DNA of 64,000 nucleotides, from the NCBI GenBank assembly GCA_021292105.1, contig CM037869.1, forward strand, positions 40,503,530 through 40,567,529. Reading direction: 5' to 3'. The first letter of the stretch is position 1. Each line of letters opens with the position of its first letter. Below are positions 1 through 64,000 of the stretch, piece after piece. Source of the DNA: Anadara kagoshimensis. Taxonomy: Eukaryota > Mollusca > Bivalvia > Arcoida > Arcidae. The notes below the pieces were generated by a model that saw only the letters and a list, made by a program, of their open reading frames with translations, made no database searches and was not told the origin of the DNA. Made by a program: the position numbers and the translations under genes.

Positions 1-223
1 CATGTTACTAGCAAGGATTTGCAATTCCCATGTCAAAAATGGCGTCATTAGAATCCGCGCTAAGTTACATCACCACATACTTGTTCAATATGTACAGTCT
101 GTAAGTGTTGCTATGTGAATAGCGTGAATTTACCATTTCCGTGTAGAAAAAACAATCACCAAATCATTTGACAACAGGGAGGGAAACGTCAGGTTTCTTT
201 TTACGTCAAATTGCAGTGAAAAC

Positions 224-484
224 TAGAAAAACTGTGAGTCACAAGCTCACAAAAAATACCCCCCGCTCCCAAAAATCCATCGGATCAAATTTTTAAAAGA
301 AGGTGCACATCTGCATTATATCACAAAGATTGTGTAAAAGTTTCATGAAAATCCATTGAAGGGTTTAGGAGGAGTTGCGGATAAGAGTTAGGTGCCCTAA
401 GATGTAATGGAAGGACGGACGGACACACGGACGGACACCCCTATCACTATATACCCCCCCCCCCACTTTTTAAGCGGGGGGTTT
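224..484 (+). repeat. Repeat G copy 1
   Basis: The segment begins ACTAGAAAAACTGTGAG, runs through GGACGGACGGACACACGG and ends with a C-run and TTTTTAAGCGGGGGG. A near-identical copy lies at 25551-25822. The GGACGGAC...TATATACCCCC ending is, from memory, a common non-coding repeat in mollusc genomes. The C-run and G-run at the 3' end can pair as a hairpin. No coding capacity. Confidence 0.75.
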
Positions 485-1063
485 ACTAAACTTTACATTA
501 AGGCTATGCCAAGTTTATGTTTACGTTGTCGATGCGATTTGTAAGTCTTGTCTTGTGACAATTTCCGGAAATACACAGAAACAATAGCCGTCATTGGAAA
601 CCGTTATAAGTATTCATACAAATTAGTTTCAAATACAAAATTGCAAGAAACGACAGAAGGGTTCGGCAGCCTAGTTGTAACATTCAAATATTCAGTGAAA
701 CAAAAAACAAAAAACAAAATATTGTAGAGGGGCTAAGTCCTGACCCACAAGGCACATGCATAGGCACTTAGTGCCCACCTAGAGGAAGAACAACAAACGG
801 TGGCGGTGACTTCTTGTTCTTTTGACCTTTCTCTTTGTTTAATGTTCAATTTTCTTCACACCAGGTAGACCTTTATATGTCGTACTACCTGTTGACTTCC
901 TGCTGCGTTTGATTAATGGCGGTCTCTATTACCCGTCCTCCATAAGACGGATGTTTAAATTATCGCCCTTTGTGTATTACGTAACCAAATATAGGAGTAT
1001 CTTACCCGTATAATTGCTCATGATTATTACAGACATTCTTTAGAAGGTCATATGGTCATTGGG
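485..1063. other. Unassigned intergenic DNA
   Basis: No open frame or recognised element. An (A)nC-rich stretch lies at 700-722, followed by a GC-richer segment (GGGGCTAAGTCCTGACCC) that could be the end of an unrecognised retroelement, but nothing else supports that. Confidence 0.5.
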
Positions 1064-1300
1064 TACAGATTTGTCGAAAAACTGGGCACTAACGAAATGA
1101 AGTCGAATATTGGTAGGCTGTCGAGAGACCGAAATATGGATAGCTAGTTACCCAAAAAGCTGTCGATAGAACAAAATAGCAGCTGTCGAGATAAAGATAT
1201 CAGCTGCCGAAAATCTGTGTCGAGGTAAAGCTAAGGAGGGGTCCACATGAGCTGTCGATTAATTTGGTTGGTGTTAAACTTTCGACAGGTCTGTACTGTA
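1064..1300. mobile_element. MITE-P copy
   Basis: Left end TACAGATTTGTCGAAAA, right end TTCGACAGGTCTGTACTGTA. The interior carries the family's repeated AGCTGTCGAGA and AGCTGCCGAAAA words. TA at both edges fits a Tc1/mariner-type 2-bp target duplication. Non-coding and non-autonomous. Confidence 0.8.
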
Positions 1301-1960
1301 TGTAACAGTTTAAACAGCCTGAGGGATCGGGGATGATAAATCGGGTGGGTAGTCTTTGAGGGTATTATCTGCCATTATGAATGCTGGAAAACTAATCCTT
1401 TCAGTAAACTTTGATTATTTTTACACTCCGATAGGTTGTTTTGTTAAAATCAGATAATTCAATACCAGTAAAAATAAATCTGTCATTTATCCAAATATTT
1501 TGTTACGTTTATTAAGATATAAATATTATAAATACCGTTATATATACTGTTAAGCCCTTTGATATTATTCATCTCAAATTCTTGGTAATTTCTGTCATTT
1601 TTTTTTACTTATTTATATTCATTTCCGCTTAAAAGAATTTTATTAAGCGACTTAAAACAAAAACACCGAAAATTAGGTATTTTGATTCACAATTTCAATG
1701 TGGGAGGGAAAAATTATGGTTATACCCTCAACTATTAAATTCTCTATGTAAAATTTTTGAAAAATTTGTTTTTATAAAAAACTTTGTAAAAATAAAATGT
1801 TAAAAATTACTTAATTAGTGGGTTTTTTTTTTTTTTTTTTTTTTGGTGTTTTCAAGTCAAAGCTACAATTTTAGTGGGGTAATAGTCTTCATAGTTCCAT
1901 TTGCTAAACAACATAATATCCATAATAATTACAAGTTTTACCTATGGTGCCTATGGCGGG
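1301..1960. other. Unassigned AT-rich DNA with poly-T
   Basis: Very AT-rich. A T-run lies at about 1821-1843. No element or gene seen. Confidence 0.5.
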
Positions 1961-1964
1961 CTGG

Positions 1965-2040
1965 ATTCGGTAGGTGGCCTGGTAACTTGGTAGAGGCTGG
2001 TATTGGAAATGTCTGGCTTTGATCCCCGGATTTGCTTTTT
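1965..2040 (+). repeat. Possible tRNA-like SINE head
   Basis: GGTAACTTGGTAGAGGC resembles an RNA polymerase III box A, and CTTTGATCCCCGG about 30 bp downstream resembles box B. The spacing fits a tRNA-derived SINE head. The body after it is not recognised. A decayed tRNA copy is the alternative. Confidence 0.4.
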
Positions 2041-2230
2041 TCACCCATCTGTTATATTTTGTCTTCATCTTACAAGAGGGAATTGGCCGACCAACTACTT
2101 GGTAGAAATGCAGATTCTTTCGATTTAAAGGTAGTTGAATAGAAAAAGGGAAGGCAGCAATGTGGCGGACTGGGGTTGTTATATGGTCTTGTAATAGAAG
2201 AAACGGCATTTGATACCGATCAATCGTCAA

Positions 2231-2947
2231 ACTACAATCCGAAAATCAAAGTAAAAGCTTTGAACCACTGTAAATACAAACATGTTAAACTCCACCTAGA
2301 AAGTGAACCCAGGTGCCCCGGAAGTGCCTAGCTACCTACATACGCCATTTTCTCTAACGCAAATTTTTCCGATATTCGCTATCAGAAACGCAACACTTGA
2401 CACAAATAGTAATGGTGGTTATTTTATATTTGAAGTTAGACTTAAACAGAAAATTCAACTTTTTATATCTAACATGTACATGTATGTTGATAAAATTTTA
2501 AAAATTTAACTGCTTAAAAAATGTGAAGAATTAATTAAAATTCTTAAGTGGGTCCGCTAATACGCCTTTTTATATATAAAAACCTAGGTCTTTAAAATGT
2601 TTTGCTGTAATGAAAATGCAAATATGTAATGAACACTTGTTGAAGCTTTTTAAAGAAACACTGCATACACTTAATCTAGATCAGATAGTTTCGCATTCCC
2701 GTGTTAGGTAATTCAAAAAATGTAACGCAAGTATTTCCTTTGAAACTAAAAATAAAAATGGTCTAATTACGGATTAGAAGTTTTTTCTCAAATTTACAAA
2801 ATTACTGAAAACAATATATCTGTTTATAATTAAGTACTTGCGTTTTTAAAGGTAAATTGCGAGTTTCGAAAAACAAATAATATTTTATTGCAATTTTCAC
2901 CTATCGTTAGCCCGTCTACCTTGAATTATTTTTTTACCTATATACAA
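2231..2947. other. Unassigned AT-rich DNA
   Basis: Only a chance-length open frame (68 codons) and AT-rich sequence. ACATGTACATGTATG occurs near 2472. Confidence 0.5.
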
Positions 2948-3171
2948 CACAGACCTGTCGAAAATTTAACACTAAACGTGTGAATAAGTGCGGAATCGGA
3001 AGCACATATCGGCCGTCTCGTAAGAAATATTTCGGGACCCGCCATTATATTCGTATCTATCGGCAGGTTTTTTCGGGGAAAAGCAATCTATATCTCGGTC
3101 ACCTGGTAGCCGAGCTTCGCTGACTTCTGGGCTTCGACCCAGTGTAAAACTTCCGACAGGTCTGCACTGTA
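2948..3171. mobile_element. MITE-P copy
   Basis: Left end ACAGACCTGTCGAAAATTTA; right end AAACTTCCGACAGGTCTGC followed by ACTGTA. Interior in the GGCAGGTTTTTTCGG orientation. It is followed 25 bp later by another copy of the same family. Confidence 0.8.
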
Positions 3172-3196
3172 CCTTGACTGAGTATTTTGTGCACGG

Positions 3197-3755
3197 TACA
3201 GACCTGTCGAAAGTTACACAACAAACTAACGAAGTAGTGCCGGGTCGGCAGCACATCCGTTAGCAATATCAAGACAGTTTTTCAACACCCGCTGTATATC
3301 TCTCGGCAGGTTTTTCGGCGAAAAACTATCCATATCTTGGCCATTCGAGTTGAGAGTAATTGTGTTTAACGTCCCAGTCAAGAATATTTCACTTATATCG
3401 AGAAGTCGACAGCTATAGGCCAAGGTGCAGAAATTTTTTCTGTGCGTTGCGCTGATGGCATTATACAGCAGGGTTCTTTAGCGTGCCAAGCCCACCGTGA
3501 CACGGGACCTCGTTTATTTTAAGTTCCCATCCGAAAGAACCGTGATTTTCATTTCGTAATGTCGAGTGCTTGGCTAAAGAACAGTCACTACCCGCTTTCA
3601 AGTTTTAGGTCAGACCCGGCCGGGGATCGAACCCACGACCTCCCACTTACGGAGCGAGCACTCTACCGCAATGGTCTTGGCCATTCGAGGGCCGAGCTTC
3701 GACTCCTTTTCGTTAACCCTGTGTACAACTTTCGACAGATCTGTACTATACTGTA
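3197..3755. mobile_element. MITE-P copy split by a SINE-A
   Basis: Left half TACAGACCTGTCGAAAG and right half ending TTCGACAGATCTGTACTA are separated by a complete SINE-A at 3350-3675. Without the SINE and one copy of its target duplication the element is about 220 bp, the normal family length. This dates the MITE as older than the SINE. Confidence 0.85.
3350..3675 (-). mobile_element. SINE-A, complete, with 14-bp target duplication
   Basis: On the minus strand: tRNA-like head with box B GGTTCGATCCCC, a body containing GGCTTGGCACGCTAAAGAAC, and the 3' domain CTCGATATAAGTGAAATATT. Direct repeats CTTGGCCATTCGAG flank it at 3336-3349 and 3676-3689, marking a retrotransposition event into MITE-P. 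Short open frames here are repeat sequence, not genes. Confidence 0.92.
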
Positions 3756-4087
3756 TTTCAAGGATAAACAAAAATATGAGAATTTTGGTTAACTAAATAT
3801 TACACCAAAAATAATTCAGAAACACGAGACGGGTTCTTATTGCGTGCAGGTGGGACGTAATTTCGCCCCCATGCCCGAGGCTTCATTTATCAAATTTTAT
3901 TTAAAATCGCTGAACCATTTCGACCCAAATCATGTTAAAATCTTGTACCCAAAATAGCTACCCATTTCATAGGATAATGATTAAAATGGCGGTAAGGTTT
4001 GCACGCATAAACCCATACTTATTTAAAATACGCTTCTGCATTTGGCGTTATATAAACTGCGGTCAAATACTTTGTAAATTGGTTTGT
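3756..4087. other. Unassigned intergenic DNA
   Basis: No element recognised; open frames here are of chance length. Confidence 0.5.
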
Positions 4088-4330
4088 TTGTGTGGAGTGG
4101 AGTGGAGATATGGAGTTTACATCTCGGTCAAGATTCTTTAACTTATATCCAGACTGTCAGTTCTAAGATAGTGGAGGAAACCAGAGTGCCCGGAGAAAAA
4201 CGCCAATCTGGCAAGCGAACTTACAAACTTTTCATCCGAAGATCTGTCCAGAATGGGATTCGAAACTAAGCGGTGAGAGGGATTGTGATCTTAAATTCGC
4301 TATTTAGACCAATAGGTCAACGACTCCCAA
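4088..4330 (-). mobile_element. SINE-L copy
   Basis: Read on the minus strand: a diverged tRNA-Leu-like head (about 4330-4240, box B TTTCGAATCCC), then the body words CTGGACAGATCTTCGG and TTTCTCCGGGCACTCTGG, then a decayed 3' domain ending in GGAGT/CCACTCC repeats at the left edge. Older than the SINE-A at 3350. Confidence 0.75.
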
Positions 4331-4587
4331 TTAAGTGAAAGGCTTAATGTTCAAATCAATGTCGATTCTGAAAAAAAAAATAGTTTTGAAGGTTAGACCA
4401 AAACTTGGTTTCAGAAATGCTAGTAAAGGCCCTTCAGAAGGCCCAAACACTCTGTTTCGGAAATACGATAACTTTTCTTTTAAAAGGTCTAAGCAATTGG
4501 TTTCAGAATCAAAGGAAAAGGTCTTACAGATAGCAATACCCGCATTTATTCATTTGATGCAAACCTCCTGTAGCTAGCTGGTAGTGT

Positions 4588-4589
<2 letters not shown>

Positions 4590-4628
<39 letters not shown>
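4590..4628. repeat. (TA)n microsatellite
   Basis: About 39 bp of uninterrupted TA, self-complementary. Confidence 0.97.
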
Positions 4629-4632
<4 letters not shown>

Positions 4633-4824
4633 AACATCGTTGTTCATTGTCATAAAATTACTTTACGAAAAATCCCCTACACCTGATGGTGTCTCGATAT
4701 ACGTGGATTATTTTAAACTAGAACGCACTAACTGTAATTCCGTGTTTTATAGTATGCCATTGACGAAAAACAAAAACCAATGAAACATGTTTGAAAAATA
4801 ACTGCAAAATTTCTACACCTGGTG

Positions 4825-5280
4825 TGTTACGCCACATAGCGGTGTTGCCACATAAACGCGCCCGACACGTCTATGCGGGGAATTTCAACGCATAAAGAGG
4901 TTGGCCACGTTTATGCGGGGACTTTCAACGTATAAAGATGCGTTGCTTATATGCGGCGCAAGGCTGCCTTTTTTGACGCATAAAGAGGACTAATTTTAAC
5001 GACTCAGTATGAATTTAAAAAAAAGTTTAAAAGAACGTTGGTGGAGACATTAATAATGACGACGACGGTGACAATTGAGAATTTAGGTTTTTGTTGATGC
5101 TGGTAATAGTAATTGTAAGGAGGAGGTGGAGGATGACGACGGGGACGGTATGAGCCAACGAAGATGTTACCGTCGTCGTGCCGACGGCGGTGGCGATGGT
5201 GACTGTAATGTTGATGGTCGTTAAATTGTGAATTTGGCAGAAGTTCGACTTTTGCTTTTAATAATAATAATAATAATAAC

Positions 5281-5322
<42 letters not shown>

Positions 5323-5547
5323 CATATAGTGATGACAACGATGATCATCACGATGATAGTGATGGTGGTGGTGTTTTAGTGAATGTGGTAATAATGATGG
5401 AAGTGTAGGTGATGATAGTAAATGTTTTCTTTATGCGGCGGAATGTAGCCTTTCTGTCGCATAAAAGTGTCAATTTTATGCGTTGAAATTCCCCGCATAG
5501 ACGTGTTGGAACACGTTTATGCGGCAACACCGCTATGTGGCGTAACA
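4825..5547. mobile_element. 723-bp TIR DNA element in the 137-bp satellite
   Basis: Ends are perfectly inverted for over 20 bp (TGTTACGCCACATAGCGG / CCGCTATGTGGCGTAACA). The homology continues imperfectly through CTATGCGGGGAATTTCAACG. CTGGTG is duplicated at 4819-4824 and 5548-5553, and removing the element restores a normal satellite unit. The interior holds ATG/GTG-rich simple sequence and a TAA/TTA inverted tract. No transposase, so non-autonomous. Superfamily not recognised. Confidence 0.88.
5258..5323. repeat. TAA/TTA inverted microsatellite
   Basis: (TAA)n directly followed by (TTA)n, so the strand can fold into a long hairpin. Lies near the centre of the 723-bp element. Confidence 0.9.
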
Positions 5548-5938
5548 CTGGTGGTGTCTCGATATAAGTGAAGTTATATTGAGCTAGAACGCACTTAGTG
5601 TAATTCCGTGTTTTATAGTATGCCATTGGCGAAAAACAAAAACCAATGAAACATGTTTGAAAAATAACTGCAAAATTTCTACACCTGGTGGTGTCTCGAT
5701 ATACGTGAAGTTATATTAAACTAGAACGCACTTAGTGTAATTCCGTGTTTTATAGTATGCCATTGGCGAAAAACAAAAACCAATGAAACATGTTTGAAAA
5801 ATAACTGCAAAATTTCTACACCTGGTGGTGTCTCGATATACGTGAAGTTATATTAAACTAGAACGCACTTAGTGTAATTCCGTGTTTTATAGTATGCCAT
5901 TGACGAAAAACAAAAACCAATGAATCATGTTTGAAAAA

Positions 5939-6437
5939 TGTGTAAAACCGATCTAACCCACCTTAGCCGTATTTAAGTGGAATATCTGAAGCATTTTAAT
6001 AAGATTTCCGAAAATTGATCCCTGGACTAATCTCGGAGAAAATTACCTGGACATTCCCCAGGTAAAAAATCTAATTATATTTCCTCTATAATCACCAACA
6101 AAATTAAATATACAGGTATGAGTTTAGATTAAAAACCTGTAAAACAACACTTGTTTCCATAAAAATGTCATTACTGGTTTTTTTTGCGAGTCGTGTGAAA
6201 CATCTGTGTGTGCTAAAAAGTTAAAACAGGATCAGGTTCGAGCTCGTTTTACAGACATAGGAGATCTCGTTCCCATAGCTAATCGCAGTGACACTCATAT
6301 ATTTTCTTTTGGGTAGTTGAGAAAATTTAATCAACATAAAATTAATTAAGGGGTTGATCAATATTTTGATTACTAAGAATCGTTTAGTGGTGAGTAAGGA
6401 GAGGAGAGTTTTGAGCAGGTGCTCCTTGCAAATTTTA
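5939..6437. other. Unassigned intergenic DNA
   Basis: No gene or recognised repeat. The open frames are negligible. Confidence 0.5.
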
Positions 6438-6562
6438 CCACTCAGTAACTCATTTGGTTGAGTACTCGCTTCATATGTGGGTTCGAACCCCGGCCGGGAT
6501 CTGACTAAACCTTGAAGAAAGATAGGGACTGGTCTTCAATCAATCAATCAATCAATCATGAC
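6438..6562 (+). mobile_element. SINE-A head fragment with (TCAA)n tail
   Basis: Box A-like TCAGTAACTCATTTGGTTGA and box B GGTTCGAACCCCGGCCGGG, followed by CTGACTAAACCTTGAAGAAA and then (TCAA)n at about 6536-6559. The middle and 3' domain of SINE-A are missing. Either an internal deletion or a shorter variant. Confidence 0.75.
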
Positions 6563-7460
6563 GTGTCTGATTCGTAAAGACACTCCCTCTGAGCATCCGT
6601 TCTCACATTCTGCAAAATAAACAAGAACCTGGCTTGGCCTAGGGCATTTGGTTTCTTGCAAAATTATGCCATATACACACCAACTAACCAAATAAATGCC
6701 ATATGCCTTTTTTTAATTTTTATCAATAACAAACACATTTAAAAAGGTATATGATAACATTAAAAACATTTAAAGACAGAATGTCATTTGACATACCATT
6801 TACCATTTTTAATGACTCAAATGTTGTCATGTGCAAATTTTTGAATATTTTATTTTATAATGTATTTAAAATATCACCACATCATAATTATGACATTTTC
6901 TTAATTTATTATATGGTTTAAGTTTTATAGTTTCTACATTTTCCCAAACACATTTTTCAAAAACCACTCTGGTGATTAAAAATTCAGCAAGGATAGAAAA
7001 CTTAACCAAAACTAGTGATCTGTGCGACTTGACATGGAATTAACATTTGATAGCAGACTCTGTAGTTCTATTGTCCAATCTTGGACATTATATCACCTTG
7101 GGGAATACCCCTTCTTAAATAACTGTTCTTGGAGCATGTTTGGATTTTCATTAGAGTTCTGTTAATCAACTGAAACCATTGTTATTCAGGATTTAACCAT
7201 CTCATCCATACAGCAAATTCATTTCGAATTCTGTCCCCGTAACATTAAAATAAAAACAACCAATGATTTTCGATTTTCTCTGAAACAATTCTCTCTCGGG
7301 GCTTGCTATCCTTTCGTCTCAAGCTACGTGGAAAAGACGTTTTACATTTACTATTTGTAAAGGTATTTGTGTTTCAGGATTTTGAATTTCAAAAGGGCAT
7401 TATTTCAGAATTCGCCAGAGAGTTCACGGTGTTATATCATTGTTGTTCTAGGTATATAAG
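6563..7460. other. Unassigned AT-rich DNA
   Basis: No gene, tandem repeat or known element recognised. Confidence 0.5.
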
Positions 7461-7461
7461 A

Positions 7462-7476
7462 TATTGAAGTGTTTAT

Positions 7477-7532
<56 letters not shown>

Positions 7533-7605
7533 TGGATAGTTTATCTAAGAGAAAGTATTGAAGATTTTATCTAAGAGAGAGAGAGAGAGAGAGAGTTTGC
7601 CATAG
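7462..7605 (+). repeat. (GA)n compound repeat with duplicated flanks
   Basis: GA runs at about 7480-7530 and 7577-7595. The preceding phrase TTTATCTGAGAG / TTTATCTAAGAG occurs three times (7464, 7540, 7566), with TATTGAAG before two of them, so the GA run was duplicated with its neighbours. Confidence 0.85.
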
Positions 7606-7883
7606 TGAGAGGAAGTTTTGCAGAGAGAAAGGTATGGATGTGGGGGTGGGGTGGGGGGGGGGCTTATAAGACAGGGGAGAGGGAATTTTGGAAAGAGAAA
7701 ATGGCTTGTTAAAGTGAAAGGGGGGTTATCTGATTGAGATTTAAAATAATGTACAAATTTAAGGTAGCAACATGTTTTAAACCTGTTACAATGACCACCA
7801 GTTTTTTATGAAGTTGAAAAATAATAATGAATAAAAATGGTCATGTGCTACTTTTGCATGCATTGTTTTCATTAAAAAATTAA

Positions 7884-8066
7884 TACAGTTAAACCTGTCT
7901 ATAAAGGCAACCCTAGGTAACCAGTAAAAGTGGCCTTTATGGGCAGGTGGCCTTTATATACAGGTTCAAATAATATGGATAAGGAACAGTTAGGATATCA
8001 TTCTACTGGCCTTTATAAGCAGGTGATTGTTATATAGAGGTGGCCTTTAAGGCAGGTTGGACTGTA
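7884..8066 (+). mobile_element. MITE-Q copy
   Basis: TA then CAGTTAAACCTGTCTATAAA at the left and AAGGCAGGTTGGACTG then TA at the right. The interior is a near-palindrome of GTGGCCTTTATA words. The TA duplication and CAGT ends suggest a Tc1/mariner-type non-autonomous element. Confidence 0.88.
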
Positions 8067-8089
8067 AATAAAAAGAGACATCAACCATC

Positions 8090-8290
8090 ACAATCCCAAA
8101 AGCTAAGGTAAAACTTTTAAAACGTGTTTTAAAAGAAGTTAACATGCTCATCCCACAATTCTAAAAAGCAAAGACAAAACTTGTAAGCAATGTCTCCCCC
8201 CCCCCACCCGCGAACTTCTACCGGGGGGAGTGAGGCCGGGTGCTCTGGAAGGGTTAGCATCCTTACAGTTTAACTAGCTACACAGCTATA
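8090..8290 (-). repeat. Repeat K copy
   Basis: Minus strand carries the family phrases CACCCGGCCTCACTCCCCCC and GAAGTTCGCGGG, then a decayed AAGCAAAG/CACAATCCC stretch. A C-run lies near 8191-8203. Non-coding. Confidence 0.65.
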
Positions 8291-9485
8291 AGAAAACAAT
8301 GCACAAATATATGACCAAAAAACATGTGTTGAATATAACTTAGTAATGAACACTGCAAAAAATCTCGTTAACTGATAAAAAGAGAGAAAATGCAAGGCAC
8401 AAAAAAACGCGTTAAATAAAAAGCAAAGGATGTAAAATGCACACACAATGTCAACCATTTCTTAACAACTTACATGTGTTTTACTTGAATTATTTAAAAA
8501 GAAGAAGAGACAAAAATCCGTTTAGCGAAAGGATACTTAAACAATGCACATGTGTTGTAAGTTAACTTTTTTTAATTTCAAAAAAGAAAAAAAAATGCTA
8601 AAGGATATTTTAATCAGTCTAAAATTTTATTTTGTTAACAAAATCTTACTTAGATTTAATTAAATAAGTCGTTATGACCTTTATCCTGAAGAAAAAAATG
8701 ATGTTAACTTATTCAAACAACAAAAATGACATAAAAAACCAATTGCGATAGAATTCAATAAAAATTGTGAGATCGGGGTAACGAACCAGGCACAAGGAGT
8801 CTGAAAAATAAACATGGACGATAACAATGGCCGATTGTCGAAAAGTGGCGAAGCGAAGCGTTTTACGACATATTAGCACGCCCATTTTCAATGAATTTGG
8901 TTGAATGAAATTCAAAACTAAGTGATATTAAAAACGTTTTATCATATATATTTAAAATATAAGGGTTGTTATCTTTTATTTATTCTTATAACTGTAAATA
9001 AACTCAAAGAAAAGTATTTAAAATGATGGCGATTTAAAACCAACTTTTGATTTGAAAAATTCTGAAATGTAAACAGGATCTATTGAAATGATTTTTCACA
9101 AAATAGATAATTACATATTATACCATGGAGTTTTTTAAAAATCTAATCCACGGGGTTTCTTTAAAAGGGTCTTTTATATCGCAAAGATTAGGAACACTTG
9201 AAAAATTAAAATTGTCCCAATTTCAGAATCCCTGGGAATTTTTTGTCTATTACAGAGCGACAAGTGTGTAAAAAAGCAATGACCTGACGTGACCTTGGAC
9301 ACAAATAAAGTCTGTTTAGGGTGGAATCTCAATTTTATTAATATTTACAATTTTTATAGTTTTTCCCCACTTTATAACAATCCACACTCTGTAGTATCCT
9401 TCTTTTTAATTTGGAAATTCCTATTAAGTTTTACGTGGGAAAATTTTTCCATTTTTCCAACCCCTACTTTATTCCATATTTTTGG
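8291..9485. other. Unassigned AT-rich DNA
   Basis: No gene signals. Frames of 60-68 codons on both strands lack any recognisable motif. Confidence 0.5.
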
Positions 9486-9486
9486 A

Positions 9487-9779
9487 TAGATAATAATAAT
9501 AATAATAAAAAATAATTCAAGTTCAAGTTCAAAATATTTTATTTAAGTGTCATATAAAAGCTACAATATACATCTAAAAGATAACTACTACATAATTGCT
9601 ATATAAAAAGCTTTTGCATCCAGCCTAAAAGACTTATAAGACACATCAAACATCATTTATACTATTAAAACACATCAATTAAAAAAAAAACGAAATTGTT
9701 CTAATAATAATTATGAATAATAATAATAATAATAAATAATGCTGTCATCTGTTGTTAGTTTTGGTGGTTGTTGTCGTTA

Positions 9780-9829
<50 letters not shown>

Positions 9830-10018
9830 GTTATTACTTTACGCAATGCAACGAAATAATAATAATAATAATAATAATAATTAATAATGAGAACAAAATT
9901 AGTTTTGTCCACTATCTTAATTTCAACAGAATTTCATTATATACCGTTTACAATCAATAATCAATAATTTTTAAGTTAAACAATTTGGCACATCATTGCA
10001 TTTGTTTTTAAGTTTTTG

Positions 10019-10055
<37 letters not shown>
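9487..10055. repeat. Cluster of TAA/TTA microsatellites
   Basis: TAA runs near 9490, 9717 and 9856-9886, and TTA runs at 9778-9832 and 10018-10054. The opposite polarities can pair with one another. A possible antisense LINE 3' end (AAATATTTTATTTAAGTGTC, 9530) precedes them, weakly supported. Confidence 0.85.
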
Positions 10056-10056
<1 letters not shown>

Positions 10057-10758
10057 AAATGTAGTTTTGTCATTCCATTTTTTCATTGTGAATTTTATCA
10101 TTGCATTTGTTTTTAAAAAGGTATTTGACAGCTGTTTAATTTTACCATGCATTCCTTTAAATGCAATATATAATTTCATTCAATGATGATGCATTGCATA
10201 CAATTCCGAGGCTATAATTTTTCCAATCATTTCTCTCAATGCAATATAAATGTTATTTCATAAATATCCCAAAAAAACTGAGACTACAATATACAATATA
10301 TCTGATTTATTGACAGACAACATTACATACAACAGTAAATATTTACAAATTGGATATTTGTCAACCGGAGGGGAAGGATCGGGGGGAGGGATGGAGGGTT
10401 TTGTAATCAGAGATCTTAGCTTACATATTTCTTTATACCGTATATTTACTGATAACATAAAAAACATTGTTTTAAAAATTGAGATAACATTGTCATTTTA
10501 TTGGTAATCGAACAAGGGTAATGGCCCTAATCTTTGTCCAATCTCGTATGTGCCATTCATCAAATACCCGTATCTATCTTCACGGTTAGCGAACAGAACT
10601 GAATAATTATCAGATAATGCAATATTATATATCTCCACAAATGTACAAATGTACTTCAGAAAATGCTATTAAAACTGTATTTCCTAACCGTTAGTTAGAG
10701 ACCATTAATTACTAGAGTTATGGACATTCCTGTCCGGGCCATTAGTGGTATAAAAGTA
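10056..10758. other. Unassigned intergenic DNA
   Basis: AT-rich; an 85-codon frame overlaps an opposite-strand 69-codon frame. Neither has recognisable motifs. Confidence 0.5.
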
Positions 10759-10984
10759 TACAATACAGGCCCGTCGAAAATTTAAAAATAACCTAACAAA
10801 TCGGTAGTTCATCTCGATCCCTCGTTAGCTATATCTCGACAACGTTTCGGAAGCTTTTCTCTACCCCTCTGTAGCGTTTCGGCCACTGCCTATCCATATC
10901 TCATGATCAGCCGCCACCCAGCACCCGAACGTGAACTCCCTTTTAAATAGCCCATTGTTAAACTTCCGACGGGCCCGTACCGCA
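10759..10984. mobile_element. MITE-P copy, diverged
   Basis: Left TACAATACAGGCCCGTCG; right AAACTTCCGACGGGCCCGTA. Interior words GTTAGCTATATCTCGACAAC and CGTTTCGG match the family. Compensating-looking changes (GGCCCG / CGGGCC) keep the ends complementary. Confidence 0.75.
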
Positions 10985-11334
10985 GCAAAGGCTTTTAACA
11001 TAACTGTAACGTATTAGATAACCGTAATTAAATGGTCATTGTAATGGTCATTCTAGTGGTCATCGTAATTACTTTGAATTACTACCGCGGTCTTTTGATT
11101 TAACCCGAAGGTGACAATTGAATTTACACCTTCCACAGATTTAGTAGGCGATAAAATTTTCACCTACATTGTTGGGGCACGGATTAATTGAAATAAATTT
11201 GCCGAAAAAAGAAAAATATGAAAATTAATTTATCGAAGATGATAGATGTGAATATTATTACAAATTCCATAAATTCATAAAACAATGCCGCCGCCACCTC
11301 ACCCCACCCTACATCAGACACCATCTTGTTTCGA
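10985..11334. other. Unassigned intergenic DNA
   Basis: Includes a short series of TAATGGTCATT repeats (about 11025-11070) and nothing else recognised. Confidence 0.5.
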
Positions 11335-11450
11335 ATTTCAGTGTGTGAAAGTTTGTCATTTCGCTTATCAAAAGGTGATTTTCTCCGATTACCCCTTAAC
11401 TGACTGGCTCGATATAAATGAAAAAATCTTGAATGGGGCGTAAAACACCA

Positions 11451-11452
<2 letters not shown>
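11335..11452 (+). mobile_element. SINE-L 3' fragment
   Basis: GTGTGAAAGTTTGTCAT, then TTTTCTCCGATTACC and the 3' domain GGCTCGATATAAATGAAAAA...GGGGCGTAAAACACCATTA. The tRNA-like head is absent. A TA microsatellite grows directly from its 3' end. Confidence 0.8.
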
Positions 11453-11454
<2 letters not shown>

Positions 11455-11510
<56 letters not shown>

Positions 11511-11511
11511 G
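11455..11511. repeat. (TA)n microsatellite
   Basis: About 57 bp of TA with one break, abutting the SINE-L 3' end. Confidence 0.95.
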
Positions 11512-11520
11512 TTTAATTAC

Positions 11521-11750
11521 TGGCCTCGGAGCACAGCCATTTTAACTAAGATTTCCCCTAACTAAAAAATTTGTCGAATTTGATATCGTAATGATTAAGT
11601 CAAAGGTATTCGGGGATTAAGGTGTTGTTTTGAAAATGACAATTCGATAGCAATTCGAGCTCATAACATTTTATTCAGTTTTGTCTAAATTTGCATTCTT
11701 AGTCAAAAGCCAAGTTTAAGTTTAGAAAAATCTTGAAGAAATTATCTTGA
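11521..11750. mobile_element. Family E copy
   Basis: Left part AACTAAGATTTCCCCTAACT; centre GATTAAGGTGTTGTTTTGAA; right part AAGTTTAGAAAAATCTTGAA. This matches the layout of the E copy at 62233-62490 (TIR-like ends, AAGGTGTCATTTTGAAAA centre). Diverged and non-coding. Confidence 0.6.
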
Positions 11751-11879
11751 ATTAAAAATATTTAAAACATGTTATATGTAAACGGTGTACAATTATTGAG
11801 TAAAGTATATATTATTCATAATTTTAATAAAAAATATATGTCAGTGGAAAATATGTCTCTCGAACTTACTAAGTCCCCG

Positions 11880-11955
11880 AGTTCTACCCGGCTCGATATA
11901 AGTAAAAGAATCTTGACGGGGATATAAAAAAGTAAAACTCCATTGCTCAACTTCT
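11880..11955 (+). mobile_element. SINE-L tail fragment
   Basis: GGCTCGATATAAGTAAAAGA then ATCTTGACGGGGATATAAAA and AAACTCCATTGC. This is the 3' domain only. Confidence 0.7.
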
Positions 11956-13091
11956 CTGAGTTCGATCCCAGAGAGAGCAGAACAATAAAACTGCCAAACG
12001 GTGATGTGCCAATACAAACCGAATTTCTCTACGTATGAGCAATTATTATAAATTAAAAATTTTCAATAGATTGGCAAAAATATTTTTTTATATTATGAGA
12101 CAAATCTCAATATTAATTTAACAGCGACAGGTTTTAAAAAATTAATTACAATCCCCAATAAAAGGACTAAAAACTAGACCAAAGGAAATTAGTCCAATTT
12201 GATTTCATTAAAAGATCCTTATTTCACATTCTTCTATGACAACCCCCACCTGTTGACTTGAACCCGCTTACATCATCGAAAAACACCAATAAATGCTAAA
12301 TTGATGGCATAACTTCCTCAATTTAATTGAATTTCAAAAAACTGTATTTTACCTATTGAGAAAAATAAAGGCTGGTAGATAATTATGAGGAGATCAATCT
12401 ATTTAATTAAGCGTTTATTATTACACATCGTAAAACGAGTTACGCGATTTTGAAAAACGAGTCCAGGTGATTTATTACAGAGAGACCATTTTCTATCACT
12501 CGACCTCAAGCCTCTGGCTGACAATGTCTTGCAATATCATCATGATCATATCAACTCTACAATTCAATGTCATGTTGATGTTTTAATTTCTTCGGATGTC
12601 AATTGCTCCCCAATTACAGTCAATAATTCTGATTTGAAAGGAATAGTGACCGGAATGGCGGAAATAATTAGCGACTGATTAAATTATTATGGACTTTAAT
12701 TAAGGTTATTCCCCCTAGTAAGAGATGTAATCAAGGACTGACATAATTTTTGTTTTTATGCCTTTGGTAGTGATAAACATAGTTATTAATGATTATAAAT
12801 TATTTATTTTCGGAAAATAGCAAATAAAATACAAATCATTGGAAATTAATTTCTCCACTTGTTTATCTCTTAATTTTCTTTGATATGGGTACATTATTTC
12901 TTCCAAAATTATTTCTTTCTTAATTTGGGAACTTTTAATTATACAACAGTTGTCGGATTCCCTCGCAACTGTCGTTTTATGGAAGAAAATGCAATGATTT
13001 TGAAAAATGCAACATATGGTATTCTTTAAGTTTAAAAGATTTTTTTCTGATTACAGTGAAAATATCACAAACACCATCCCCATGAGACGAA

Positions 13092-13095
<4 letters not shown>
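11956..13095. other. Unassigned AT-rich DNA
   Basis: No gene, known element or tandem repeat recognised. Confidence 0.5.
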
Positions 13096-13122
<27 letters not shown>

Positions 13123-13502
13123 CTTTGTACAGATGTACAGATATATGCAACATAAATGATAGAGTGACGCACATATTATAAGTAGACGTGCAAAATGAGA
13201 GAGAGAGAGAGGACTTTGTACAGATATATGCAACATAAATGATAGAGTGACGCACATATTATAAGTAGACGTGCAAAATGAGAGAGAGAGAGAGAGAGAG
13301 ACTTTGTACAGATATATGCAACATAAATGATAGAGAGACGCACATATTATAAGTAGACATGTGCAAAATGAGTGAGAGAGAGAGAGAGAGAGAAGAGAGA
13401 GAGAGATTGTAGATAGACATGTGCAAAATAAATGAGGGAAGAGAGGAGCAAGATTTTAGAGATAGAAAGAGAGGCGAAGAGAGAGAAAGAGAGAGAGAGA
13501 TT
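13096..13502 (+). repeat. GA-containing minisatellite, about 90-bp unit
   Basis: Each unit is a GA run followed by ACTTTGTACAGATATATGCA, then GATAGAGTGACGCACATATT and GTAGACGTGCAAAATGAG. Clear unit starts are at 13122, 13213 and 13301, then a decayed one near 13400. The minus-strand Ser/Leu-rich frames are translations of this repeat. Confidence 0.9.
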
Positions 13503-13980
13503 AGCACATTTTTGTGAAAAAGAATGATTTTTATCTTTTCAAGTTATATCATGCTCAAGCAATTTATCATTCTTCAGTGATGCGTTATCTATGTAAAGAG
13601 TGTTAATATGGTATCATAAGAATATATAATTCGGTCTCCCAATGATTGATCTAAAATTCTAATCAAATTCACGGATCATGAGCCATAGAAAATATATAAT
13701 ATTCTAAACCTATGTACTTTAGAGAAAACGCTGCCATGTGGTAAATCATAGTTTTTGATGCGATAAAATAGACGTAAATAAAATAAGAAAAATAATTTAT
13801 GAATCTTTACCGTGGAGAGGTTTGAGAAACGTGTTTAATTTTTTCCCGTTCGTTTTAATTTTTTCATGATTTACTCTGGCAGTATTGAAGTAGATTTTAG
13901 ATTAATAATATGTCATATTCAAAAACAATCTTTATATTTTGTAATTACTCATTTTGTTCCTTGCTTTTCTTTGGTATAGC

Positions 13981-13981
<1 letters not shown>
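13503..13981. other. Unassigned AT-rich DNA
   Basis: Nothing recognised. Confidence 0.5.

Positions 13982-14017
<36 letters not shown>
13982..14017. repeat. (CT)n microsatellite
   Basis: About 34 bp of CT followed by GCGTGTG. Confidence 0.95.
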
Positions 14018-14018
<1 letters not shown>

Positions 14019-14480
14019 GTGTGTTTTCATAGAACGCTAAATTATTTCACATATACAGACGGTCAATTCAGGAATGGTTGGGAAAATCCGAGTGCCCATA
14101 CAAAGAGATCACACTGCTTTAGACAAGTGATAATTACTGAAAGGTATTAGTATTGTCATGTGCTACTTTTGAATGTATTATTTCATAACAATTTAAAAGT
14201 AGCAGAGTATAAATTTCACAGCGACAGGTACTGTCTTTTTTCCTTTAAACATGTTATATTTTATATTCTATATGAACTTTGCGACATGTAGGTTTAGATT
14301 GGTTCAACTGACGAGTTCAGAATATTCGCCAGTTGCGTAATTTTGAAATATTTTTTGAAAAAGGCTACATATAGAAAGGACAATTAGCTGTATATTATGG
14401 TCCATCCATATAAACGTTTACTGTTTATTATTACTATGTATACTTTACAAAACAGGGTTTATTGAGATTTTTTTCACTGT
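14018..14480. other. Unassigned intergenic DNA
   Basis: AT-rich, nothing recognised. Confidence 0.5.
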
Positions 14481-14486
14481 ACTTAC

Positions 14487-14736
14487 AGGGGTTCAAAATG
14501 ATGTTTTGTAATGGAAGGTCCAGGACCTTTTGCCTTTATTTTTGGCAGGTCCCACACAAAGTCATGAAAGTCCAATATTAACACTGGAAGACCTATGTGC
14601 AAATATGGTATTGAAAAGTAATATTAATCTGGTAAAAATGGCAGGTCCATCGGACTTTTACAATTTAAATATCAATGGTCCCGAGGTAAAATCGATAGGT
14701 CCCAGACCTTGGACCCAGGGAATTTTGAACCCCTTC
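14487..14736. mobile_element. 250-bp TIR element
   Basis: Ends AGGGGTTCAAAA and TTTTGAACCCCTT are inverted. Imperfect pairing continues inward (GGAAGGTCCAGGACCT against AGGTCCCAGACCTTGGACC). ACTTAC flanks both sides (14481-14486, 14737-14742) as a likely target duplication. A 78-codon frame inside has no recognisable protein. Confidence 0.75.
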
Positions 14737-14799
14737 ACTTACTATGCTGTGATATATCAATTTTGAATGTATATCATGATTAAATTAAAAAAAATGGTA

Positions 14800-14930
14800 T
14801 ATGACAATGCTATTTTATAAATCTATGTAATACACTGTTATTTATTTAATGTACCGCCATACATTGTATTCTACAAGTATGTAACCATTAGCAAGTGTAG
14901 ACTTACGGAATAAAGAATTCGAATCAGAAT
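14800..14930 (+). mobile_element. Possible LINE 3' end
   Basis: TACATTGTATTCTACAAGTA followed by TTACGGAATAAAGAATTCGA resembles 3' termini of CR1/L2-type LINEs. No coding part is present upstream, so this is only a resemblance. Confidence 0.3.
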
Positions 14931-15415
14931 TAGACCAATGCCTATATATGGCTTACGAGACACCGGGAGACTTTTTTTTAATTGATACTGATGAAAACTG
15001 GGGTAGAAATGAACATACCAAACATAATTGTAACTCAGTTGGTTTGATTTTTAACTTAGTTGAAATATTAGTTATTTGCTAATGTCAGTGGATGAAATCC
15101 CACCAGGTCTGTTTATGATGGGGAAGATGTCCCAGATGAATTTGTAACAATTTTCTAAATATAGATAGAATTGTTAATTTTGCCACCTGCATGATAGTAA
15201 CCATCCTTGTACCGATTTTATATGCATCTCGATAATGAAATTTTCTGATTTATTTAGGGCTATGAAAGGTTTGATAATTCGGATATCAAAGACTTGTTTG
15301 GTACTCTAATTAAAAATCGATTGTTATCAATATATTCATCTATCTGAGGCATATGTCACAAGTAGCCTACTTTTAGCTTTCAGATAAATGAATAGATTTT
15401 AATATCTGAAGGTTA
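14931..15415. other. Unassigned intergenic DNA
   Basis: Nothing recognised. Confidence 0.5.
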
Positions 15416-15416
15416 T

Positions 15417-15419
<3 letters not shown>

Positions 15420-15469
<50 letters not shown>

Positions 15470-15684
15470 TTTGTTGTCAAAGAAGATCAAAATAAATTCC
15501 ATATCTCTCTCCTCTTTCTCTCTCTATTCATGTTTGTTGTCACAGATGACAACAACAAAATTTCGTCCGCCTCCCTCTCTCTCTCTCAGAACATTTTTCA
15601 TGTTTGTTGTCATAGAAGATAAAAGTAAACTTCACCTCTCCCCCTCCCTCTCTTAATGTTTGTTGTCACGGAAGATAAAAACAA

Positions 15685-15738
<54 letters not shown>

Positions 15739-15830
15739 ATAAAGAAGAACATTATTCATGTTTGTAATCACAGAAGATAAAAAATAATAAATCAATAAAT
15801 TTCATCTCTCTCTCTCTCTCTCTCTCCACT
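15420..15830 (+). repeat. CT-containing minisatellite, five units
   Basis: Phrase CATGTTTGTTGTCACAGAAG followed by ATAAAAACAAAATT and a CT run recurs at about 15467, 15529, 15599, 15655 and 15758. Unit length varies from about 60 to 100 bp because the CT run varies. Confidence 0.9.
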
Positions 15831-16296
15831 TCGTGTTATATTTTGGTGTAAGAGTTTAATCGCGATACTGATCTCTCAGTTCATTTTTGGAGAGATAATA
15901 TTATGTGAGTATGCACACTAATGACACCCTGCCCGACAAGAATTTTTTTTATACCAATTTTCATAAAATTTTGAAAAATTACTTTTTCACAGTAATAATC
16001 TGCTCTACTATGCATTTCTAAGCTTTATTTAATCAAAGATGATTATTATTTGAAAATAAAACGAATCTAAGCTGTTCCTATGGTCTATGGCATATTTTAT
16101 GTAATTAACATGACCATTTAAAAAAAGAAAGATTTTATAAAATAAGGCAACACATTTTTTTGAAAATAGAACAAAGTGATGGATGAAAAAGTGGAAAATT
16201 GATACAAAGATTGATTGGATTCATCTTCAAAATGACACCTGCATGTAAAAAAAATCTTTCAAATCGTATGTTTAGCCTGAAATATGTTCTTTTCTA
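15831..16296. other. Unassigned AT-rich DNA
   Basis: Nothing recognised. Confidence 0.5.
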
Positions 16297-16357
16297 TCTA
16301 TCTATAAATAAATAAATAAATAAATAAAAAAATATAATAATAATAATAATAATTCAA
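16297..16357. repeat. (CTAT)n/(AAAT)n/(TAA)n compound microsatellite
   Basis: CTATCTATCTATAAATAAAT, then AAAT repeats, then (TAA)n. Confidence 0.9.
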
Positions 16358-17073
16358 ACAGTTTATTAAGAAAAACGGACTTTACGACTAAAGGGAAACA
16401 ACTCTTACTTTAAATGAGTATTGCTATAAAATTTACAGTTAAAGGGAAGCAACTCAATGTTGCTATAACATCGTTTCATCAACTGAAAGACCAGACCGAT
16501 TGCCTCGATAAACGAAGGAGTGTTTATTTTCTCGGATAATCCGTTTTTTATCGGACAGGTTAAAATACACATTATAAATACCAGTGGTGATTTTACAGCA
16601 CTAGACGGATTGCGGAATACGATTCTTGGACTGAAATTATGAAACCAAAATTTCTTAAGGGGTTGAAAAAATCCCAAAAAGCTGAAAAAAACTAGTACTA
16701 AGTTATCTCAGAAACGCGTAAATCCCAACTGCATCTTAACTTTTTTTCAAGACAAAATTCGATTTTTTATCATTAGAAAAAGGCATGTGTTGTGTATATA
16801 CAAAACTTTATGGTTTTTTTTTTTGCAATTTTGAATACTACGATAGGTCAAATTGCAGTGTTTGGTCCGTGCGTGGGGAGGTCTATGACATTGAAACTCC
16901 AAAATATATGATACATTAAAATATGCGATGTTAAATATGAAATTGGAATATCCAGTGTGGCAAAACATACCAAAAAAACAAAAAAAAAACAAAAACAAAA
17001 CAATGATTCAAGATTAGATGAACAAAATATGGAGGGGATTTAAAAGCATTATATTTTGCATTGTTTTGGATTT
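16358..17073. other. Unassigned DNA with a short duplication
   Basis: AAAGGGAAACAACTC (16390) and AAAGGGAAGCAACTC (16440) are each followed by related ATTGCTATAA/GTTGCTATAA sequence, a local 50-bp duplication. A 90-codon minus-strand frame over it is unrecognised and probably repeat-derived. Confidence 0.5.
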
Positions 17074-17106
17074 TAGCAATTATTAAATACATTTCGGTGA
17101 CAAAAT

Positions 17107-17212
17107 GAGTTGAGTAATGGTGTTTCACGTCCCAGTCAAGAACATTTCACTTCACTTATACCGAGACGTCGACAGCTATAGAAAAAAGTGCAGAAATTTT
17201 GCCCGTGTGTTA
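17107..17212 (-). mobile_element. SINE-A 3' fragment
   Basis: Plus-strand text GAGTTGAGTAATGGTGTTTC, ACGTCCCAGTCAAGAACATT and GACGTCGACAGCTATAG is the reverse of the SINE-A tail. It stops where family E sequence begins. Confidence 0.85.
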
Positions 17213-17290
17213 AGATTATGATATCTTAATTGCCAGATTTAAGTAAGGAAAATCTTAGTTAAGAAATTATTGTGAAACCGTGGCCTGAAC
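17212..17290. mobile_element. Family E right-end fragment
   Basis: AAGGAAAATCTTAGTTAAGA then AATTATTGTGAAACCGTGGC closely matches the right end of the E copy at 62233-62490. It abuts a broken SINE-A. Confidence 0.7.
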
Positions 17291-17384
17291 ATTTATTTTT
17301 CTAATAGCCTTGTATTCGATTTGACTGCGCCAATTATTGAATACATTTCGGCGACAGAATTAGGATAATGAAAAAAACTGAACT

Positions 17385-17650
17385 GTCTTTTGAGAGGCAA
17401 GTACCATCGCCCCGAAATCTACACGGGTTTGGTGTTTTCTCGCGACCTTGACCTTTACTATTTTACCTTGGTTCAAGGTCATGACACACATTTGGACCAT
17501 ATGCATGAAGATTATTGATGTGAAGTTTTATGACAGTCGTCCAAAGCAACAATGAGATATGGCCCGGGCACAATTATACACGGACAGACGCACAGACATG
17601 GTGATTCCTATATACCCCGCCCAAACTAGATTGCGGGGATATCAAAATAA
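17385..17650 (+). repeat. GACGGACAGACG-type mollusc repeat
   Basis: TGACCTTTACTATTTTACCT, GGTTCAAGGTCATGACACA, AGATATGGCCCGGGCAC, then CGGACAGACGCACAGACATG and TATATACCCCGCCC, ending in TTGCGGGGATAT, which pairs with the CCCCGC just before it. Shares its 3' layout with repeat G but not its body. Confidence 0.6.
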
Positions 17651-17744
17651 ATATGACACATTAAGTACCAGTAAACTAAAAAAAACTTCTTTCGAATGTG
17701 GAAGAAATTATAAGAAAATTATGCCAAATATTGTTAGTTAAGAA

Positions 17745-17958
17745 TAGTATAGGCATGCCGAAAGGTTAGCACTCAGCCAACGAACAGGTGGCGAAACGAC
17801 ATATCATCTGGGTCTCTAGTTAGCTAAATCTCGACAACTTTTTGGTCACCTGCTCTTTATCTCTCTGTAGTGTTTCAGCCACTAGCTAACCATGTCTCGT
17901 CCGCTCGACAGACAGACTCGGTGTTAATTGTATAATTATCAACAGGTCTGTACTGTCA
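17745..17958. mobile_element. MITE-P copy, diverged
   Basis: Left AGGCATGCCGAAAGGTTAGC; right TCAACAGGTCTGTACTGT. Interior TTAGCTAAATCTCGACAACT and CACTAGCTAACCATGTCTCG match the family. Confidence 0.7.
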
Positions 17959-18394
17959 CAAAATTCTGGTGGTCCCATCAACAAACTTATTTTACAATAC
18001 ATGGTTCCAAAAATCATCACGTTTTTTCAAATTAAAAAAGCCACGGTAAACCAATCGATGAACCGACAAAAGTATTTGAACCAACATCCCGGCATCTGTA
18101 TGTTTATGGCATGAACACCCGGCCTCACTTCCTCGGAAGGTTTGTAGTATGGATTGGCATAAACCAGTACGTTTCATGAATATTTCCTTATTAGATAGAT
18201 ATTTCTCACACTTCGAAGAAATTTCTCACAATACGACTAGACGACATGCAACATGGATCTGCCAGGGAAGCGAATCCTAAATTATGGCACCCTGTAAACT
18301 GACAAAACCATTTTAATGTATTAAATATGCAAACACATTAAAAAAATATAATATAACTCTTGCCAGTGACAAAGTGGTTTTGTTTATTTAACTA
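17959..18394. other. Unassigned DNA with possible repeat K scrap
   Basis: AACACCCGGCCTCACTTCCT at about 18114 matches repeat K over 20 bp, but its neighbours do not align. Confidence 0.4.
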
Positions 18395-18600
18395 CAGGCA
18401 TATCGACAGTCTTAAATTTAACCAACGGATTTGATTGGTGCCGAAAAGGTATTTAATCTCGCCCTCTTGATAGCAATACCTCGGCAGTTTTTTAGCATCT
18501 GTATCTCTGCAACATTTCGATCACTAGATATTTATATCGTCCGCATTTGGCAGCCGAGATTTGACTTGCCAGACCAATCTGCCTCAACCAAGCCCCGTGC
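18395..18600. mobile_element. MITE-P copy, strongly diverged
   Basis: ACAGGCATATCGACAGTCTT at the left, an interior with TCGGCAGTTTTTTAGCATCT, ATCTCTGCAACATTTCG and TGGCAGCCGAGATTTGAC, and a right end that is no longer clear. Confidence 0.5.
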
Positions 18601-18831
18601 GGTTGAAATAACATGTACAAATGTACATGTTTTCGAAATGGATTAATTTTTATTTACATCTCAAAGTATACTACTATCGAGGTTTTCATATAATGCCATA
18701 AATCTTCCAATGATACTTGATCAGAATTCAAACCAAAGGCGATTTATTACTGTAGACTCAATCATAGAATTTATTATTTATCGTAGATATCTACTTGTTA
18801 ATTTCAGCATAATAACAAGAGTAATTTAAAG

Positions 18832-18998
18832 TAATGTTGTTCAACGTCCCAGTCAAGAATATTTCACTTATACCGAGATGTCGTCAGCTATAGGAGAAAG
18901 TGCACCCCCTTTCAAGTCTTGGGTCAGACCCAGTCGGGGTTCGAACCCACATATTCCCATTTACGGAGCGAGTACTCTACCAACTGAACTTCCGCAGT
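18832..18998 (-). mobile_element. SINE-A with internal deletion
   Basis: Tail (CCAGTCAAGAATATTTCACT) and tRNA-like head (reverse of box B, GGGGTTCGAACCC) are both present, but the middle of about 170 bp is missing; AGTGCACCCCCTTTCAAG is the join. Confidence 0.85.
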
Positions 18999-19627
18999 GG
19001 TTAGAATTATCTACATCATTACATACAAATGCACTACTGTGCATAAAGACTATTTTGAACATAGAATATTGTAAATTACGTTTTAATAAAGAAGTGCTTG
19101 CAAAAATTAACACAGCGTATTTATTCATTATTCAGAGACCTAACTAAAAAGTATTTTTTTGTCAATGCTGCATGTTTTGGTTAACGCCTGTATATAGAAA
19201 AAATACATTTTTGACAGAATATGTGTATTCCAGCTAACCATTTGAGCCTCAAATTACAAATGAATGTTGGGTAAAAATTTACCTTTCACCTGCGTGATTG
19301 AGTAAAAAAAATTCACACCTGGTCGACCTACATATAACCAATAGATAATGAGGCACCTAATGGGAGTATTTATACTTAACCATTTTGATATTCTTGAAAA
19401 AATGGCAAAATTTATGGTATGTACACACTCACATAGATCAATTTAAAACAAAACATATTTTTTCCACTTAGGTCTCTCTTTTCTGTGCTGAAATATAATT
19501 AAAATTTTAACAAAAAATTAGAATTCAATATTTAACCGCAATATATCCATGTTCAAAATAGCCTTTATGCACAGTAGCGGTCTAATCAAACTCAAACGTC
19601 CCGGTCCACATTTAAATTTAAAGTAAA
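18999..19627. other. Unassigned AT-rich DNA
   Basis: Nothing recognised. TGTGCATAAAGACTATTTTGAACATAG-like text near 19037 recurs inverted near 19540-19575, forming a weak inverted repeat around 19.0-19.6 kb. Confidence 0.5.
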
Positions 19628-19967
19628 GTGAGTGAGTAATGGTGTTTAACGTCCCAGTCAAGAATATTTCACTTATATCGAGACGTCGCCAGCTGTAGGC
19701 GAAGGTGCAGAAATTTTGCCTGTGCATTGCGCTGATAGCATTATACAGCAGGGTTCTTTAGCGTGCCAAGCCAACCGTGACACGGGGCCTCGTTTATTTA
19801 GGTTCCCATCCGAAAGAACCGTGACTTTCATTTCGTAATGCCGAGTGCTTGGCGAAAGAACAGTTACTACCCACTTTTAAGTCTTGGGTCAGACCCGGCC
19901 AGGGATCGAACCCACGACCTCCCACTTACGGAGCGAGCACTTTACCAATTGAGCTACCGCAGTGGTT
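19628..19967 (-). mobile_element. SINE-A, complete
   Basis: Close to the family consensus over its full length of about 340 bp: tail GTGAGTGAGTAATGG at the left, reverse box B GGGATCGAACCC, reverse box A TTTACCAATTGAGCTACC. AAAGTAAAG occurs on both sides and may be the target duplication. Confidence 0.92.
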
Positions 19968-20430
19968 ACACATTAAAAGTAAAGTTAACGCTTGTAAATT
20001 AATTAAGTTAAACAAGGTTGGTGAGACCGATTGCTCAGGAAAAGTAAGCACCCCATGTTTAGCTAGATTCATCCACCAAGTCAGTAGTGTGCAATCAAAA
20101 TTTCAATATAAAACGAACATTGAAACACGAGACGTCAAATATACCAAGAATATAAGTGGTGTTAAGCAAACGCTATAAGAAAACGGATAGAAACTATCAC
20201 ACAGTTAGAGTTGATTAAAGAAGTTAAATCTTGAGATTAATGAGCCAAATGGTCGAGAATAGTTGAAAAACTACTGATGCGACGAAAAACTTCAAACTGT
20301 CAAAATTTCTCATACTAGAATGATAAAGAAAAAGTTCAGTAGGAGTTACCTCTCTTTGGTCGTATGCATACGGATTATGTATTGATACAAGAGTTGTCTC
20401 GCTTTATACTGCTCTCAAAAATTACTTTAT
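19968..20430. other. Unassigned intergenic DNA
   Basis: Nothing recognised. Confidence 0.5.
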
Positions 20431-20738
20431 GTACGAGTTGAGTTGAGTAATGGAGTCAAGAATATTTCACCTATATTGAGACGTTACCAGCTATAAGCGA
20501 AGGTGCAGAAATTTTGCCTGTGGATTGCGATGGTGACATTATAGGGCAGGGTTTTTTATCGTACCACGCCTTCCGTGACACAGGACCTCGTCCCCATCGT
20601 GACTTTAATTTCGTATGATGAGTAAAAGAACAGTCACAACTCATTTTCAAGTCTTGGGTCAGACCCGGTCGGGGTTAGAACCCACGATCTCCCACTTACG
20701 GAGCGAGCACTCTACTAACTGAGCTACCGCTGTGGTTA
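20431..20738 (-). mobile_element. SINE-A, nearly complete
   Basis: Full order of tail, body (AGCGAAGGTGCAGAAATTTT, GTACCACGCC) and head (TCTACTAACTGAGCTACCGC), with a short deletion in the tail after GAGTAATGG. Confidence 0.9.
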
Positions 20739-20924
20739 TTAATATGAGGTACAGTATAAACATTTTCATGATGCACATTGACTGCGTTACAATAAAAATC
20801 CAAAAAGTTGAATGACTGTCATAAAAAAATATCGTTGATAAATATATTTCTATACATCCTTGTTCATCTTAGATATCTTTGACGTTCCATAATTCCATTT
20901 TCCTTCAATTCTCAATTCTGACTA

Positions 20925-21065
20925 CACACGTGGTGGTTGTTCCTAGCTAATCAGGAGGTGGTTACCGTTCCGGAGCACCCAACGGAAGTTCACGTGTGTA
21001 CATTAATATACGAGTTTTTACCTTGCTTTTGGGATTGTGATTTGGACCTGAGTACGAGTTTTTGG
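20925..21065 (+). repeat. Repeat K copy
   Basis: CTAGCTAATCAGGAGGTGGT, TTCCGGAGCACCCAACGGAA, GTTCACGTGTGTA, GTTTTTACCTTGCTTTTGGG and ATTGTGATTTGGACCTGAGT, in family order. Confidence 0.75.
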
Positions 21066-21473
21066 TATAGTTTTACTTATAAAAATTAAAAACCTAATTT
21101 CATGAACACAACACTATGATTTTGCTGGAGCAGTTTTTGCTTAAATGACAATATAATGACACAATCAATAAAATAAATGCCATTTCTGGGTAAACCAGGA
21201 CAGGGAATTCTATTAAACTATTAAAAATAAACTAACTCTAAATGATTAATTTATTTACTTAGTCATATATTTAACATTACAAAAGGATGATTTCTGAATG
21301 TCTTAAAAAATAACTTAATAATTGGTGTGCCGGTCACGTGGTATGGTAATGTTTAACACCAGATAGTATCGCTTACAGTTTAAAAAGACAATATGGTGCA
21401 CACTTACAATGGATGTCGGGAGATATAGTTAAATTATCGCCGTCACCTATCAATTTATCAATTTTATACCGAG
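21066..21473. other. Unassigned intergenic DNA
   Basis: Nothing recognised. Confidence 0.5.
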
Positions 21474-21597
21474 TGAACCTCCGACTTGGATTGTTAAATA
21501 ACAAACGACTCAAAAATTCGGAGCCAAAGGATTGATTTGAAATTACTTCTGATGTATATGTACATGTGTATGTATATTTAGCGATTTATATGTTTGC

Positions 21598-21645
<48 letters not shown>

Positions 21646-21806
21646 ATTATCCAGTGAACTTACGACTTAGATTGTTAAATAACAAACAACTTAAAAATTA
21701 CCAATTTATCAAAGAGTAGGGTAAGGATAAATAAGGACACGACATGTCCCCACGCAAAAATTGTCCCCATATGGCACCATGTTGTGCTTACTTTTACGTT
21801 TACACC

Positions 21807-21883
<77 letters not shown>

Positions 21884-21905
21884 TGTACCGATATATGTAA
21901 AAGAT
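21474..21905 (+). repeat. (GA)n tracts with duplicated flank
   Basis: GA runs at about 21600-21644 and 21808-21880. The phrase GATTGTTAAATAACAAAC lies on both sides of the first run (about 21492 and 21671) within a roughly 45-bp duplication. The second run ends in ACTTTGTACCGATATATG, the same phrase as the 13.1-kb minisatellite. Confidence 0.85.
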
Positions 21906-22140
21906 CTTCCAACCGTTGATCGGGGGACAGTAATTACCCTAATCACAAGCATAGCGAGGACACCACCAACAAATGTGGGGACAAGTTCTGCGTCTCCAGA
22001 TATACCGTAGGATAGTTGAAATGCTATAAAACGCTACTAGTGTTTACAATAGAGAAGGTTAGGTTAGATGGGGACATTTGAATGTTCCTACAAAACATGT
22101 CCCCACATTTACTAGTAAATACTGAAAATGTCCTTACGTT
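21906..22140 (+). repeat. Dispersed repeat H, copy 1
   Basis: Shares with 38056-38345 the ordered phrases GACACCACCAACAAATGTGG, GTTGAAATGC, GGTTAGGTTAGATGG and CCCCAC. Both copies have a GA run at their left edge, so the run belongs to the repeat or marks its insertion point. Confidence 0.7.
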
Positions 22141-22211
22141 GTAGGTAAGAGAACTAACATATTTCTAACGAATATCACACAGTGCTAATTATTTATCCCA
22201 CTTGTCCTGCT

Positions 22212-22322
22212 TGGCAAAAAACAGTCACTACCAATTTTCAATTCTTTGGTCAGACTCGGCAGGGGTCGAACCATTAACCACTTAGGAAGCGAGCACTCTA
22301 CCAACTGAGCTACCACAGTGGT
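22212..22322 (-). mobile_element. SINE-A head fragment
   Basis: Plus-strand text AACAGTCACTACC, TTGGTCAGACTCGGCAGGGG and CGAGCACTCTACCAACTGAG is the reversed head and first body part. The 3' half is missing. Confidence 0.85.
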
Positions 22323-22516
22323 ATAGTGCTTCTATTTTACTGTAAGAACTTTCTTCGAAATTACAACTGGAGCCTGGAAAATATCTAGCTGATATCTTTC
22401 TTGTCAAACTTCTGGTTGGCTCGATACCAGTAAGGTGGACTCGGTGTTTGAGTGGATTATACAAGTGCACTTACGCATCACAATCTTTCACTACCTACGT
22501 TCTTATCCAACTCTAA

Positions 22517-22680
22517 CATATCATAGTGTGAGAAAGTTTGTCAATTTAGTTGCAAAATGTCAGTAGGTTTATTCGGGTATTTCGGTTTCCTCAGCATGAA
22601 GCGACCGCCTCGATACAGCTTAAGGAATTTTGACTGGAACGTAACAACCCATTACCCTACTTCGATCAAATCAAAACCAC
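22517..22680 (+). mobile_element. SINE-L 3' fragment
   Basis: GTGAGAAAGTTTGTCAATTT, then CGGTTTCCTCAGCATGAAGC and GACCGCCTCGATACAGCTTA, then TTTTGACTGGAACGTAAC. The 80-codon frame over it is repeat sequence. Confidence 0.75.
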
Positions 22681-22959
22681 TTGACCCCAGTGGTGTGTGT
22701 TGTGCATCTTCACCATTATTGGAAAATGAACTTGACCATTTTTTTAAACAAATATACAAAGTAGACCAAAATATACAGAAAACAAAAATATACGAATAGC
22801 CTTCAAGTAAAACTCCTAAAAAACCAAACTGCTGTAAAATGCCGATGCTATTTGAAACAACTTCCTTTTTCTTTTATTCGGGATTTCGGCGACGGGGTCT
22901 AACCTACCGGCTTAGTGTCTCTATAAACCTAAGTTAAATGACCACTCAATTAACAGATG

Positions 22960-23085
22960 ATAATGTGAGGAAGATGACCAGTTCCCTAGCCGCAGGTCAA
23001 TGGTTTTTCTCCAGGCACTCAGATTTCCTCCATCATACCAGAACTTACCACCTTAATATAAGTAAAGAATCTTGCCTCTTGCGTT
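22960..23085 (+). mobile_element. SINE-L 3' fragment
   Basis: TTTTTCTCCAGGCACTCAGA, TTTCCTCCATCATACCAGAA, then CACCTTAATATAAGTAAAGA and ATCTTGCC. Head absent. Confidence 0.7.
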
Positions 23086-23374
23086 AACCATAACTTTTCA
23101 ATTTCTTGGACATTTGACATTGTTGTATAACAGACGTGACATAATCGGTAGCATGAGCTGATGCCAGATGGTCTTTGAACACTTTTTACACTATTCTTTA
23201 TTTTTTAAATATCCGCACATTAAAAAAATGAGGAAAGGGAGAGGTGTTTGGTTTGGGGTTCCCTTTCATTCTATGGCTACTTAACTTTTTTAAAAGTAGT
23301 TACATCAAGGTATATATGAGAACCTTGGTACATTGCGCCTATTTATCAACAACCGATAATGCTACATAAAAAAC
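23086..23374. other. Unassigned intergenic DNA
   Basis: Nothing recognised. Confidence 0.4.
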
Positions 23375-23495
23375 AAACATACTAATCCATGCCGAAAAAA
23401 CGCTCCCAAGGCAAAGTAAAATAGGCCAAATATTTAAACTTCCACCAGGGAAGTGAGGCCGGATGTACATTCCTGTTTAGCTAGCCAAATCTGTC
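23375..23495 (-). repeat. Repeat K copy
   Basis: Minus strand: GGCTAGCTAAACAGGAATGT, CATCCGGCCTCACTTCCCTG, GTGGAAGTTTAAATAT, then TTACTTTGCC. Family order kept. Confidence 0.75.
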
Positions 23496-24009
23496 ACGAG
23501 TGTAAAAAAGAACAACAAAAGTTTCAAAGCCAGTGACGAGAACAGAAGTCGATGACGACTAGATATAAAACATGTGTATGTATCAATAAAGTCAGATGTG
23601 AGCTTGTAAAACAATGGGCTATAATATCCGGTTCAAAAATATCAAAGAGACCAAAGGATCTTAAAATTAAAGTAGATACATGTACAGAGTTCCTACAATA
23701 AATCGTTAGAAACAGCAGGGATATTGCCGAGTGTATGTCATCCCGGAAATAAATATTATAGTTCAATCGGCAGACAATGGCGGATCAACATAGACCGATA
23801 TCACAATAAAACAGCAATAGCTACTTTATTTATCAATATTAGACACGCCGCTGTAATTATGAAAATATCAAAACAAAATCAATACTTATAATAGTAGTAA
23901 AATTTACAAATCATGACCTTGAAAGAAATCGTATTATGATACAATGGTTCGGCCTTTTCCGTCGCACCTCTAAAACAACTTGTAAGGTGTTAAAGACTGA
24001 ATGATGTTC
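23496..24009. other. Unassigned DNA, perhaps LINE remains
   Basis: No coding match is visible upstream of the LINE C-terminus at 24010, so the element is 5'-truncated there or decayed beyond recognition. Confidence 0.4.
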
Positions 24010-24168
24010 CGACTTTACCGTCTTACAATCCGGCACAGAACAGTCAAAGCAGAACTTAAATAACCGAAACTGGCATGGGGAGAGGCAGCGGCCAAAGCCA
24101 AGAAGAGAGCTGAGTGGCGAAGTCTTGTGTTGACCTTTTGTTCCACTGAAAGCGAAAAGGATAGGTAG
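24010..24168 (+). pseudogene. LINE ORF2 C-terminus
   Basis: The plus-strand frame ending at the TAG at 24166-24168 reads RHRTVKAELK, a stop codon, then KLAWGEAAAKAKKRAEWR and SLVLTFCSTESEKDR. Many animal non-LTR retrotransposon ORF2 proteins end this way: a W-G-E-A segment, then a basic helix with W-R, then CST-x-S-x-x-D at the terminus. This is the part after the reverse transcriptase. One in-frame TAA sits at about 24061. The RT and endonuclease are not found upstream, so this is a 5'-truncated fossil. About 70 bp of possible 3' UTR follows. The clade cannot be assigned from this piece. Confidence 0.75.
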
Positions 24169-24366
24169 GTAGTTAGGAAGGTAAGGAGATTCGATATCCA
24201 GCTTTGTTTTCGAAAAGGAGGGTAAAAACCTATCAAACTGTCAAATAAAGTTAAACACTAATATATTCTGCTGTTATGAATTACCTTATAGCATATAATG
24301 TTCAAGTTTGTGTAAGTACTTTCAATTATATCACTTATATCGAGACATCAGATCTAGGTGAATACA

Positions 24367-24530
24367 TACAGTCCAACCTGCCTTAAAGGCCACCTCTATA
24401 TAAGGGCCAATAAAATTGTATCCCAATTTTCGTTATTCATACTATTTGAACCTGTATATAAAGACCACCTGGTTATTAAGGCCACTTTTACTGGTTGTCT
24501 TCAGTGGCCTTTATAGACAGGTTTGACTGA
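24367..24530 (-). mobile_element. MITE-Q copy
   Basis: TA, CAGTCCAACCTGCCTTAAAG at the left; ATAGACAGGTTTGACTG at the right. Opposite orientation to the copies at 7884 and 25360. Confidence 0.88.
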
Positions 24531-24672
24531 ACATGCATACATACGTATTTCGCATGTGGCAAGGAACTTTGCGGGATCGTTTTTTGTGATCACAGAATTC
24601 GAATTTACATATTGCCAAAGGCAGTACGTAGCGTTTAAATAAAGTTGAAGTTTGTCAGGTCAACAATTTTAT

Positions 24673-25318
24673 ATGTACAGTCCTGTCGAAATGTTAACAC
24701 TTTGATAACAAGTGACCGAGACAAGTATAGCTAATGGTGAAAAAAGCTGTCTAGAGATACGCTAATAGATGGCAGCTGGCGAAAATCAGCTGAGACATAA
24801 CTGGGGTAAAGTGATCATGAGTTGGACACCCACTATGAGCTCGGCCCCATACCAAGCTGATAAAGCTATGGAAAGTCGAGATAAGTATAGCTAATTGTGA
24901 AAAAAGCTGTCTAGAGATACGCTAATAGATGGCAGCTGGCGAAAAGCTGCTGAGACATAACTGGGGTAAAGTGATCGTGAATTGGACACCCACTATACGC
25001 TCGGCCCCATACCACACTGAAAAAGCTATAGAAAGTCAAACATAACTGATGGCAATGGCCTTTGGGTTATCTCGGATGTTTATTTCATGTACCACATACG
25101 GATAAGAGTGGATAAGTTCCGAAAATCCCGAAACTACGTTTTCGATCGTGAGTCGGACAGGTCTGATATTGAGTCGGACAGTCAAGACTGGCATCATTTC
25201 CATTACCGTAGCTAGACCCCACAGTTTCCTTTCAACCTAACGAGGTTCCCTTATGAACTCTAGAGTCGACACTAAATTGTTAAACCAAGCGTGAAACTTT
25301 CGACAGGTCTGTACTGTT
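24673..25318. mobile_element. MITE-P, long form with internal 170-bp duplication
   Basis: Ends TACAGTCCTGTCGAAATG and CTTTCGACAGGTCTGTACTG. The segment starting AAGTATAGCTAAT(G/T)GTG is present twice (about 24721 and 24891) with only a few differences. Another 270 bp of related but diverged interior follows. At about 645 bp it is three times the usual family length. Confidence 0.8.
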
Positions 25319-25359
25319 TATATGTACACACAACTCTCAGTTTCTACAGAAAACCAAAT

Positions 25360-25540
25360 ACAGTCAAACCTGTCTATAAAGGCCATCTAAGAGAACCAGT
25401 AATAGTGGCCTTTATGAGCAGGTGACCTTTATATAAGGTTCAAATAATATGAATAAAGAACAATTGAGATTCAATTCTACTGACCTTTATAAGCAGGTGG
25501 TCCTTATATAGAGGTGGCCTTTAAGGCAGGTTGGACTGTA
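25360..25540 (+). mobile_element. MITE-Q copy
   Basis: TA, CAGTCAAACCTGTCTATAAA at the left; AAGGCAGGTTGGACTG, TA at the right. Repeat G begins about 10 bp downstream. Confidence 0.92.
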
Positions 25541-25550
25541 TTCCCAATTG

Positions 25551-25822
25551 AAATAAAAACTAGAAAAACTGTGAGCCACAACCTCACAAAAAATAACCCC
25601 CGCTCCCAAAATTCATCGGATCAAATTTTTAAATAGGAGGTGCACATCTACATTATATCACAAAGATTGTGTGAAAGTTTCATGAAAATCCATTGAAGGG
25701 TTTAGGAGGAGTTGCGGATAAGAGATAGGTACCCTAAGGTGTAACGGAAGGACGGACGGACACACGGACGGAAACCCCTATCACTATATACCCCCACTTT
25801 TTAAGCGGGGGGGGGGGGGTAT
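25551..25822 (+). repeat. Repeat G copy 2
   Basis: Nearly identical to 224-484 (AAGGACGGACGGACACACGG, CACTATATACCCCCACTTTT, then a G-run). Such similarity suggests recent spread. Confidence 0.85.
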
Positions 25823-25834
25823 AATAAATAGGTA

Positions 25835-25912
25835 GTTCTGGATGAACTGTCGAATTCGACACTAATCCGTTAGCTTAGTATTAAACTTTCAACAGGCCTG
25901 TAGTATACATGT
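25835..25912. mobile_element. MITE-P right half
   Basis: GATGAACTGTCGAATTCGAC, TTAGCTTAGTATTAAACTTT and CAACAGGCCTGTAGTATAC. The left half is absent; repeat G lies where it should be. Confidence 0.75.
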
Positions 25913-26628
25913 ATACCCTTTTCAAAAGCTCTGCACACAACTTTCAGTTTCTACAGAAAGCCAAATATTCCCATTGAAATAAAAATAAATTGAATTAAAT
26001 TTCTAATCAGGAATTTCCTGTATGCAATCATAATGTATTAAATACATTTAATGTAGGGCTTTTAAAAATTGATTTTTCTTTTTAAATTAAAGCGCTGCGT
26101 GGTTATCATTAAGAATATTTTTAAATGAGCTATAGACTTGTATATAAAAACGTTATTGAATTGCATATAGAATAGTATCTACTCTCTGAACAACAGCTGA
26201 AAACGGCAATAACTGAATATAACCATTGTACCATTCAAATTATGACTTTAGAACCCTTATCGAAAATATTTGATAAAAATCCAGAAGAAATCAAATGGCC
26301 TTTTTTCTCCGATTCTTAAGTTGGCAATTGATACAGTTTCTTTGAAAAAGTTTCTTTCAGCTTGGATCGACATGTGGTCTGGGTTGATATTTTTGGTTTG
26401 ACAACTTCAAAAAAGACTATTTGTAAACTTTCTCTTTTTAACTTGCCAAGTTTTGAAAAGAGGTAAGTTTGTAAAAAAAAGTCTTGTGTTGAATATTTGT
26501 TAGGACCAAAGTTTTTCATTTTGATAAATAATGCTGTATAAGTACATGTATATTATGTGTAAATAAAACGTTACTGCAAATCTTTCTGAAAAGACTCCGA
26601 TTTTAAAATCCGATATTTCATAACATTT
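25913..26628. other. Unassigned AT-rich DNA
   Basis: CTCTGCACACAACTTTCAGTTTCTACAGAAA-type text near 25930 repeats the text near 25328, so a short flank duplication brackets the Q/G/P cluster. Otherwise nothing recognised. Confidence 0.5.
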
Positions 26629-28290
26629 AGATATGTAATTATATACAGAACATTCAATTTACCCAACTATGTGTCGTAATAGTAACGTAATTCAACCTGT
26701 CATTTAGTAGCTTGTTGGTAGAGAGACTGTTTCCAATTACGGGGAACTTTATACAACAATGCAAGCTGCTTACACATAAATTGTTGACCCAGATATCAAA
26801 ATATTTTATGACCGTCATCATAATATCCACTATGATGTCTCTGTATCTAAAACTACCCTTGATATATTTTACATCCCTTAGTTCCTTTCATTCTCACTAT
26901 TGATTAAACACATGATAGGTAAGATAGCTAATCAAGAGGTGCTTACACTTTCGGAACACCCGGTCTCACTTCCCTGGTGAAAGTTCGCGTGTCTAACCTA
27001 ACTTGTCAATTCCAAAGTTTTTACTTTGCTTCTGGATTGTGATTCGGACATGGGTTAGTATGTTTGTTTTTGATTAGATATGTAATTATATAAAGAACAT
27101 TTAATTTACCCAAATATGATTCGTAATAGCAACTCAACTTGTTATTTGGTAGTTTATTGGTAGAGAGACTGTTTCCAAAACATGAACTTTATACAACCAA
27201 GCAAACTGTTTTCAAATAAATTGTTGACCCAGGTATAATCAAAATGTTCAATTTACCAAAATATGTTTCCTAATAGCAACTCAACCTGTCATTCAGTAAC
27301 TTGTTGGTAGAGTCTGTTGCAACTTTGCAACATTTATACAACAAAGCAGGCTGCTTCAAAAAAGTTGTTTTACCTAGGTATCATCAAAATGTTTTATGGG
27401 CGTCATCATATGATTGCTGATCACTATGATGTCACTGTATCCAAAAATACCCTGGATATGTTTTACATCCTATAGTTCCTTGTTCTTTGTATTCTCAATT
27501 TTGATTACATACGTGACAGGTGTAGGTAGCTAAGCAGGAGATGCTTACTCTTCTGGAGCAACCGGCCTCACTTCCTTGGTGGAAGTTCATCTAAGTAACG
27601 TAATTGGTCAGTTTCTACTTTTTACTTTGCTTCTGGATTGTGATTCCGACATGGTAGTATGTATGTTTTTGATTAGATATGTAAAACAGAACATTCAATT
27701 AACCCAAATATGTTTCATAATAGTAACTCAACCTGTCATTCAGTAGCTTGTTGGTAGAGACTGTTTCCACTATACGAACTTTATGTTGACCCAGGTTAAA
27801 TCAAAATGTTCAATTTACCCAAATATGTTTCGTAATAGCAACTCAACCTGTCATTCAGTAACTTGTTGTTTGAGAGACTGTTACCCACTACGCAAACTTT
27901 ATACAACAATGCAAGCTGCTTACAAATAAATTGTTGACCCAGATATCAAAATGTTTCATGACCGTCATCACAATATGGTTGATTAGCATGGTGTATCCAA
28001 AATTGTCCTGGATATATTTTTCATCCCTATAAGTTCTATGCTCTTTTCATTCTCAATTTTGTCGACACTCTCCATGAACAGGAGTTACTTATCTTTCTGG
28101 AACAACCGGCGTCACCTCTCTGATGGAAGTTCCTGTTATTAGCCTTTTTGCCAGTTTCAAGGTTTTACCTTTGCTTTGGGACTGGTTTTAGACATGAATT
28201 GATATGTTTATGTTTGAACATTAAGATATGTAATTATATACAACAGAACATTTAATTTATCCAAATATGTTCCACAAAAGCAAACGTCAA
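26629..28290 (+). repeat. Tandem array of long and short units including repeat K
   Basis: The phrase CATTCAATTTACCCAA or a near match, followed by TAACTCAACCTGTCATT and TAGCTTGTTGGTAGAGA, starts units near 26629, 27079, 27241, 27677, 27805 and 28225. Long units (about 420-450 bp) also hold a full repeat K (CCGGCCTCACTTCCCTGGTG); short ones (about 130-160 bp) stop before it. Short plus long recurs at about 550-600 bp. Confidence 0.85.
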
Positions 28291-28734
28291 ACCCTCTCCT
28301 GTTTTAAAAACAATTATGTGTGCTATTCTATTATTCCGTACCCCTAAGTAGAACTTAAGATTATACATTCAAATATTCATTTTTTAAAATTTGCATAAAA
28401 ACATCATCTGTGACGTACGAAAAATGCACTTTATATACAGAGTATCCTTTTATAGAACTATATGGTCGGTTTGGTTGCAATATAAATAGTTGTTCTGTAC
28501 ATAGAAATGTTCGCTATATCAGGTTTTACTGTTCTGTTTTTTCGTATTTTCTTGTAAAATAAAGGGCATTTTCATCAAATCAGAGATAATTTATATTTCA
28601 ATTACTCGTGTGTTGTTAAGTTGTAAGATGCTATTCCATCAAGCTAACGCACACTGTCGGTAGTACATTAACATTTATATGAAATCGTATATCTCCAACC
28701 AAAAATATTTCCTTTCACTCTCAATTGTGATAAC
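28291..28734. other. Unassigned AT-rich DNA
   Basis: Nothing recognised. Confidence 0.5.
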
Positions 28735-28885
28735 ATACACATGGAGGGTTTAGCTAGTTAAACAGGATGTGCTTGCTTATCCTTCCGGAACACCCAGTCT
28801 CACTTTCCTGGAGGAAGTAAACGTGTTTCGACTAATTTGTCAGTTTTAACTTTGTTTCTGGATTGCAATTCGGACATGGATTAGT
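28735..28885 (+). repeat. Repeat K copy
   Basis: TTTAGCTAGTTAAACAGGAT, CTTCCGGAACACCCAGTCTC, ACTTTCCTGGAGGAAG, then GTCAGTTTTAACTTTGTTTC and TGGATTGCAATTCGGACATG. Confidence 0.85.
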
Positions 28886-29034
28886 ATGTTTGGTTTTATC
28901 TTTGAGATGGTTAAAACGAATAGACCTCTCGAGTCGACACAATCGGTTTGAACGTAGTGGTAGAGAAATGTAAAATAAAGAATGCCCATCAATGTCAAAC
29001 TGATTTTTTTTTCAAATTGTGATTGTTATAACTT

Positions 29035-29315
29035 CTAGCAGTGCAACATTTGCTTACCCTTCCAGAGGAAGCGACCTCCCTTCCCTGGTAGAAACTTATG
29101 TGTTTTAACTCAATTTCCTAGTTTTCAAAAAAGTTTTGGACAAATTATTATTTTACCCCGATAGGTAATTTTTCATTTAAATCCCAATCGCTAAAAGGAT
29201 AAACCATTTAGTATTATACCGGTATGTGGAAGCATACATGTATTTTTTGTCAGTTTACAAAGTTTTTACTTTGCTTTTGGGATTGTGATCTAAACATGGA
29301 CTGTTATGCTCCTGT
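29035..29315 (+). repeat. Repeat K copy, interrupted
   Basis: 5' part at 29035-29130 (CCTTCCAGAGGAAGCGACCT, CCCTTCCCTGGTAGAAAC) and 3' part at 29248-29308 (GTCAGTTTACAAAGTTTTTA, CTTTTGGGATTGTGATC), with about 120 bp of unrelated AT-rich DNA between. Confidence 0.65.
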
Positions 29316-29694
29316 TTGATTAATTTGGCAGATATGAAGTAAACCTTCGATCAAACCCGCGACTGGTCCATTCAGATCCATGAGTTCTAAAGAGGGTTAT
29401 CAATTAATTGAAGGGGACTTAAAAGAAAGATACATACATAAAATAATGATTTTGAACAATTATATATATTCTTTTAACATTTTATTCAATGATCGTAAAA
29501 TGATATCCCTTTGTGATATAGTTAGTACTTGGATTACAGTTCTGTATATCCTTTTCTCAATAAATCTAGCATTCGTTCGAAGTATGAAATAGTTTTACAT
29601 ACAGTGGTCGCTATATGTACATGTATACAATACTTTAGACATGGACTGGTACATTTGTTTTTAAATATATAGCGCAGTACTTCAAACAACATCA
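29316..29694. other. Unassigned intergenic DNA
   Basis: A 70-codon frame has no recognisable motif; TGTACATGTATAC occurs at 29616. Confidence 0.5.
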
Positions 29695-30500
29695 ATCATA
29701 TAGGGTAGAACTGCATAAGTTCAAAGTTATGGGATCAAATCCAGAAACTTGCACATTCGATATAACATTTTGATTAACTTGACCATTTGCATTTTTAAAG
29801 ATGAAATTCGTGATACTTCAAACAACAGCTAACAAACCAGGCAGGATCGTATGTGTTTAGTGTTATGGAATCTAATCCATGGATTTACACGTGTCCAGGA
29901 ACCCGGGCAAAACATTTTGATTTATACAGACTTGACTATTACCATGTAAAAGACCAGGAAGCTAGATATTTCAAACAACTAATGTACCAGACAGAATTGT
30001 TCAGGAAATCTCACGTGTTTAAGATTACGGGATCAAATCCAGGAAGCGATACATTCCTCAAAGCATTTTGATTTACACAGACATGCGAGATACAATCGCA
30101 CCGCCTTAAAGGCCACCTCTATATAAAGACCAGCTGCTTTTAAAGGCCACTAAAATTTTATCCCAAATGCTCTTTTTTCAAGCTATCTGAACCTCTTTAT
30201 TAGGGCTACCTGCCCATAAAGGCCAATTTTACTGGTTCCCTTTGGTGGCCTTTACAGACAGGTTTAACTGTAATTCATGCAAAATCTAACATACAATGTA
30301 CCCATGTTTTTTAAGGTTATGGGATCGATTCCAGGAAGCCATATATTCCACAAAATATTTTGATGTGAAGTCTTGACCTTTTGCTTTTTGATCGAGATGC
30401 GAGACACGACAAAAATATCTAACAAACCATGTACCAGACAAAATTTGTATGTGTTAAAGGTTATGGGATCGATTCCAGGAACCCATGCATTCCACAAAAC
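29695..30500 (+). repeat. Tandem array, about 140-bp unit
   Basis: Phrase GTTATGGGATCGATTCCAGG or a variant, then CATTCCACAAAACATTTTGA and CAGACTTGACCATTTGC, recurs near 29725, 29866, 30030, 30316 and 30462. GGGATCGATTCC resembles a pol III box B but no box A is evident. A MITE-Q splits one unit. Confidence 0.8.
30091..30272 (-). mobile_element. MITE-Q copy inside the 140-bp array
   Basis: TA, CAATCGCACCGCCTTAAAGG at the left; ACAGACAGGTTTAACTG, TA at the right. Inserted at GCGAGATA in an array unit. Confidence 0.85.
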
Positions 30501-31910
30501 ATACTAGTAGTATATACTACTTCTATGTATGTATTTTGTATTTGTTTTTGTTTGTTGTCATTAATATTTATGTCACTTACAGCATGTATATAGTGTTTAC
30601 GTTATTTTGATGTAAAACCATTTATTTATAATCTCTACTGCAGAGGAACTATATAAAGAATAGAATAGATCTTCACAGACATGACCATTTGCGTTTCATG
30701 GTCCACCGTAGGTCTAATTTTTTTTACACGCTATATATCAAGGTGTACTCAAACTACCATCTCACGAACTCGGGTCTCGTGAAGCCAATCTTAAGTTGTG
30801 TACATACCACTTCAACTTCAATTATGGTGCTCATCAAAATCCAAGGTGGACATAACTGGTTTAAGACGTCTCAATATAAGTGAAACAATCAATTCCTCAC
30901 ATACCAACAACGTATATAACCGTGGTTTAATTAAATTAAATTAAATATTTTGCCTACCTTGATGTCGTCTGCTTCCATCCTCCATTATACTGATGTGACA
31001 GGTAATATCCAAAAACAATGAATTAATAATTAAGATCCATATGTGATAATCTCGTACACACATAAACACTTATTTTTTAAATAATCCCAAAACGAATTAT
31101 CCGTAAGAAAATAAATCCGCTGGTAAAATTTACCCATCATGCAATGGATATCCACCATAAAACCAATCCAAACCTGTAATAAAAAGGACAAGAATTCTAT
31201 GAAACCGGTATAAAATTGCGTTTCACAATATCTCGAGTGATATCTTCTGTAAGTAAGCACAAAAGTGTTATTATTATTTAAAGGGGGGTAATTTAAATGA
31301 ATTTTTATCTTTTGTTAAGCGTTTAAAAGAGTAAGAAGTCAATTGTCCGAGTTAGCAATATCTTATTTCGATTTTAAACAAAAATGTCTATGTTGTAAGC
31401 TTTTTAGTAATATGTATTCTATCCCCGTCTCACTTTTCCATTTTATTCAACCAGGCCCGTAAACAAATCCCATATAATTGTATCCGAAGTTTCGCAACAG
31501 TGATGTAAAAATATTCCCCTTCTTTTGTATATTATGTTAAATTTGCCTATTCTTCTCGAGCTATTATATACCTACTCTTAAGAAATATCACTCCGACATG
31601 ACAAAGAACCCTTTCAATATCTTGGATGATAAAATTCACAATTTTCTTTATACTGTTTAGAAAGTGTATAGGAATATTTAAACCCATCTATTGATAAAGC
31701 CGGATTTTTAAAAATTGTTCTAAAAATAATGTGTTAGTATTTCAATTGACCAGATTTCATCTTTTTTCCTTTAATATAATGTTAAACACTTTATTGAATC
31801 AACCCCTAGATCAATTATTGCTGGAAAATTCAATATGTCACACGTTAAATTGTCAGATATATTTACTTCATCTGTCAGACTGTTATTTTCAACTACTTTT
31901 TTAACTTAAC
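30501..31910. other. Unassigned AT-rich DNA
   Basis: Near 30640, CTGCAGAGGAACTATATAAA and GAATAGAATAG resemble a LINE 3' end but nothing supports it upstream. A SINE-tail-like GTCTCAATATAAGTGAAACA lies at 30866-30885. No gene found. Confidence 0.5.
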
Positions 31911-33460
31911 ATGGAATGAAGTAATGGAATTTTACTCCCCAGTAAAGGGTCTGAGGGAGTCAGTTCAGGGATAGTAGAGAAACCGAGTGCCTGGAGATGG
32001 AGTAATGGAAATTTATGCCCCAGTAAAGGGTCTGAGAAAGTCAGTTTGGGGAGTGTAGAGCTAACTGAGTGCCCGGAGAAAACCACCGACCTTTCACAAG
32101 CAAGCTTTCTCGCATTAGGATCCTTCATGAGTGGGGTAACGGAGTAACGGAATTTTACGCCCGAGTAAAGATTCTCACACTTTCATGTATACCGTGAAAC
32201 TCGGTTCAGGGATGGTAGAGGAAACTGAGTGCCTTGAGAAAACCACCAACTTACTACAAGCAATCTTTCTCGCACTATATAGGATCTGTCATGAGTGGAG
32301 TGGAGTAATAGGTGCTAGAGGTCTCAGTCAAGATTATTTTACTTATATCAAGGGGGTTAGTTCTGGGATGGTGGAGAAAACGAGAGTGCCCGGATAAAAC
32401 CATTTACTTACTATAATATAAGCAATTTTCCTCGAACTAGAAGCGGACATGAGTGGGACGGAGTAATAGTGTTTCAGGTTCAAGTCAAGATTATTTTACT
32501 TATATCAAGGCGGTTGGTTCTTGGATTGTGGAGGAATCCGGAGTGCCAGGAGAAAACCACCTAACTCCTATGAGACAAGAAAAAATTCTCGCACTAGGAT
32601 CTGTCATGATATGGAGTGGAGTGAAGTAATAGTGCTTTAGGTCCCAGTCACAATTATTTTACTTATACAAGGCGGTTAGTTCCGGGATGGTGGAGGAAAC
32701 TGGAGTGACTTGAGAAAACCACCAAACTCCTACTAGCAGACTTTCTCGCACTATGATCTGTTATGATTTGGGTGGCGTAATTATGTTTCAGGTTCAAGTC
32801 AAGATTTTTTTTTACTAAAATCAAGGGGGTTAGTTCTTAGAAGGTGGAGAAAACCAGAGTACTTGGAGAAAACCACCAAACTCCTATTAGACAAGAAAAA
32901 ATTCTCGCACTAGGATCTGTCATGATATGGAGTGGAGTGAAGTAATAGTGTTTAAGGTCCCAGTGAAGATTTTTTCACATATCAATGCGGTTAGTTCTGG
33001 CCAACTTCTGGGATGGTGGGGAAACTGGGGTGCCGGAAAAAACCATCTACTTCATTTCCTCGCACTAGGATCTATTTTGAGTGGAGCGATAGAGTTTTAC
33101 GGCCCACTTAAGATTCTATGACTAACGTCTATAATGAGACACTCAGTTCAGAGATGGTGAAGAAAAGTCAGTGCCCGGAGAAAACTATTGACATTCTGCT
33201 GAGAAATGGCAAACGTTCTCATACTCAAGGTTATGTCATAGGCAGAGTGGAGTGGACAGTCCCAAGTTAAGATCCTTTCACTTGCTGAAAGGATACTCTG
33301 GTAGTCACTTCAGGGATGTTGGAGGAAACCCGAGTTTCCGGTGAAAACCACCAACCTCCTAAAAGCAAACTTTCTCGCACTAGAATATACTTTAAGTGGA
33401 GTGGAGTAACACTGTTTTAGACACCAGTCAAGATTTTCCCACTTATACCAAGGCTTTAAA
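31911..33460 (-). repeat. Tandem array of SINE-L 3' parts, about eleven units
   Basis: Units begin near 31911, 31996, 32129, 32293, 32451, 32612, 32768, 32928, 33071, 33244 and 33395; most are 145-173 bp. Each contains, reversed, the SINE-L text AGATCCTAGTGCGAGAAA, GGTGGTTTTCTCCGG and the 3' domain, and ends in GAGTGGAGTGGAGTAAT. None has the tRNA-like head. Units differ by 10-25% by eye, so the array is not young. Confidence 0.9.
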
Positions 33461-33811
33461 ATGTTTTGAGTAAATGAGCATGGCAGAACATATCAACAAG
33501 GCCTTTATCTTCTCCGATTTGATTGATGATCTTCATCTAGTCAGTCATGATTAAGTCTTGAATATGGCACAAAGTACCCTTCACTACAACTACCTAAACA
33601 AAACGTTTGATTGGACATGTTCAACGAGTGAGTAATGGTGAAGTCTTCAACACCCGCATGCCACACAGTCTTCTGCACGATCAGTGACTAGACGTTTAGA
33701 GCATTGGAGATAATGATCAAGAGATATTTTTAGGGGGAAAAACTTGTGCATATCTTAAATGTTTTCTGGACCAATAATCATATCATAAAAAGATGACAAG
33801 ACCACAATAGA

Positions 33812-34052
33812 CGCCCAAGTGGCCGAGTGGTCGAAAAAGCGATCTTAGGCATCATATCGCCTCTCACCACCTGGGTTCAAATCTCACTTGGGACAGATCT
33901 TAGTGTGAAAAATATGCCAGTTCGCCTGCCGACGGTAGGTGAGAGGTTTACTCAGGGACACTCCGATTTCCTCAACCAATCTTGATCTGATGACCGATTC
34001 GATATACGCGAAACTTGAAAAATCTTGATTCTGGAATAAAACATCATTAAAA
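33812..34052 (+). mobile_element. SINE-L, complete, with target duplication
   Basis: The tRNA-Leu-like head GCCCAAGTGGCCGAGTGGTC has box B GGGTTCAAATCTC; acceptor arms GCCCAAG and CTTGGGA pair at 6 of 7 positions. The body GACAGATCTTAGTGTGAAAA and ACTCCGATTTCCTCAACCA leads to the 3' domain ending GAATAAAACATCATTAAAA. ACAATAGA flanks it at 33804-33811 and 34053-34060. This is the reference copy for the family here. Confidence 0.92.
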
Positions 34053-34060
34053 ACAATAGA

Positions 34061-34448
34061 ACATATATGTAAATATTTTACCTGTCAAAGATCCATTTCT
34101 TCAAATATTTCCCCAAAAATTAAATATTTAACAATTTTTCCAATATAGGTATATCGAATAAATTGTGACACATCATACTGACGGGCGTGTGTGTACGTGT
34201 GTATATATATACATATATGTAGATATGTACACATATAAATAAACATATAATAATAACTGTATAGATATCCTTTTAGCATTTCTTGTTAAATTAAGACTTT
34301 TGTTAGTTGGGACAGTTTATATTCCGTGGTGGAGAGAATGCTATTAGAGTCGAACAAAGCGACAAAAAGCTCTATTCGGAGTCAATTGTTGTGTTACATA
34401 AAGCGGAATTAAAGAGTCCGACAAATAGCCTATATATAAATATATATA
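34061..34448. other. Unassigned AT-rich DNA
   Basis: Alternating GTGTACGTGTGTATATATAT stretch at about 34190-34220; nothing else. Confidence 0.5.
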
Positions 34449-34670
34449 TCACAGACCTGTCGAAAGTTTAACACTAGGCTAACGAATATGAATCAAAGCT
34501 CGACTCCCGAATGACTCGAGATATGGATAGCTGGTTGACGAAAATTCAAAGCTGTCGAGAGGTAGGTAACAGCTGCCGAAAAGTCGTCGATATATAGCCC
34601 ATGAGAGACCGAAGGGGGCTGTGTTAATTTTTTTAGCTCAGTGTCAAACTTTAGACAGGGCTGTACTATC
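34449..34670. mobile_element. MITE-P copy
   Basis: ACAGACCTGTCGAAAGTTTA at the left and AACTTTAGACAGGGCTGTAC at the right; interior GAGATATGGATAGCTGG and AGCTGTCGAGAGGTAGGTAA. Confidence 0.88.
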
Positions 34671-34949
34671 CTGTGTATATTAAGTCCTATTTGGTGGATA
34701 CAATTATTCTGTACAAGAATTACATGTCATTATATTAAGTTGAAAAGCGCTCTTTTCAAAAGTCACCTTTAATACAAAATATCTTGTATATATTTATCAA
34801 AATATAAATTTATACCTATATCTAAGATCTTGAATCTATACAGAAACTTACACAATAAATTTGAAAAGAACACATTTTAAGGCGCTTGGATTTTATACAC
34901 CTTATGCCACACAAAGAGGGTATTGAAAACTAAATATGTTCAAGTTATA

Positions 34950-35370
34950 CCAAGTCATTTTTGGGGTTTATTAAAAAAGAAAGAACGAAAAAAAGAAGAA
35001 ACATTTTCATTCAAATTCACCAAGTGTGAAAGTTTTTTTAAGCAGCCGTGCCTTTTACAATTACATATAGGTACAAGTTAGACCCAATCATTTTCGGGGT
35101 TTATAAAAAGGGGGAAAAAAGAAGAAACAGTTTCATTGAAATTCACCAAGTGTAAAAGTTTTTTTTTAGAAAAATACTTTTAAAGCCACCATGCCTTTTA
35201 CAATAGCGTATAGGTACAAGTTAGACCCAATCATTTTTGGGGTTTATTAAAAAGGAAAGAAAGAAAGAAAAAGAAGAAACAGTTTCATTGAAATTCACCA
35301 AGTGTGAAAGTTTTTTAATATTTTTAAAGAAACCATGTCTTTTACAATAACAAGCCTTTTGAAACTGGTT
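34950..35370 (+). repeat. Tandem repeat, three units of about 125-145 bp
   Basis: CAATCATTTTTGGGGTTTAT, then a purine-rich AAAGAAAGAAA block, TCATTGAAATTCACCAAGTG and CATGCCTTTTACAAT recur, with GGGGTTTA at 34973, 35096 and 35239. Confidence 0.85.
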
Positions 35371-35559
35371 AAACAATTATGTACGATCTTATTCAGAAAC
35401 AGCATTAATGTTTTTGTTTAGAATTTCAACCAGGCATTTCTTTCCGAACAAACTGGTTTACTATTTTGAGAAAAACGTGTTTTTAATAGATTACTTTTTG
35501 TATGAAAATTTTTTTCTTAAATGACATGCATTCATGTTATGTTTTCAATACATAACCAG
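35371..35559. other. Unassigned AT-rich DNA
   Basis: Nothing recognised. Confidence 0.4.
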
Positions 35560-35591
35560 CATAACTCTCTCTCTCTCTCTCTCTCTCTCTG
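35560..35591. repeat. (CT)n microsatellite
   Basis: About 28 bp of CT. Confidence 0.9.
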
Positions 35592-35749
35592 TAGTTAACA
35601 CAACAGTGTATCATGTGGTGGGGAGAGTGTGCGAGAAAGAAATATTGGTGACAAAGTGAGTTAAATAGGATACACGATATTCCATTAACATTTTTGTAAG
35701 AACAATATCAAATTTCCCCACATAACCTCAGACAACATATTTAATTTAA

Positions 35750-35890
35750 AAAAGCGTTTACCATTCCAGAGCACCTGATCTAACTTCACTCATTCACGTG
35801 TTTTACTAACTTTGTCAATTTTAAAAATATAAACTACATATGCTTTTTGGATTGTAATTTGAACATGGTCTGGTTAGTTTGTGCGAGTGG
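35750..35890 (+). repeat. Repeat K copy, diverged
   Basis: CATTCCAGAGCACCTGATCT, AACTTCACTC, TTCACGTGTTTTACTAACTT and TTTGGATTGTAATTTGAACA. Confidence 0.65.
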
Positions 35891-35917
35891 TGGATACAGT
35901 AAGAGGTTAACGGAAGC

Positions 35918-35995
35918 CTTGATAATAACTTCCGTTCGCGCATGTCTTCTGTGTAACTTATTAATAACTTCCGTTCGCGCACGTCTTTTTTAGTC
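35918..35995 (+). repeat. Short direct duplication
   Basis: TAATAACTTCCGTTCGCGCA occurs twice (about 35922 and 35962), each followed by (T/C)GTCTT. Origin unknown. Confidence 0.85.
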
Positions 35996-36120
35996 TTGTT
36001 AACAGAAGACAATTAATTCCAGATACTGGTTGTTTTTATCATAAACGTCTCAACACATTGATTATTTACGTATAAGAAAGCACAATTCTATAATTGGATT
36101 CCGATTCAATACTTAGCAGT

Positions 36121-37050
36121 TTGAATACCTTTTATAACATCACCGTGCAGACCTGTTCAAAGTTTGACACTGATCTAGCAAAAAAGAATCTATGCTCGTT
36201 TGCTGAGGCCCTCATGATAGCTAGAGGCCGAAAAGCTTACGAGAGATATATAGCAACTGACGAAAAGCTATCGAGGTACTGAATAGCTAACAAGGGTAAA
36301 GGATAAACTACCGTCGTTAGCTTATTGTTAAACTTACGACAGGTCTGTGTAATTTTTATTACATCACGGTTCAGACCTGTCGAAAATTTAACACTAAAGG
36401 TAACAAATCAGTGTCGAATTGACAGCACATCCCGGCCATAGTTTAGTTATATTGAGACAGATTTACGGCAGCTGCTGTCTCTTAGCTCACTAGTTATCCA
36501 TATCTTGGCTACTCATGATCAGCAGCCCAGTTTTGACTCATTTCCGTTGTGTTAAACTTTCGACAGGTCTGTATCTTTTATTATATCACGGTACAGACTT
36601 GTCGAAAATTTAACACTAAGTTAACCAATCAGTGACGAATTGACAGCACATCCCGACCCATCGTTAATTATATTGAGACAGATTTTCGGCCAGCTGTTAT
36701 CTGTCTCTTAGCTCACTATGTATCCAAATCTTGGCTACTCATGATCAGCAGCCCAGTTTTGACTCATTTTCGTTAGCTCGGTGTTAAACTTTCGACAGGT
36801 CTGTATTGTACCTTTTATAACTCAACGTTACAGGCCTGTCCAAAGTTTAACACTAAACTAACAAATGAGTGCCATATCGACAGCATACCTCGACCCATCC
36901 TTAACTTTATCTCGACAGTTTCCCGACAGATGTTGTCGATAGTTTTGTAATTTTTCGATCACTAACTGTTCATATCGATCTCGACCACTCGGCAGACGAA
37001 CTTCGACTCCTTTTCGTTAACCCAATGTTAAACTTTCGACGGGTCTGTTC
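36121..37050. repeat. Four MITE-P copies in tandem with conserved linker
   Basis: Copies at about 36144-36350, 36366-36575, 36590-36805 and 36828-37050. Before each lies a linker of the form CTTTTATAACATCACGGT or a variant. So the repeating unit is element plus linker, about 220 bp: a duplicated segment rather than four separate insertions at TA sites. Copies two and three are especially alike. Confidence 0.88.
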
Positions 37051-37343
37051 TTTAGCTCGATTATCAAAACCATGGTTTTATACAAATTCAATTCATCTTT
37101 GCATTCAAATAAGCACGCATTCGTTTTCTGAAAGGGCTTTGATTTTTCCTCCATTTCAATAGCATTCGTTTTCTAAAAGGTCTTTGATTTTTCTCTTCTG
37201 TATAGTGTATTTCTAAACATTTCACAATTGGTTATCTGCAATTTATTTGCATGGGAATAGAATTATTCATATTGGCACTATTCAAAAGCAAAAACCTTCC
37301 TAAGCCAGCCCGTATTAATTAAAACGGAATCTTTAGAAATCAT
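37051..37343. other. Unassigned DNA with short duplication
   Basis: CATTCGTTTTCTGAAAGGGC and CATTCGTTTTCTAAAAGGTC (about 37119 and 37163), each followed by TTTGATTTTTC, form a 45-bp duplication. Confidence 0.6.
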
Positions 37344-37562
37344 TACAGTACAGGCCTGTCGAAAGTTTAACACTGAGCTAACGAAAATGAATCGACTGTC
37401 GGTTGCTTAGTGGTAAAGATATGGGTAGTTATACGGCTGAAAAGCTGCCGTGAGATAGATAACAGCTGTCGAAATAACTGTTTGGGAAAAGCTAAGAAGG
37501 GGGCCGAGATGAACTGCTAATTTGTTAGCTCAGTGTTAAACTTTCGACAGGTCCGTACTGTA
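37344..37562. mobile_element. MITE-P, well-preserved copy
   Basis: TA, CAGTACAGGCCTGTCGAAAG at the left; CTTTCGACAGGTCCGTACTG, TA at the right. The clearest example of the TA duplication and full terminal inverted repeat. Confidence 0.93.
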
Positions 37563-37955
37563 TCTTATGTTGAACAAAGACGAAACTTTTAAAAGCTGTA
37601 AAGAATGGATGGCGGCTATTGAATTGGCTTCTGTTCTAAATAAATTGTATCGTTTTTCATGTATAATACATAAAATAGTCTTTTCATCCTTTAACTGGTT
37701 GCCATGGTAATAAATTCAACGCATTTAGAAAAATAAACAATAAGCAAGAGAGATATGCATAATTTTAAAAACTAGCATCTTAAACGCTATTTACCGGTGA
37801 TGGTAATTCTATTGTTGATGTACATATATAATGTAGTCTGTCGTGTAAAGGAAATGAATTTTAAACCACTCACAATATAAGGAATATGATATTACAGACA
37901 ATATTTTTTAACATTGGTCAAAAATGCTAATTCTAAAATGTCGCATTGAAGAAGA
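37563..37955. other. Unassigned AT-rich DNA
   Basis: Nothing recognised. Confidence 0.5.
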
Positions 37956-37969
37956 AGGAGGAGGAGGAG

Positions 37970-38048
<79 letters not shown>
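37956..38048 (+). repeat. GAG/GA microsatellite
   Basis: (GAA)(GAG)n followed by long GA runs with two GG breaks; the overlapping Arg/Glu and Ser/Leu frames are artefacts of it. Confidence 0.95.
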
Positions 38049-38051
<3 letters not shown>

Positions 38052-38055
38052 TGCT

Positions 38056-38345
38056 CCAACCATGGAGTAATTATTATCTCCATCAGACTCTTAGTAGGGA
38101 CACCACTAACAATGTGGTGACAAATCTTGCGTCCCCAAATCTAAGATAGATTTGTTGAAATGCCCTAAAACACATTTTACAGTCGAGTAGGGTTAGGTTA
38201 GATGGCTCCATTTGTTTGATTATCTCTACAAAAACATCCATAGTATCTAAATATTGAAACTATTCCCAAGAAATAACGTATTATTATCATAAGTGAATCT
38301 CACCATATTGTCCCCACTATGTACATGTATCTCACTCGTCCATAC
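38056..38345 (+). repeat. Dispersed repeat H, copy 2
   Basis: GACACCACTAACAATGTGGT, GTTGAAATGCCCTAAAACAC, GGGTTAGGTTAGATGG and TTGTCCCCACTATG align in order with 21957-22130. Confidence 0.75.
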
Positions 38346-38362
38346 TAGTACTGTTGAAATAT

Positions 38363-38383
38363 ATTGAGAGAGAGAGAGAGAGA

Positions 38384-38435
<52 letters not shown>
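38363..38435 (+). repeat. (GA)n microsatellite
   Basis: About 70 bp of GA with one AAGG break. Confidence 0.97.
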
Positions 38436-38437
<2 letters not shown>

Positions 38438-38724
38438 CGAGCCGTCTAAAATAATACTTGGAACAGCCAATTTCTTGGCCATTCTATTTTACTCCCCATG
38501 ATGCCATGTTATGTTTATGACGTAATGATTATAACGCCGATCTTATTAGTGCAGTCATCGATAGAATGGGATTAAAGCCTAGTGGTATAAATATGCACTA
38601 TCCTACAAGTTTCTGATTTTTTCATACTTGTAAAACTTTTTGAGGCGCATCTTAAGTATTGATGTTCATACGCATTAGAGAGTATTCTTTTATTTCGAGA
38701 CAGTCAGACTTGCATGCTAAGTTC
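38436..38724. other. Unassigned intergenic DNA
   Basis: CCCCATGATGCCATGTTATG (about 38496) resembles CCCCATATGGCACCATGTTG at 21764 and may belong to the repeat H neighbourhood. Confidence 0.4.
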
Positions 38725-38802
38725 CGGAGGTATGACTCTGACTACTCCGATTTCCTCTCGTATTCTTAAACTGACCGCCTGGATATAAGTGAAAGAATCT
38801 TG
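38725..38802 (+). mobile_element. SINE-L 3' fragment
   Basis: ACTACTCCGATTTCCTCTCG, then ACTGACCGCCTGGATATAAG and TGAAAGAATCTTG. Confidence 0.75.
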
Positions 38803-38878
38803 TCTTTCATGATTTTTGAAATCTATCAAATAGATATTGTTTGTCATTTCTTTGCTTCAAAATGGCGTAATAAATTTA

Positions 38879-38901
38879 ACCCCCCCCCCCCCCCCCCCCC
38901 C
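38879..38901. repeat. Poly-C run
   Basis: About 22 consecutive C residues, then CACACCCTCCCC. Confidence 0.97.
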
Positions 38902-38914
38902 ACACCCTCCCCTT

Positions 38915-39087
38915 TAAGATTCTTTCACCTAAATCGAGACAGTCCGTTAAGTGATGGACGAGGTCACCGTAGTGACCATAGAAATACTACCGACCTCCAA
39001 CAACCGAACTGCACATTTTTTCACACCAGGATCTGTCCCGAGTAGGATTCGAGCCTTGGCGTCAAGAGGTTCTGTGATCTGTAAGCG
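38915..39087 (-). mobile_element. SINE-L copy
   Basis: Plus-strand text AAGATTCTTTCACCTAAATC, GATCTGTCCCGAGTAGGATT and CGAGCC is the reversed 3' domain, body and box B region. It faces the fragment at 38725, so the pair forms an inverted repeat around the poly-C. Confidence 0.75.
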
Positions 39088-39614
39088 AGGAATAAACCTT
39101 GAACGTTTAGATATCACGTAGGACTTTTAAACATATTATATAGTTGTCAGACCCAGGCAAATTTAAAACTAAACTTTAAGAAAACCATATAAAATTCACT
39201 GACGTCTGAACAACTTTTACAAACGTCTGCACAATAATTTTTTACCTTTTGGTTGTCACAACCACAACAACAGAACAGAAAATTCCACAACACATCATAC
39301 ACAAGAACTCAGCAGATGTACATGCATATATATACATGTGTATCCTGTTTGACCGTACATTGTAGCTTTGTTTGTCGTATACTGTTGTTGACACAAACAA
39401 AGGAAAGGACAATTGCTGATACCGTTTTTAGCATTCAAAAACACTTAAAATAGACGAATTAAACATCCAAAATGTACTCCACAATGCATCTGAAGACTCC
39501 ATTTCAAAACCTACCTGCTCTGCGCACAATTAAAGGCCTGGGTAGTTTGCACCCCGACCACAACACAGGAAGTTCTGCATGTAAATTTCATGACACAACT
39601 TCACTTGCAATATT
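39088..39614. other. Unassigned intergenic DNA
   Basis: Short frames without motifs; GTACATGCATATATATACAT at about 39316. Confidence 0.5.
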
Positions 39615-39834
39615 GTATACAACCTGTCGAAAGATTAACATCGAGTAAATGAAAAGAAGGCCGAGTAGCCGAGATATATATCACCAGTGACCGAAAAGCA
39701 ACCAATAAGATAGATAACAAATGCTGAAAAGCTGTCGAGATGTACATGTAGCTAACGAGGTGGCCGAGATGAGCTGCCGATTCGGCACTAATTTGTTTGT
39801 TTAGTGTAATACTTTTGGCAGACATGCACTATAC
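39615..39834. mobile_element. MITE-P copy
   Basis: CAACCTGTCGAAAGATTAAC at the left; ATACTTTTGGCAGACATGCA at the right; interior GGCCGAGTAGCCGAGATATA and AGCTGTCGAGATGTACATGT. Confidence 0.8.
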
Positions 39835-40249
39835 GTTTTAACGTCTGCTTGACCTTGTTCTACTAACGCATACTTTACGTCATGATCATGTCTCTGAATC
39901 AGAAAAGATCGTCTGCCTTTTCGACTTGTCACAGGAAATGTACACGCAGTAAATTCAACAGTACAGCTGGACTGAATTTCGAGTTTCAGCAGATGAATTT
40001 CTTGTATAGGCAAACACAATTGACCTGTCCGTTTGACCTTTATTTTAATATTTATCATGAACAAGTTCATTTATATACACAAACAAGTTTGACCTGTCCG
40101 CTTGACCCATCATGAATTTTTATATAGCAGAATACACTCAATGCATGGTTGTTTGTATGTAACCTTTAATTGTATTTAAATTTTTCTGAAACTTTTTAAA
40201 GCGTACACGTGTCGGTACATTTTCGTCTGACCAAATAATAATAATACTT
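39835..40249. other. Unassigned intergenic DNA
   Basis: TTTGACCTGTCCG(C/T)TTGACC is present twice (40020s and 40087), a weak local repeat. An 89-codon minus-strand frame has no recognisable motif. Confidence 0.45.
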
Positions 40250-40333
40250 CTTGAACAGACCGCTTCGAAGTAAGTAAAAAAATCTTGACGGGGGGGTAAA
40301 ACACCATTGCTAATAATAATAATAATAATACCT
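40250..40333 (+). mobile_element. SINE-L tail with (TAA)n
   Basis: ACAGACCGCTTCGAAGTAAG, AATCTTGACGGGGGGGTAAA and ACACCATTGC, then (TAA)n to about 40330. Confidence 0.75.
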
Positions 40334-40439
40334 TTAGTAAATTCCATAATGCATGGCCACTTACTGAATTCCAACAAATATTTTCAATTAATAATCAGAC
40401 ACTCCGTCTTGAAAAACTAGACATAATCAGAATATTCTT

Positions 40440-41465
40440 CTTCTAAATTTGAAGGAACTGTCTCTCTTTTGAACGGACTGGTAGTACCAAAAGTTATTCA
40501 CAATATAGCTCAATTTAGTACCAAAATTGGAAGGTATTCAGAACTAGAAGTTATCCACAATTATATTACAACTCTATTTTGAACTAAAATCAACAGTTAT
40601 CCACAATATAACTCCGTTTTGAACCAGAATAAGAAAATATCCACCATATTAATCCGTTTTGAACCAGAACAGGAAGTTATTCACCATATAACTCCGTTTT
40701 GAACCAGAATCAGAAAATATTCAACATATTATTTTTCAGTAGATATTCATAACATAAGTACGTTAAGTACCAAACTTACAAGTTATAGTATTTACAATAT
40801 TACTTTCTACTCCAAATCTGCACCAAAATCAGAATTTATCCAACATACAACCCCGTTAGGAACCAGAATCGTCAGAAGTTATTCACACTATTAAAACATT
40901 GTTTAGTGCCAAACTTATTATCAGCCGTTTTGAAAGTTTGTTCGGTTTAACTCATCCAAAATAAACATAACTTCCTTTTTCCACCAGAAAAGCAGTTATT
41001 CAGAATAAAGCTCCGTTTTGAACTAAAATCAGCAGTTATTCACAATATACATGTAGCTCCGTTTTGAACCAGAATCAGAACTTATTATATAAACTCCGCA
41101 TTCAACGTCTGTCCTGTTCGGTTTAACCCTGCCATAATAAACGTGGAAACGTAAAGACTTGTACACTACCAAAAATATAAAAGTTATTCACAAAACAACT
41201 CCGTTTTGAACCAGAATCATAACTTATTCACCATATATAACTCCGTGCATTCAACGTCTGTCCTATTCGGTTTAAAACTGCCATAATAAACGCGGAAACG
41301 TAAAGACTTGTACACTACCAAAAATATATAAGTTATTCACAAAACAACGCAGTTTTGAACCAGAATCATAACTTATTCACCATGTATAACTCCGCGCATT
41401 CAACGTCTGTCCTGTTCGGTTTATCCCTGCTATAATAAAACTTGGAGACGTAAAGACTCGTACAG
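40440..41465 (+). repeat. Minisatellite with 147-bp higher-order unit
   Basis: Basic phrase AACTCCGTTTTGAACCAGAA then TCAGAAGTTATTCACCATAT, roughly 55-65 bp, in diverged copies from about 40440. From about 41085 it is organised into a 147-150 bp unit that includes CATTCAACGTCTGTCCTGTT, CGGTTTAACCCTGCCATAAT and CGTAAAGACTTGTACACTAC (at 41150, 41298 and 41448). Confidence 0.9.
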
Positions 41466-42040
41466 TATAAATTAAAACCCACTGACAAAACAACCGACTA
41501 AAAACTTCTATTTTTCTATCAAACAATGTTAAAATGGGTAAGTATTGTTAGAGAGGACAGTCGAACATTAAAGATATTGTGACCGTATTGTATCGCTTCG
41601 CCAGATGTTTCTCACTTTGTCAATGCTAGTAGCTATTCTGTATTCGATTATATTTATGACATTACAATAAAATTTCCTCCATATTTCCAATGTTTCTTTA
41701 GTTTTAAATTGTTCACAAGTTTTCAAAAGCCTTTTCAGAAATCCACACAGTTCTGCACAATGACGTCCCTAGCACTCGGGTTATAATAAATGAATGAAGG
41801 CAACCGGCATGCTGTTTTTCCGTATTGTAATAATTCTTTCAAATTTCCAATGCATCCTGCTTTATGATAATTCAGTCGTGGTGTTATAACACAATCAGTT
41901 TAGTATGCAGCTTTTCTGCACTGAAAATCTATCATTGTATTTTGTGAAACAACAGTATTCTGTCGCACAAGAAAACGCCGCACATATCCTTACTCCATTC
42001 ACAACTAAGATAGCTCTGTAAAGTCTCCTAATGTAGTAGT
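41466..42040. other. Unassigned intergenic DNA
   Basis: Nothing recognised. Confidence 0.5.
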
Positions 42041-42178
42041 CCGGAAGACTTCATTGGGAGTTGTTACATAGCTCGCTTTATATGTGGGAGGTCGTGGGTT
42101 CGAACCCCAGACGGGGTCTAACCGAAACTTGAAAATTGGTAGTGGCAGTTCTTTTGCCAAGGACTCCTCATACAAAAC
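42041..42178 (+). mobile_element. SINE-A head fragment
   Basis: GTGGGAGGTCGTGGGTTCGA, GGGGTCTAACCGAAACTTGA and CAGTTCTTTTGCCAAGGACT. Box A is damaged and the 3' half is missing. Confidence 0.8.
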
Positions 42179-42196
42179 ACACCTGGGTATCAAATG

Positions 42197-42198
<2 letters not shown>

Positions 42199-42242
<44 letters not shown>

Positions 42243-42355
42243 TATATCCGTGTTGCAACACATTTCGAAATGAATCGAATAAACGTTAAATATGAGAGAG
42301 AGAGAGAGAGAATGAATCGAATAAACGTTAAATATGAGAGAGAGAGAGAGAGATC
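42199..42355 (+). repeat. (GA)n compound repeat with duplicated flank
   Basis: Three GA runs; AATGAATCGAATAAACGTTA then AATATGAGAG occurs before the second and third (42268 and 42311). Confidence 0.92.
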
Positions 42356-42360
42356 AATTT

Positions 42361-43095
42361 CATGTCGATTTCATTCTCTATCCCTTGTAACATCATAAAT
42401 AAAAGTACGGATTAAGAATTCCCGAGGAAATCTATGCTAATCAATAATGAATCAATGATAGATCAAAACCAATCACTAATCATCGATCAATTATTGATCA
42501 ATTTTACCATATATAAGAAATTCACCCGACTTTGTCTGCATGTACCTACCGTATATAGTTGTTGGTTGACGTTGTCAAGCACACATCGAGTATGGATAAA
42601 AATTCTATTGAAAAATAGCATTTGATTGTAAATGTAAATATATGTAATTATTTTATTTTAGTCCCGTGTATAAATGAGACATTATTTTATTAAACCCGTA
42701 TTAAACAGAGTAACAAATAGTTATTCATTTAGGATCTAGCCAGCCTTATTCACACGTATTAATGAAAGATTTTTGTCCATTCAATTAGCTCGACTATTTT
42801 CCATTGCTATAGAATTGTGAACAAACGCCCTTATTCAAAGTCACAATGCACATTTATTCGACACAATACCGGCTTAGATAAGCTTGAAACACGCGTTTAA
42901 AGAAGAAGAATTTAAGTATTTAACATACAAATTGACTTCCTATTTTAGTTAGTTAGGTTAGGTTGTCGGACGCCTTATTTATTTATTTATTTAATAAGTT
43001 TATTTATTTATTTATTATAAAAGATTTAAGAAACGAAATCGGCCAAGTTACAGACATAAATTTCTTACTCCTAATATCTATTATGATTATTTTCA
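42361..43095. other. Unassigned AT-rich DNA with (TTTA)n
   Basis: CTAATCAATAATGAATCAAT-type low-complexity text near 42435 and TTTA repeats at 42977-43018. No gene. Confidence 0.6.
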
Positions 43096-43276
43096 GTAAA
43101 CCACTACTGCACCAAAGTTGATAGCTTGCTCCTAGTGTGGGAGGTCGGAGTTCGAACCCCCAACTGAGTAAGGTCAATAGAATACATATAGTGACTGTAT
43201 TTGCCACTTCGCCTATAGCTGGTAACGCTTCGATATCAGTGCCAATAATCTTGACTGGGACGTAAAATTCCATTAA

Positions 43277-43278
<2 letters not shown>
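43096..43278 (+). mobile_element. SINE-A with internal deletion
   Basis: TTGATAGCTTGCTCCTAGTG and box B GAGTTCGAACCCCC; then directly to GCCACTTCGCCTATAGCTGG and the tail CTTGACTGGGACGTAAAATT. A CT microsatellite grows from its 3' end. Confidence 0.85.
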
Positions 43279-43339
<61 letters not shown>

Positions 43340-43355
43340 CTCTCTCTCTCTCTCA
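43279..43355. repeat. (CT)n microsatellite
   Basis: About 75 bp of CT with two breaks, abutting the SINE-A tail. Confidence 0.95.
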
Positions 43356-44427
43356 TTATTTGTATTCAAACAATCATTTATTTGTCGAAATATGACCAAA
43401 AAACTGACTCGTCCAGTGTGCATTCCAAATTTGTAACTCTGATTGAGAGCATGGTTGGGTACCTTTTCATACCACCGACTAAAATTTTAATTAAGAATCC
43501 TTAAATTATGAAATTAAGTAACCCATAGTTTTGTGAAGAGTAACTTTTCAAAAATTTTATTCAGAATTTAATGATTTGGGGGGAAGGGAGAGTGTTACAA
43601 ATGGAAGTTTTCCCCAGTTTGAGATGATAATATTGTAAGAGATCTACATTGTAAATTTATACACTTTGTACCTATATTATTTGTCCCAGACTTAAAATTT
43701 TATATAGATTGGTACTTTCATATTTTAGTATTATCATCGAACAATACGATGGCTATATTTATATGCCTTCAAGAATCGAGGCATAATAGAGCATTTTAAG
43801 TATGTACGTATGTTTCGACTTGATTGACCTGTTGCCTTGACCCCATGACTAAAGGCCAAAAGGATAATTCCGATTTCTTATTGTAGGGGGAAATACTCTG
43901 TTGGTAATGTACAAACGTAAGCAATGCGGAAGAAAGATGGGGTGTAAATTTCAACAACAGTACCTAAATTGCAAAATGGAATCGTCTTGACATATAGGCC
44001 AAATAAGGTCAAAAGGGGCGGGTTAAACATGTCACATTTCACTATTATAAAATATATAGATTCAACTACAACAATAAGAGACCGGGTTTCTTTTGAAATT
44101 GAAACCAGCTCTATTGAAAATATGTCTCACGCTTCCGTGATTACCAAAAACTCAATTGTCACAATAACAATTTCTTTTAACAATAGAAAGTATAAAATAT
44201 AACAAATTAAACTTCTAACTATATAAAAAAGACCCGTCACTTTATTTAGAATTAGGTATGATAAATACATGTATATAGTAATAGTTTGGTTGCATCTTGA
44301 GTTTTAAGGTGCCCATTGGGTTGATTCAGGTTCTATAACTATTGAAAATCGACGAGTATCATTGTAATGTACACACAGTGCATAGTATATTACAATTTGG
44401 TGTATAGTTGGGAGTTTCTACTGATAA
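43356..44427. other. Unassigned intergenic DNA
   Basis: A 77-codon frame at 43969-44202 has no recognisable motif. No repeat recognised. Confidence 0.5.
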
Positions 44428-44735
44428 AATAAATCAGTTACATGTACGAGAAGTCATTAAAAGACGGCTTATGTGAGAGGTCATGGGTTTGTACCCTGAC
44501 CAAGCAATTGGCATTTAGAAACCAAAGTCATGGTATCCTTCGGAAGACCATTAAAAAGATGTACCATGTCACGGCAGTCATGGGACGTTTTAAAACCTTC
44601 CCTGCACATTGCCTATTGCAAATTGAAAAGGTAAAACATTCTATCACTTCACCTATAGCTGGTGATGTCTCGATTTCATTGAAGTATTCTTGTTTGGGAC
44701 ATAAACCCCATTCAATAAGTCAATTAATCAACTAA
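44428..44735 (+). mobile_element. SINE-A, diverged full-length
   Basis: Box B-like GAGGTCATGGGTTTGTACCC, body AACCAAAGTCATGGTATCCT and TCGGAAGACCATTAAAAAGA, then TCACCTATAGCTGGTGATGT and the tail GGGACATAAACCCCATTCA. The 97-codon frame over it is repeat sequence. Confidence 0.8.
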
Positions 44736-44740
44736 GAGAC

Positions 44741-44986
44741 TGCCTCGACATCTTCATGGATTTTGCTAAAGCCTTCGATAAGTACAAATGTACAACATAT
44801 AGGTGGTTCCTAAATATATCTAACATAAAACCATTTCCAATAATTTTAGAGGGGAGGTGCTACTTGTCTATTTCACAAATACCTGACAAACTCGCGACAG
44901 TGTTTCGTCGAATGACTGCCAATCAAAATTCACGTATGCTGTTGGAGCTAGTTTTAGTAACACATAATTACCAAGAACTTCGGTAA
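44741..44986 (+). pseudogene. LINE reverse-transcriptase motif fragment
   Basis: The frame at 44747-44791 reads DIFMDFAKAFDK, matching the conserved RT motif A of non-LTR retrotransposons (DF-x-KAFD, with the first catalytic Asp). The open frame continues to 44986, but the next 65 residues do not resemble an RT, so homology stops soon after the motif. Directly downstream of a SINE-A. A chance 7-residue match is possible but unlikely. Confidence 0.5.
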
Positions 44987-45245
44987 CCGAGTAGTCATGT
45001 CGTTACTGGATCTTTAAACCCAAGACATCTTACCAGGTCGCCAGCAATTTTGTGATGGTTTTTCTTTGCCGCAGGCCTTGGCACCATGTAAAGGACTTAG
45101 TGGTCAGTGATTTTATTAGTGGCATCGCGGGAAAAGTTCTAGAACTCTCTTAGTCACAATAAGTGTGCAAAGCACAAAGCTAACCAGAAACACTTTAACA
45201 AACTCATGTACATGGTAGATATAGGTAATTCTTTGAGTGTGATGG
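44987..45245. other. Unassigned intergenic DNA
   Basis: Nothing recognised. Confidence 0.4.
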
Positions 45246-45490
45246 ATTAGAGTAATGGTGTTTAACGCCCAGTCAAGATTTGTTCACTTGTACCGAGGCG
45301 ATCAGTTCATAAATTGTAAAAAAAAAAACGGAGTGTCTGAATAAATCCACCTAACTTCGGAGAGCGAACTGACAAACTTTTTCACACTAGGGTCTGCCCA
45401 AGTGGGATTTGAAACTAGGCATTGAGAGGCACTATGATCCAGAAGCATGCTCTGAGGGATGTACATGTAAGCAATGTCACTTCAAATGAA
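45246..45490 (-). mobile_element. SINE-L copy
   Basis: Plus text TAGAGTAATGGTGTTTAACG, CCCAGTCAAGATTTGTTCAC, then GGGTCTGCCCAAGTGGGATT and TGAAACTAGGCATTGAGAGG: reversed tail, body and head. An A-run near 45325 sits inside the body. Confidence 0.82.
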
Positions 45491-45534
45491 GACGCCACTG
45501 TAGTAGATATGGTAGTATTGAAGTATTGCATTTC

Positions 45535-45735
45535 AGTCTAGATATCGTAGTGGTCATTTCTGGGATGAAGAAGGAAACCGGAATATCAAGAGAAAACCAT
45601 CAATATCTACAAAATAAACTGACAAACTCTCTTACACTAGGATCTGTCCCGAGTGGGATTCGAATCTAGGCAGCTTAAGACACTTTGGTACATAAGCGGT
45701 GGCTTTATACCACTTGGTCACCAAGGACATTTTGG
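45535..45735 (-). mobile_element. SINE-L copy with good head
   Basis: On the minus strand TTGGTGACCAAGTGGTATAA and box B GATTCGAATCCCACTCGGGA form a tRNA-Leu-like head, then the body CAGATCCTAGTGTAAGAGAG and GTTTTCTCTTGATATTCCGG. The 3' domain is cut short. Confidence 0.82.
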
Positions 45736-45817
45736 TTATTGCAGAAGTTTTTAATGGAGTCAGACACTTGACTATACATATCCTACAGGTTATTCTACCA
45801 TCACTGGCAACTTCATC

Positions 45818-46885
45818 ACTCCCCTCCACTCCACCATCCTCTAACCGATTGTCTCGATATAAGTGAAATAATCTTGACTAGGGCCTAAAACTCCATTACT
45901 CCACTCTATTCCACCATCCTTGAAATTGCTGTCTTGATATTAGTGAAAGTATATTGACTAGGGCGTAAATCTACATTACTCCACTCCACCATCATCCCAG
46001 AACTGACTGTCTTGATATAAGTTAAAAAAATCTTGACTGGGGCGTAAAACTCCATCATTCTACTCCACTGCAATACCTTCGATCTGACGGCTTCGATGTA
46101 TACGAAGGTGAAAAAAATCTTGACTGTTGCATAAAACTTCAATACTCAACTCCACAATCCCTAAACCAAAAGCCTCGATATAAGTGAAATAATCTTGAGT
46201 GGGGCGTAAAAATCTATAACTCGACTCTTCTCCACTCCACCCCACCATGACAACTGACTGAATTGATGTAAGTGAAATATTCTACACTGGAGCCTAAAAC
46301 CCTATTACACTACCCCATTTCGTCATGCCTGAAATAACTGCTTCGATATAAGTGAAAAAATCTTGACTGGTGGGTAAAATCCCAATACTCCACTCCACTC
46401 CACCATCCATGAACTGAATACCTCGCTTTAAGAGAGAAAAATTTGACTAGGGCGTAAAACTCCACTATCCCTGAACTAACTGTCTCGGTATAAATAAATG
46501 AATCTTGACTGTGTCGTAAGACCCCAATACTCCACTCCACCATCCCTAAACTGACTGCCTCGATATAACTGAACGAAACTGGACTGTGATGTAAAAATTC
46601 ATCACTACACCCTTATTCCTGAACTTACTGTCTTGATATAAGTGGAAGAATCTTGACTGGGGCGTAAAGCTTCATCCCTGAACTAACTCTTGATATACTA
46701 TGTAAGTAAAATAATATTTTCTGGGCTGTAAATTTCCAATACTCCACTCCACTCCAATAACCCTGGATATCTTATGACTGGGGCATCAAACCCCATTACT
46801 CGACTCCACCATCCTTGAACTACCTGTCTCGATATAAGTAAAATCTTGACTGTGCTGTAAAACTCCGAGGCAAAACTCCACTGAC
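45818..46885 (+). repeat. Tandem array of SINE-L tail domains, 13-14 units
   Basis: Unit of about 75-85 bp: CTCCACTCCACCATCCCTGA, ACTGACTGCCTCGATATAAG, TGAAAGAATCTTGACTGGGG, CGTAAAACTCCATTA. Units lie head to tail from 45818 to 46885. No tRNA-like head and no SINE body. Minus-strand frames here are repeat translations. Confidence 0.92.
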
Positions 46886-48065
46886 TTTACTCTACGTTTA
46901 TTTTATAGCCAGTGATCCCCGAATACGTGTATTTAAACATAAAAATAAAAAATTAAATAAACAAACTTACCTTAAACGTGTGACAGTGTAGTCCTAAGTT
47001 CGGTATGTAAATGAATGAAATAAATATACATGTACTTATGTACATATATATATATATACTTATGTATCACAAAATATCAAATAATCCTTACGAAACACTC
47101 GTTACAACAGCAATCACTAATACAACATCCAACCTGAATCGAACGCAGCCAGTCAGCTAAAGAATCTATAGACTGGTTATAGTGTATTTATATCCAATCC
47201 GAACGTGTCTAGCTAGTTCGATGCTGAAAACTAAATGCCAGGCGATTGTATTAAAATTCTAAGGAGCACAATAATAGCTGGTGTTTCTGTAAAACTATTG
47301 TTTACTGTTTTCAATACACAAAACACCAGCTTGATTACAACAAAAATATTAACCTCCGCCATGACATCAAAACAAACGGCGATTGTTTCCAACTGGGTTT
47401 TAATTTCTTTTCCTACATACAAGTTTTTCATTTCTTTTATAAGCGCCTATTTACAATTTGTATTGAACATAGAGAACGCCTAAGTAAGCCTATTGAAGTT
47501 GTACATTATGGTATAGGATATTCGCGGAGCTGTTTTTGTGATTAGGAATAGGTTTTATGAAACATAAAAGCCGACCGATTGTTAGTGTTACAATAACGCA
47601 AAACCCATTATAAGTCAAAATCATTCCGAGTATTACAATCTTTATCAAATTCTGCATAATAAAAGTTTAAAAAGAGAAGTATTATTCGGCCTAATCGATG
47701 TAAGTTTCTGGCATGCCTTGCATTCAAATCAGGCGAAGCGTCATGTCGCTTGTTTGTTTCCAAATAATTTAAAGAAATAACTTCAAAGACGTTTTTATTC
47801 ATGTGATTAGCCGTTTTTATTTAGACTACAATAGCAAAATATTGCTAAAGTTTTTCCTCTATGCTTAAATAGAAAAGATATTGTTCAATTTCAATAGTAT
47901 ACTTTTAAATATTTCAATGGGTACATTAAATTTGTTAACATATAATTTAAATACTTGATTTTAAAATCTTTTATTCACCCATAGACCGATACAAGTTGAA
48001 TGTCACGCGCATACGTTTGAAAGGAACATATCGTAATGAAATTGATTCGCTACGAATGATTTATC
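46886..48065. other. Unassigned AT-rich DNA
   Basis: 82-, 66- and 64-codon frames overlap on both strands without recognisable motifs. TATATATATATA near 47046. No element identified. Confidence 0.5.
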
Positions 48066-48282
48066 GTACATCCCTGTCGAAAGTTTAACATCGAGTTGAC
48101 TAAAAATTCGGCTGCCAAGAGGCCGAGATAAGGATAGCTTATATCAAAAAAGCTGTAGGGAAATATATGACAGCTGCTGTCAAAAAGCTGTAGAGATTTA
48201 GCTAAAAAGGGGCCCAGATGAGCCGCCGATTCGGCACTTACTCATCAGTTCAGTGTTAAACTTTAGACAGGTCTACACTGTA
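48066..48282. mobile_element. MITE-P copy
   Basis: TA, CATCCCTGTCGAAAGTTTAA at the left; AACTTTAGACAGGTCTACAC at the right, then TGTA. Interior GAGATAAGGATAGCTTATAT. Confidence 0.85.
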
Positions 48283-48423
48283 CTTTGTGTAATTTGTATT
48301 ATAAAAGGCAAATATCGCTGAACTGTTACTTCGATGAATGAAAGCCATTCAGTGTTCAAATTTAATATTCATGACGACATGAATTAAAATAAAAATGTTA
48401 CAACATTAAGTATGTGAAAAATT

Positions 48424-49090
48424 AAGTCAAAATTCTTCCACTTATATCGAGTCGGCCATGCTGCAATGGTTGGGTAAAGTGGAGTAATGTCAATGTCAAG
48501 ATTATATTTATTATTATCTAGGCGGCCAGTCTTTTGATGGTGGAGTGGGATGCAGAATTGATGTTTTACCCCCCCCCCCCCACACACACACACACACCCT
48601 AGGGATTTGTTCACTGAAACCGAGGCGATATCTAGGCGGTCAGTTTTGCGATGGTAGGGTAATATTGGAGTAATGCTGCATAACGCTCTAGTCAACATTA
48701 ATTCACTTTACCTAGTTGGCCTTTTCTGGAGTGGTGGGGTGGAGTGGAGAAATGGTGTTTTGCGCCTAAAATTAAAATTCTTTGACTTATATCTAGTCAG
48801 TCAGTTCTGCAGTGATAGGGTGAAGTGGCGAAAAGCGGAGAAATGGTGTTTTGCGCCCTAATAAAGTTTCTTTCACTTGTATCTCGACGGACAGTTCTAG
48901 TATGATAGAAGGAAGAAATGATGTTTTGCGCCCTTATAAAGTTTCTCTCACTTGTATTGGCGGACAGTTCTGGTATGATGGAAGGGAAAAATGGTGTTTT
49001 ACGCCACAGTTAAGATTTTATGGTAGGGTGGTCGTGAAATGAAGTGCATTGAGTAATGGTGTTTTATCCCGACTCAAGATCCTTTCACTG
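48424..49090 (-). repeat. Tandem array of SINE-L tail domains, about eight units
   Basis: On the plus strand each unit reads as the reversed tail: GAGAAATGGTGTTTTGCGCC, AAAGTTTCTTTCACTTGTAT, then a GG(A/T)CAGTTCTGGTATGATGG-like join. Unit about 80-100 bp. A C-run and (CA)n at 48570-48598 interrupt one unit. Confidence 0.88.
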
Positions 49091-49157
49091 ACATATGGGT
49101 GAACACTGAAAGAATTATAGATTTTGGACGCTTATTGAAAAAATCCTTGACTTTGGT

Positions 49158-49446
49158 TGATTGATTGAATAGTGTCATGTCTCAGTCAAGAATATTCCAT
49201 TTATATCGAGATGAATCAGCAATAGGTGAAGTAGCTGTAATTATTTGCAGGGCATTGCGCCCAGGGCAATGTGCAGGGAGGATTAATTAAGAAGGACGAA
49301 GGACGAGTAACTTTCATTTCTAAATGCCGAGTGCTCGACGAAAGAACAAGTCATAACATATTATCAAGTCTCGGTCAGACCTCGGCCGAGGTTCGAATCC
49401 TTGACTTCCCACATAGGAAGTGAACACTCTAGCAACTAAACTGAGG
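49158..49446 (-). mobile_element. SINE-A, left arm of head-to-head pair
   Basis: Plus text CTCAGTCAAGAATATTCCAT (reversed tail) through GGTCAGACCTCGGCCGAGGT (reversed head). Abuts the next copy at the head. Confidence 0.88.
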
Positions 49447-49723
49447 TTGTGGGTTCGGTCCAGTGTAACTTGAAAGACTGATTTTTCACTAAGCACTTGG
49501 AATAACGAAATAAAAGTCATGGTTATGTCGGATTTGAACTGAAATTTAACGAGGTCCCCTATCAATGAGACCTGCACGATAAAGAACCCTGCTGTATAAT
49601 TCCATCAGCGCGACGCACAGGCAAAATGTCTATACCGTCGCCTATAACTGGCGACGTCTCGATATAAGTCAATATTCTTGACTGGGACGTTGAACAGCAT
49701 TTTATTCAACTCTAGATCTTGCA
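49447..49723 (+). mobile_element. SINE-A, right arm of head-to-head pair
   Basis: Starts at GTTGTGGGTTCGGTCCAG (part of box B), so box A is missing; continues through AAGAACCCTGCTGTATAATT to the tail CTTGACTGGGACGTTGAACA. Mirrors the copy to its left with almost no spacer. Confidence 0.88.
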
Positions 49724-49956
49724 TTTTATAATACAAATGTTCTATTTATAATAATTACATGTACATGTATATTGTTTAGCTAATATTGCAATATTTTAAA
49801 AAATAGATATAAGCTGGTTAATGCAAAAAAAAAAAAAAATAAATAAAAATAAAGATGAATTGCATTTCAAGGAAGCTATTTAAGAAACTTAAGACGTTAT
49901 CAGTAGGTTTAAAGGAAACGTGTTGGAAGACCAAATAAGGATTGATATAAGAAATG
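49724..49956. other. Unassigned AT-rich DNA
   Basis: TTACATGTACATGTATATTG at 49756 and an A-run near 49827. Confidence 0.5.
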
Positions 49957-50095
49957 GGAAGGGCCCCGTGAATTTCATTTCTTAATGTTTAGTGTTTTGC
50001 AAAAGTATAGTCACTACCTATTTACAAGTTTTAGACAAACCATGACCGGAGTTCGAACCCACGACCTCCTACATACGGTGCAAGCACTCGTCCTT
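49957..50095 (-). mobile_element. SINE-A head fragment
   Basis: Plus text GTCACTACCTATTTACAAGT, GGAGTTCGAACCCACGACCT and CTACATACGGTGCAAGCACT is the reversed head and first body part. Confidence 0.8.
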
Positions 50096-50148
50096 CAGAG
50101 AAAGGGACGGGATAGAGAATCATATTGGTAAACATCCTGAATATAAAC

Positions 50149-50329
50149 ACAGTGTATGCCTGTCAAAATGTTATCAATTGGTAGTCACGGTCACCTCGGT
50201 CACTCGTTTCCTTTATGTCGGTAGCTTTTTCAGCAACTACATTGTAGCTTTCCGTATCTCGGCAGCCCGGCAAGCTTCGGCTTCTTTTCGTTAGCTTAGT
50301 GTTTAGCTTTTTACAAACCTGTACTGTAT
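50149..50329. mobile_element. MITE-P copy, diverged
   Basis: ACAGTGTATGCCTGTCAAAA at the left; TTTTTACAAACCTGTACTGT at the right; interior GGTAGCTTTTTCAGC and CGTATCTCGGCAGCCCGGC. Confidence 0.7.
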
Positions 50330-51620
50330 TCGACTAATGAGCTTTTTTAATATAATACCATTCAAAAGTAGCACATAACGAAAATGTACGTGTATATCAT
50401 TTGTTTTATATATATACTCTTTATTGCATAAAGCAGTACAGCTTATAGCACAACAACATAAGTACATATATAGCGGCAGAATACAACAAAATTATTATTA
50501 TTAACCTAATAAACAATAAAAATACTACATATTACAAATCTGTTTTCTTAATCTAGTTGCATTATACAAGTATTTTGCTAAACATAACAACAGAGTGTTT
50601 GAATTAGAACTAATAAGATAATACAATTTTGATAAATTTGGCCAATGATTATAGTACCGTGGTAAATATTTTAATCTTAAATTTCTGTTTTACTGTAAAA
50701 GAATAGAATTATATATAGACCTTACCTCTTATACATAGAGTTAAGTTTGCTAGTCAAATCCAATTAATCCATGGACACAGCATCGTTTTAAAACTTCTTA
50801 AATACACAATATACAAACTGAAACCTATCAGAGGTCTGAACACATGTCACATCGAACTGAATATAAAATTAAAGTTGTATTCATTTCACTTTCTAGGCCT
50901 TTTCAATCCTTGAATTGTCAATTTTATAATTAAATGTTGAAATGTTGTTAATCCTATAAGCGGTATTACGACAATACAGAAAGGATACTGCTTTTCTCTA
51001 AAGCGTCATAATTCATTTCATGGTAACGCAATGAAAAGGCATATAGATTCTGTATTAAAATACTACTCATAAATCACTAGTTCTCTATTATGTTTTGGAC
51101 ATAACTACACACTAGGGTATTTATCGCCATATAGCACAATCGCCTACCGGTTTTCTATACAATTTAGAAGATTTCCATTTCAAAAGTCCGGGGAAAATCT
51201 GTGCACACATTCACACATTTAGAGAGAAAGAAACGATACGCATATTGTGAGAATCATAATAAGGAAGACATCTTTTTCATGTGGCTTATTGTCCAAGAGT
51301 TGGCCATACAGAAAAATCAAGAGTGGATATTTTTAAAATATTGAAATGGTGTAATTAAATATGGCCGGTATATTGTCAATTCTCTACAGGGACATAATTT
51401 TCAATTCACTATATTCAGGAAAATGTGTCCCCGGAGTTTAAGGTGAATCTATGGCACGCGCGGCCAATTGTGGCCTAATGAGGCATGATGCAGCCTTTTT
51501 ACCTGGTCGCCATTTCAAGTAAAGGGTAATCATTTTGAATGAGATATAAGGTCGAAAGAAGCAGACGATATGATTTTAATTGTAAGTTGTTAATACGTAC
51601 GCACTCTAACAAGTTCAAAC
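50330..51620. other. Unassigned AT-rich DNA
   Basis: TTTATTGCATAAAGCAGTAC at about 50421 could be the reverse of a LINE 3' end (compare 9530), with no coding support. Otherwise nothing. Confidence 0.5.
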
Positions 51621-51826
51621 TACAGTACAGACCTGTCGAAAGTTTAACACTGATCTAACAAAAAGGGATCGAAATGGCCGAAATATGGATAACTAGTGCC
51701 TGCCGAAAAATAAATAGCAGCTGTTAAAAAGCTGCCGAGATATAACAAACGATGGACAGAGATGAGCTGCCGATTTGGCATTTAATAGATAGCTTTGTGT
51801 TAAACTTTTGACAGGTCTGTACCGTC
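51621..51826. mobile_element. MITE-P copy
   Basis: TA, CAGTACAGACCTGTCGAAAG at the left; AACTTTTGACAGGTCTGTAC at the right. Confidence 0.9.
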
Positions 51827-52023
51827 TATTTTTCTTAAAGCATTCTCTTCTTTATGTTATCTTCAATGCATTTCATCCCGGTGTTGAATTACGTTTAATT
51901 GAAACCCGCATTTTTAGAACTCTTTTCTGTAGAAGATAAAGAAATCGTACTTCCGGAACACAACAAATCATTTTGTTGTTAATTCTATAGGTTGAATAAT
52001 GTAAAATAAAGATGCGGTTTATG
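51827..52023. other. Unassigned intergenic DNA
   Basis: Nothing recognised. Confidence 0.4.
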
Positions 52024-53903
52024 GTTTGACTATTAAACAAGCATTAAAGTACACAAATCATAGTCAGCAAGTAAAAAATAAGTGAGTGAGTGAGAAAGTA
52101 AGTGATTGAGTGTTTGAGTAAGAAAGTAAGTGATTGAGTGTTTGAGTAAGAAAGGAAGTGAGTGAGTGTTTGAGTAAGAAAGTAAGTGAGTGAGTGAGTA
52201 TTTTTGACTATTAAACAAACATTAAAGTACATAAGTGAGTGAGTGAATGAGTGAGAAGGTAAGTGAGTGAGTAAGTAAGCGAGTGTTTGAGTAAGAAAGT
52301 GAGTGAGTGAGTAAGTAAGTGAGTAAGAAAGTAAGTAAGTGAGTGAGTAAGAAAGTAAGTGAGTGAGTGAGTAAGTAAGTGAGTGTTTGAGTAAGAAAGT
52401 GAGTGAGTGATTGAGCGAGTGTTTGAGTAAGAAAGTAAGTGAGTGAGTAAGTAAGTGAGTTAGTAAGAAAGTAAGTAAGTGAGTGAGTAAGAAAGTAAGT
52501 AAGTAAGTGAGTGAGTAAGTACATGTTAGTAAGTAAGTAAATAAGTAAGTAAGTAGGTAAGTTAATAAGTAGTTGAGTAAGTTAGTAAGTCTAGTTAGGA
52601 AGTAAGCAAATAAGTGAATCTGTAAGTAATGTAGTAAGTAAAAAGTGAGTAACAAAGTGAGTACGCCCGTCCAAAATTAAGTAAGTATGAACGTGTACGC
52701 AATTAAGTGTCTTAAGTCAATATTTAATACGTATAAATAACCAAATTAATAGTTAAGTAAGTAAGCAAGTGCACAAGTTGATAACTGAGTATGTAAATAT
52801 ATATAAGTGAGTAAGTAAGTGAGTGAGTGAGTAAGTCAGAAAGTGAGTGAGTAAGTAAGTAAATAAACAAGTGAGTGATAAGTAAGTAAGCAAGCAAGCG
52901 AGTAGGTAAGTGAGTAAATAAGTAAGTAAGTAAGTTAGTGAGTAAATAAGTAAGTAAGTAAGTGAGTGAGTAAATAAGTAAGTAAGTGAGTGAGTAAGCA
53001 AGTGAGTAAATAAGCAAGTACGTAAGTGAGTGAGAAATTAAGGAAGCAAGTAAGTAAGTACACGAGAAAGTAAGAAAGCTAGTGAATAAGTAAGTGAGCA
53101 AGTAAGTAAGTGAGTGAGTAAGTAACTAAGTGAGAAGATAAATAAGTAAGCATGTAAGTGAGTAAATAAAGAGGCAAGTTAGTGAGAAAGTAGGGAAGCA
53201 AGTGAGTAAGGTGAGAAAGTAAGTGAGTAGATAGGTAAAACTAAGTAAGTAAGTAATGAGTAAGAAAGTAAGTAAGTGATTAAATAAGTAAGTGAGTAAT
53301 TTAGTAAGTAAGTGAGTGATTTAGTAAGTAAGTGAGTGATTAAGTAAGTGAGTGATTTAGTAAGTAAGTGAGTGAATGATTAAGTAAGTAAGTGAGTGAT
53401 TAAGTGAGTAAGTGAGTGATTAAGTAAGTGAGTGATTTAGTAAGTAAGTGAGTGATTAAGTAAGTAAGATAGTGATTAAGTAAGTGAGTGATTAAGTAAG
53501 TAAGTGAGTATTAAGTAAGTAAGTGAGTGAGTGATTAAGTAAGTAAGTGAGTGATTAAGTAAGTAAGTGAGTGAGTGATTAAGTAAGTAAGTAAGTGAGT
53601 GAGTGATTAAGTGAGTGATTAAGTAAGTAAGTGAGTGATTAAGTAAGTAAGCAAGTGAGTAGGCCCGTCAAAAATAAGTACGTACATAAGTATATACACT
53701 AGTAAGTGACTAAGTTGATAAAATATAAGTAACAAATTAAATAGTTTAGTAAGTAAGCAAGTACACAAGTTAATAGCTGAGTAGGTAAATAAATAAATAT
53801 AAGTAAGTAGGTAAGTGAGTAAGTAAGTAGGTAAGTAAGAAAGTAAGTGAGTGTTTAATTAAGTAAGTAAGAAAGTAAGTAGGTAAGTAAGTAAGTAAGT
53901 AGT
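52024..53903 (+). repeat. GTAA/GTGA tetranucleotide array with 1-kb higher-order repeat
   Basis: Almost 1.9 kb of GTAAGTAA, GTGAGTGA and mixtures. A non-simple segment of about 150 bp (GCCCGTC, then CAAGT(G/A)CACAAGTT and AGCTGAGTA-like text) occurs at about 52665-52810 and 53663-53815, giving a period near 1 kb. At the left edge TTTGACTATTAAACAA, ATTAAAGTACA is duplicated (52024 and 52203). The long minus-strand frames (203, 125, 100 codons) are Leu-Thr/Ser-rich translations of the repeat, not proteins. Confidence 0.95.
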
Positions 53904-54572
53904 TTATACATGTACCTCTTCACATATCGCTGTTCAGTTATTGCCATGTGCTGATGTTGAATTTTTATTAAACTAATGCATTCAAAATCAGCTCATAACA
54001 GTATAAAGAAATGCTGTACATTAAAATCAGTGGGATACCCTGATTAAAAGACATATGAGTTAATTTGCATAAAATTATTGATTAAAATAAATATCAATGG
54101 CATACATGTATATGCAACGGCTTGATAAAGAAAATGAACATCACTCATTTTACTCCATTTATAAATAAACCTTTAGCGATATTCTTTCTATACACATAAT
54201 TAATATAATTTATCCGATTATTAAATATTTTCATTAGCCTTGCGTACATCCATAGAACTTCCATTTCAAAACAGTTCAATTGTTAAATATTCACAATCAG
54301 TGATTGTTCTAACATAACCGTATTGATAAGAATACCGTTTACAATATTTGCAATACTTCATGAGAATTACTACTTCAAAAATCGTGTTTCTTTCCCATAA
54401 ACCACAACAAATTGAAATTTATTTCTACAATACACCAAGATGGTATACAGACTCTCCTTCTATTACACCAAAATCGTTTAAATTTTGTGTTTAGTATGAA
54501 TATTCGCTCATTAAATTTGTTTTTTCTGTCTTGCTTTTTGTTGCATTTTGCTAATGCCACCATGGAAACTCA
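53904..54572. other. Unassigned AT-rich DNA
   Basis: Nothing recognised; overlapping 61-62 codon frames on both strands have no motif. Confidence 0.5.
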
Positions 54573-54788
54573 TACAGTAACAGAACAAGCCTGTTGAAAG
54601 CTTAACACTTAGCTAACGAATTAGTGCCAAATCGACAGCTGGTCTTGGCCCCTCGTTCTATATATCCAGAAAGGTTTTCGTTAGAGGTAGCTGGTTTCTA
54701 TCTCACGCCTGCTTTTTGGTCACTAGCTAACCATAGTTCGGACACTCAGCACTCAAGTTTGGATTTTTTTGGCATGTCTGTACAGTAC
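54573..54788. mobile_element. MITE-P copy
   Basis: TACAGTAACAGAACAAGCCT then GTTGAAAGCTTAACAC at the left; GGCATGTCTGTACAGTA at the right; interior CTAGCTAACCATAGTTCGGA. Confidence 0.75.
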
Positions 54789-54935
54789 AATTTTATATCG
54801 AAACCTTATACGTTTTGATAGAGAATATTTACCAAACGGTAATCAATGAATTAGATAATGGTTTATAAAGACCTAGTATAATTTCTGTAAATTTACCTTC
54901 AAAACATTTGTAACAGGGAAAAGAAAAAATGCAGG

Positions 54936-55005
54936 GTCGGAACGGGGATCGAATCCGGGACCTCCCGCCCTATAGGCGAATATTCTACCACTGAGCTACC
55001 CAGAC
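54936..55005 (-). tRNA. tRNA-like sequence, probably tRNA-Gly-derived pseudogene or SINE head
   Basis: Minus strand GTCTGGGTAGCTCAGTGGTA, then GAATATTCGCCTATAGGGCG and box B GGATTCGATCCCC. Acceptor arms GTCTGGG and TTCCGAC pair at 6 of 7 positions (two G-T), and a 5-bp anticodon stem forms around CTATAGG. The sequence is closest to eukaryotic tRNA-Gly as I remember it, but the anticodon position reads ATA and the D stem is poor, so it is unlikely to be a functional gene. A T-rich stretch (TTTTTTCTTTT) follows within 10 bp and could terminate pol III. Confidence 0.55.
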
Positions 55006-55133
55006 AGCTACATTCCTCCCTTCCATTTTTCGTTTCAACTCCCTTGAATCTAAATCACCAGGTTCCATCCTGGGACAAACCTGTTGGTAAGCCACTTCCC
55101 AGAGTGCTCCCAGACCGCTACACATTATTGTTT

Positions 55134-55220
55134 TATTATAGTCAATGTATTCTTAGTGAAGTGGATAATCTTGAATCCAGCAATCCTAAATTTGACATAC
55201 ACCATCTCCAAATAGCAATA
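55134..55220 (+). repeat. Direct repeat R, left copy
   Basis: GTGGATAATCTTGAATCCAG, then CCTAAATTTGACATACACCA; matches 56026-56113. The pair brackets the MITE-P/SINE-A nest. Confidence 0.85.
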
Positions 55221-55388
55221 TAGTAGAGGGAAAGAATTCCGACATTTGTACCTTTCACCAAAATTTTAATTTCGTCTAAAAAGCCTAAAAATGACGGAAT
55301 CAAGCAATTTTGAACATTTCTATGAAAAATAATTTTTCAAAACTTTTACATATAATTGAATAGGTGGTGGTACAAAAGGAACTCTTAC

Positions 55389-55984
55389 CCAGTAGAGACC
55401 TATCGAAAGTTTTTAAAAGCTTGCTAAGCTAACGGGAAAGAGTCAAAGATCGCGATCGGGTGCTGCGTGGCTGATATAGATGGGTACCTAGTGACACAAG
55501 AGACCCCAACTGATAGCTAGCAGCTGCCGAAATTTGTCGAGATATAGAGTTGAGTTGAGTAATGGTGTTTAACGTCACAGTCAAGAATATTTCACTTATA
55601 TTCAGATGTCGCCAGCTATAGGCGAAGGTACAGAAATTTTGACTGTGCGTTGCGCTGATGGCAATATAAAGCAAGGTTCTTTAGCGTGCCAAGCCCACCG
55701 TGACACGGGACCTCGTTTATTTTAAGTCACCATCCGAAAGAACCGTGACTTTCATTTCGTAATGCCGAGTGCTTGGCGAAAGAACAGTCACTTCCCATTT
55801 TTAAGTCTTAATCAGACCCGGCCAGGGTTCGAAACCACGACCTTCCACTTACGGAGCGAGCAATCTATCAACTGAGCTTTTGCAGTGGTCTGTCGAGATA
55901 TAGATAAAGAGGAGCTGAGATGAGCTGCCGATTCGGTACTGATTCATCAGCTTTGTGTAAAACGTTTGACAGGTCTGTGCTGTA
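55389..55984. mobile_element. MITE-P copy split by a SINE-A
   Basis: Left half CAGTAGAGACCTATCGAAAG; right half ending ACGTTTGACAGGTCTGTGCT, GTA. A SINE-A at 55549-55890 sits in the middle. Confidence 0.85.
55549..55890 (-). mobile_element. SINE-A, complete, with 14-bp target duplication
   Basis: Tail GTTGAGTTGAGTAATGG at the left, reversed head CTATCAACTGAGCTTTTGCA at the right. TGTCGAGATATAGA is duplicated at 55535-55548 and 55891-55904. This target is a MITE-P interior word. Confidence 0.93.
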
Positions 55985-56025
55985 AATTTTCTCTAAATTT
56001 ATCTTCATAATATTATTGTTCTCAT

Positions 56026-56113
56026 TAAAGGCAATATATTCTTAATTAAATGGATAATCTTGAATCCAGCATTCCCTAAATTTGACGTATACCATTTCAC
56101 AATAGGAATAGCT
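56026..56113 (+). repeat. Direct repeat R, right copy
   Basis: ATGGATAATCTTGAATCCAG, then CCCTAAATTTGACGTATACC. Confidence 0.85.
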
Positions 56114-56948
56114 ATCTGAATGAAGATTTGTTCATTGGAGCTGACATTCACCATTACTCGCTTCAAGTAAACGCTTTTATCTTGTGGCAAATCCAAATTA
56201 ATTTTGTTCTATATGACGAATAACAGTTAAGTATGGGCCTAACATTAAATCCTCACTTCGACAGCTGAGCTCGGCCTTAGGTTATTCAAGATAAATAATG
56301 CCTTTTGAATTCTTTTCAAAGTATTTCAATTCTCTATTTTGGGAATCGAAATTTCATTTCCGTGCACAGAAAACGTTTTAGAATCCATGAACAAAGGGGA
56401 TCTATTCTGCTATCACGGACTCTTCAAGTTGCGACGAAGACCAAAGCGAAAGCTGAGCAGAGATAATTGACGGGGTTTTAGCCCTTTCAATAGAGAATCG
56501 GATAAGCATTAGATAAAGCTTCTTCTTAATCGAAATCTTTTATAGTGAGGTCCGCAAGGTTATAAATTCACTTTAGGAGTAAATTATATCTTCTGTTAGC
56601 AGACGCGAAAAGACCGCGCATGTAAACACATCTTTTGATTTCCAACAAAATTGCTTGTCTCTTGGAGAATGCATGTTGTTAAGTTTGGTAAATATAAAAT
56701 GAATTGCACTGTCACATCGTAATTCTCTGTCCGTAACCAAAGTTTGGCTGGTAAATAAACTGGATCAGAGAAAAGATACTGAAAGGTTTGTGTGGTCAAT
56801 AAGTGAATTATGTTTAAGAGCGATAATTTGTATGGAAACCCGATAGGGACATTTGTAGGTGGAATTATTTCTTATAATCGAAACCGTTGCAGCTTACACT
56901 ACATCAGAGAGTTCGGATTTATAAAGGGAATGAATGGAATGATTTCGT
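56114..56948. other. Unassigned intergenic DNA
   Basis: No gene or repeat recognised. Confidence 0.5.
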
Positions 56949-57160
56949 TTAGGTAGCTCTGTTGGCAGAGTGGACGCTTCGTATGTTCGCGTACAGGGTT
57001 CGAACCGCGACTGTTTCTAACAGAGACTTGAAAAAAGTAGCAACGGTTCTTTCGTGAATCACTTGGCATTTCAAAATTAAAGTCAGAAAGTCCTTCGGAA
57101 GAGATATTAAAAACAGATACCCCGTGTCAATTTTGTCAACGTTTGTTTTTGTCATGTACC
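56949..57160 (+). mobile_element. SINE-A, 3'-truncated
   Basis: Box A TAGCTCTGTTGGCAGAGTGG, box B GGGTTCGAACCG, body GGTTCTTTCGTGAATCACTT and AAAGTCAGAAAGTCCTTCGG. The 3' domain is absent. The head is divergent from other copies. Confidence 0.8.
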
Positions 57161-57490
57161 TCTTTAGAATAGCGATTTTTTTCGTCTAATAACTTTGACC
57201 AAAAGACACCATATTGTTATGCATTGGTTCGGCATAACCTCCATGTTCATTTGGTGACTAGGGTGCATCCGGGTTTGTCATCGGGTTGCATACCGTTTTG
57301 TGTAATATATGTTCTCCCTTTTTTGGTTACGAGATACAGAAGGTAATACGTGTACATACATGTATATTGAAAAAGATCAAAGTTGTTTTATTTCTGATTA
57401 TTTTTTTTATGTACTACGGCATTGCATAATGCGGTTTAGCTAGATATATTCATACTCTGATTGATTATTTTCTATTAGGGCCCAATTTAC
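57161..57490. other. Unassigned AT-rich DNA
   Basis: ACGTGTACATACATGTATAT at about 57348; nothing else. Confidence 0.5.
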
Positions 57491-57805
57491 ATGGTCGGTC
57501 CTTAGCTTCCTCGAGTACAGGTCGAAGCACCATGGCTGGCGAAGAAGCAAAGGCAAAGGATCTGTAATATCATCGCTCCTTCGCCATTGTACATTTTGTA
57601 TCTTCGCTTCCTCGCGTAATCGCAACTTCACTTCTGCGCTCCTTCGCTTCTTCCGAGTTCAGGTCGAAGCACGATGGCGAAGATAAGCTGGCGAAGAAGC
57701 CAAGTTGCGAAGGCAAAGGAGCAGAAGTGTCATCGCCCCTTCGACATCGTGTCTTCGCATCCTCGCGTAATCTTAACTTCGCCTCTTCGAAATCGTATTT
57801 TCAAT
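57491..57805 (+). repeat. CTTCGC/GCGAAG-rich duplicated segment
   Basis: AGGTCGAAGCAC(C/G)ATGG at 57519 and 57661 starts two related 142-bp units, each with GGCGAAGAAGC, CATCGC(T/C)CCTTCG and CTTCGC(T/A)TCCTCGCGTAA. GCGAAG and CTTCGC alternate, so the segment can fold on itself. GC-richer than its surroundings. Confidence 0.8.
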
Positions 57806-57952
57806 TCTTCTAAAAAATTATGCAAATGGAACAACATTCGGATCAAATGTTCTAAAAAAACCACCATATTTTTGTGTTTTTATTCTTCTCTGACACTACT
57901 TTTTTTTTAACTTAGTCGGAATTTTCATATCAGTTGTGTGTTTTTGTTTCTT

Positions 57953-58110
57953 GTTCACGTGGCGGGTGTAGCTAGTTAAACAGAAGACGCTTACCCTTCT
58001 GGAGCACCCGGCCTTACATCCCTAGTCGAGTATCACGTGTTTAACCTGATTTGTCATATCAAAGGTTTTACTTTTCTTTTGGATTGTTGCTTAGGCATGG
58101 ATTAATAATT
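57953..58110 (+). repeat. Repeat K copy
   Basis: TGTAGCTAGTTAAACAGAAG, CTTCTGGAGCACCCGGCCTT, then TATCACGTGTTTAACCTGAT and TTTTGGATTGTTGCTTAGG. Confidence 0.82.
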
Positions 58111-58296
58111 TGATTATTGGTTTACATATATTTTCAAATACCATTAACACGATTCGTCTTTTATACATTAGGGTTGTTTGCAAGTTACATAAAACAGTGT
58201 CATGTCGTGTCGTGACATATCGAACAATTCAGTCACAAAACCGCCATCTAAAACAGCGAGGTTTACAATTCTACTGATCTCGGAGAAGTAAAATGG
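58111..58296. other. Unassigned intergenic DNA
   Basis: Nothing recognised. Confidence 0.4.
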
Positions 58297-58518
58297 TACA
58301 GTATCGACCTGTCGAAAGTTTAACACTGAGCTTACGAAAAGAAGTCGAAGATCGACGGCCGATATATGGATAACTTATATCCGATTTAATTAGCTGCTGA
58401 AAGAGATAGCAACTATACCGAAATAACTGTCTGGGTTTAGCTAACGAGGGGCTATGAACTGTCGGTTCGGTACTTATTCCGTAGCCTAGTGTTAAATTTT
58501 CGACATGTCTGTACTGTA
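58297..58518. mobile_element. MITE-P copy
   Basis: TA, CAGTATCGACCTGTCGAAAG at the left; TTTTCGACATGTCTGTACTG, TA at the right. Confidence 0.9.
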
Positions 58519-58695
58519 GCAGTTAGCTTTAAAATAGAGAATACGGGTTTAATGCAACATTTCCATCAAAATGAAATAGATTTTCACGTTAATGGTTCGC
58601 CATTGATAGCTTTGATAATACAACTCTGCGAGAACAAAAACTACACACGAAGACAACATACAGAAAGCGAATTGTGTTTTCAAAAGAACCGCATA

Positions 58696-58920
58696 TACAA
58701 TACAGACATGTCGAAAGTTCAACACTGAGTACAGGGAAATGAGTCGGAGCTAGGCAGTCGTGATATTGATACTAAGTAGCTAGTGGTCTTAAAAAATCGA
58801 GAGATAGATAGCAGCTGCCAAAAAGCTGTCGAGATATAGCTAACAAAGGAGTTTATATGAGCTGCCGATTCTGGACCAATTCATAAGCTAGTGTTAAACT
58901 TTCGACAGGCCTGTACTGTC
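58696..58920. mobile_element. MITE-P copy
   Basis: TA, CAATACAGACATGTCGAAAG at the left; CTTTCGACAGGCCTGTACTG at the right. Confidence 0.9.
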
Positions 58921-59169
58921 AAACGCTGGAGAAACTTGCCGCCAATTAGCGAAATTACGACATTTTAAATTCAATAACGTTGCCATGGTAAAAATTATAT
59001 AAATTGTGAAATATGAGCTTTTAATGCTAGATTACAATTGCAATGAAACTTCCATTGAAAAATGCCTCAGAACACCACTGTTAAACGTTGATAGCCCGAC
59101 AATGCCGAATTATAAATTATCCATTGTAAATTATAAGAACATTACATCATGAAATTAATTTCTGGCGAA

Positions 59170-59945
59170 CAGTAAAACCTTGTTATAATGTCCCGGAATA
59201 ACATTTCCCCCGTTTTTATTGCCTTGGTAAAACTTTGTAATATTACCTCGTAATAACTTTGCCATCAGCCTTTTTACCACTGTAATAACGTATATAATGA
59301 CAGATATCATTATGAAATCTATTATCGCAACAGAAAATGGCCTTCAATAACTTTGCCGAATATATTATCGCCGCAGTAAAACCTCAATTTTATGCCCCAC
59401 AATTACTTTGCCATCTCCCATATCGCCGCAGTAAGGCCGCGTTATAATGCCCGCAATAAACTTGCAACCGCCCTTACCACAACAGTAAAACCTTGATATG
59501 ATGCCACTAGATTATTCTGCAACTTTGCTTATCGCCATAGTAAAACATCGTTTTGATGCCTCTCAATAAATTTGCCACCTAAATTGTATGCCCCACAATT
59601 ACTTTGCCATCTCCCATATCACCGCAGTAAGGCCGCGTTATAATGCCCGCAATAACCTTGCAACGGCACTTATCACAACCTTGATATGATGCCACTAGAT
59701 TACTTTTGCCACTTTGCTTATCGCCATAGTAAAACATCGTTTTGATGCCCCTCAATAAATTTGCCACCTAAATTGTATGCCCCACAATTACTTTGCCATC
59801 TCCCATATCGCCACAGTAAGGCCGCGTTATAATGCGGCACTTATCACAACCTTGATATGATGCCACTAGATTACTTTTGCAACTTTCTTATCGCCATAGT
59901 AAAACATCGTTTTGATGCTCCTCAATGACTTTGCCATCTCTCTTC
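59170..59945 (+). repeat. Minisatellite with 190-bp higher-order unit
   Basis: Sub-units of about 55-65 bp share AATAACTTTGCCA, ATCGCC(G/A)CAGTAAAAC and TTATAATGCC. From about 59425 they form a higher-order unit of 189-196 bp (CCGCAGTAAGGCCGCGTTAT at about 59426, 59622 and 59811). The third unit is shortened. A SINE-A interrupts the right end. Confidence 0.9.
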
Positions 59946-59946
59946 C

Positions 59947-60585
59947 TTGGTAGAGTTGGTAGAGTGCTTGCTCCGTATGTGGGAGGTCGTGATTCGACCT
60001 TGACAGGGCCTGGTCAAGACTTGAAAATAGATAGTGACTGTTCTTTCGCCATGAACTCGGCATTTAGGAATGAAAGTCACGGGCTCTGCAGAGGAGACCT
60101 TAAAACCGATGCCTTCTGTCACGGTAGTTCCCTCATTGCATTCAGTTGGTAGAGTGCTCGCTCCGTAAGTTGGAGGTTGTGGGTTCGAACCCCGGCCGGG
60201 TCTGACTTAAGACTTGAAAGTGGGTAGTGACTGTTTTTTCGCCAAGCACTTGGCATTACGAAATGAAAGTCACGGTTCTTTCGGATGGGAACTTAAAATA
60301 AACGAGGTCCCGTGTCACCATGGGCTTGGCACGCTAAAGAACCCTGCTGTATAATGCCATCAGCGCAACGCACAGGCACAATTTCTGCACCTTCGCCTAT
60401 AGCTAGCGATGTCTCGATATAAGTGAAATATTCTTGACTGGGACGTTAAACACCATTACTCACTCACTCTCCCTCATTGCACATTGTCCTGAACGTACTA
60501 CAAAGTTTTAATATCTACCTCTTCACTTACAGGTGGTGACTTCTCGATATAAGTGAAATATTCTTGACTGGGAAGTAAGGATATG
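59947..60585 (+). mobile_element. Older SINE-A split by a younger SINE-A
   Basis: Head TTGGTAGAGTTGGTAGAGTG and body through ACCGATGCCTTCTGTCACGG before 60129; tail TCGATATAAGTGAAATATTC, TTGACTGGGAAG after 60481. The interruption at 60141-60469 is another SINE-A. Confidence 0.9.
60141..60469 (+). mobile_element. SINE-A, best-preserved copy, with 12-bp target duplication
   Basis: TTCAGTTGGTAGAGTGCTCG (box A), GGTTCGAACCCCGGCCGGG (box B), full body, tail CTTGACTGGGACGTTAAACA and CCATTACTCACTCACTC. TCCCTCATTGCA flanks it at 60129-60140 and 60470-60481. Slightly short at the 5' end relative to 19628-19967. Appears to be among the youngest copies here. Confidence 0.95.
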
Positions 60586-60734
60586 GATAAAGCGCAATTT
60601 TTGGGAATTACCGAAACAACGTTAAAGGAAATTACTGCGAAATCATTGTCTAATTTTCGCGGTTCCAAGAAAATCTCATTATGTTAGAGTCATACATTTG
60701 TTAAGGCAAAAACGATACACCTGAAGGGCAAGAA
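60586..60734. other. Unassigned intergenic DNA
   Basis: Nothing recognised. Confidence 0.4.
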
Positions 60735-60868
60735 CCATAGCAAATAAAATAAGCAAAAACAAACATACAAATACATCTCAAAATCACAATCTCAAAGCAA
60801 AGTAAAAACTGGCAAATTAAACCTTCATCAAGGAAGCGAGGCCGGGTGCTACGGATTCCTTTCTTATC
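60735..60868 (-). repeat. Repeat K copy
   Basis: Minus strand: GTAGCACCCGGCCTCGCTTC, CTTGATGAAGGTTTAATTTG, CCAGTTTTTACTTTGCTTTG and AGATTGTGATTTTGAGATG. Confidence 0.85.
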
Positions 60869-60869
60869 T

Positions 60870-61385
60870 AAGATTTTTTTTATTTATATCCAGAACAATT
60901 TTCTAATCTTTATAGTTTTGTTAATTTTCAAGATATCCAAGCCCCGGGATCACAAACAATACACTAGGCTAGGTGTTATAGATTAATCTAAGTTTTTTCT
61001 TAACAACGAGAGTTAAAAAAATAGAAAGGAAATGAATCGCGAAACAAACTTAACTTATTTTTTTACTAAAAAATCTAAGTTCCAACTTCTCATAGACAAG
61101 TATATCCGGCCCTGGGATCAGGAACACTACTTATTTTTTTGCACTTAACTTAGTTAAATCAAAACTTATATTTTGAAAATACGTTTTTTCTTAATAAAAT
61201 ATTGTTCGTGATCCCGGGGCCATGGATTTTAGGTGTCACTTTTAAGATCACTTCTAGCTCAAAACATTTCAATTGCATTTAGTTTTTTCAAAAAATCATA
61301 AGTAGTTACATAGATAATTATCAAAATTTGTTTTAAAAATCAAGAAAATCGTAGTTAAAATTGCTTTTCGGAAACGGGGGCCAGA
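60870..61385. mobile_element. Family E copy, split by another family E copy
   Basis: The central phrase is cut: TTGTTAATTTTCAAGATATC before 60936 and TGGATTTTAGGTGTCACTTT after 61226 would be continuous, as in 62302-62346. Right end ATCGTAGTTAAAATTGCTTT, TCGGAAACGGGGGCC. Confidence 0.65.
60936..61226. mobile_element. Family E copy nested in family E
   Basis: Inverted ends CAAGCCCCGGGATCACAAAC and TTGTTCGTGATCCCGGGGCC, each followed inward by AT-rich sequence with CTAAG(T)TTTTTCTTAA words. About 290 bp. GGGATCAGGAACACTAC at about 61116 may be a third internal end. Confidence 0.7.
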
Positions 61386-61866
61386 AACACAAGCAAAAAA
61401 AAAACCCCATAAAGATGCGTTAAGTAGGGAAAACTGTTTGTCGCAAATAGCTTAAAAAATGACCAGGCAACCAATATTTAAGAAGACATTTTTATGAATT
61501 GCATTTCACACGTTTAAATCCTATTATAAGTTTGGTGAAAAAATAACCATAATTAATAATAAGAATAAACAAACATTTAAAACCCAACTTATACAGAGGC
61601 TGTTTTCAAAACACGCTTTTAATATAATAAACTTGGTTCATAATATTTGATTTTTATATTCTTTTTTTGAAAATGCATTTCAAAATTAAAGTGTACTTAC
61701 CCCATCTTAAACAGAGAAAAAGTCAAAAGAGTGTCCCATCCTTGTCACCAATCTGGAGCAAGTGCGTAGCTATAGCATCACATGCACAATAAACTGTCTT
61801 AAGCTTTATCTTAACGTCTTAAAAGAATATTCCATTTTATCATTTTATCCAGAATTCCGAATGGCG
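61386..61866. other. Unassigned AT-rich DNA
   Basis: Nothing recognised. Confidence 0.5.
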
Positions 61867-62057
61867 TACAGTACAGACTTGTCGAAAGTTTAACACTAAG
61901 CTAGCGAATTACTGCTCATTTTTGGCCGCTTGTTAGCTATATATTTTGGCAGTTGTCATTTATCTGTCGACAGCTTTTCGGCTACTAGGTATCCAAATCT
62001 CAACCACTGGGCAGCTTCGATTTCTTTCCGTTCGCTTAGTGTTAACAGTTCTCTACT
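61867..62057. mobile_element. MITE-P copy with decayed right end
   Basis: TA, CAGTACAGACTTGTCGAAAG at the left; interior GCTTTTCGGCTACTAGGTAT; right end reduced to GTGTTAACAGTTCTCTACTG. Confidence 0.82.
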
Positions 62058-62168
62058 GAATCAACAATAAAGAGCCGTTTTGTACAATGCTTTATATAAT
62101 ATTTCAAGATCTAGTCGATTTTCCGTCTTTCTTTCAATTTTTATGATTTTTAACGTTTTTGTATGTAG

Positions 62169-62770
62169 TACAGGCAAGTCCAAAATTAAAACCAAAAGGT
62201 AACGAATTAGTACTGAAGAAAAGTCCATCTTGTGTCCTGGACCCAGTATCACAATAATTTATAAAGATTTTCCTTAACTTAAATCTGGTTATAATACACC
62301 AATAAGTTTGTTAATTTTTAAAATATCCCTGAATTTAAGGTGTCATTTTGAAAACCACTTCAAACTTCAAACATTTAGATTAAAATCTTCAAAAAATGTT
62401 TATTTGTAGTTTCAAAAAAGTATTGTAAAAATTTGCTAAATTTTAGTTTAAGGAAAATCTCGGTTAAGAAATAATTGTGAAACTTTGGCTCGGTTACCTT
62501 AATCTTTCCGGCAGCTGTTATATATCTCTTAAAAGCTTTTCGTCCACAAGCCATCTTTATCTTGGTCACTCAGCTTTTTGTTGAGCTTTCGGGACAACCA
62601 CCCATCTGTATCTTGGCCACGCAGTAGCCAAACTTTGAATCTTTTTCTTAAGCCTATTGTTGAGCTTTCGGGACAACCACCCATCTGCATTTTGGTCACT
62701 CAGTAGCCAAGCTTTGATTCTTTTTCGTAAGCCCATTGTTAACCATTCCACATGTCTGTTTTGATGCTTC
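62169..62770. mobile_element. MITE-P copy split by family E, with internal duplication
   Basis: Left part TACAGGCAAGTCCAAAATTA, right part ending AACCATTCCACATGTCTGTT. Family E lies between. In the right part TTGTTGAGCTTTCGGGACAA, CCACCCATCTG is repeated 79 bp apart (62579 and 62658). Confidence 0.72.
62233..62490. mobile_element. Family E copy inside MITE-P
   Basis: Left CCTGGACCCAGTATCACAAT, GATTTTCCTTAACTTAAATC; right TAGTTTAAGGAAAATCTCGG, TTAAGAAATAATTGTGAAAC. The two ends are imperfect inverted repeats of about 50 bp. Centre AAGGTGTCATTTTGAAAACC. Confidence 0.72.
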
Positions 62771-62821
62771 ACTTATCAGATCTATGGACTATAAAAACTC
62801 TGTATTAAAAATGAAGTGCAA

Positions 62822-63070
62822 TACAGCCCTGTCGAAAGTTTAACACTGGGCTAACGAAAAGGAGTCGAAACTCGACTGTCGAGTCGCTGAAATATGGGTA
62901 GCTAGTGACCGAAAAACTGCTGAAAAATACATTTGTAGATAGCAGATGCCGAAAAGTCGTTGAGATATATCAAACGTGAAGTCGAGATGAGCTGCCGATT
63001 CGGCCATAATTCGCTAGATTTGTGTTAATCTGTGAAATAAATGTTAAACTTTCGACAGGTCTGTACGGTA
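62822..63070. mobile_element. MITE-P copy
   Basis: TACAGCCCTGTCGAAAGTTT at the left; AACTTTCGACAGGTCTGTAC, GGTA at the right. A partial repeat of the right end (TTTGTGTTAATCTGTGAAAT) precedes the true end. Confidence 0.88.
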
Positions 63071-63570
63071 TATTTATACACTATCGATGCAAAAAAGTAG
63101 TTTGTGTGAAGTATGCATCAATTACATATTGTTAATACAATCCATATTTAGATGATGCACGCGATATTGTCATTCATACCTTTCGATGAATTCTTAATAA
63201 GAATTCAAACACGCGTGTATGCTTCCGACATTATAATGAGTCCCTATTCATACGCCTTCCGCTCAAGCGTAATTACGCATATGGTTATGAACCCGTCTTT
63301 GTTACTGTAACAATTTGATTCTAAAACACAAAAAGGTAATAGATACAAAAGAATGACCCGATTCAAATTTTACGTTTATAGTAATAAAGGAATACAATAG
63401 GTAATTGGAGTGTAATTAATTCAACTGCAATTCTGAGTACTTTGAGATCAATACGAAAACATTTTAATAACCGCCAGAAATAAGGTTCAGTTCTATCGCG
63501 CATGCTCCGTCCGTCATTGGTCTCTAAAAGATACGTGAGATATTAGTACAGTGGCATCGGTTGCTGACAA
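63071..63570. other. Unassigned AT-rich DNA
   Basis: Nothing recognised. Confidence 0.5.
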
Positions 63571-64000
63571 ATTGTCTTTTCATTTTTTTCGGCTCGTCGG
63601 TGACACATGGTCTAACGCATGCGCTTACTGATCAAAGTGTTTCTCAACCCCCAGGTTTGAATCCATCTCGGGCAGATCCTTCTATCTTAAATGTCTACAT
63701 TTTAGCGTGTACTAATTTTAGCGCAAAAAAGTACACCGCTAATTGTCTTTTTACTTTTTTTCGGGTCGTCGGTGGACACATGGTCTATCGCATGCGCTTA
63801 CTGATCAAAGTGCTTCTCATCGTCTAGGGTTTGAATCCATCTCGGGCAGATCCTTCTATTTTAAATGTCTACATTTTAGCGTGTACTAATTTTAGCGCTA
63901 AAAAGTACACCGCTAATTGTCTTTTTACTTTTTTTTCGGGTCGTCGGTGGACACATGGTCTATCGCATGCGCTTACTGATCAAAGTGCTTCTCATCGCCC
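63571..64000 (+). repeat. Tandem array of tRNA-Leu-like (SINE-L head) units, running off the window
   Basis: Units start ATTGTCTTTT at 63571, 63742 and 63915 (171-173 bp). Each has TCGTCGGTGGACACATGGTC, TATCGCATGCGCTTACTGAT, CAAAGTGCTTCTCATCG and box B-like GGTTTGAATCCATC, then TCGGGCAGATCCTTCTAT, which matches the SINE-L head-to-body junction, then about 75 bp of non-SINE AT-rich sequence. The 3' domain is absent. Acceptor arms do not pair well, so these are not tRNA genes. Confidence 0.82.

Follow-up and report, generated by a model that had tools for sequence, protein, structure and literature searches.

The array and its surroundings

The window analysed here, a 64-kb stretch of DNA (35% G+C, no N), is rich in repeats and gave 57 TRF rows. 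It contains nine stop-to-stop ORFs of at least 110 aa; judged by eye, no gene-like long open frame is among them, and none of the nine lies in the repeat array at 31911..33460. This array (array A) is a headless, SINE-derived tandem array of ~1.5 kb, whose head-to-tail units are read on the minus strand in the sense of the SINE, opposite to the SINE copy at 33812-34052 (plus). TRF, segmentation and a profile search all identified it, confirming the headless head-to-tail SINE array that a sequence-only reading had described at this position. The tandem-repeat search proposed there for 31.9-33.5 kb returned periods of 157 (32280-32998), 316 (32293-32997) and 81 (31912-32079).

We cut array A into units on the minus strand at the joint between the tail and ACAGATCC. 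Four of the 13 automatic anchors were false, and the pieces concerned were merged by eye. Segmentation gave nine units of 129-164 bp, one of ~88 bp and a 63-bp partial piece. The earlier estimate was about eleven units of 145-173 bp; its sizes were approximate.

The nine units U1-U9 (31999..33392, minus strand; segmentation and profile) each comprise body, core, 3' domain and tail. They are U1 33392-33237 (156 bp), U2 33236-33078 (159 bp), U3 33077-32923 (155 bp), U4 32922-32764 (159 bp), U5 32763-32607 (157 bp), U6 32606-32449 (158 bp), U7 32448-32292 (157 bp), U8 32291-32128 (164 bp) and U9 32127-31999 (129 bp), part of the 3' domain being deleted in U9. Beyond U9 lies the short unit (31911..31998, minus strand, ~88 bp), which starts at the core, is seen in the TRF period of 81 and has a second type of joint, at a CTCC site; its border was placed by eye. 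The 5' edge of the array is the 63-bp partial piece (33393..33455, minus strand), consisting of SINE 3' domain and tail only.

Two further headless arrays lie in the window. Array B (45818..46882, plus strand; TRF and profile) contains just the 3'-terminal ~75-80 bp of the SINE, with 14 profile matches and a TRF period of 80 over 45809-46464. The units start at CTCCACCATCC, an internal SINE sequence, instead of at ACAGATCC, which makes a third joint type. Array C (48424..49212, minus strand; TRF and profile) is more decayed and holds a similar 3' piece, with 10 weaker profile matches and a TRF period of 75 over 48837-49005; where readable, its units resemble those of array B. Both arrays start further inside the SINE than array A and contain mainly its last 75-90 bp. 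The expectation that other headless arrays would have the same unit boundary fails within the window, since B and C hold this shorter 3' piece: across the arrays of the window headlessness recurs and the unit boundary does not. Minus-strand SINE copies at 45.3 and 45.6 kb, array B (plus) and array C (minus) together form a local cluster of the family at 45200-49250.

The converse of array A is found at 63570..64000 (plus strand; TRF and head profile), where a tandem array that runs off the window carries a stretch resembling the SINE head. It has a period of 174, 2.5 copies and 93% matches, and scores 26.3, 25.0 and 16.5 bits with the head profile; no body, core or 3' domain match was found in it. 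Other repeats of the window include 226-bp tandem units with inverted TGTTAAACTTTCGACAGGTCTGTA motifs at 36326-36904, part of which recurs at 34450-34480 and which perhaps represent a DNA transposon, and a ~1.8 kb tetranucleotide-like tract (GTAA/AGTG types) at 52081-53901.

Relation of the units to dispersed SINEs

The units of array A correspond to the body, core and 3' domain of a tRNA-type SINE with dispersed copies in the window. One of these, with a tRNA-like head, lies at 33812..34052 (plus strand; BLASTN and head profile) and is abutted at both ends by a perfect 8-bp target site duplication (33804..33811 on the left and 34053..34060 on the right, plus strand). Another copy with a head, at 4090..4344 (minus strand), is the top match of the array profile and the only one among eight dispersed copies with a clear (ACTCC)n tail. 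The core of this SINE may resemble the V-type SINE core.

BLASTN of the SINE 33812-34052 against array A found short stretches only, the best of 34 nt (E 0.001), and taken by itself this comparison would have resembled a refutation. The homology shows clearly through the other copies and a profile, not through 33812-34052 alone. We built a profile from the nine array units only and ran it on the window with array A masked, obtaining 49 matches at E 10 or better. The scores included 82.6 (4.1 kb), 74.0 (45.3 kb), 65.8 (23.0 kb), 51.4 (22.5 kb), 47.4 (39.0 kb), 44.2 (45.6 kb), 42.6 (11.3 kb) and 41.2 bits (33.9 kb), and in most dispersed copies the match began close to ACAGATCC and ended close to the tail. 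Dinucleotide shuffling, repeated 30 times, left 28 runs with no match at E 10 or better and two with matches of 12.5 and 4.8 bits. The homology of the units to this SINE, as the sequence-only reading had supposed, is borne out by the array-only profile, with 82.6 bits against 12.5 in the best shuffle.

When the parts of the unit were searched separately, the 3' domain matched many places, while body and core had two matches each outside the array (E 0.01). Because body and core are short and diverged, they match little on their own, and the homology of the full unit rests on the parts combined. A 137-bp tandem repeat at 5548-5939 (2.9 copies, 98%) has units holding GTCTCGATATACGTGAAG, which resembles a fragment of the SINE 3' domain; the likeness is weak, at 6.4 bits at most.

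Exact patterns of the core and of the 3' domain each gave zero hits in viral contigs, and a shorter exact 3' domain pattern gave zero in prokaryote genome contigs. Since the sequences searched were viral and prokaryotic and only exact matches counted, these zeros say little. The core pattern and the shorter 3' domain pattern each occur once in the window and the longer one not at all. A text search of the literature with the core motif, a by-eye consensus that is absent letter for letter from the window, found a single paper, which was unrelated.

A profile of the head, built from five dispersed copies, gave nine matches in the window: its five source copies, the copy at 22.4 kb (17.5 bits) and three at the 63.6-kb array. 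There was no match in 31911-33460, nor in arrays B and C. The dispersed copies at 11.3 and 23.0 kb, two of the eight, likewise had no head match. In all, the head region can be aligned in five copies and was detected in one more; its tRNA likeness was judged by eye. Rfam gave no match at the gathering threshold, and the assignment to tRNA-Leu made earlier was not confirmed, ARAGORN finding no tRNA gene in the window.

A second, longer SINE family of tRNA type is present at 3340-3670, 19620-19945, 49475-49720, 55530-55870 and 60151-60475. Its copies at 3.4, 19.7, 55.6 and 60.4 kb are 80-83% identical to the 49.6-kb copy. By eye, its head and body look different from those of the first family, and the last 55-60 nt are common to both; this common 3' end reads CTCGATATAAGTGAAA..TTGACTGGG..AACACCATTACTC. 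Different SINEs with one 3' end are the usual sign of a single partner LINE.

The common 3' end bears on the direction of descent. Homology alone gives no direction, and a satellite might have come first, its monomer being acquired by the SINE family as a body. The 3' domain of the array is, however, also the 3' end of the second SINE family, as expected of a 3' end that comes from a partner LINE, which argues for SINE first and array second and fits a SINE origin of array A. Arrays B and C, moreover, consist mainly of the 3' piece, and units end as the SINE does. We find it hardly credible that the satellite was the older of the two.

Joints, divergence and origin of the array

All nine joints listed in array A lead from the tail to the body at one point, most of them readable as tail-ACAGATCC. 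None of the nine units has a flanking repeat of at least 5 bp within 3 nt of its ends, and no repeat of at least 7 bp was found in a scan of the edges of the whole array. The prediction that individual units would have neither tRNA-like heads nor target duplications around them held in the head profile and in all nine units. The duplication test also covered four of the eight dispersed copies: those at 4.1 and 39.0 kb had no repeat of at least 7 bp at their flanks, the 45.3-kb copy has an 8-bp repeat nearby that does not abut it, and an abutting repeat is present in 33812-34052 only. Since duplications are invisible for other SINE copies too, little weight attaches to not finding them in old units; the constant joint speaks more strongly against separate insertions.

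Separate insertions would arise if 5'-truncated SINEs had inserted serially into one another's tails. Retroelements may insert into the tails of other elements, which counts for such a course of events, as does the fact that 5' truncation yields headless pieces. Serial insertion predicts, though, that truncation points vary, whereas the joint is constant in the nine listed, and it predicts duplications between units, which were seen in none of the nine, though old ones could have decayed. We consider it very unlikely, even with the position of the edge units in the tree described below, among the dispersed SINEs, taken in its favour.

Pairwise identity among the units of array A is 56-85%, and the units are probably old, as the sequence-only reading had judged from their differences. 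The highest values belong to units two apart: U3 and U5, like U4 and U6, are 85% identical, in agreement with the TRF period of 316 bp, which is a two-unit repeat. Between lag 1 and lag 6, mean identity drops from 72.9% to 65.5%. Neighbours at lag 1 resemble each other more closely than they do when the order is shuffled (p 0.034); at lag 2 there is no significant excess over shuffled orders (p 0.066).

We also computed a tree of the nine units and eight dispersed copies. The labels array and dispersed change twice on it, fewer times than in any of 500 shuffles, for which the mean was 6.0. The tree groups U4 with U6 (99/98), U3-U7 (90/90) and U8 with U9 (91/94); one of the 14 inner branches (U4+U6) passed the support mark of the tree program. 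Array A is not one clade, a single label change occurring in only 4% of bootstrap trees, and the placement of the edge units U1, U2, U8 and U9 is unresolved among the SINEs. Tree and identities fit a homogenised middle with old edges; a separate origin of the edges is possible.

We propose that a tandem duplication joined the 3' end of the SINE to its own interior, at the point where the tRNA-like head ends. Because this join lies behind the head, the duplicated piece would have been headless. One such duplication may have seeded array A, which would then have grown by unequal exchange in steps of one and two monomers, the middle units becoming partly homogenised while the edge units would have remained diverged. 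In our judgement array A is quite probably a short, satellite-like tandem array derived from a SINE, an assessment that leaves aside the role of the tail discussed below and for which all evidence comes from the one 64-kb window. The earlier interpretation was largely right, and we read array A as an old, partly homogenised array derived from a SINE. In its phrase of a SINE module becoming a satellite, 'satellite' is a generous word for ~1.5 kb, satellite DNA in the strict sense forming long arrays in heterochromatin.

A larger mobile element may also carry a short array as its tandem-repeat core, as Helentrons of the Pacific oyster do, and according to PMC7492417 short dispersed arrays from such elements are known in this bivalve. 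For array A we searched the flanks 31301-31911 and 33461-33812, which have no match elsewhere in the window. Six inverted-repeat pairs were found in 31000-34400, of which two loosely bracket the array and look like chance: they are 21 nt at 76% and 17 nt at 82%, with arms 2.4 and 3.1 kb apart. Judged from one window, which cannot show a dispersed element, a larger carrier appears highly improbable.

Returning to tandem duplication of a SINE 3' end, what may have set the joints? Three joint types occur in the window: the tail leads to the head end, to the core (the short unit, 31998) or to CTCCACC (array B). In the SINE consensus, matches of 5, 5 and 6 nt to the ACTCC repeat lie no more than 8 nt from these three points. 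Among 204 cyclic five-base motifs, only ACTCC does so well near all three inner breakpoints; the joints in this test were chosen after being seen, and ~20% of consensus positions have an ACTCC match of at least 5 nt nearby. At the first joint, a 6-nt match (CCACTC) stops 3 nt short of the body. At the second joint proper only CTCC (4 nt) is in common by eye, the 5-nt score coming from adjoining sequence.

These matches would fit a mechanism in which pairing between the (ACTCC)n tail and internal CTCC-like sites of the SINE seeded the duplications, the least certain step of our proposal. The tail would then act, at three points of the SINE, as a recombination handle turning SINEs into satellites, and the arrays would hold the 3' end, not the head, with few fixed starts. 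Downstream of the 3' domain, the ACTCC run extends at its longest to 16 nt in the 4.1-kb copy and to no more than 5 nt in the seven other dispersed copies, and runs of at least 8 nt are found in one of eight dispersed copies against six of ten array pieces. Since such runs are commoner in the array than in the dispersed copies, the repeat may have expanded within the array itself. Because only one of eight dispersed copies shows a clear (ACTCC)n tail, we downgraded the role of the tail, and we now put it forward tentatively, as a rather unlikely mechanism. In the literature, searched by titles and abstract openings, we found no link of a SINE tail repeat to the joints of derived satellites. 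If the tail does act in this way, the part of a SINE that becomes a satellite would be predictable from its tail; if joints do track that repeat, the onset of satellite formation could be tested genome-wide.

Array A is most likely a by-product, and we propose no function for it. Its units, lacking the head, also lack the expected Pol III promoter.

Comparison with known SINE-derived satellites

Array A is not new in kind: cases from a limpet and from squamates are already in print. As described in PMC11121367, PcH-sat of Patella caerulea (PP554448-PP554449) has a 179-bp monomer, 118 bp of which match the 3' part of the Nin-SINE of Lottia gigantea, and is without boxes A and B. It makes up ~10% of the genome by dot blot, is pericentromeric, and its monomers are 91.6-99.8% identical. 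Going by this description, PcH-sat is like array A in being a repeat made from the headless 3' piece of a tRNA-type SINE. The two differ in extent and homogeneity, with ~10% of the genome and 91.6-99.8% identity in the limpet against ~1.5 kb and 56-85% here.

The squamate sSats, as presented in PMC10702118, are many tandem arrays made from SINE parts, with several unit variants per SINE family. Close in plan to array A, by that account, are sSat3Gja1, a larger central and 3' terminal part of ~130 nt, and the sSat3Ati variants, which hold the end of the head, the body and the LINE-derived region. Dimer steps and limited homogeneity are described there as well. Like sSats, array A has head-to-tail units, and these correspond to part of a SINE family dispersed in the same genome; with nine units and the short one it also exceeds the at least four repeat units of satellite 'nuclei' in the same study. 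The sSats described differ from array A in coming from other SINE families and other hosts. The major ones have a longer terminal unit that reaches the SINE terminus and minor variants are without it, so that this unit, on the evidence given in PMC10702118, is common and not obligatory. Array A is without one: its 5' edge starts inside the 3' domain, and its 3' edge ends like every unit. The word 'microhomology' is absent from the main text of PMC10702118.

The satellite-like arrays of the Pacific oyster, which according to PMC7492417 are carried by a non-autonomous DNA element, the Helentron, are short and satellite-like, as array A is. As they are described, they differ in having DNA-element flanks, of which none were seen around array A. 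A review (PMC9659126) lists further SINE-derived cases, with salamanders, Xenopus and mouse among the hosts.

To these array A adds a local example, analysed in detail, of satellite-like arrays that can be traced to one part of a SINE: three arrays from one SINE family lie in one 64-kb window and differ in unit length and stage of decay.
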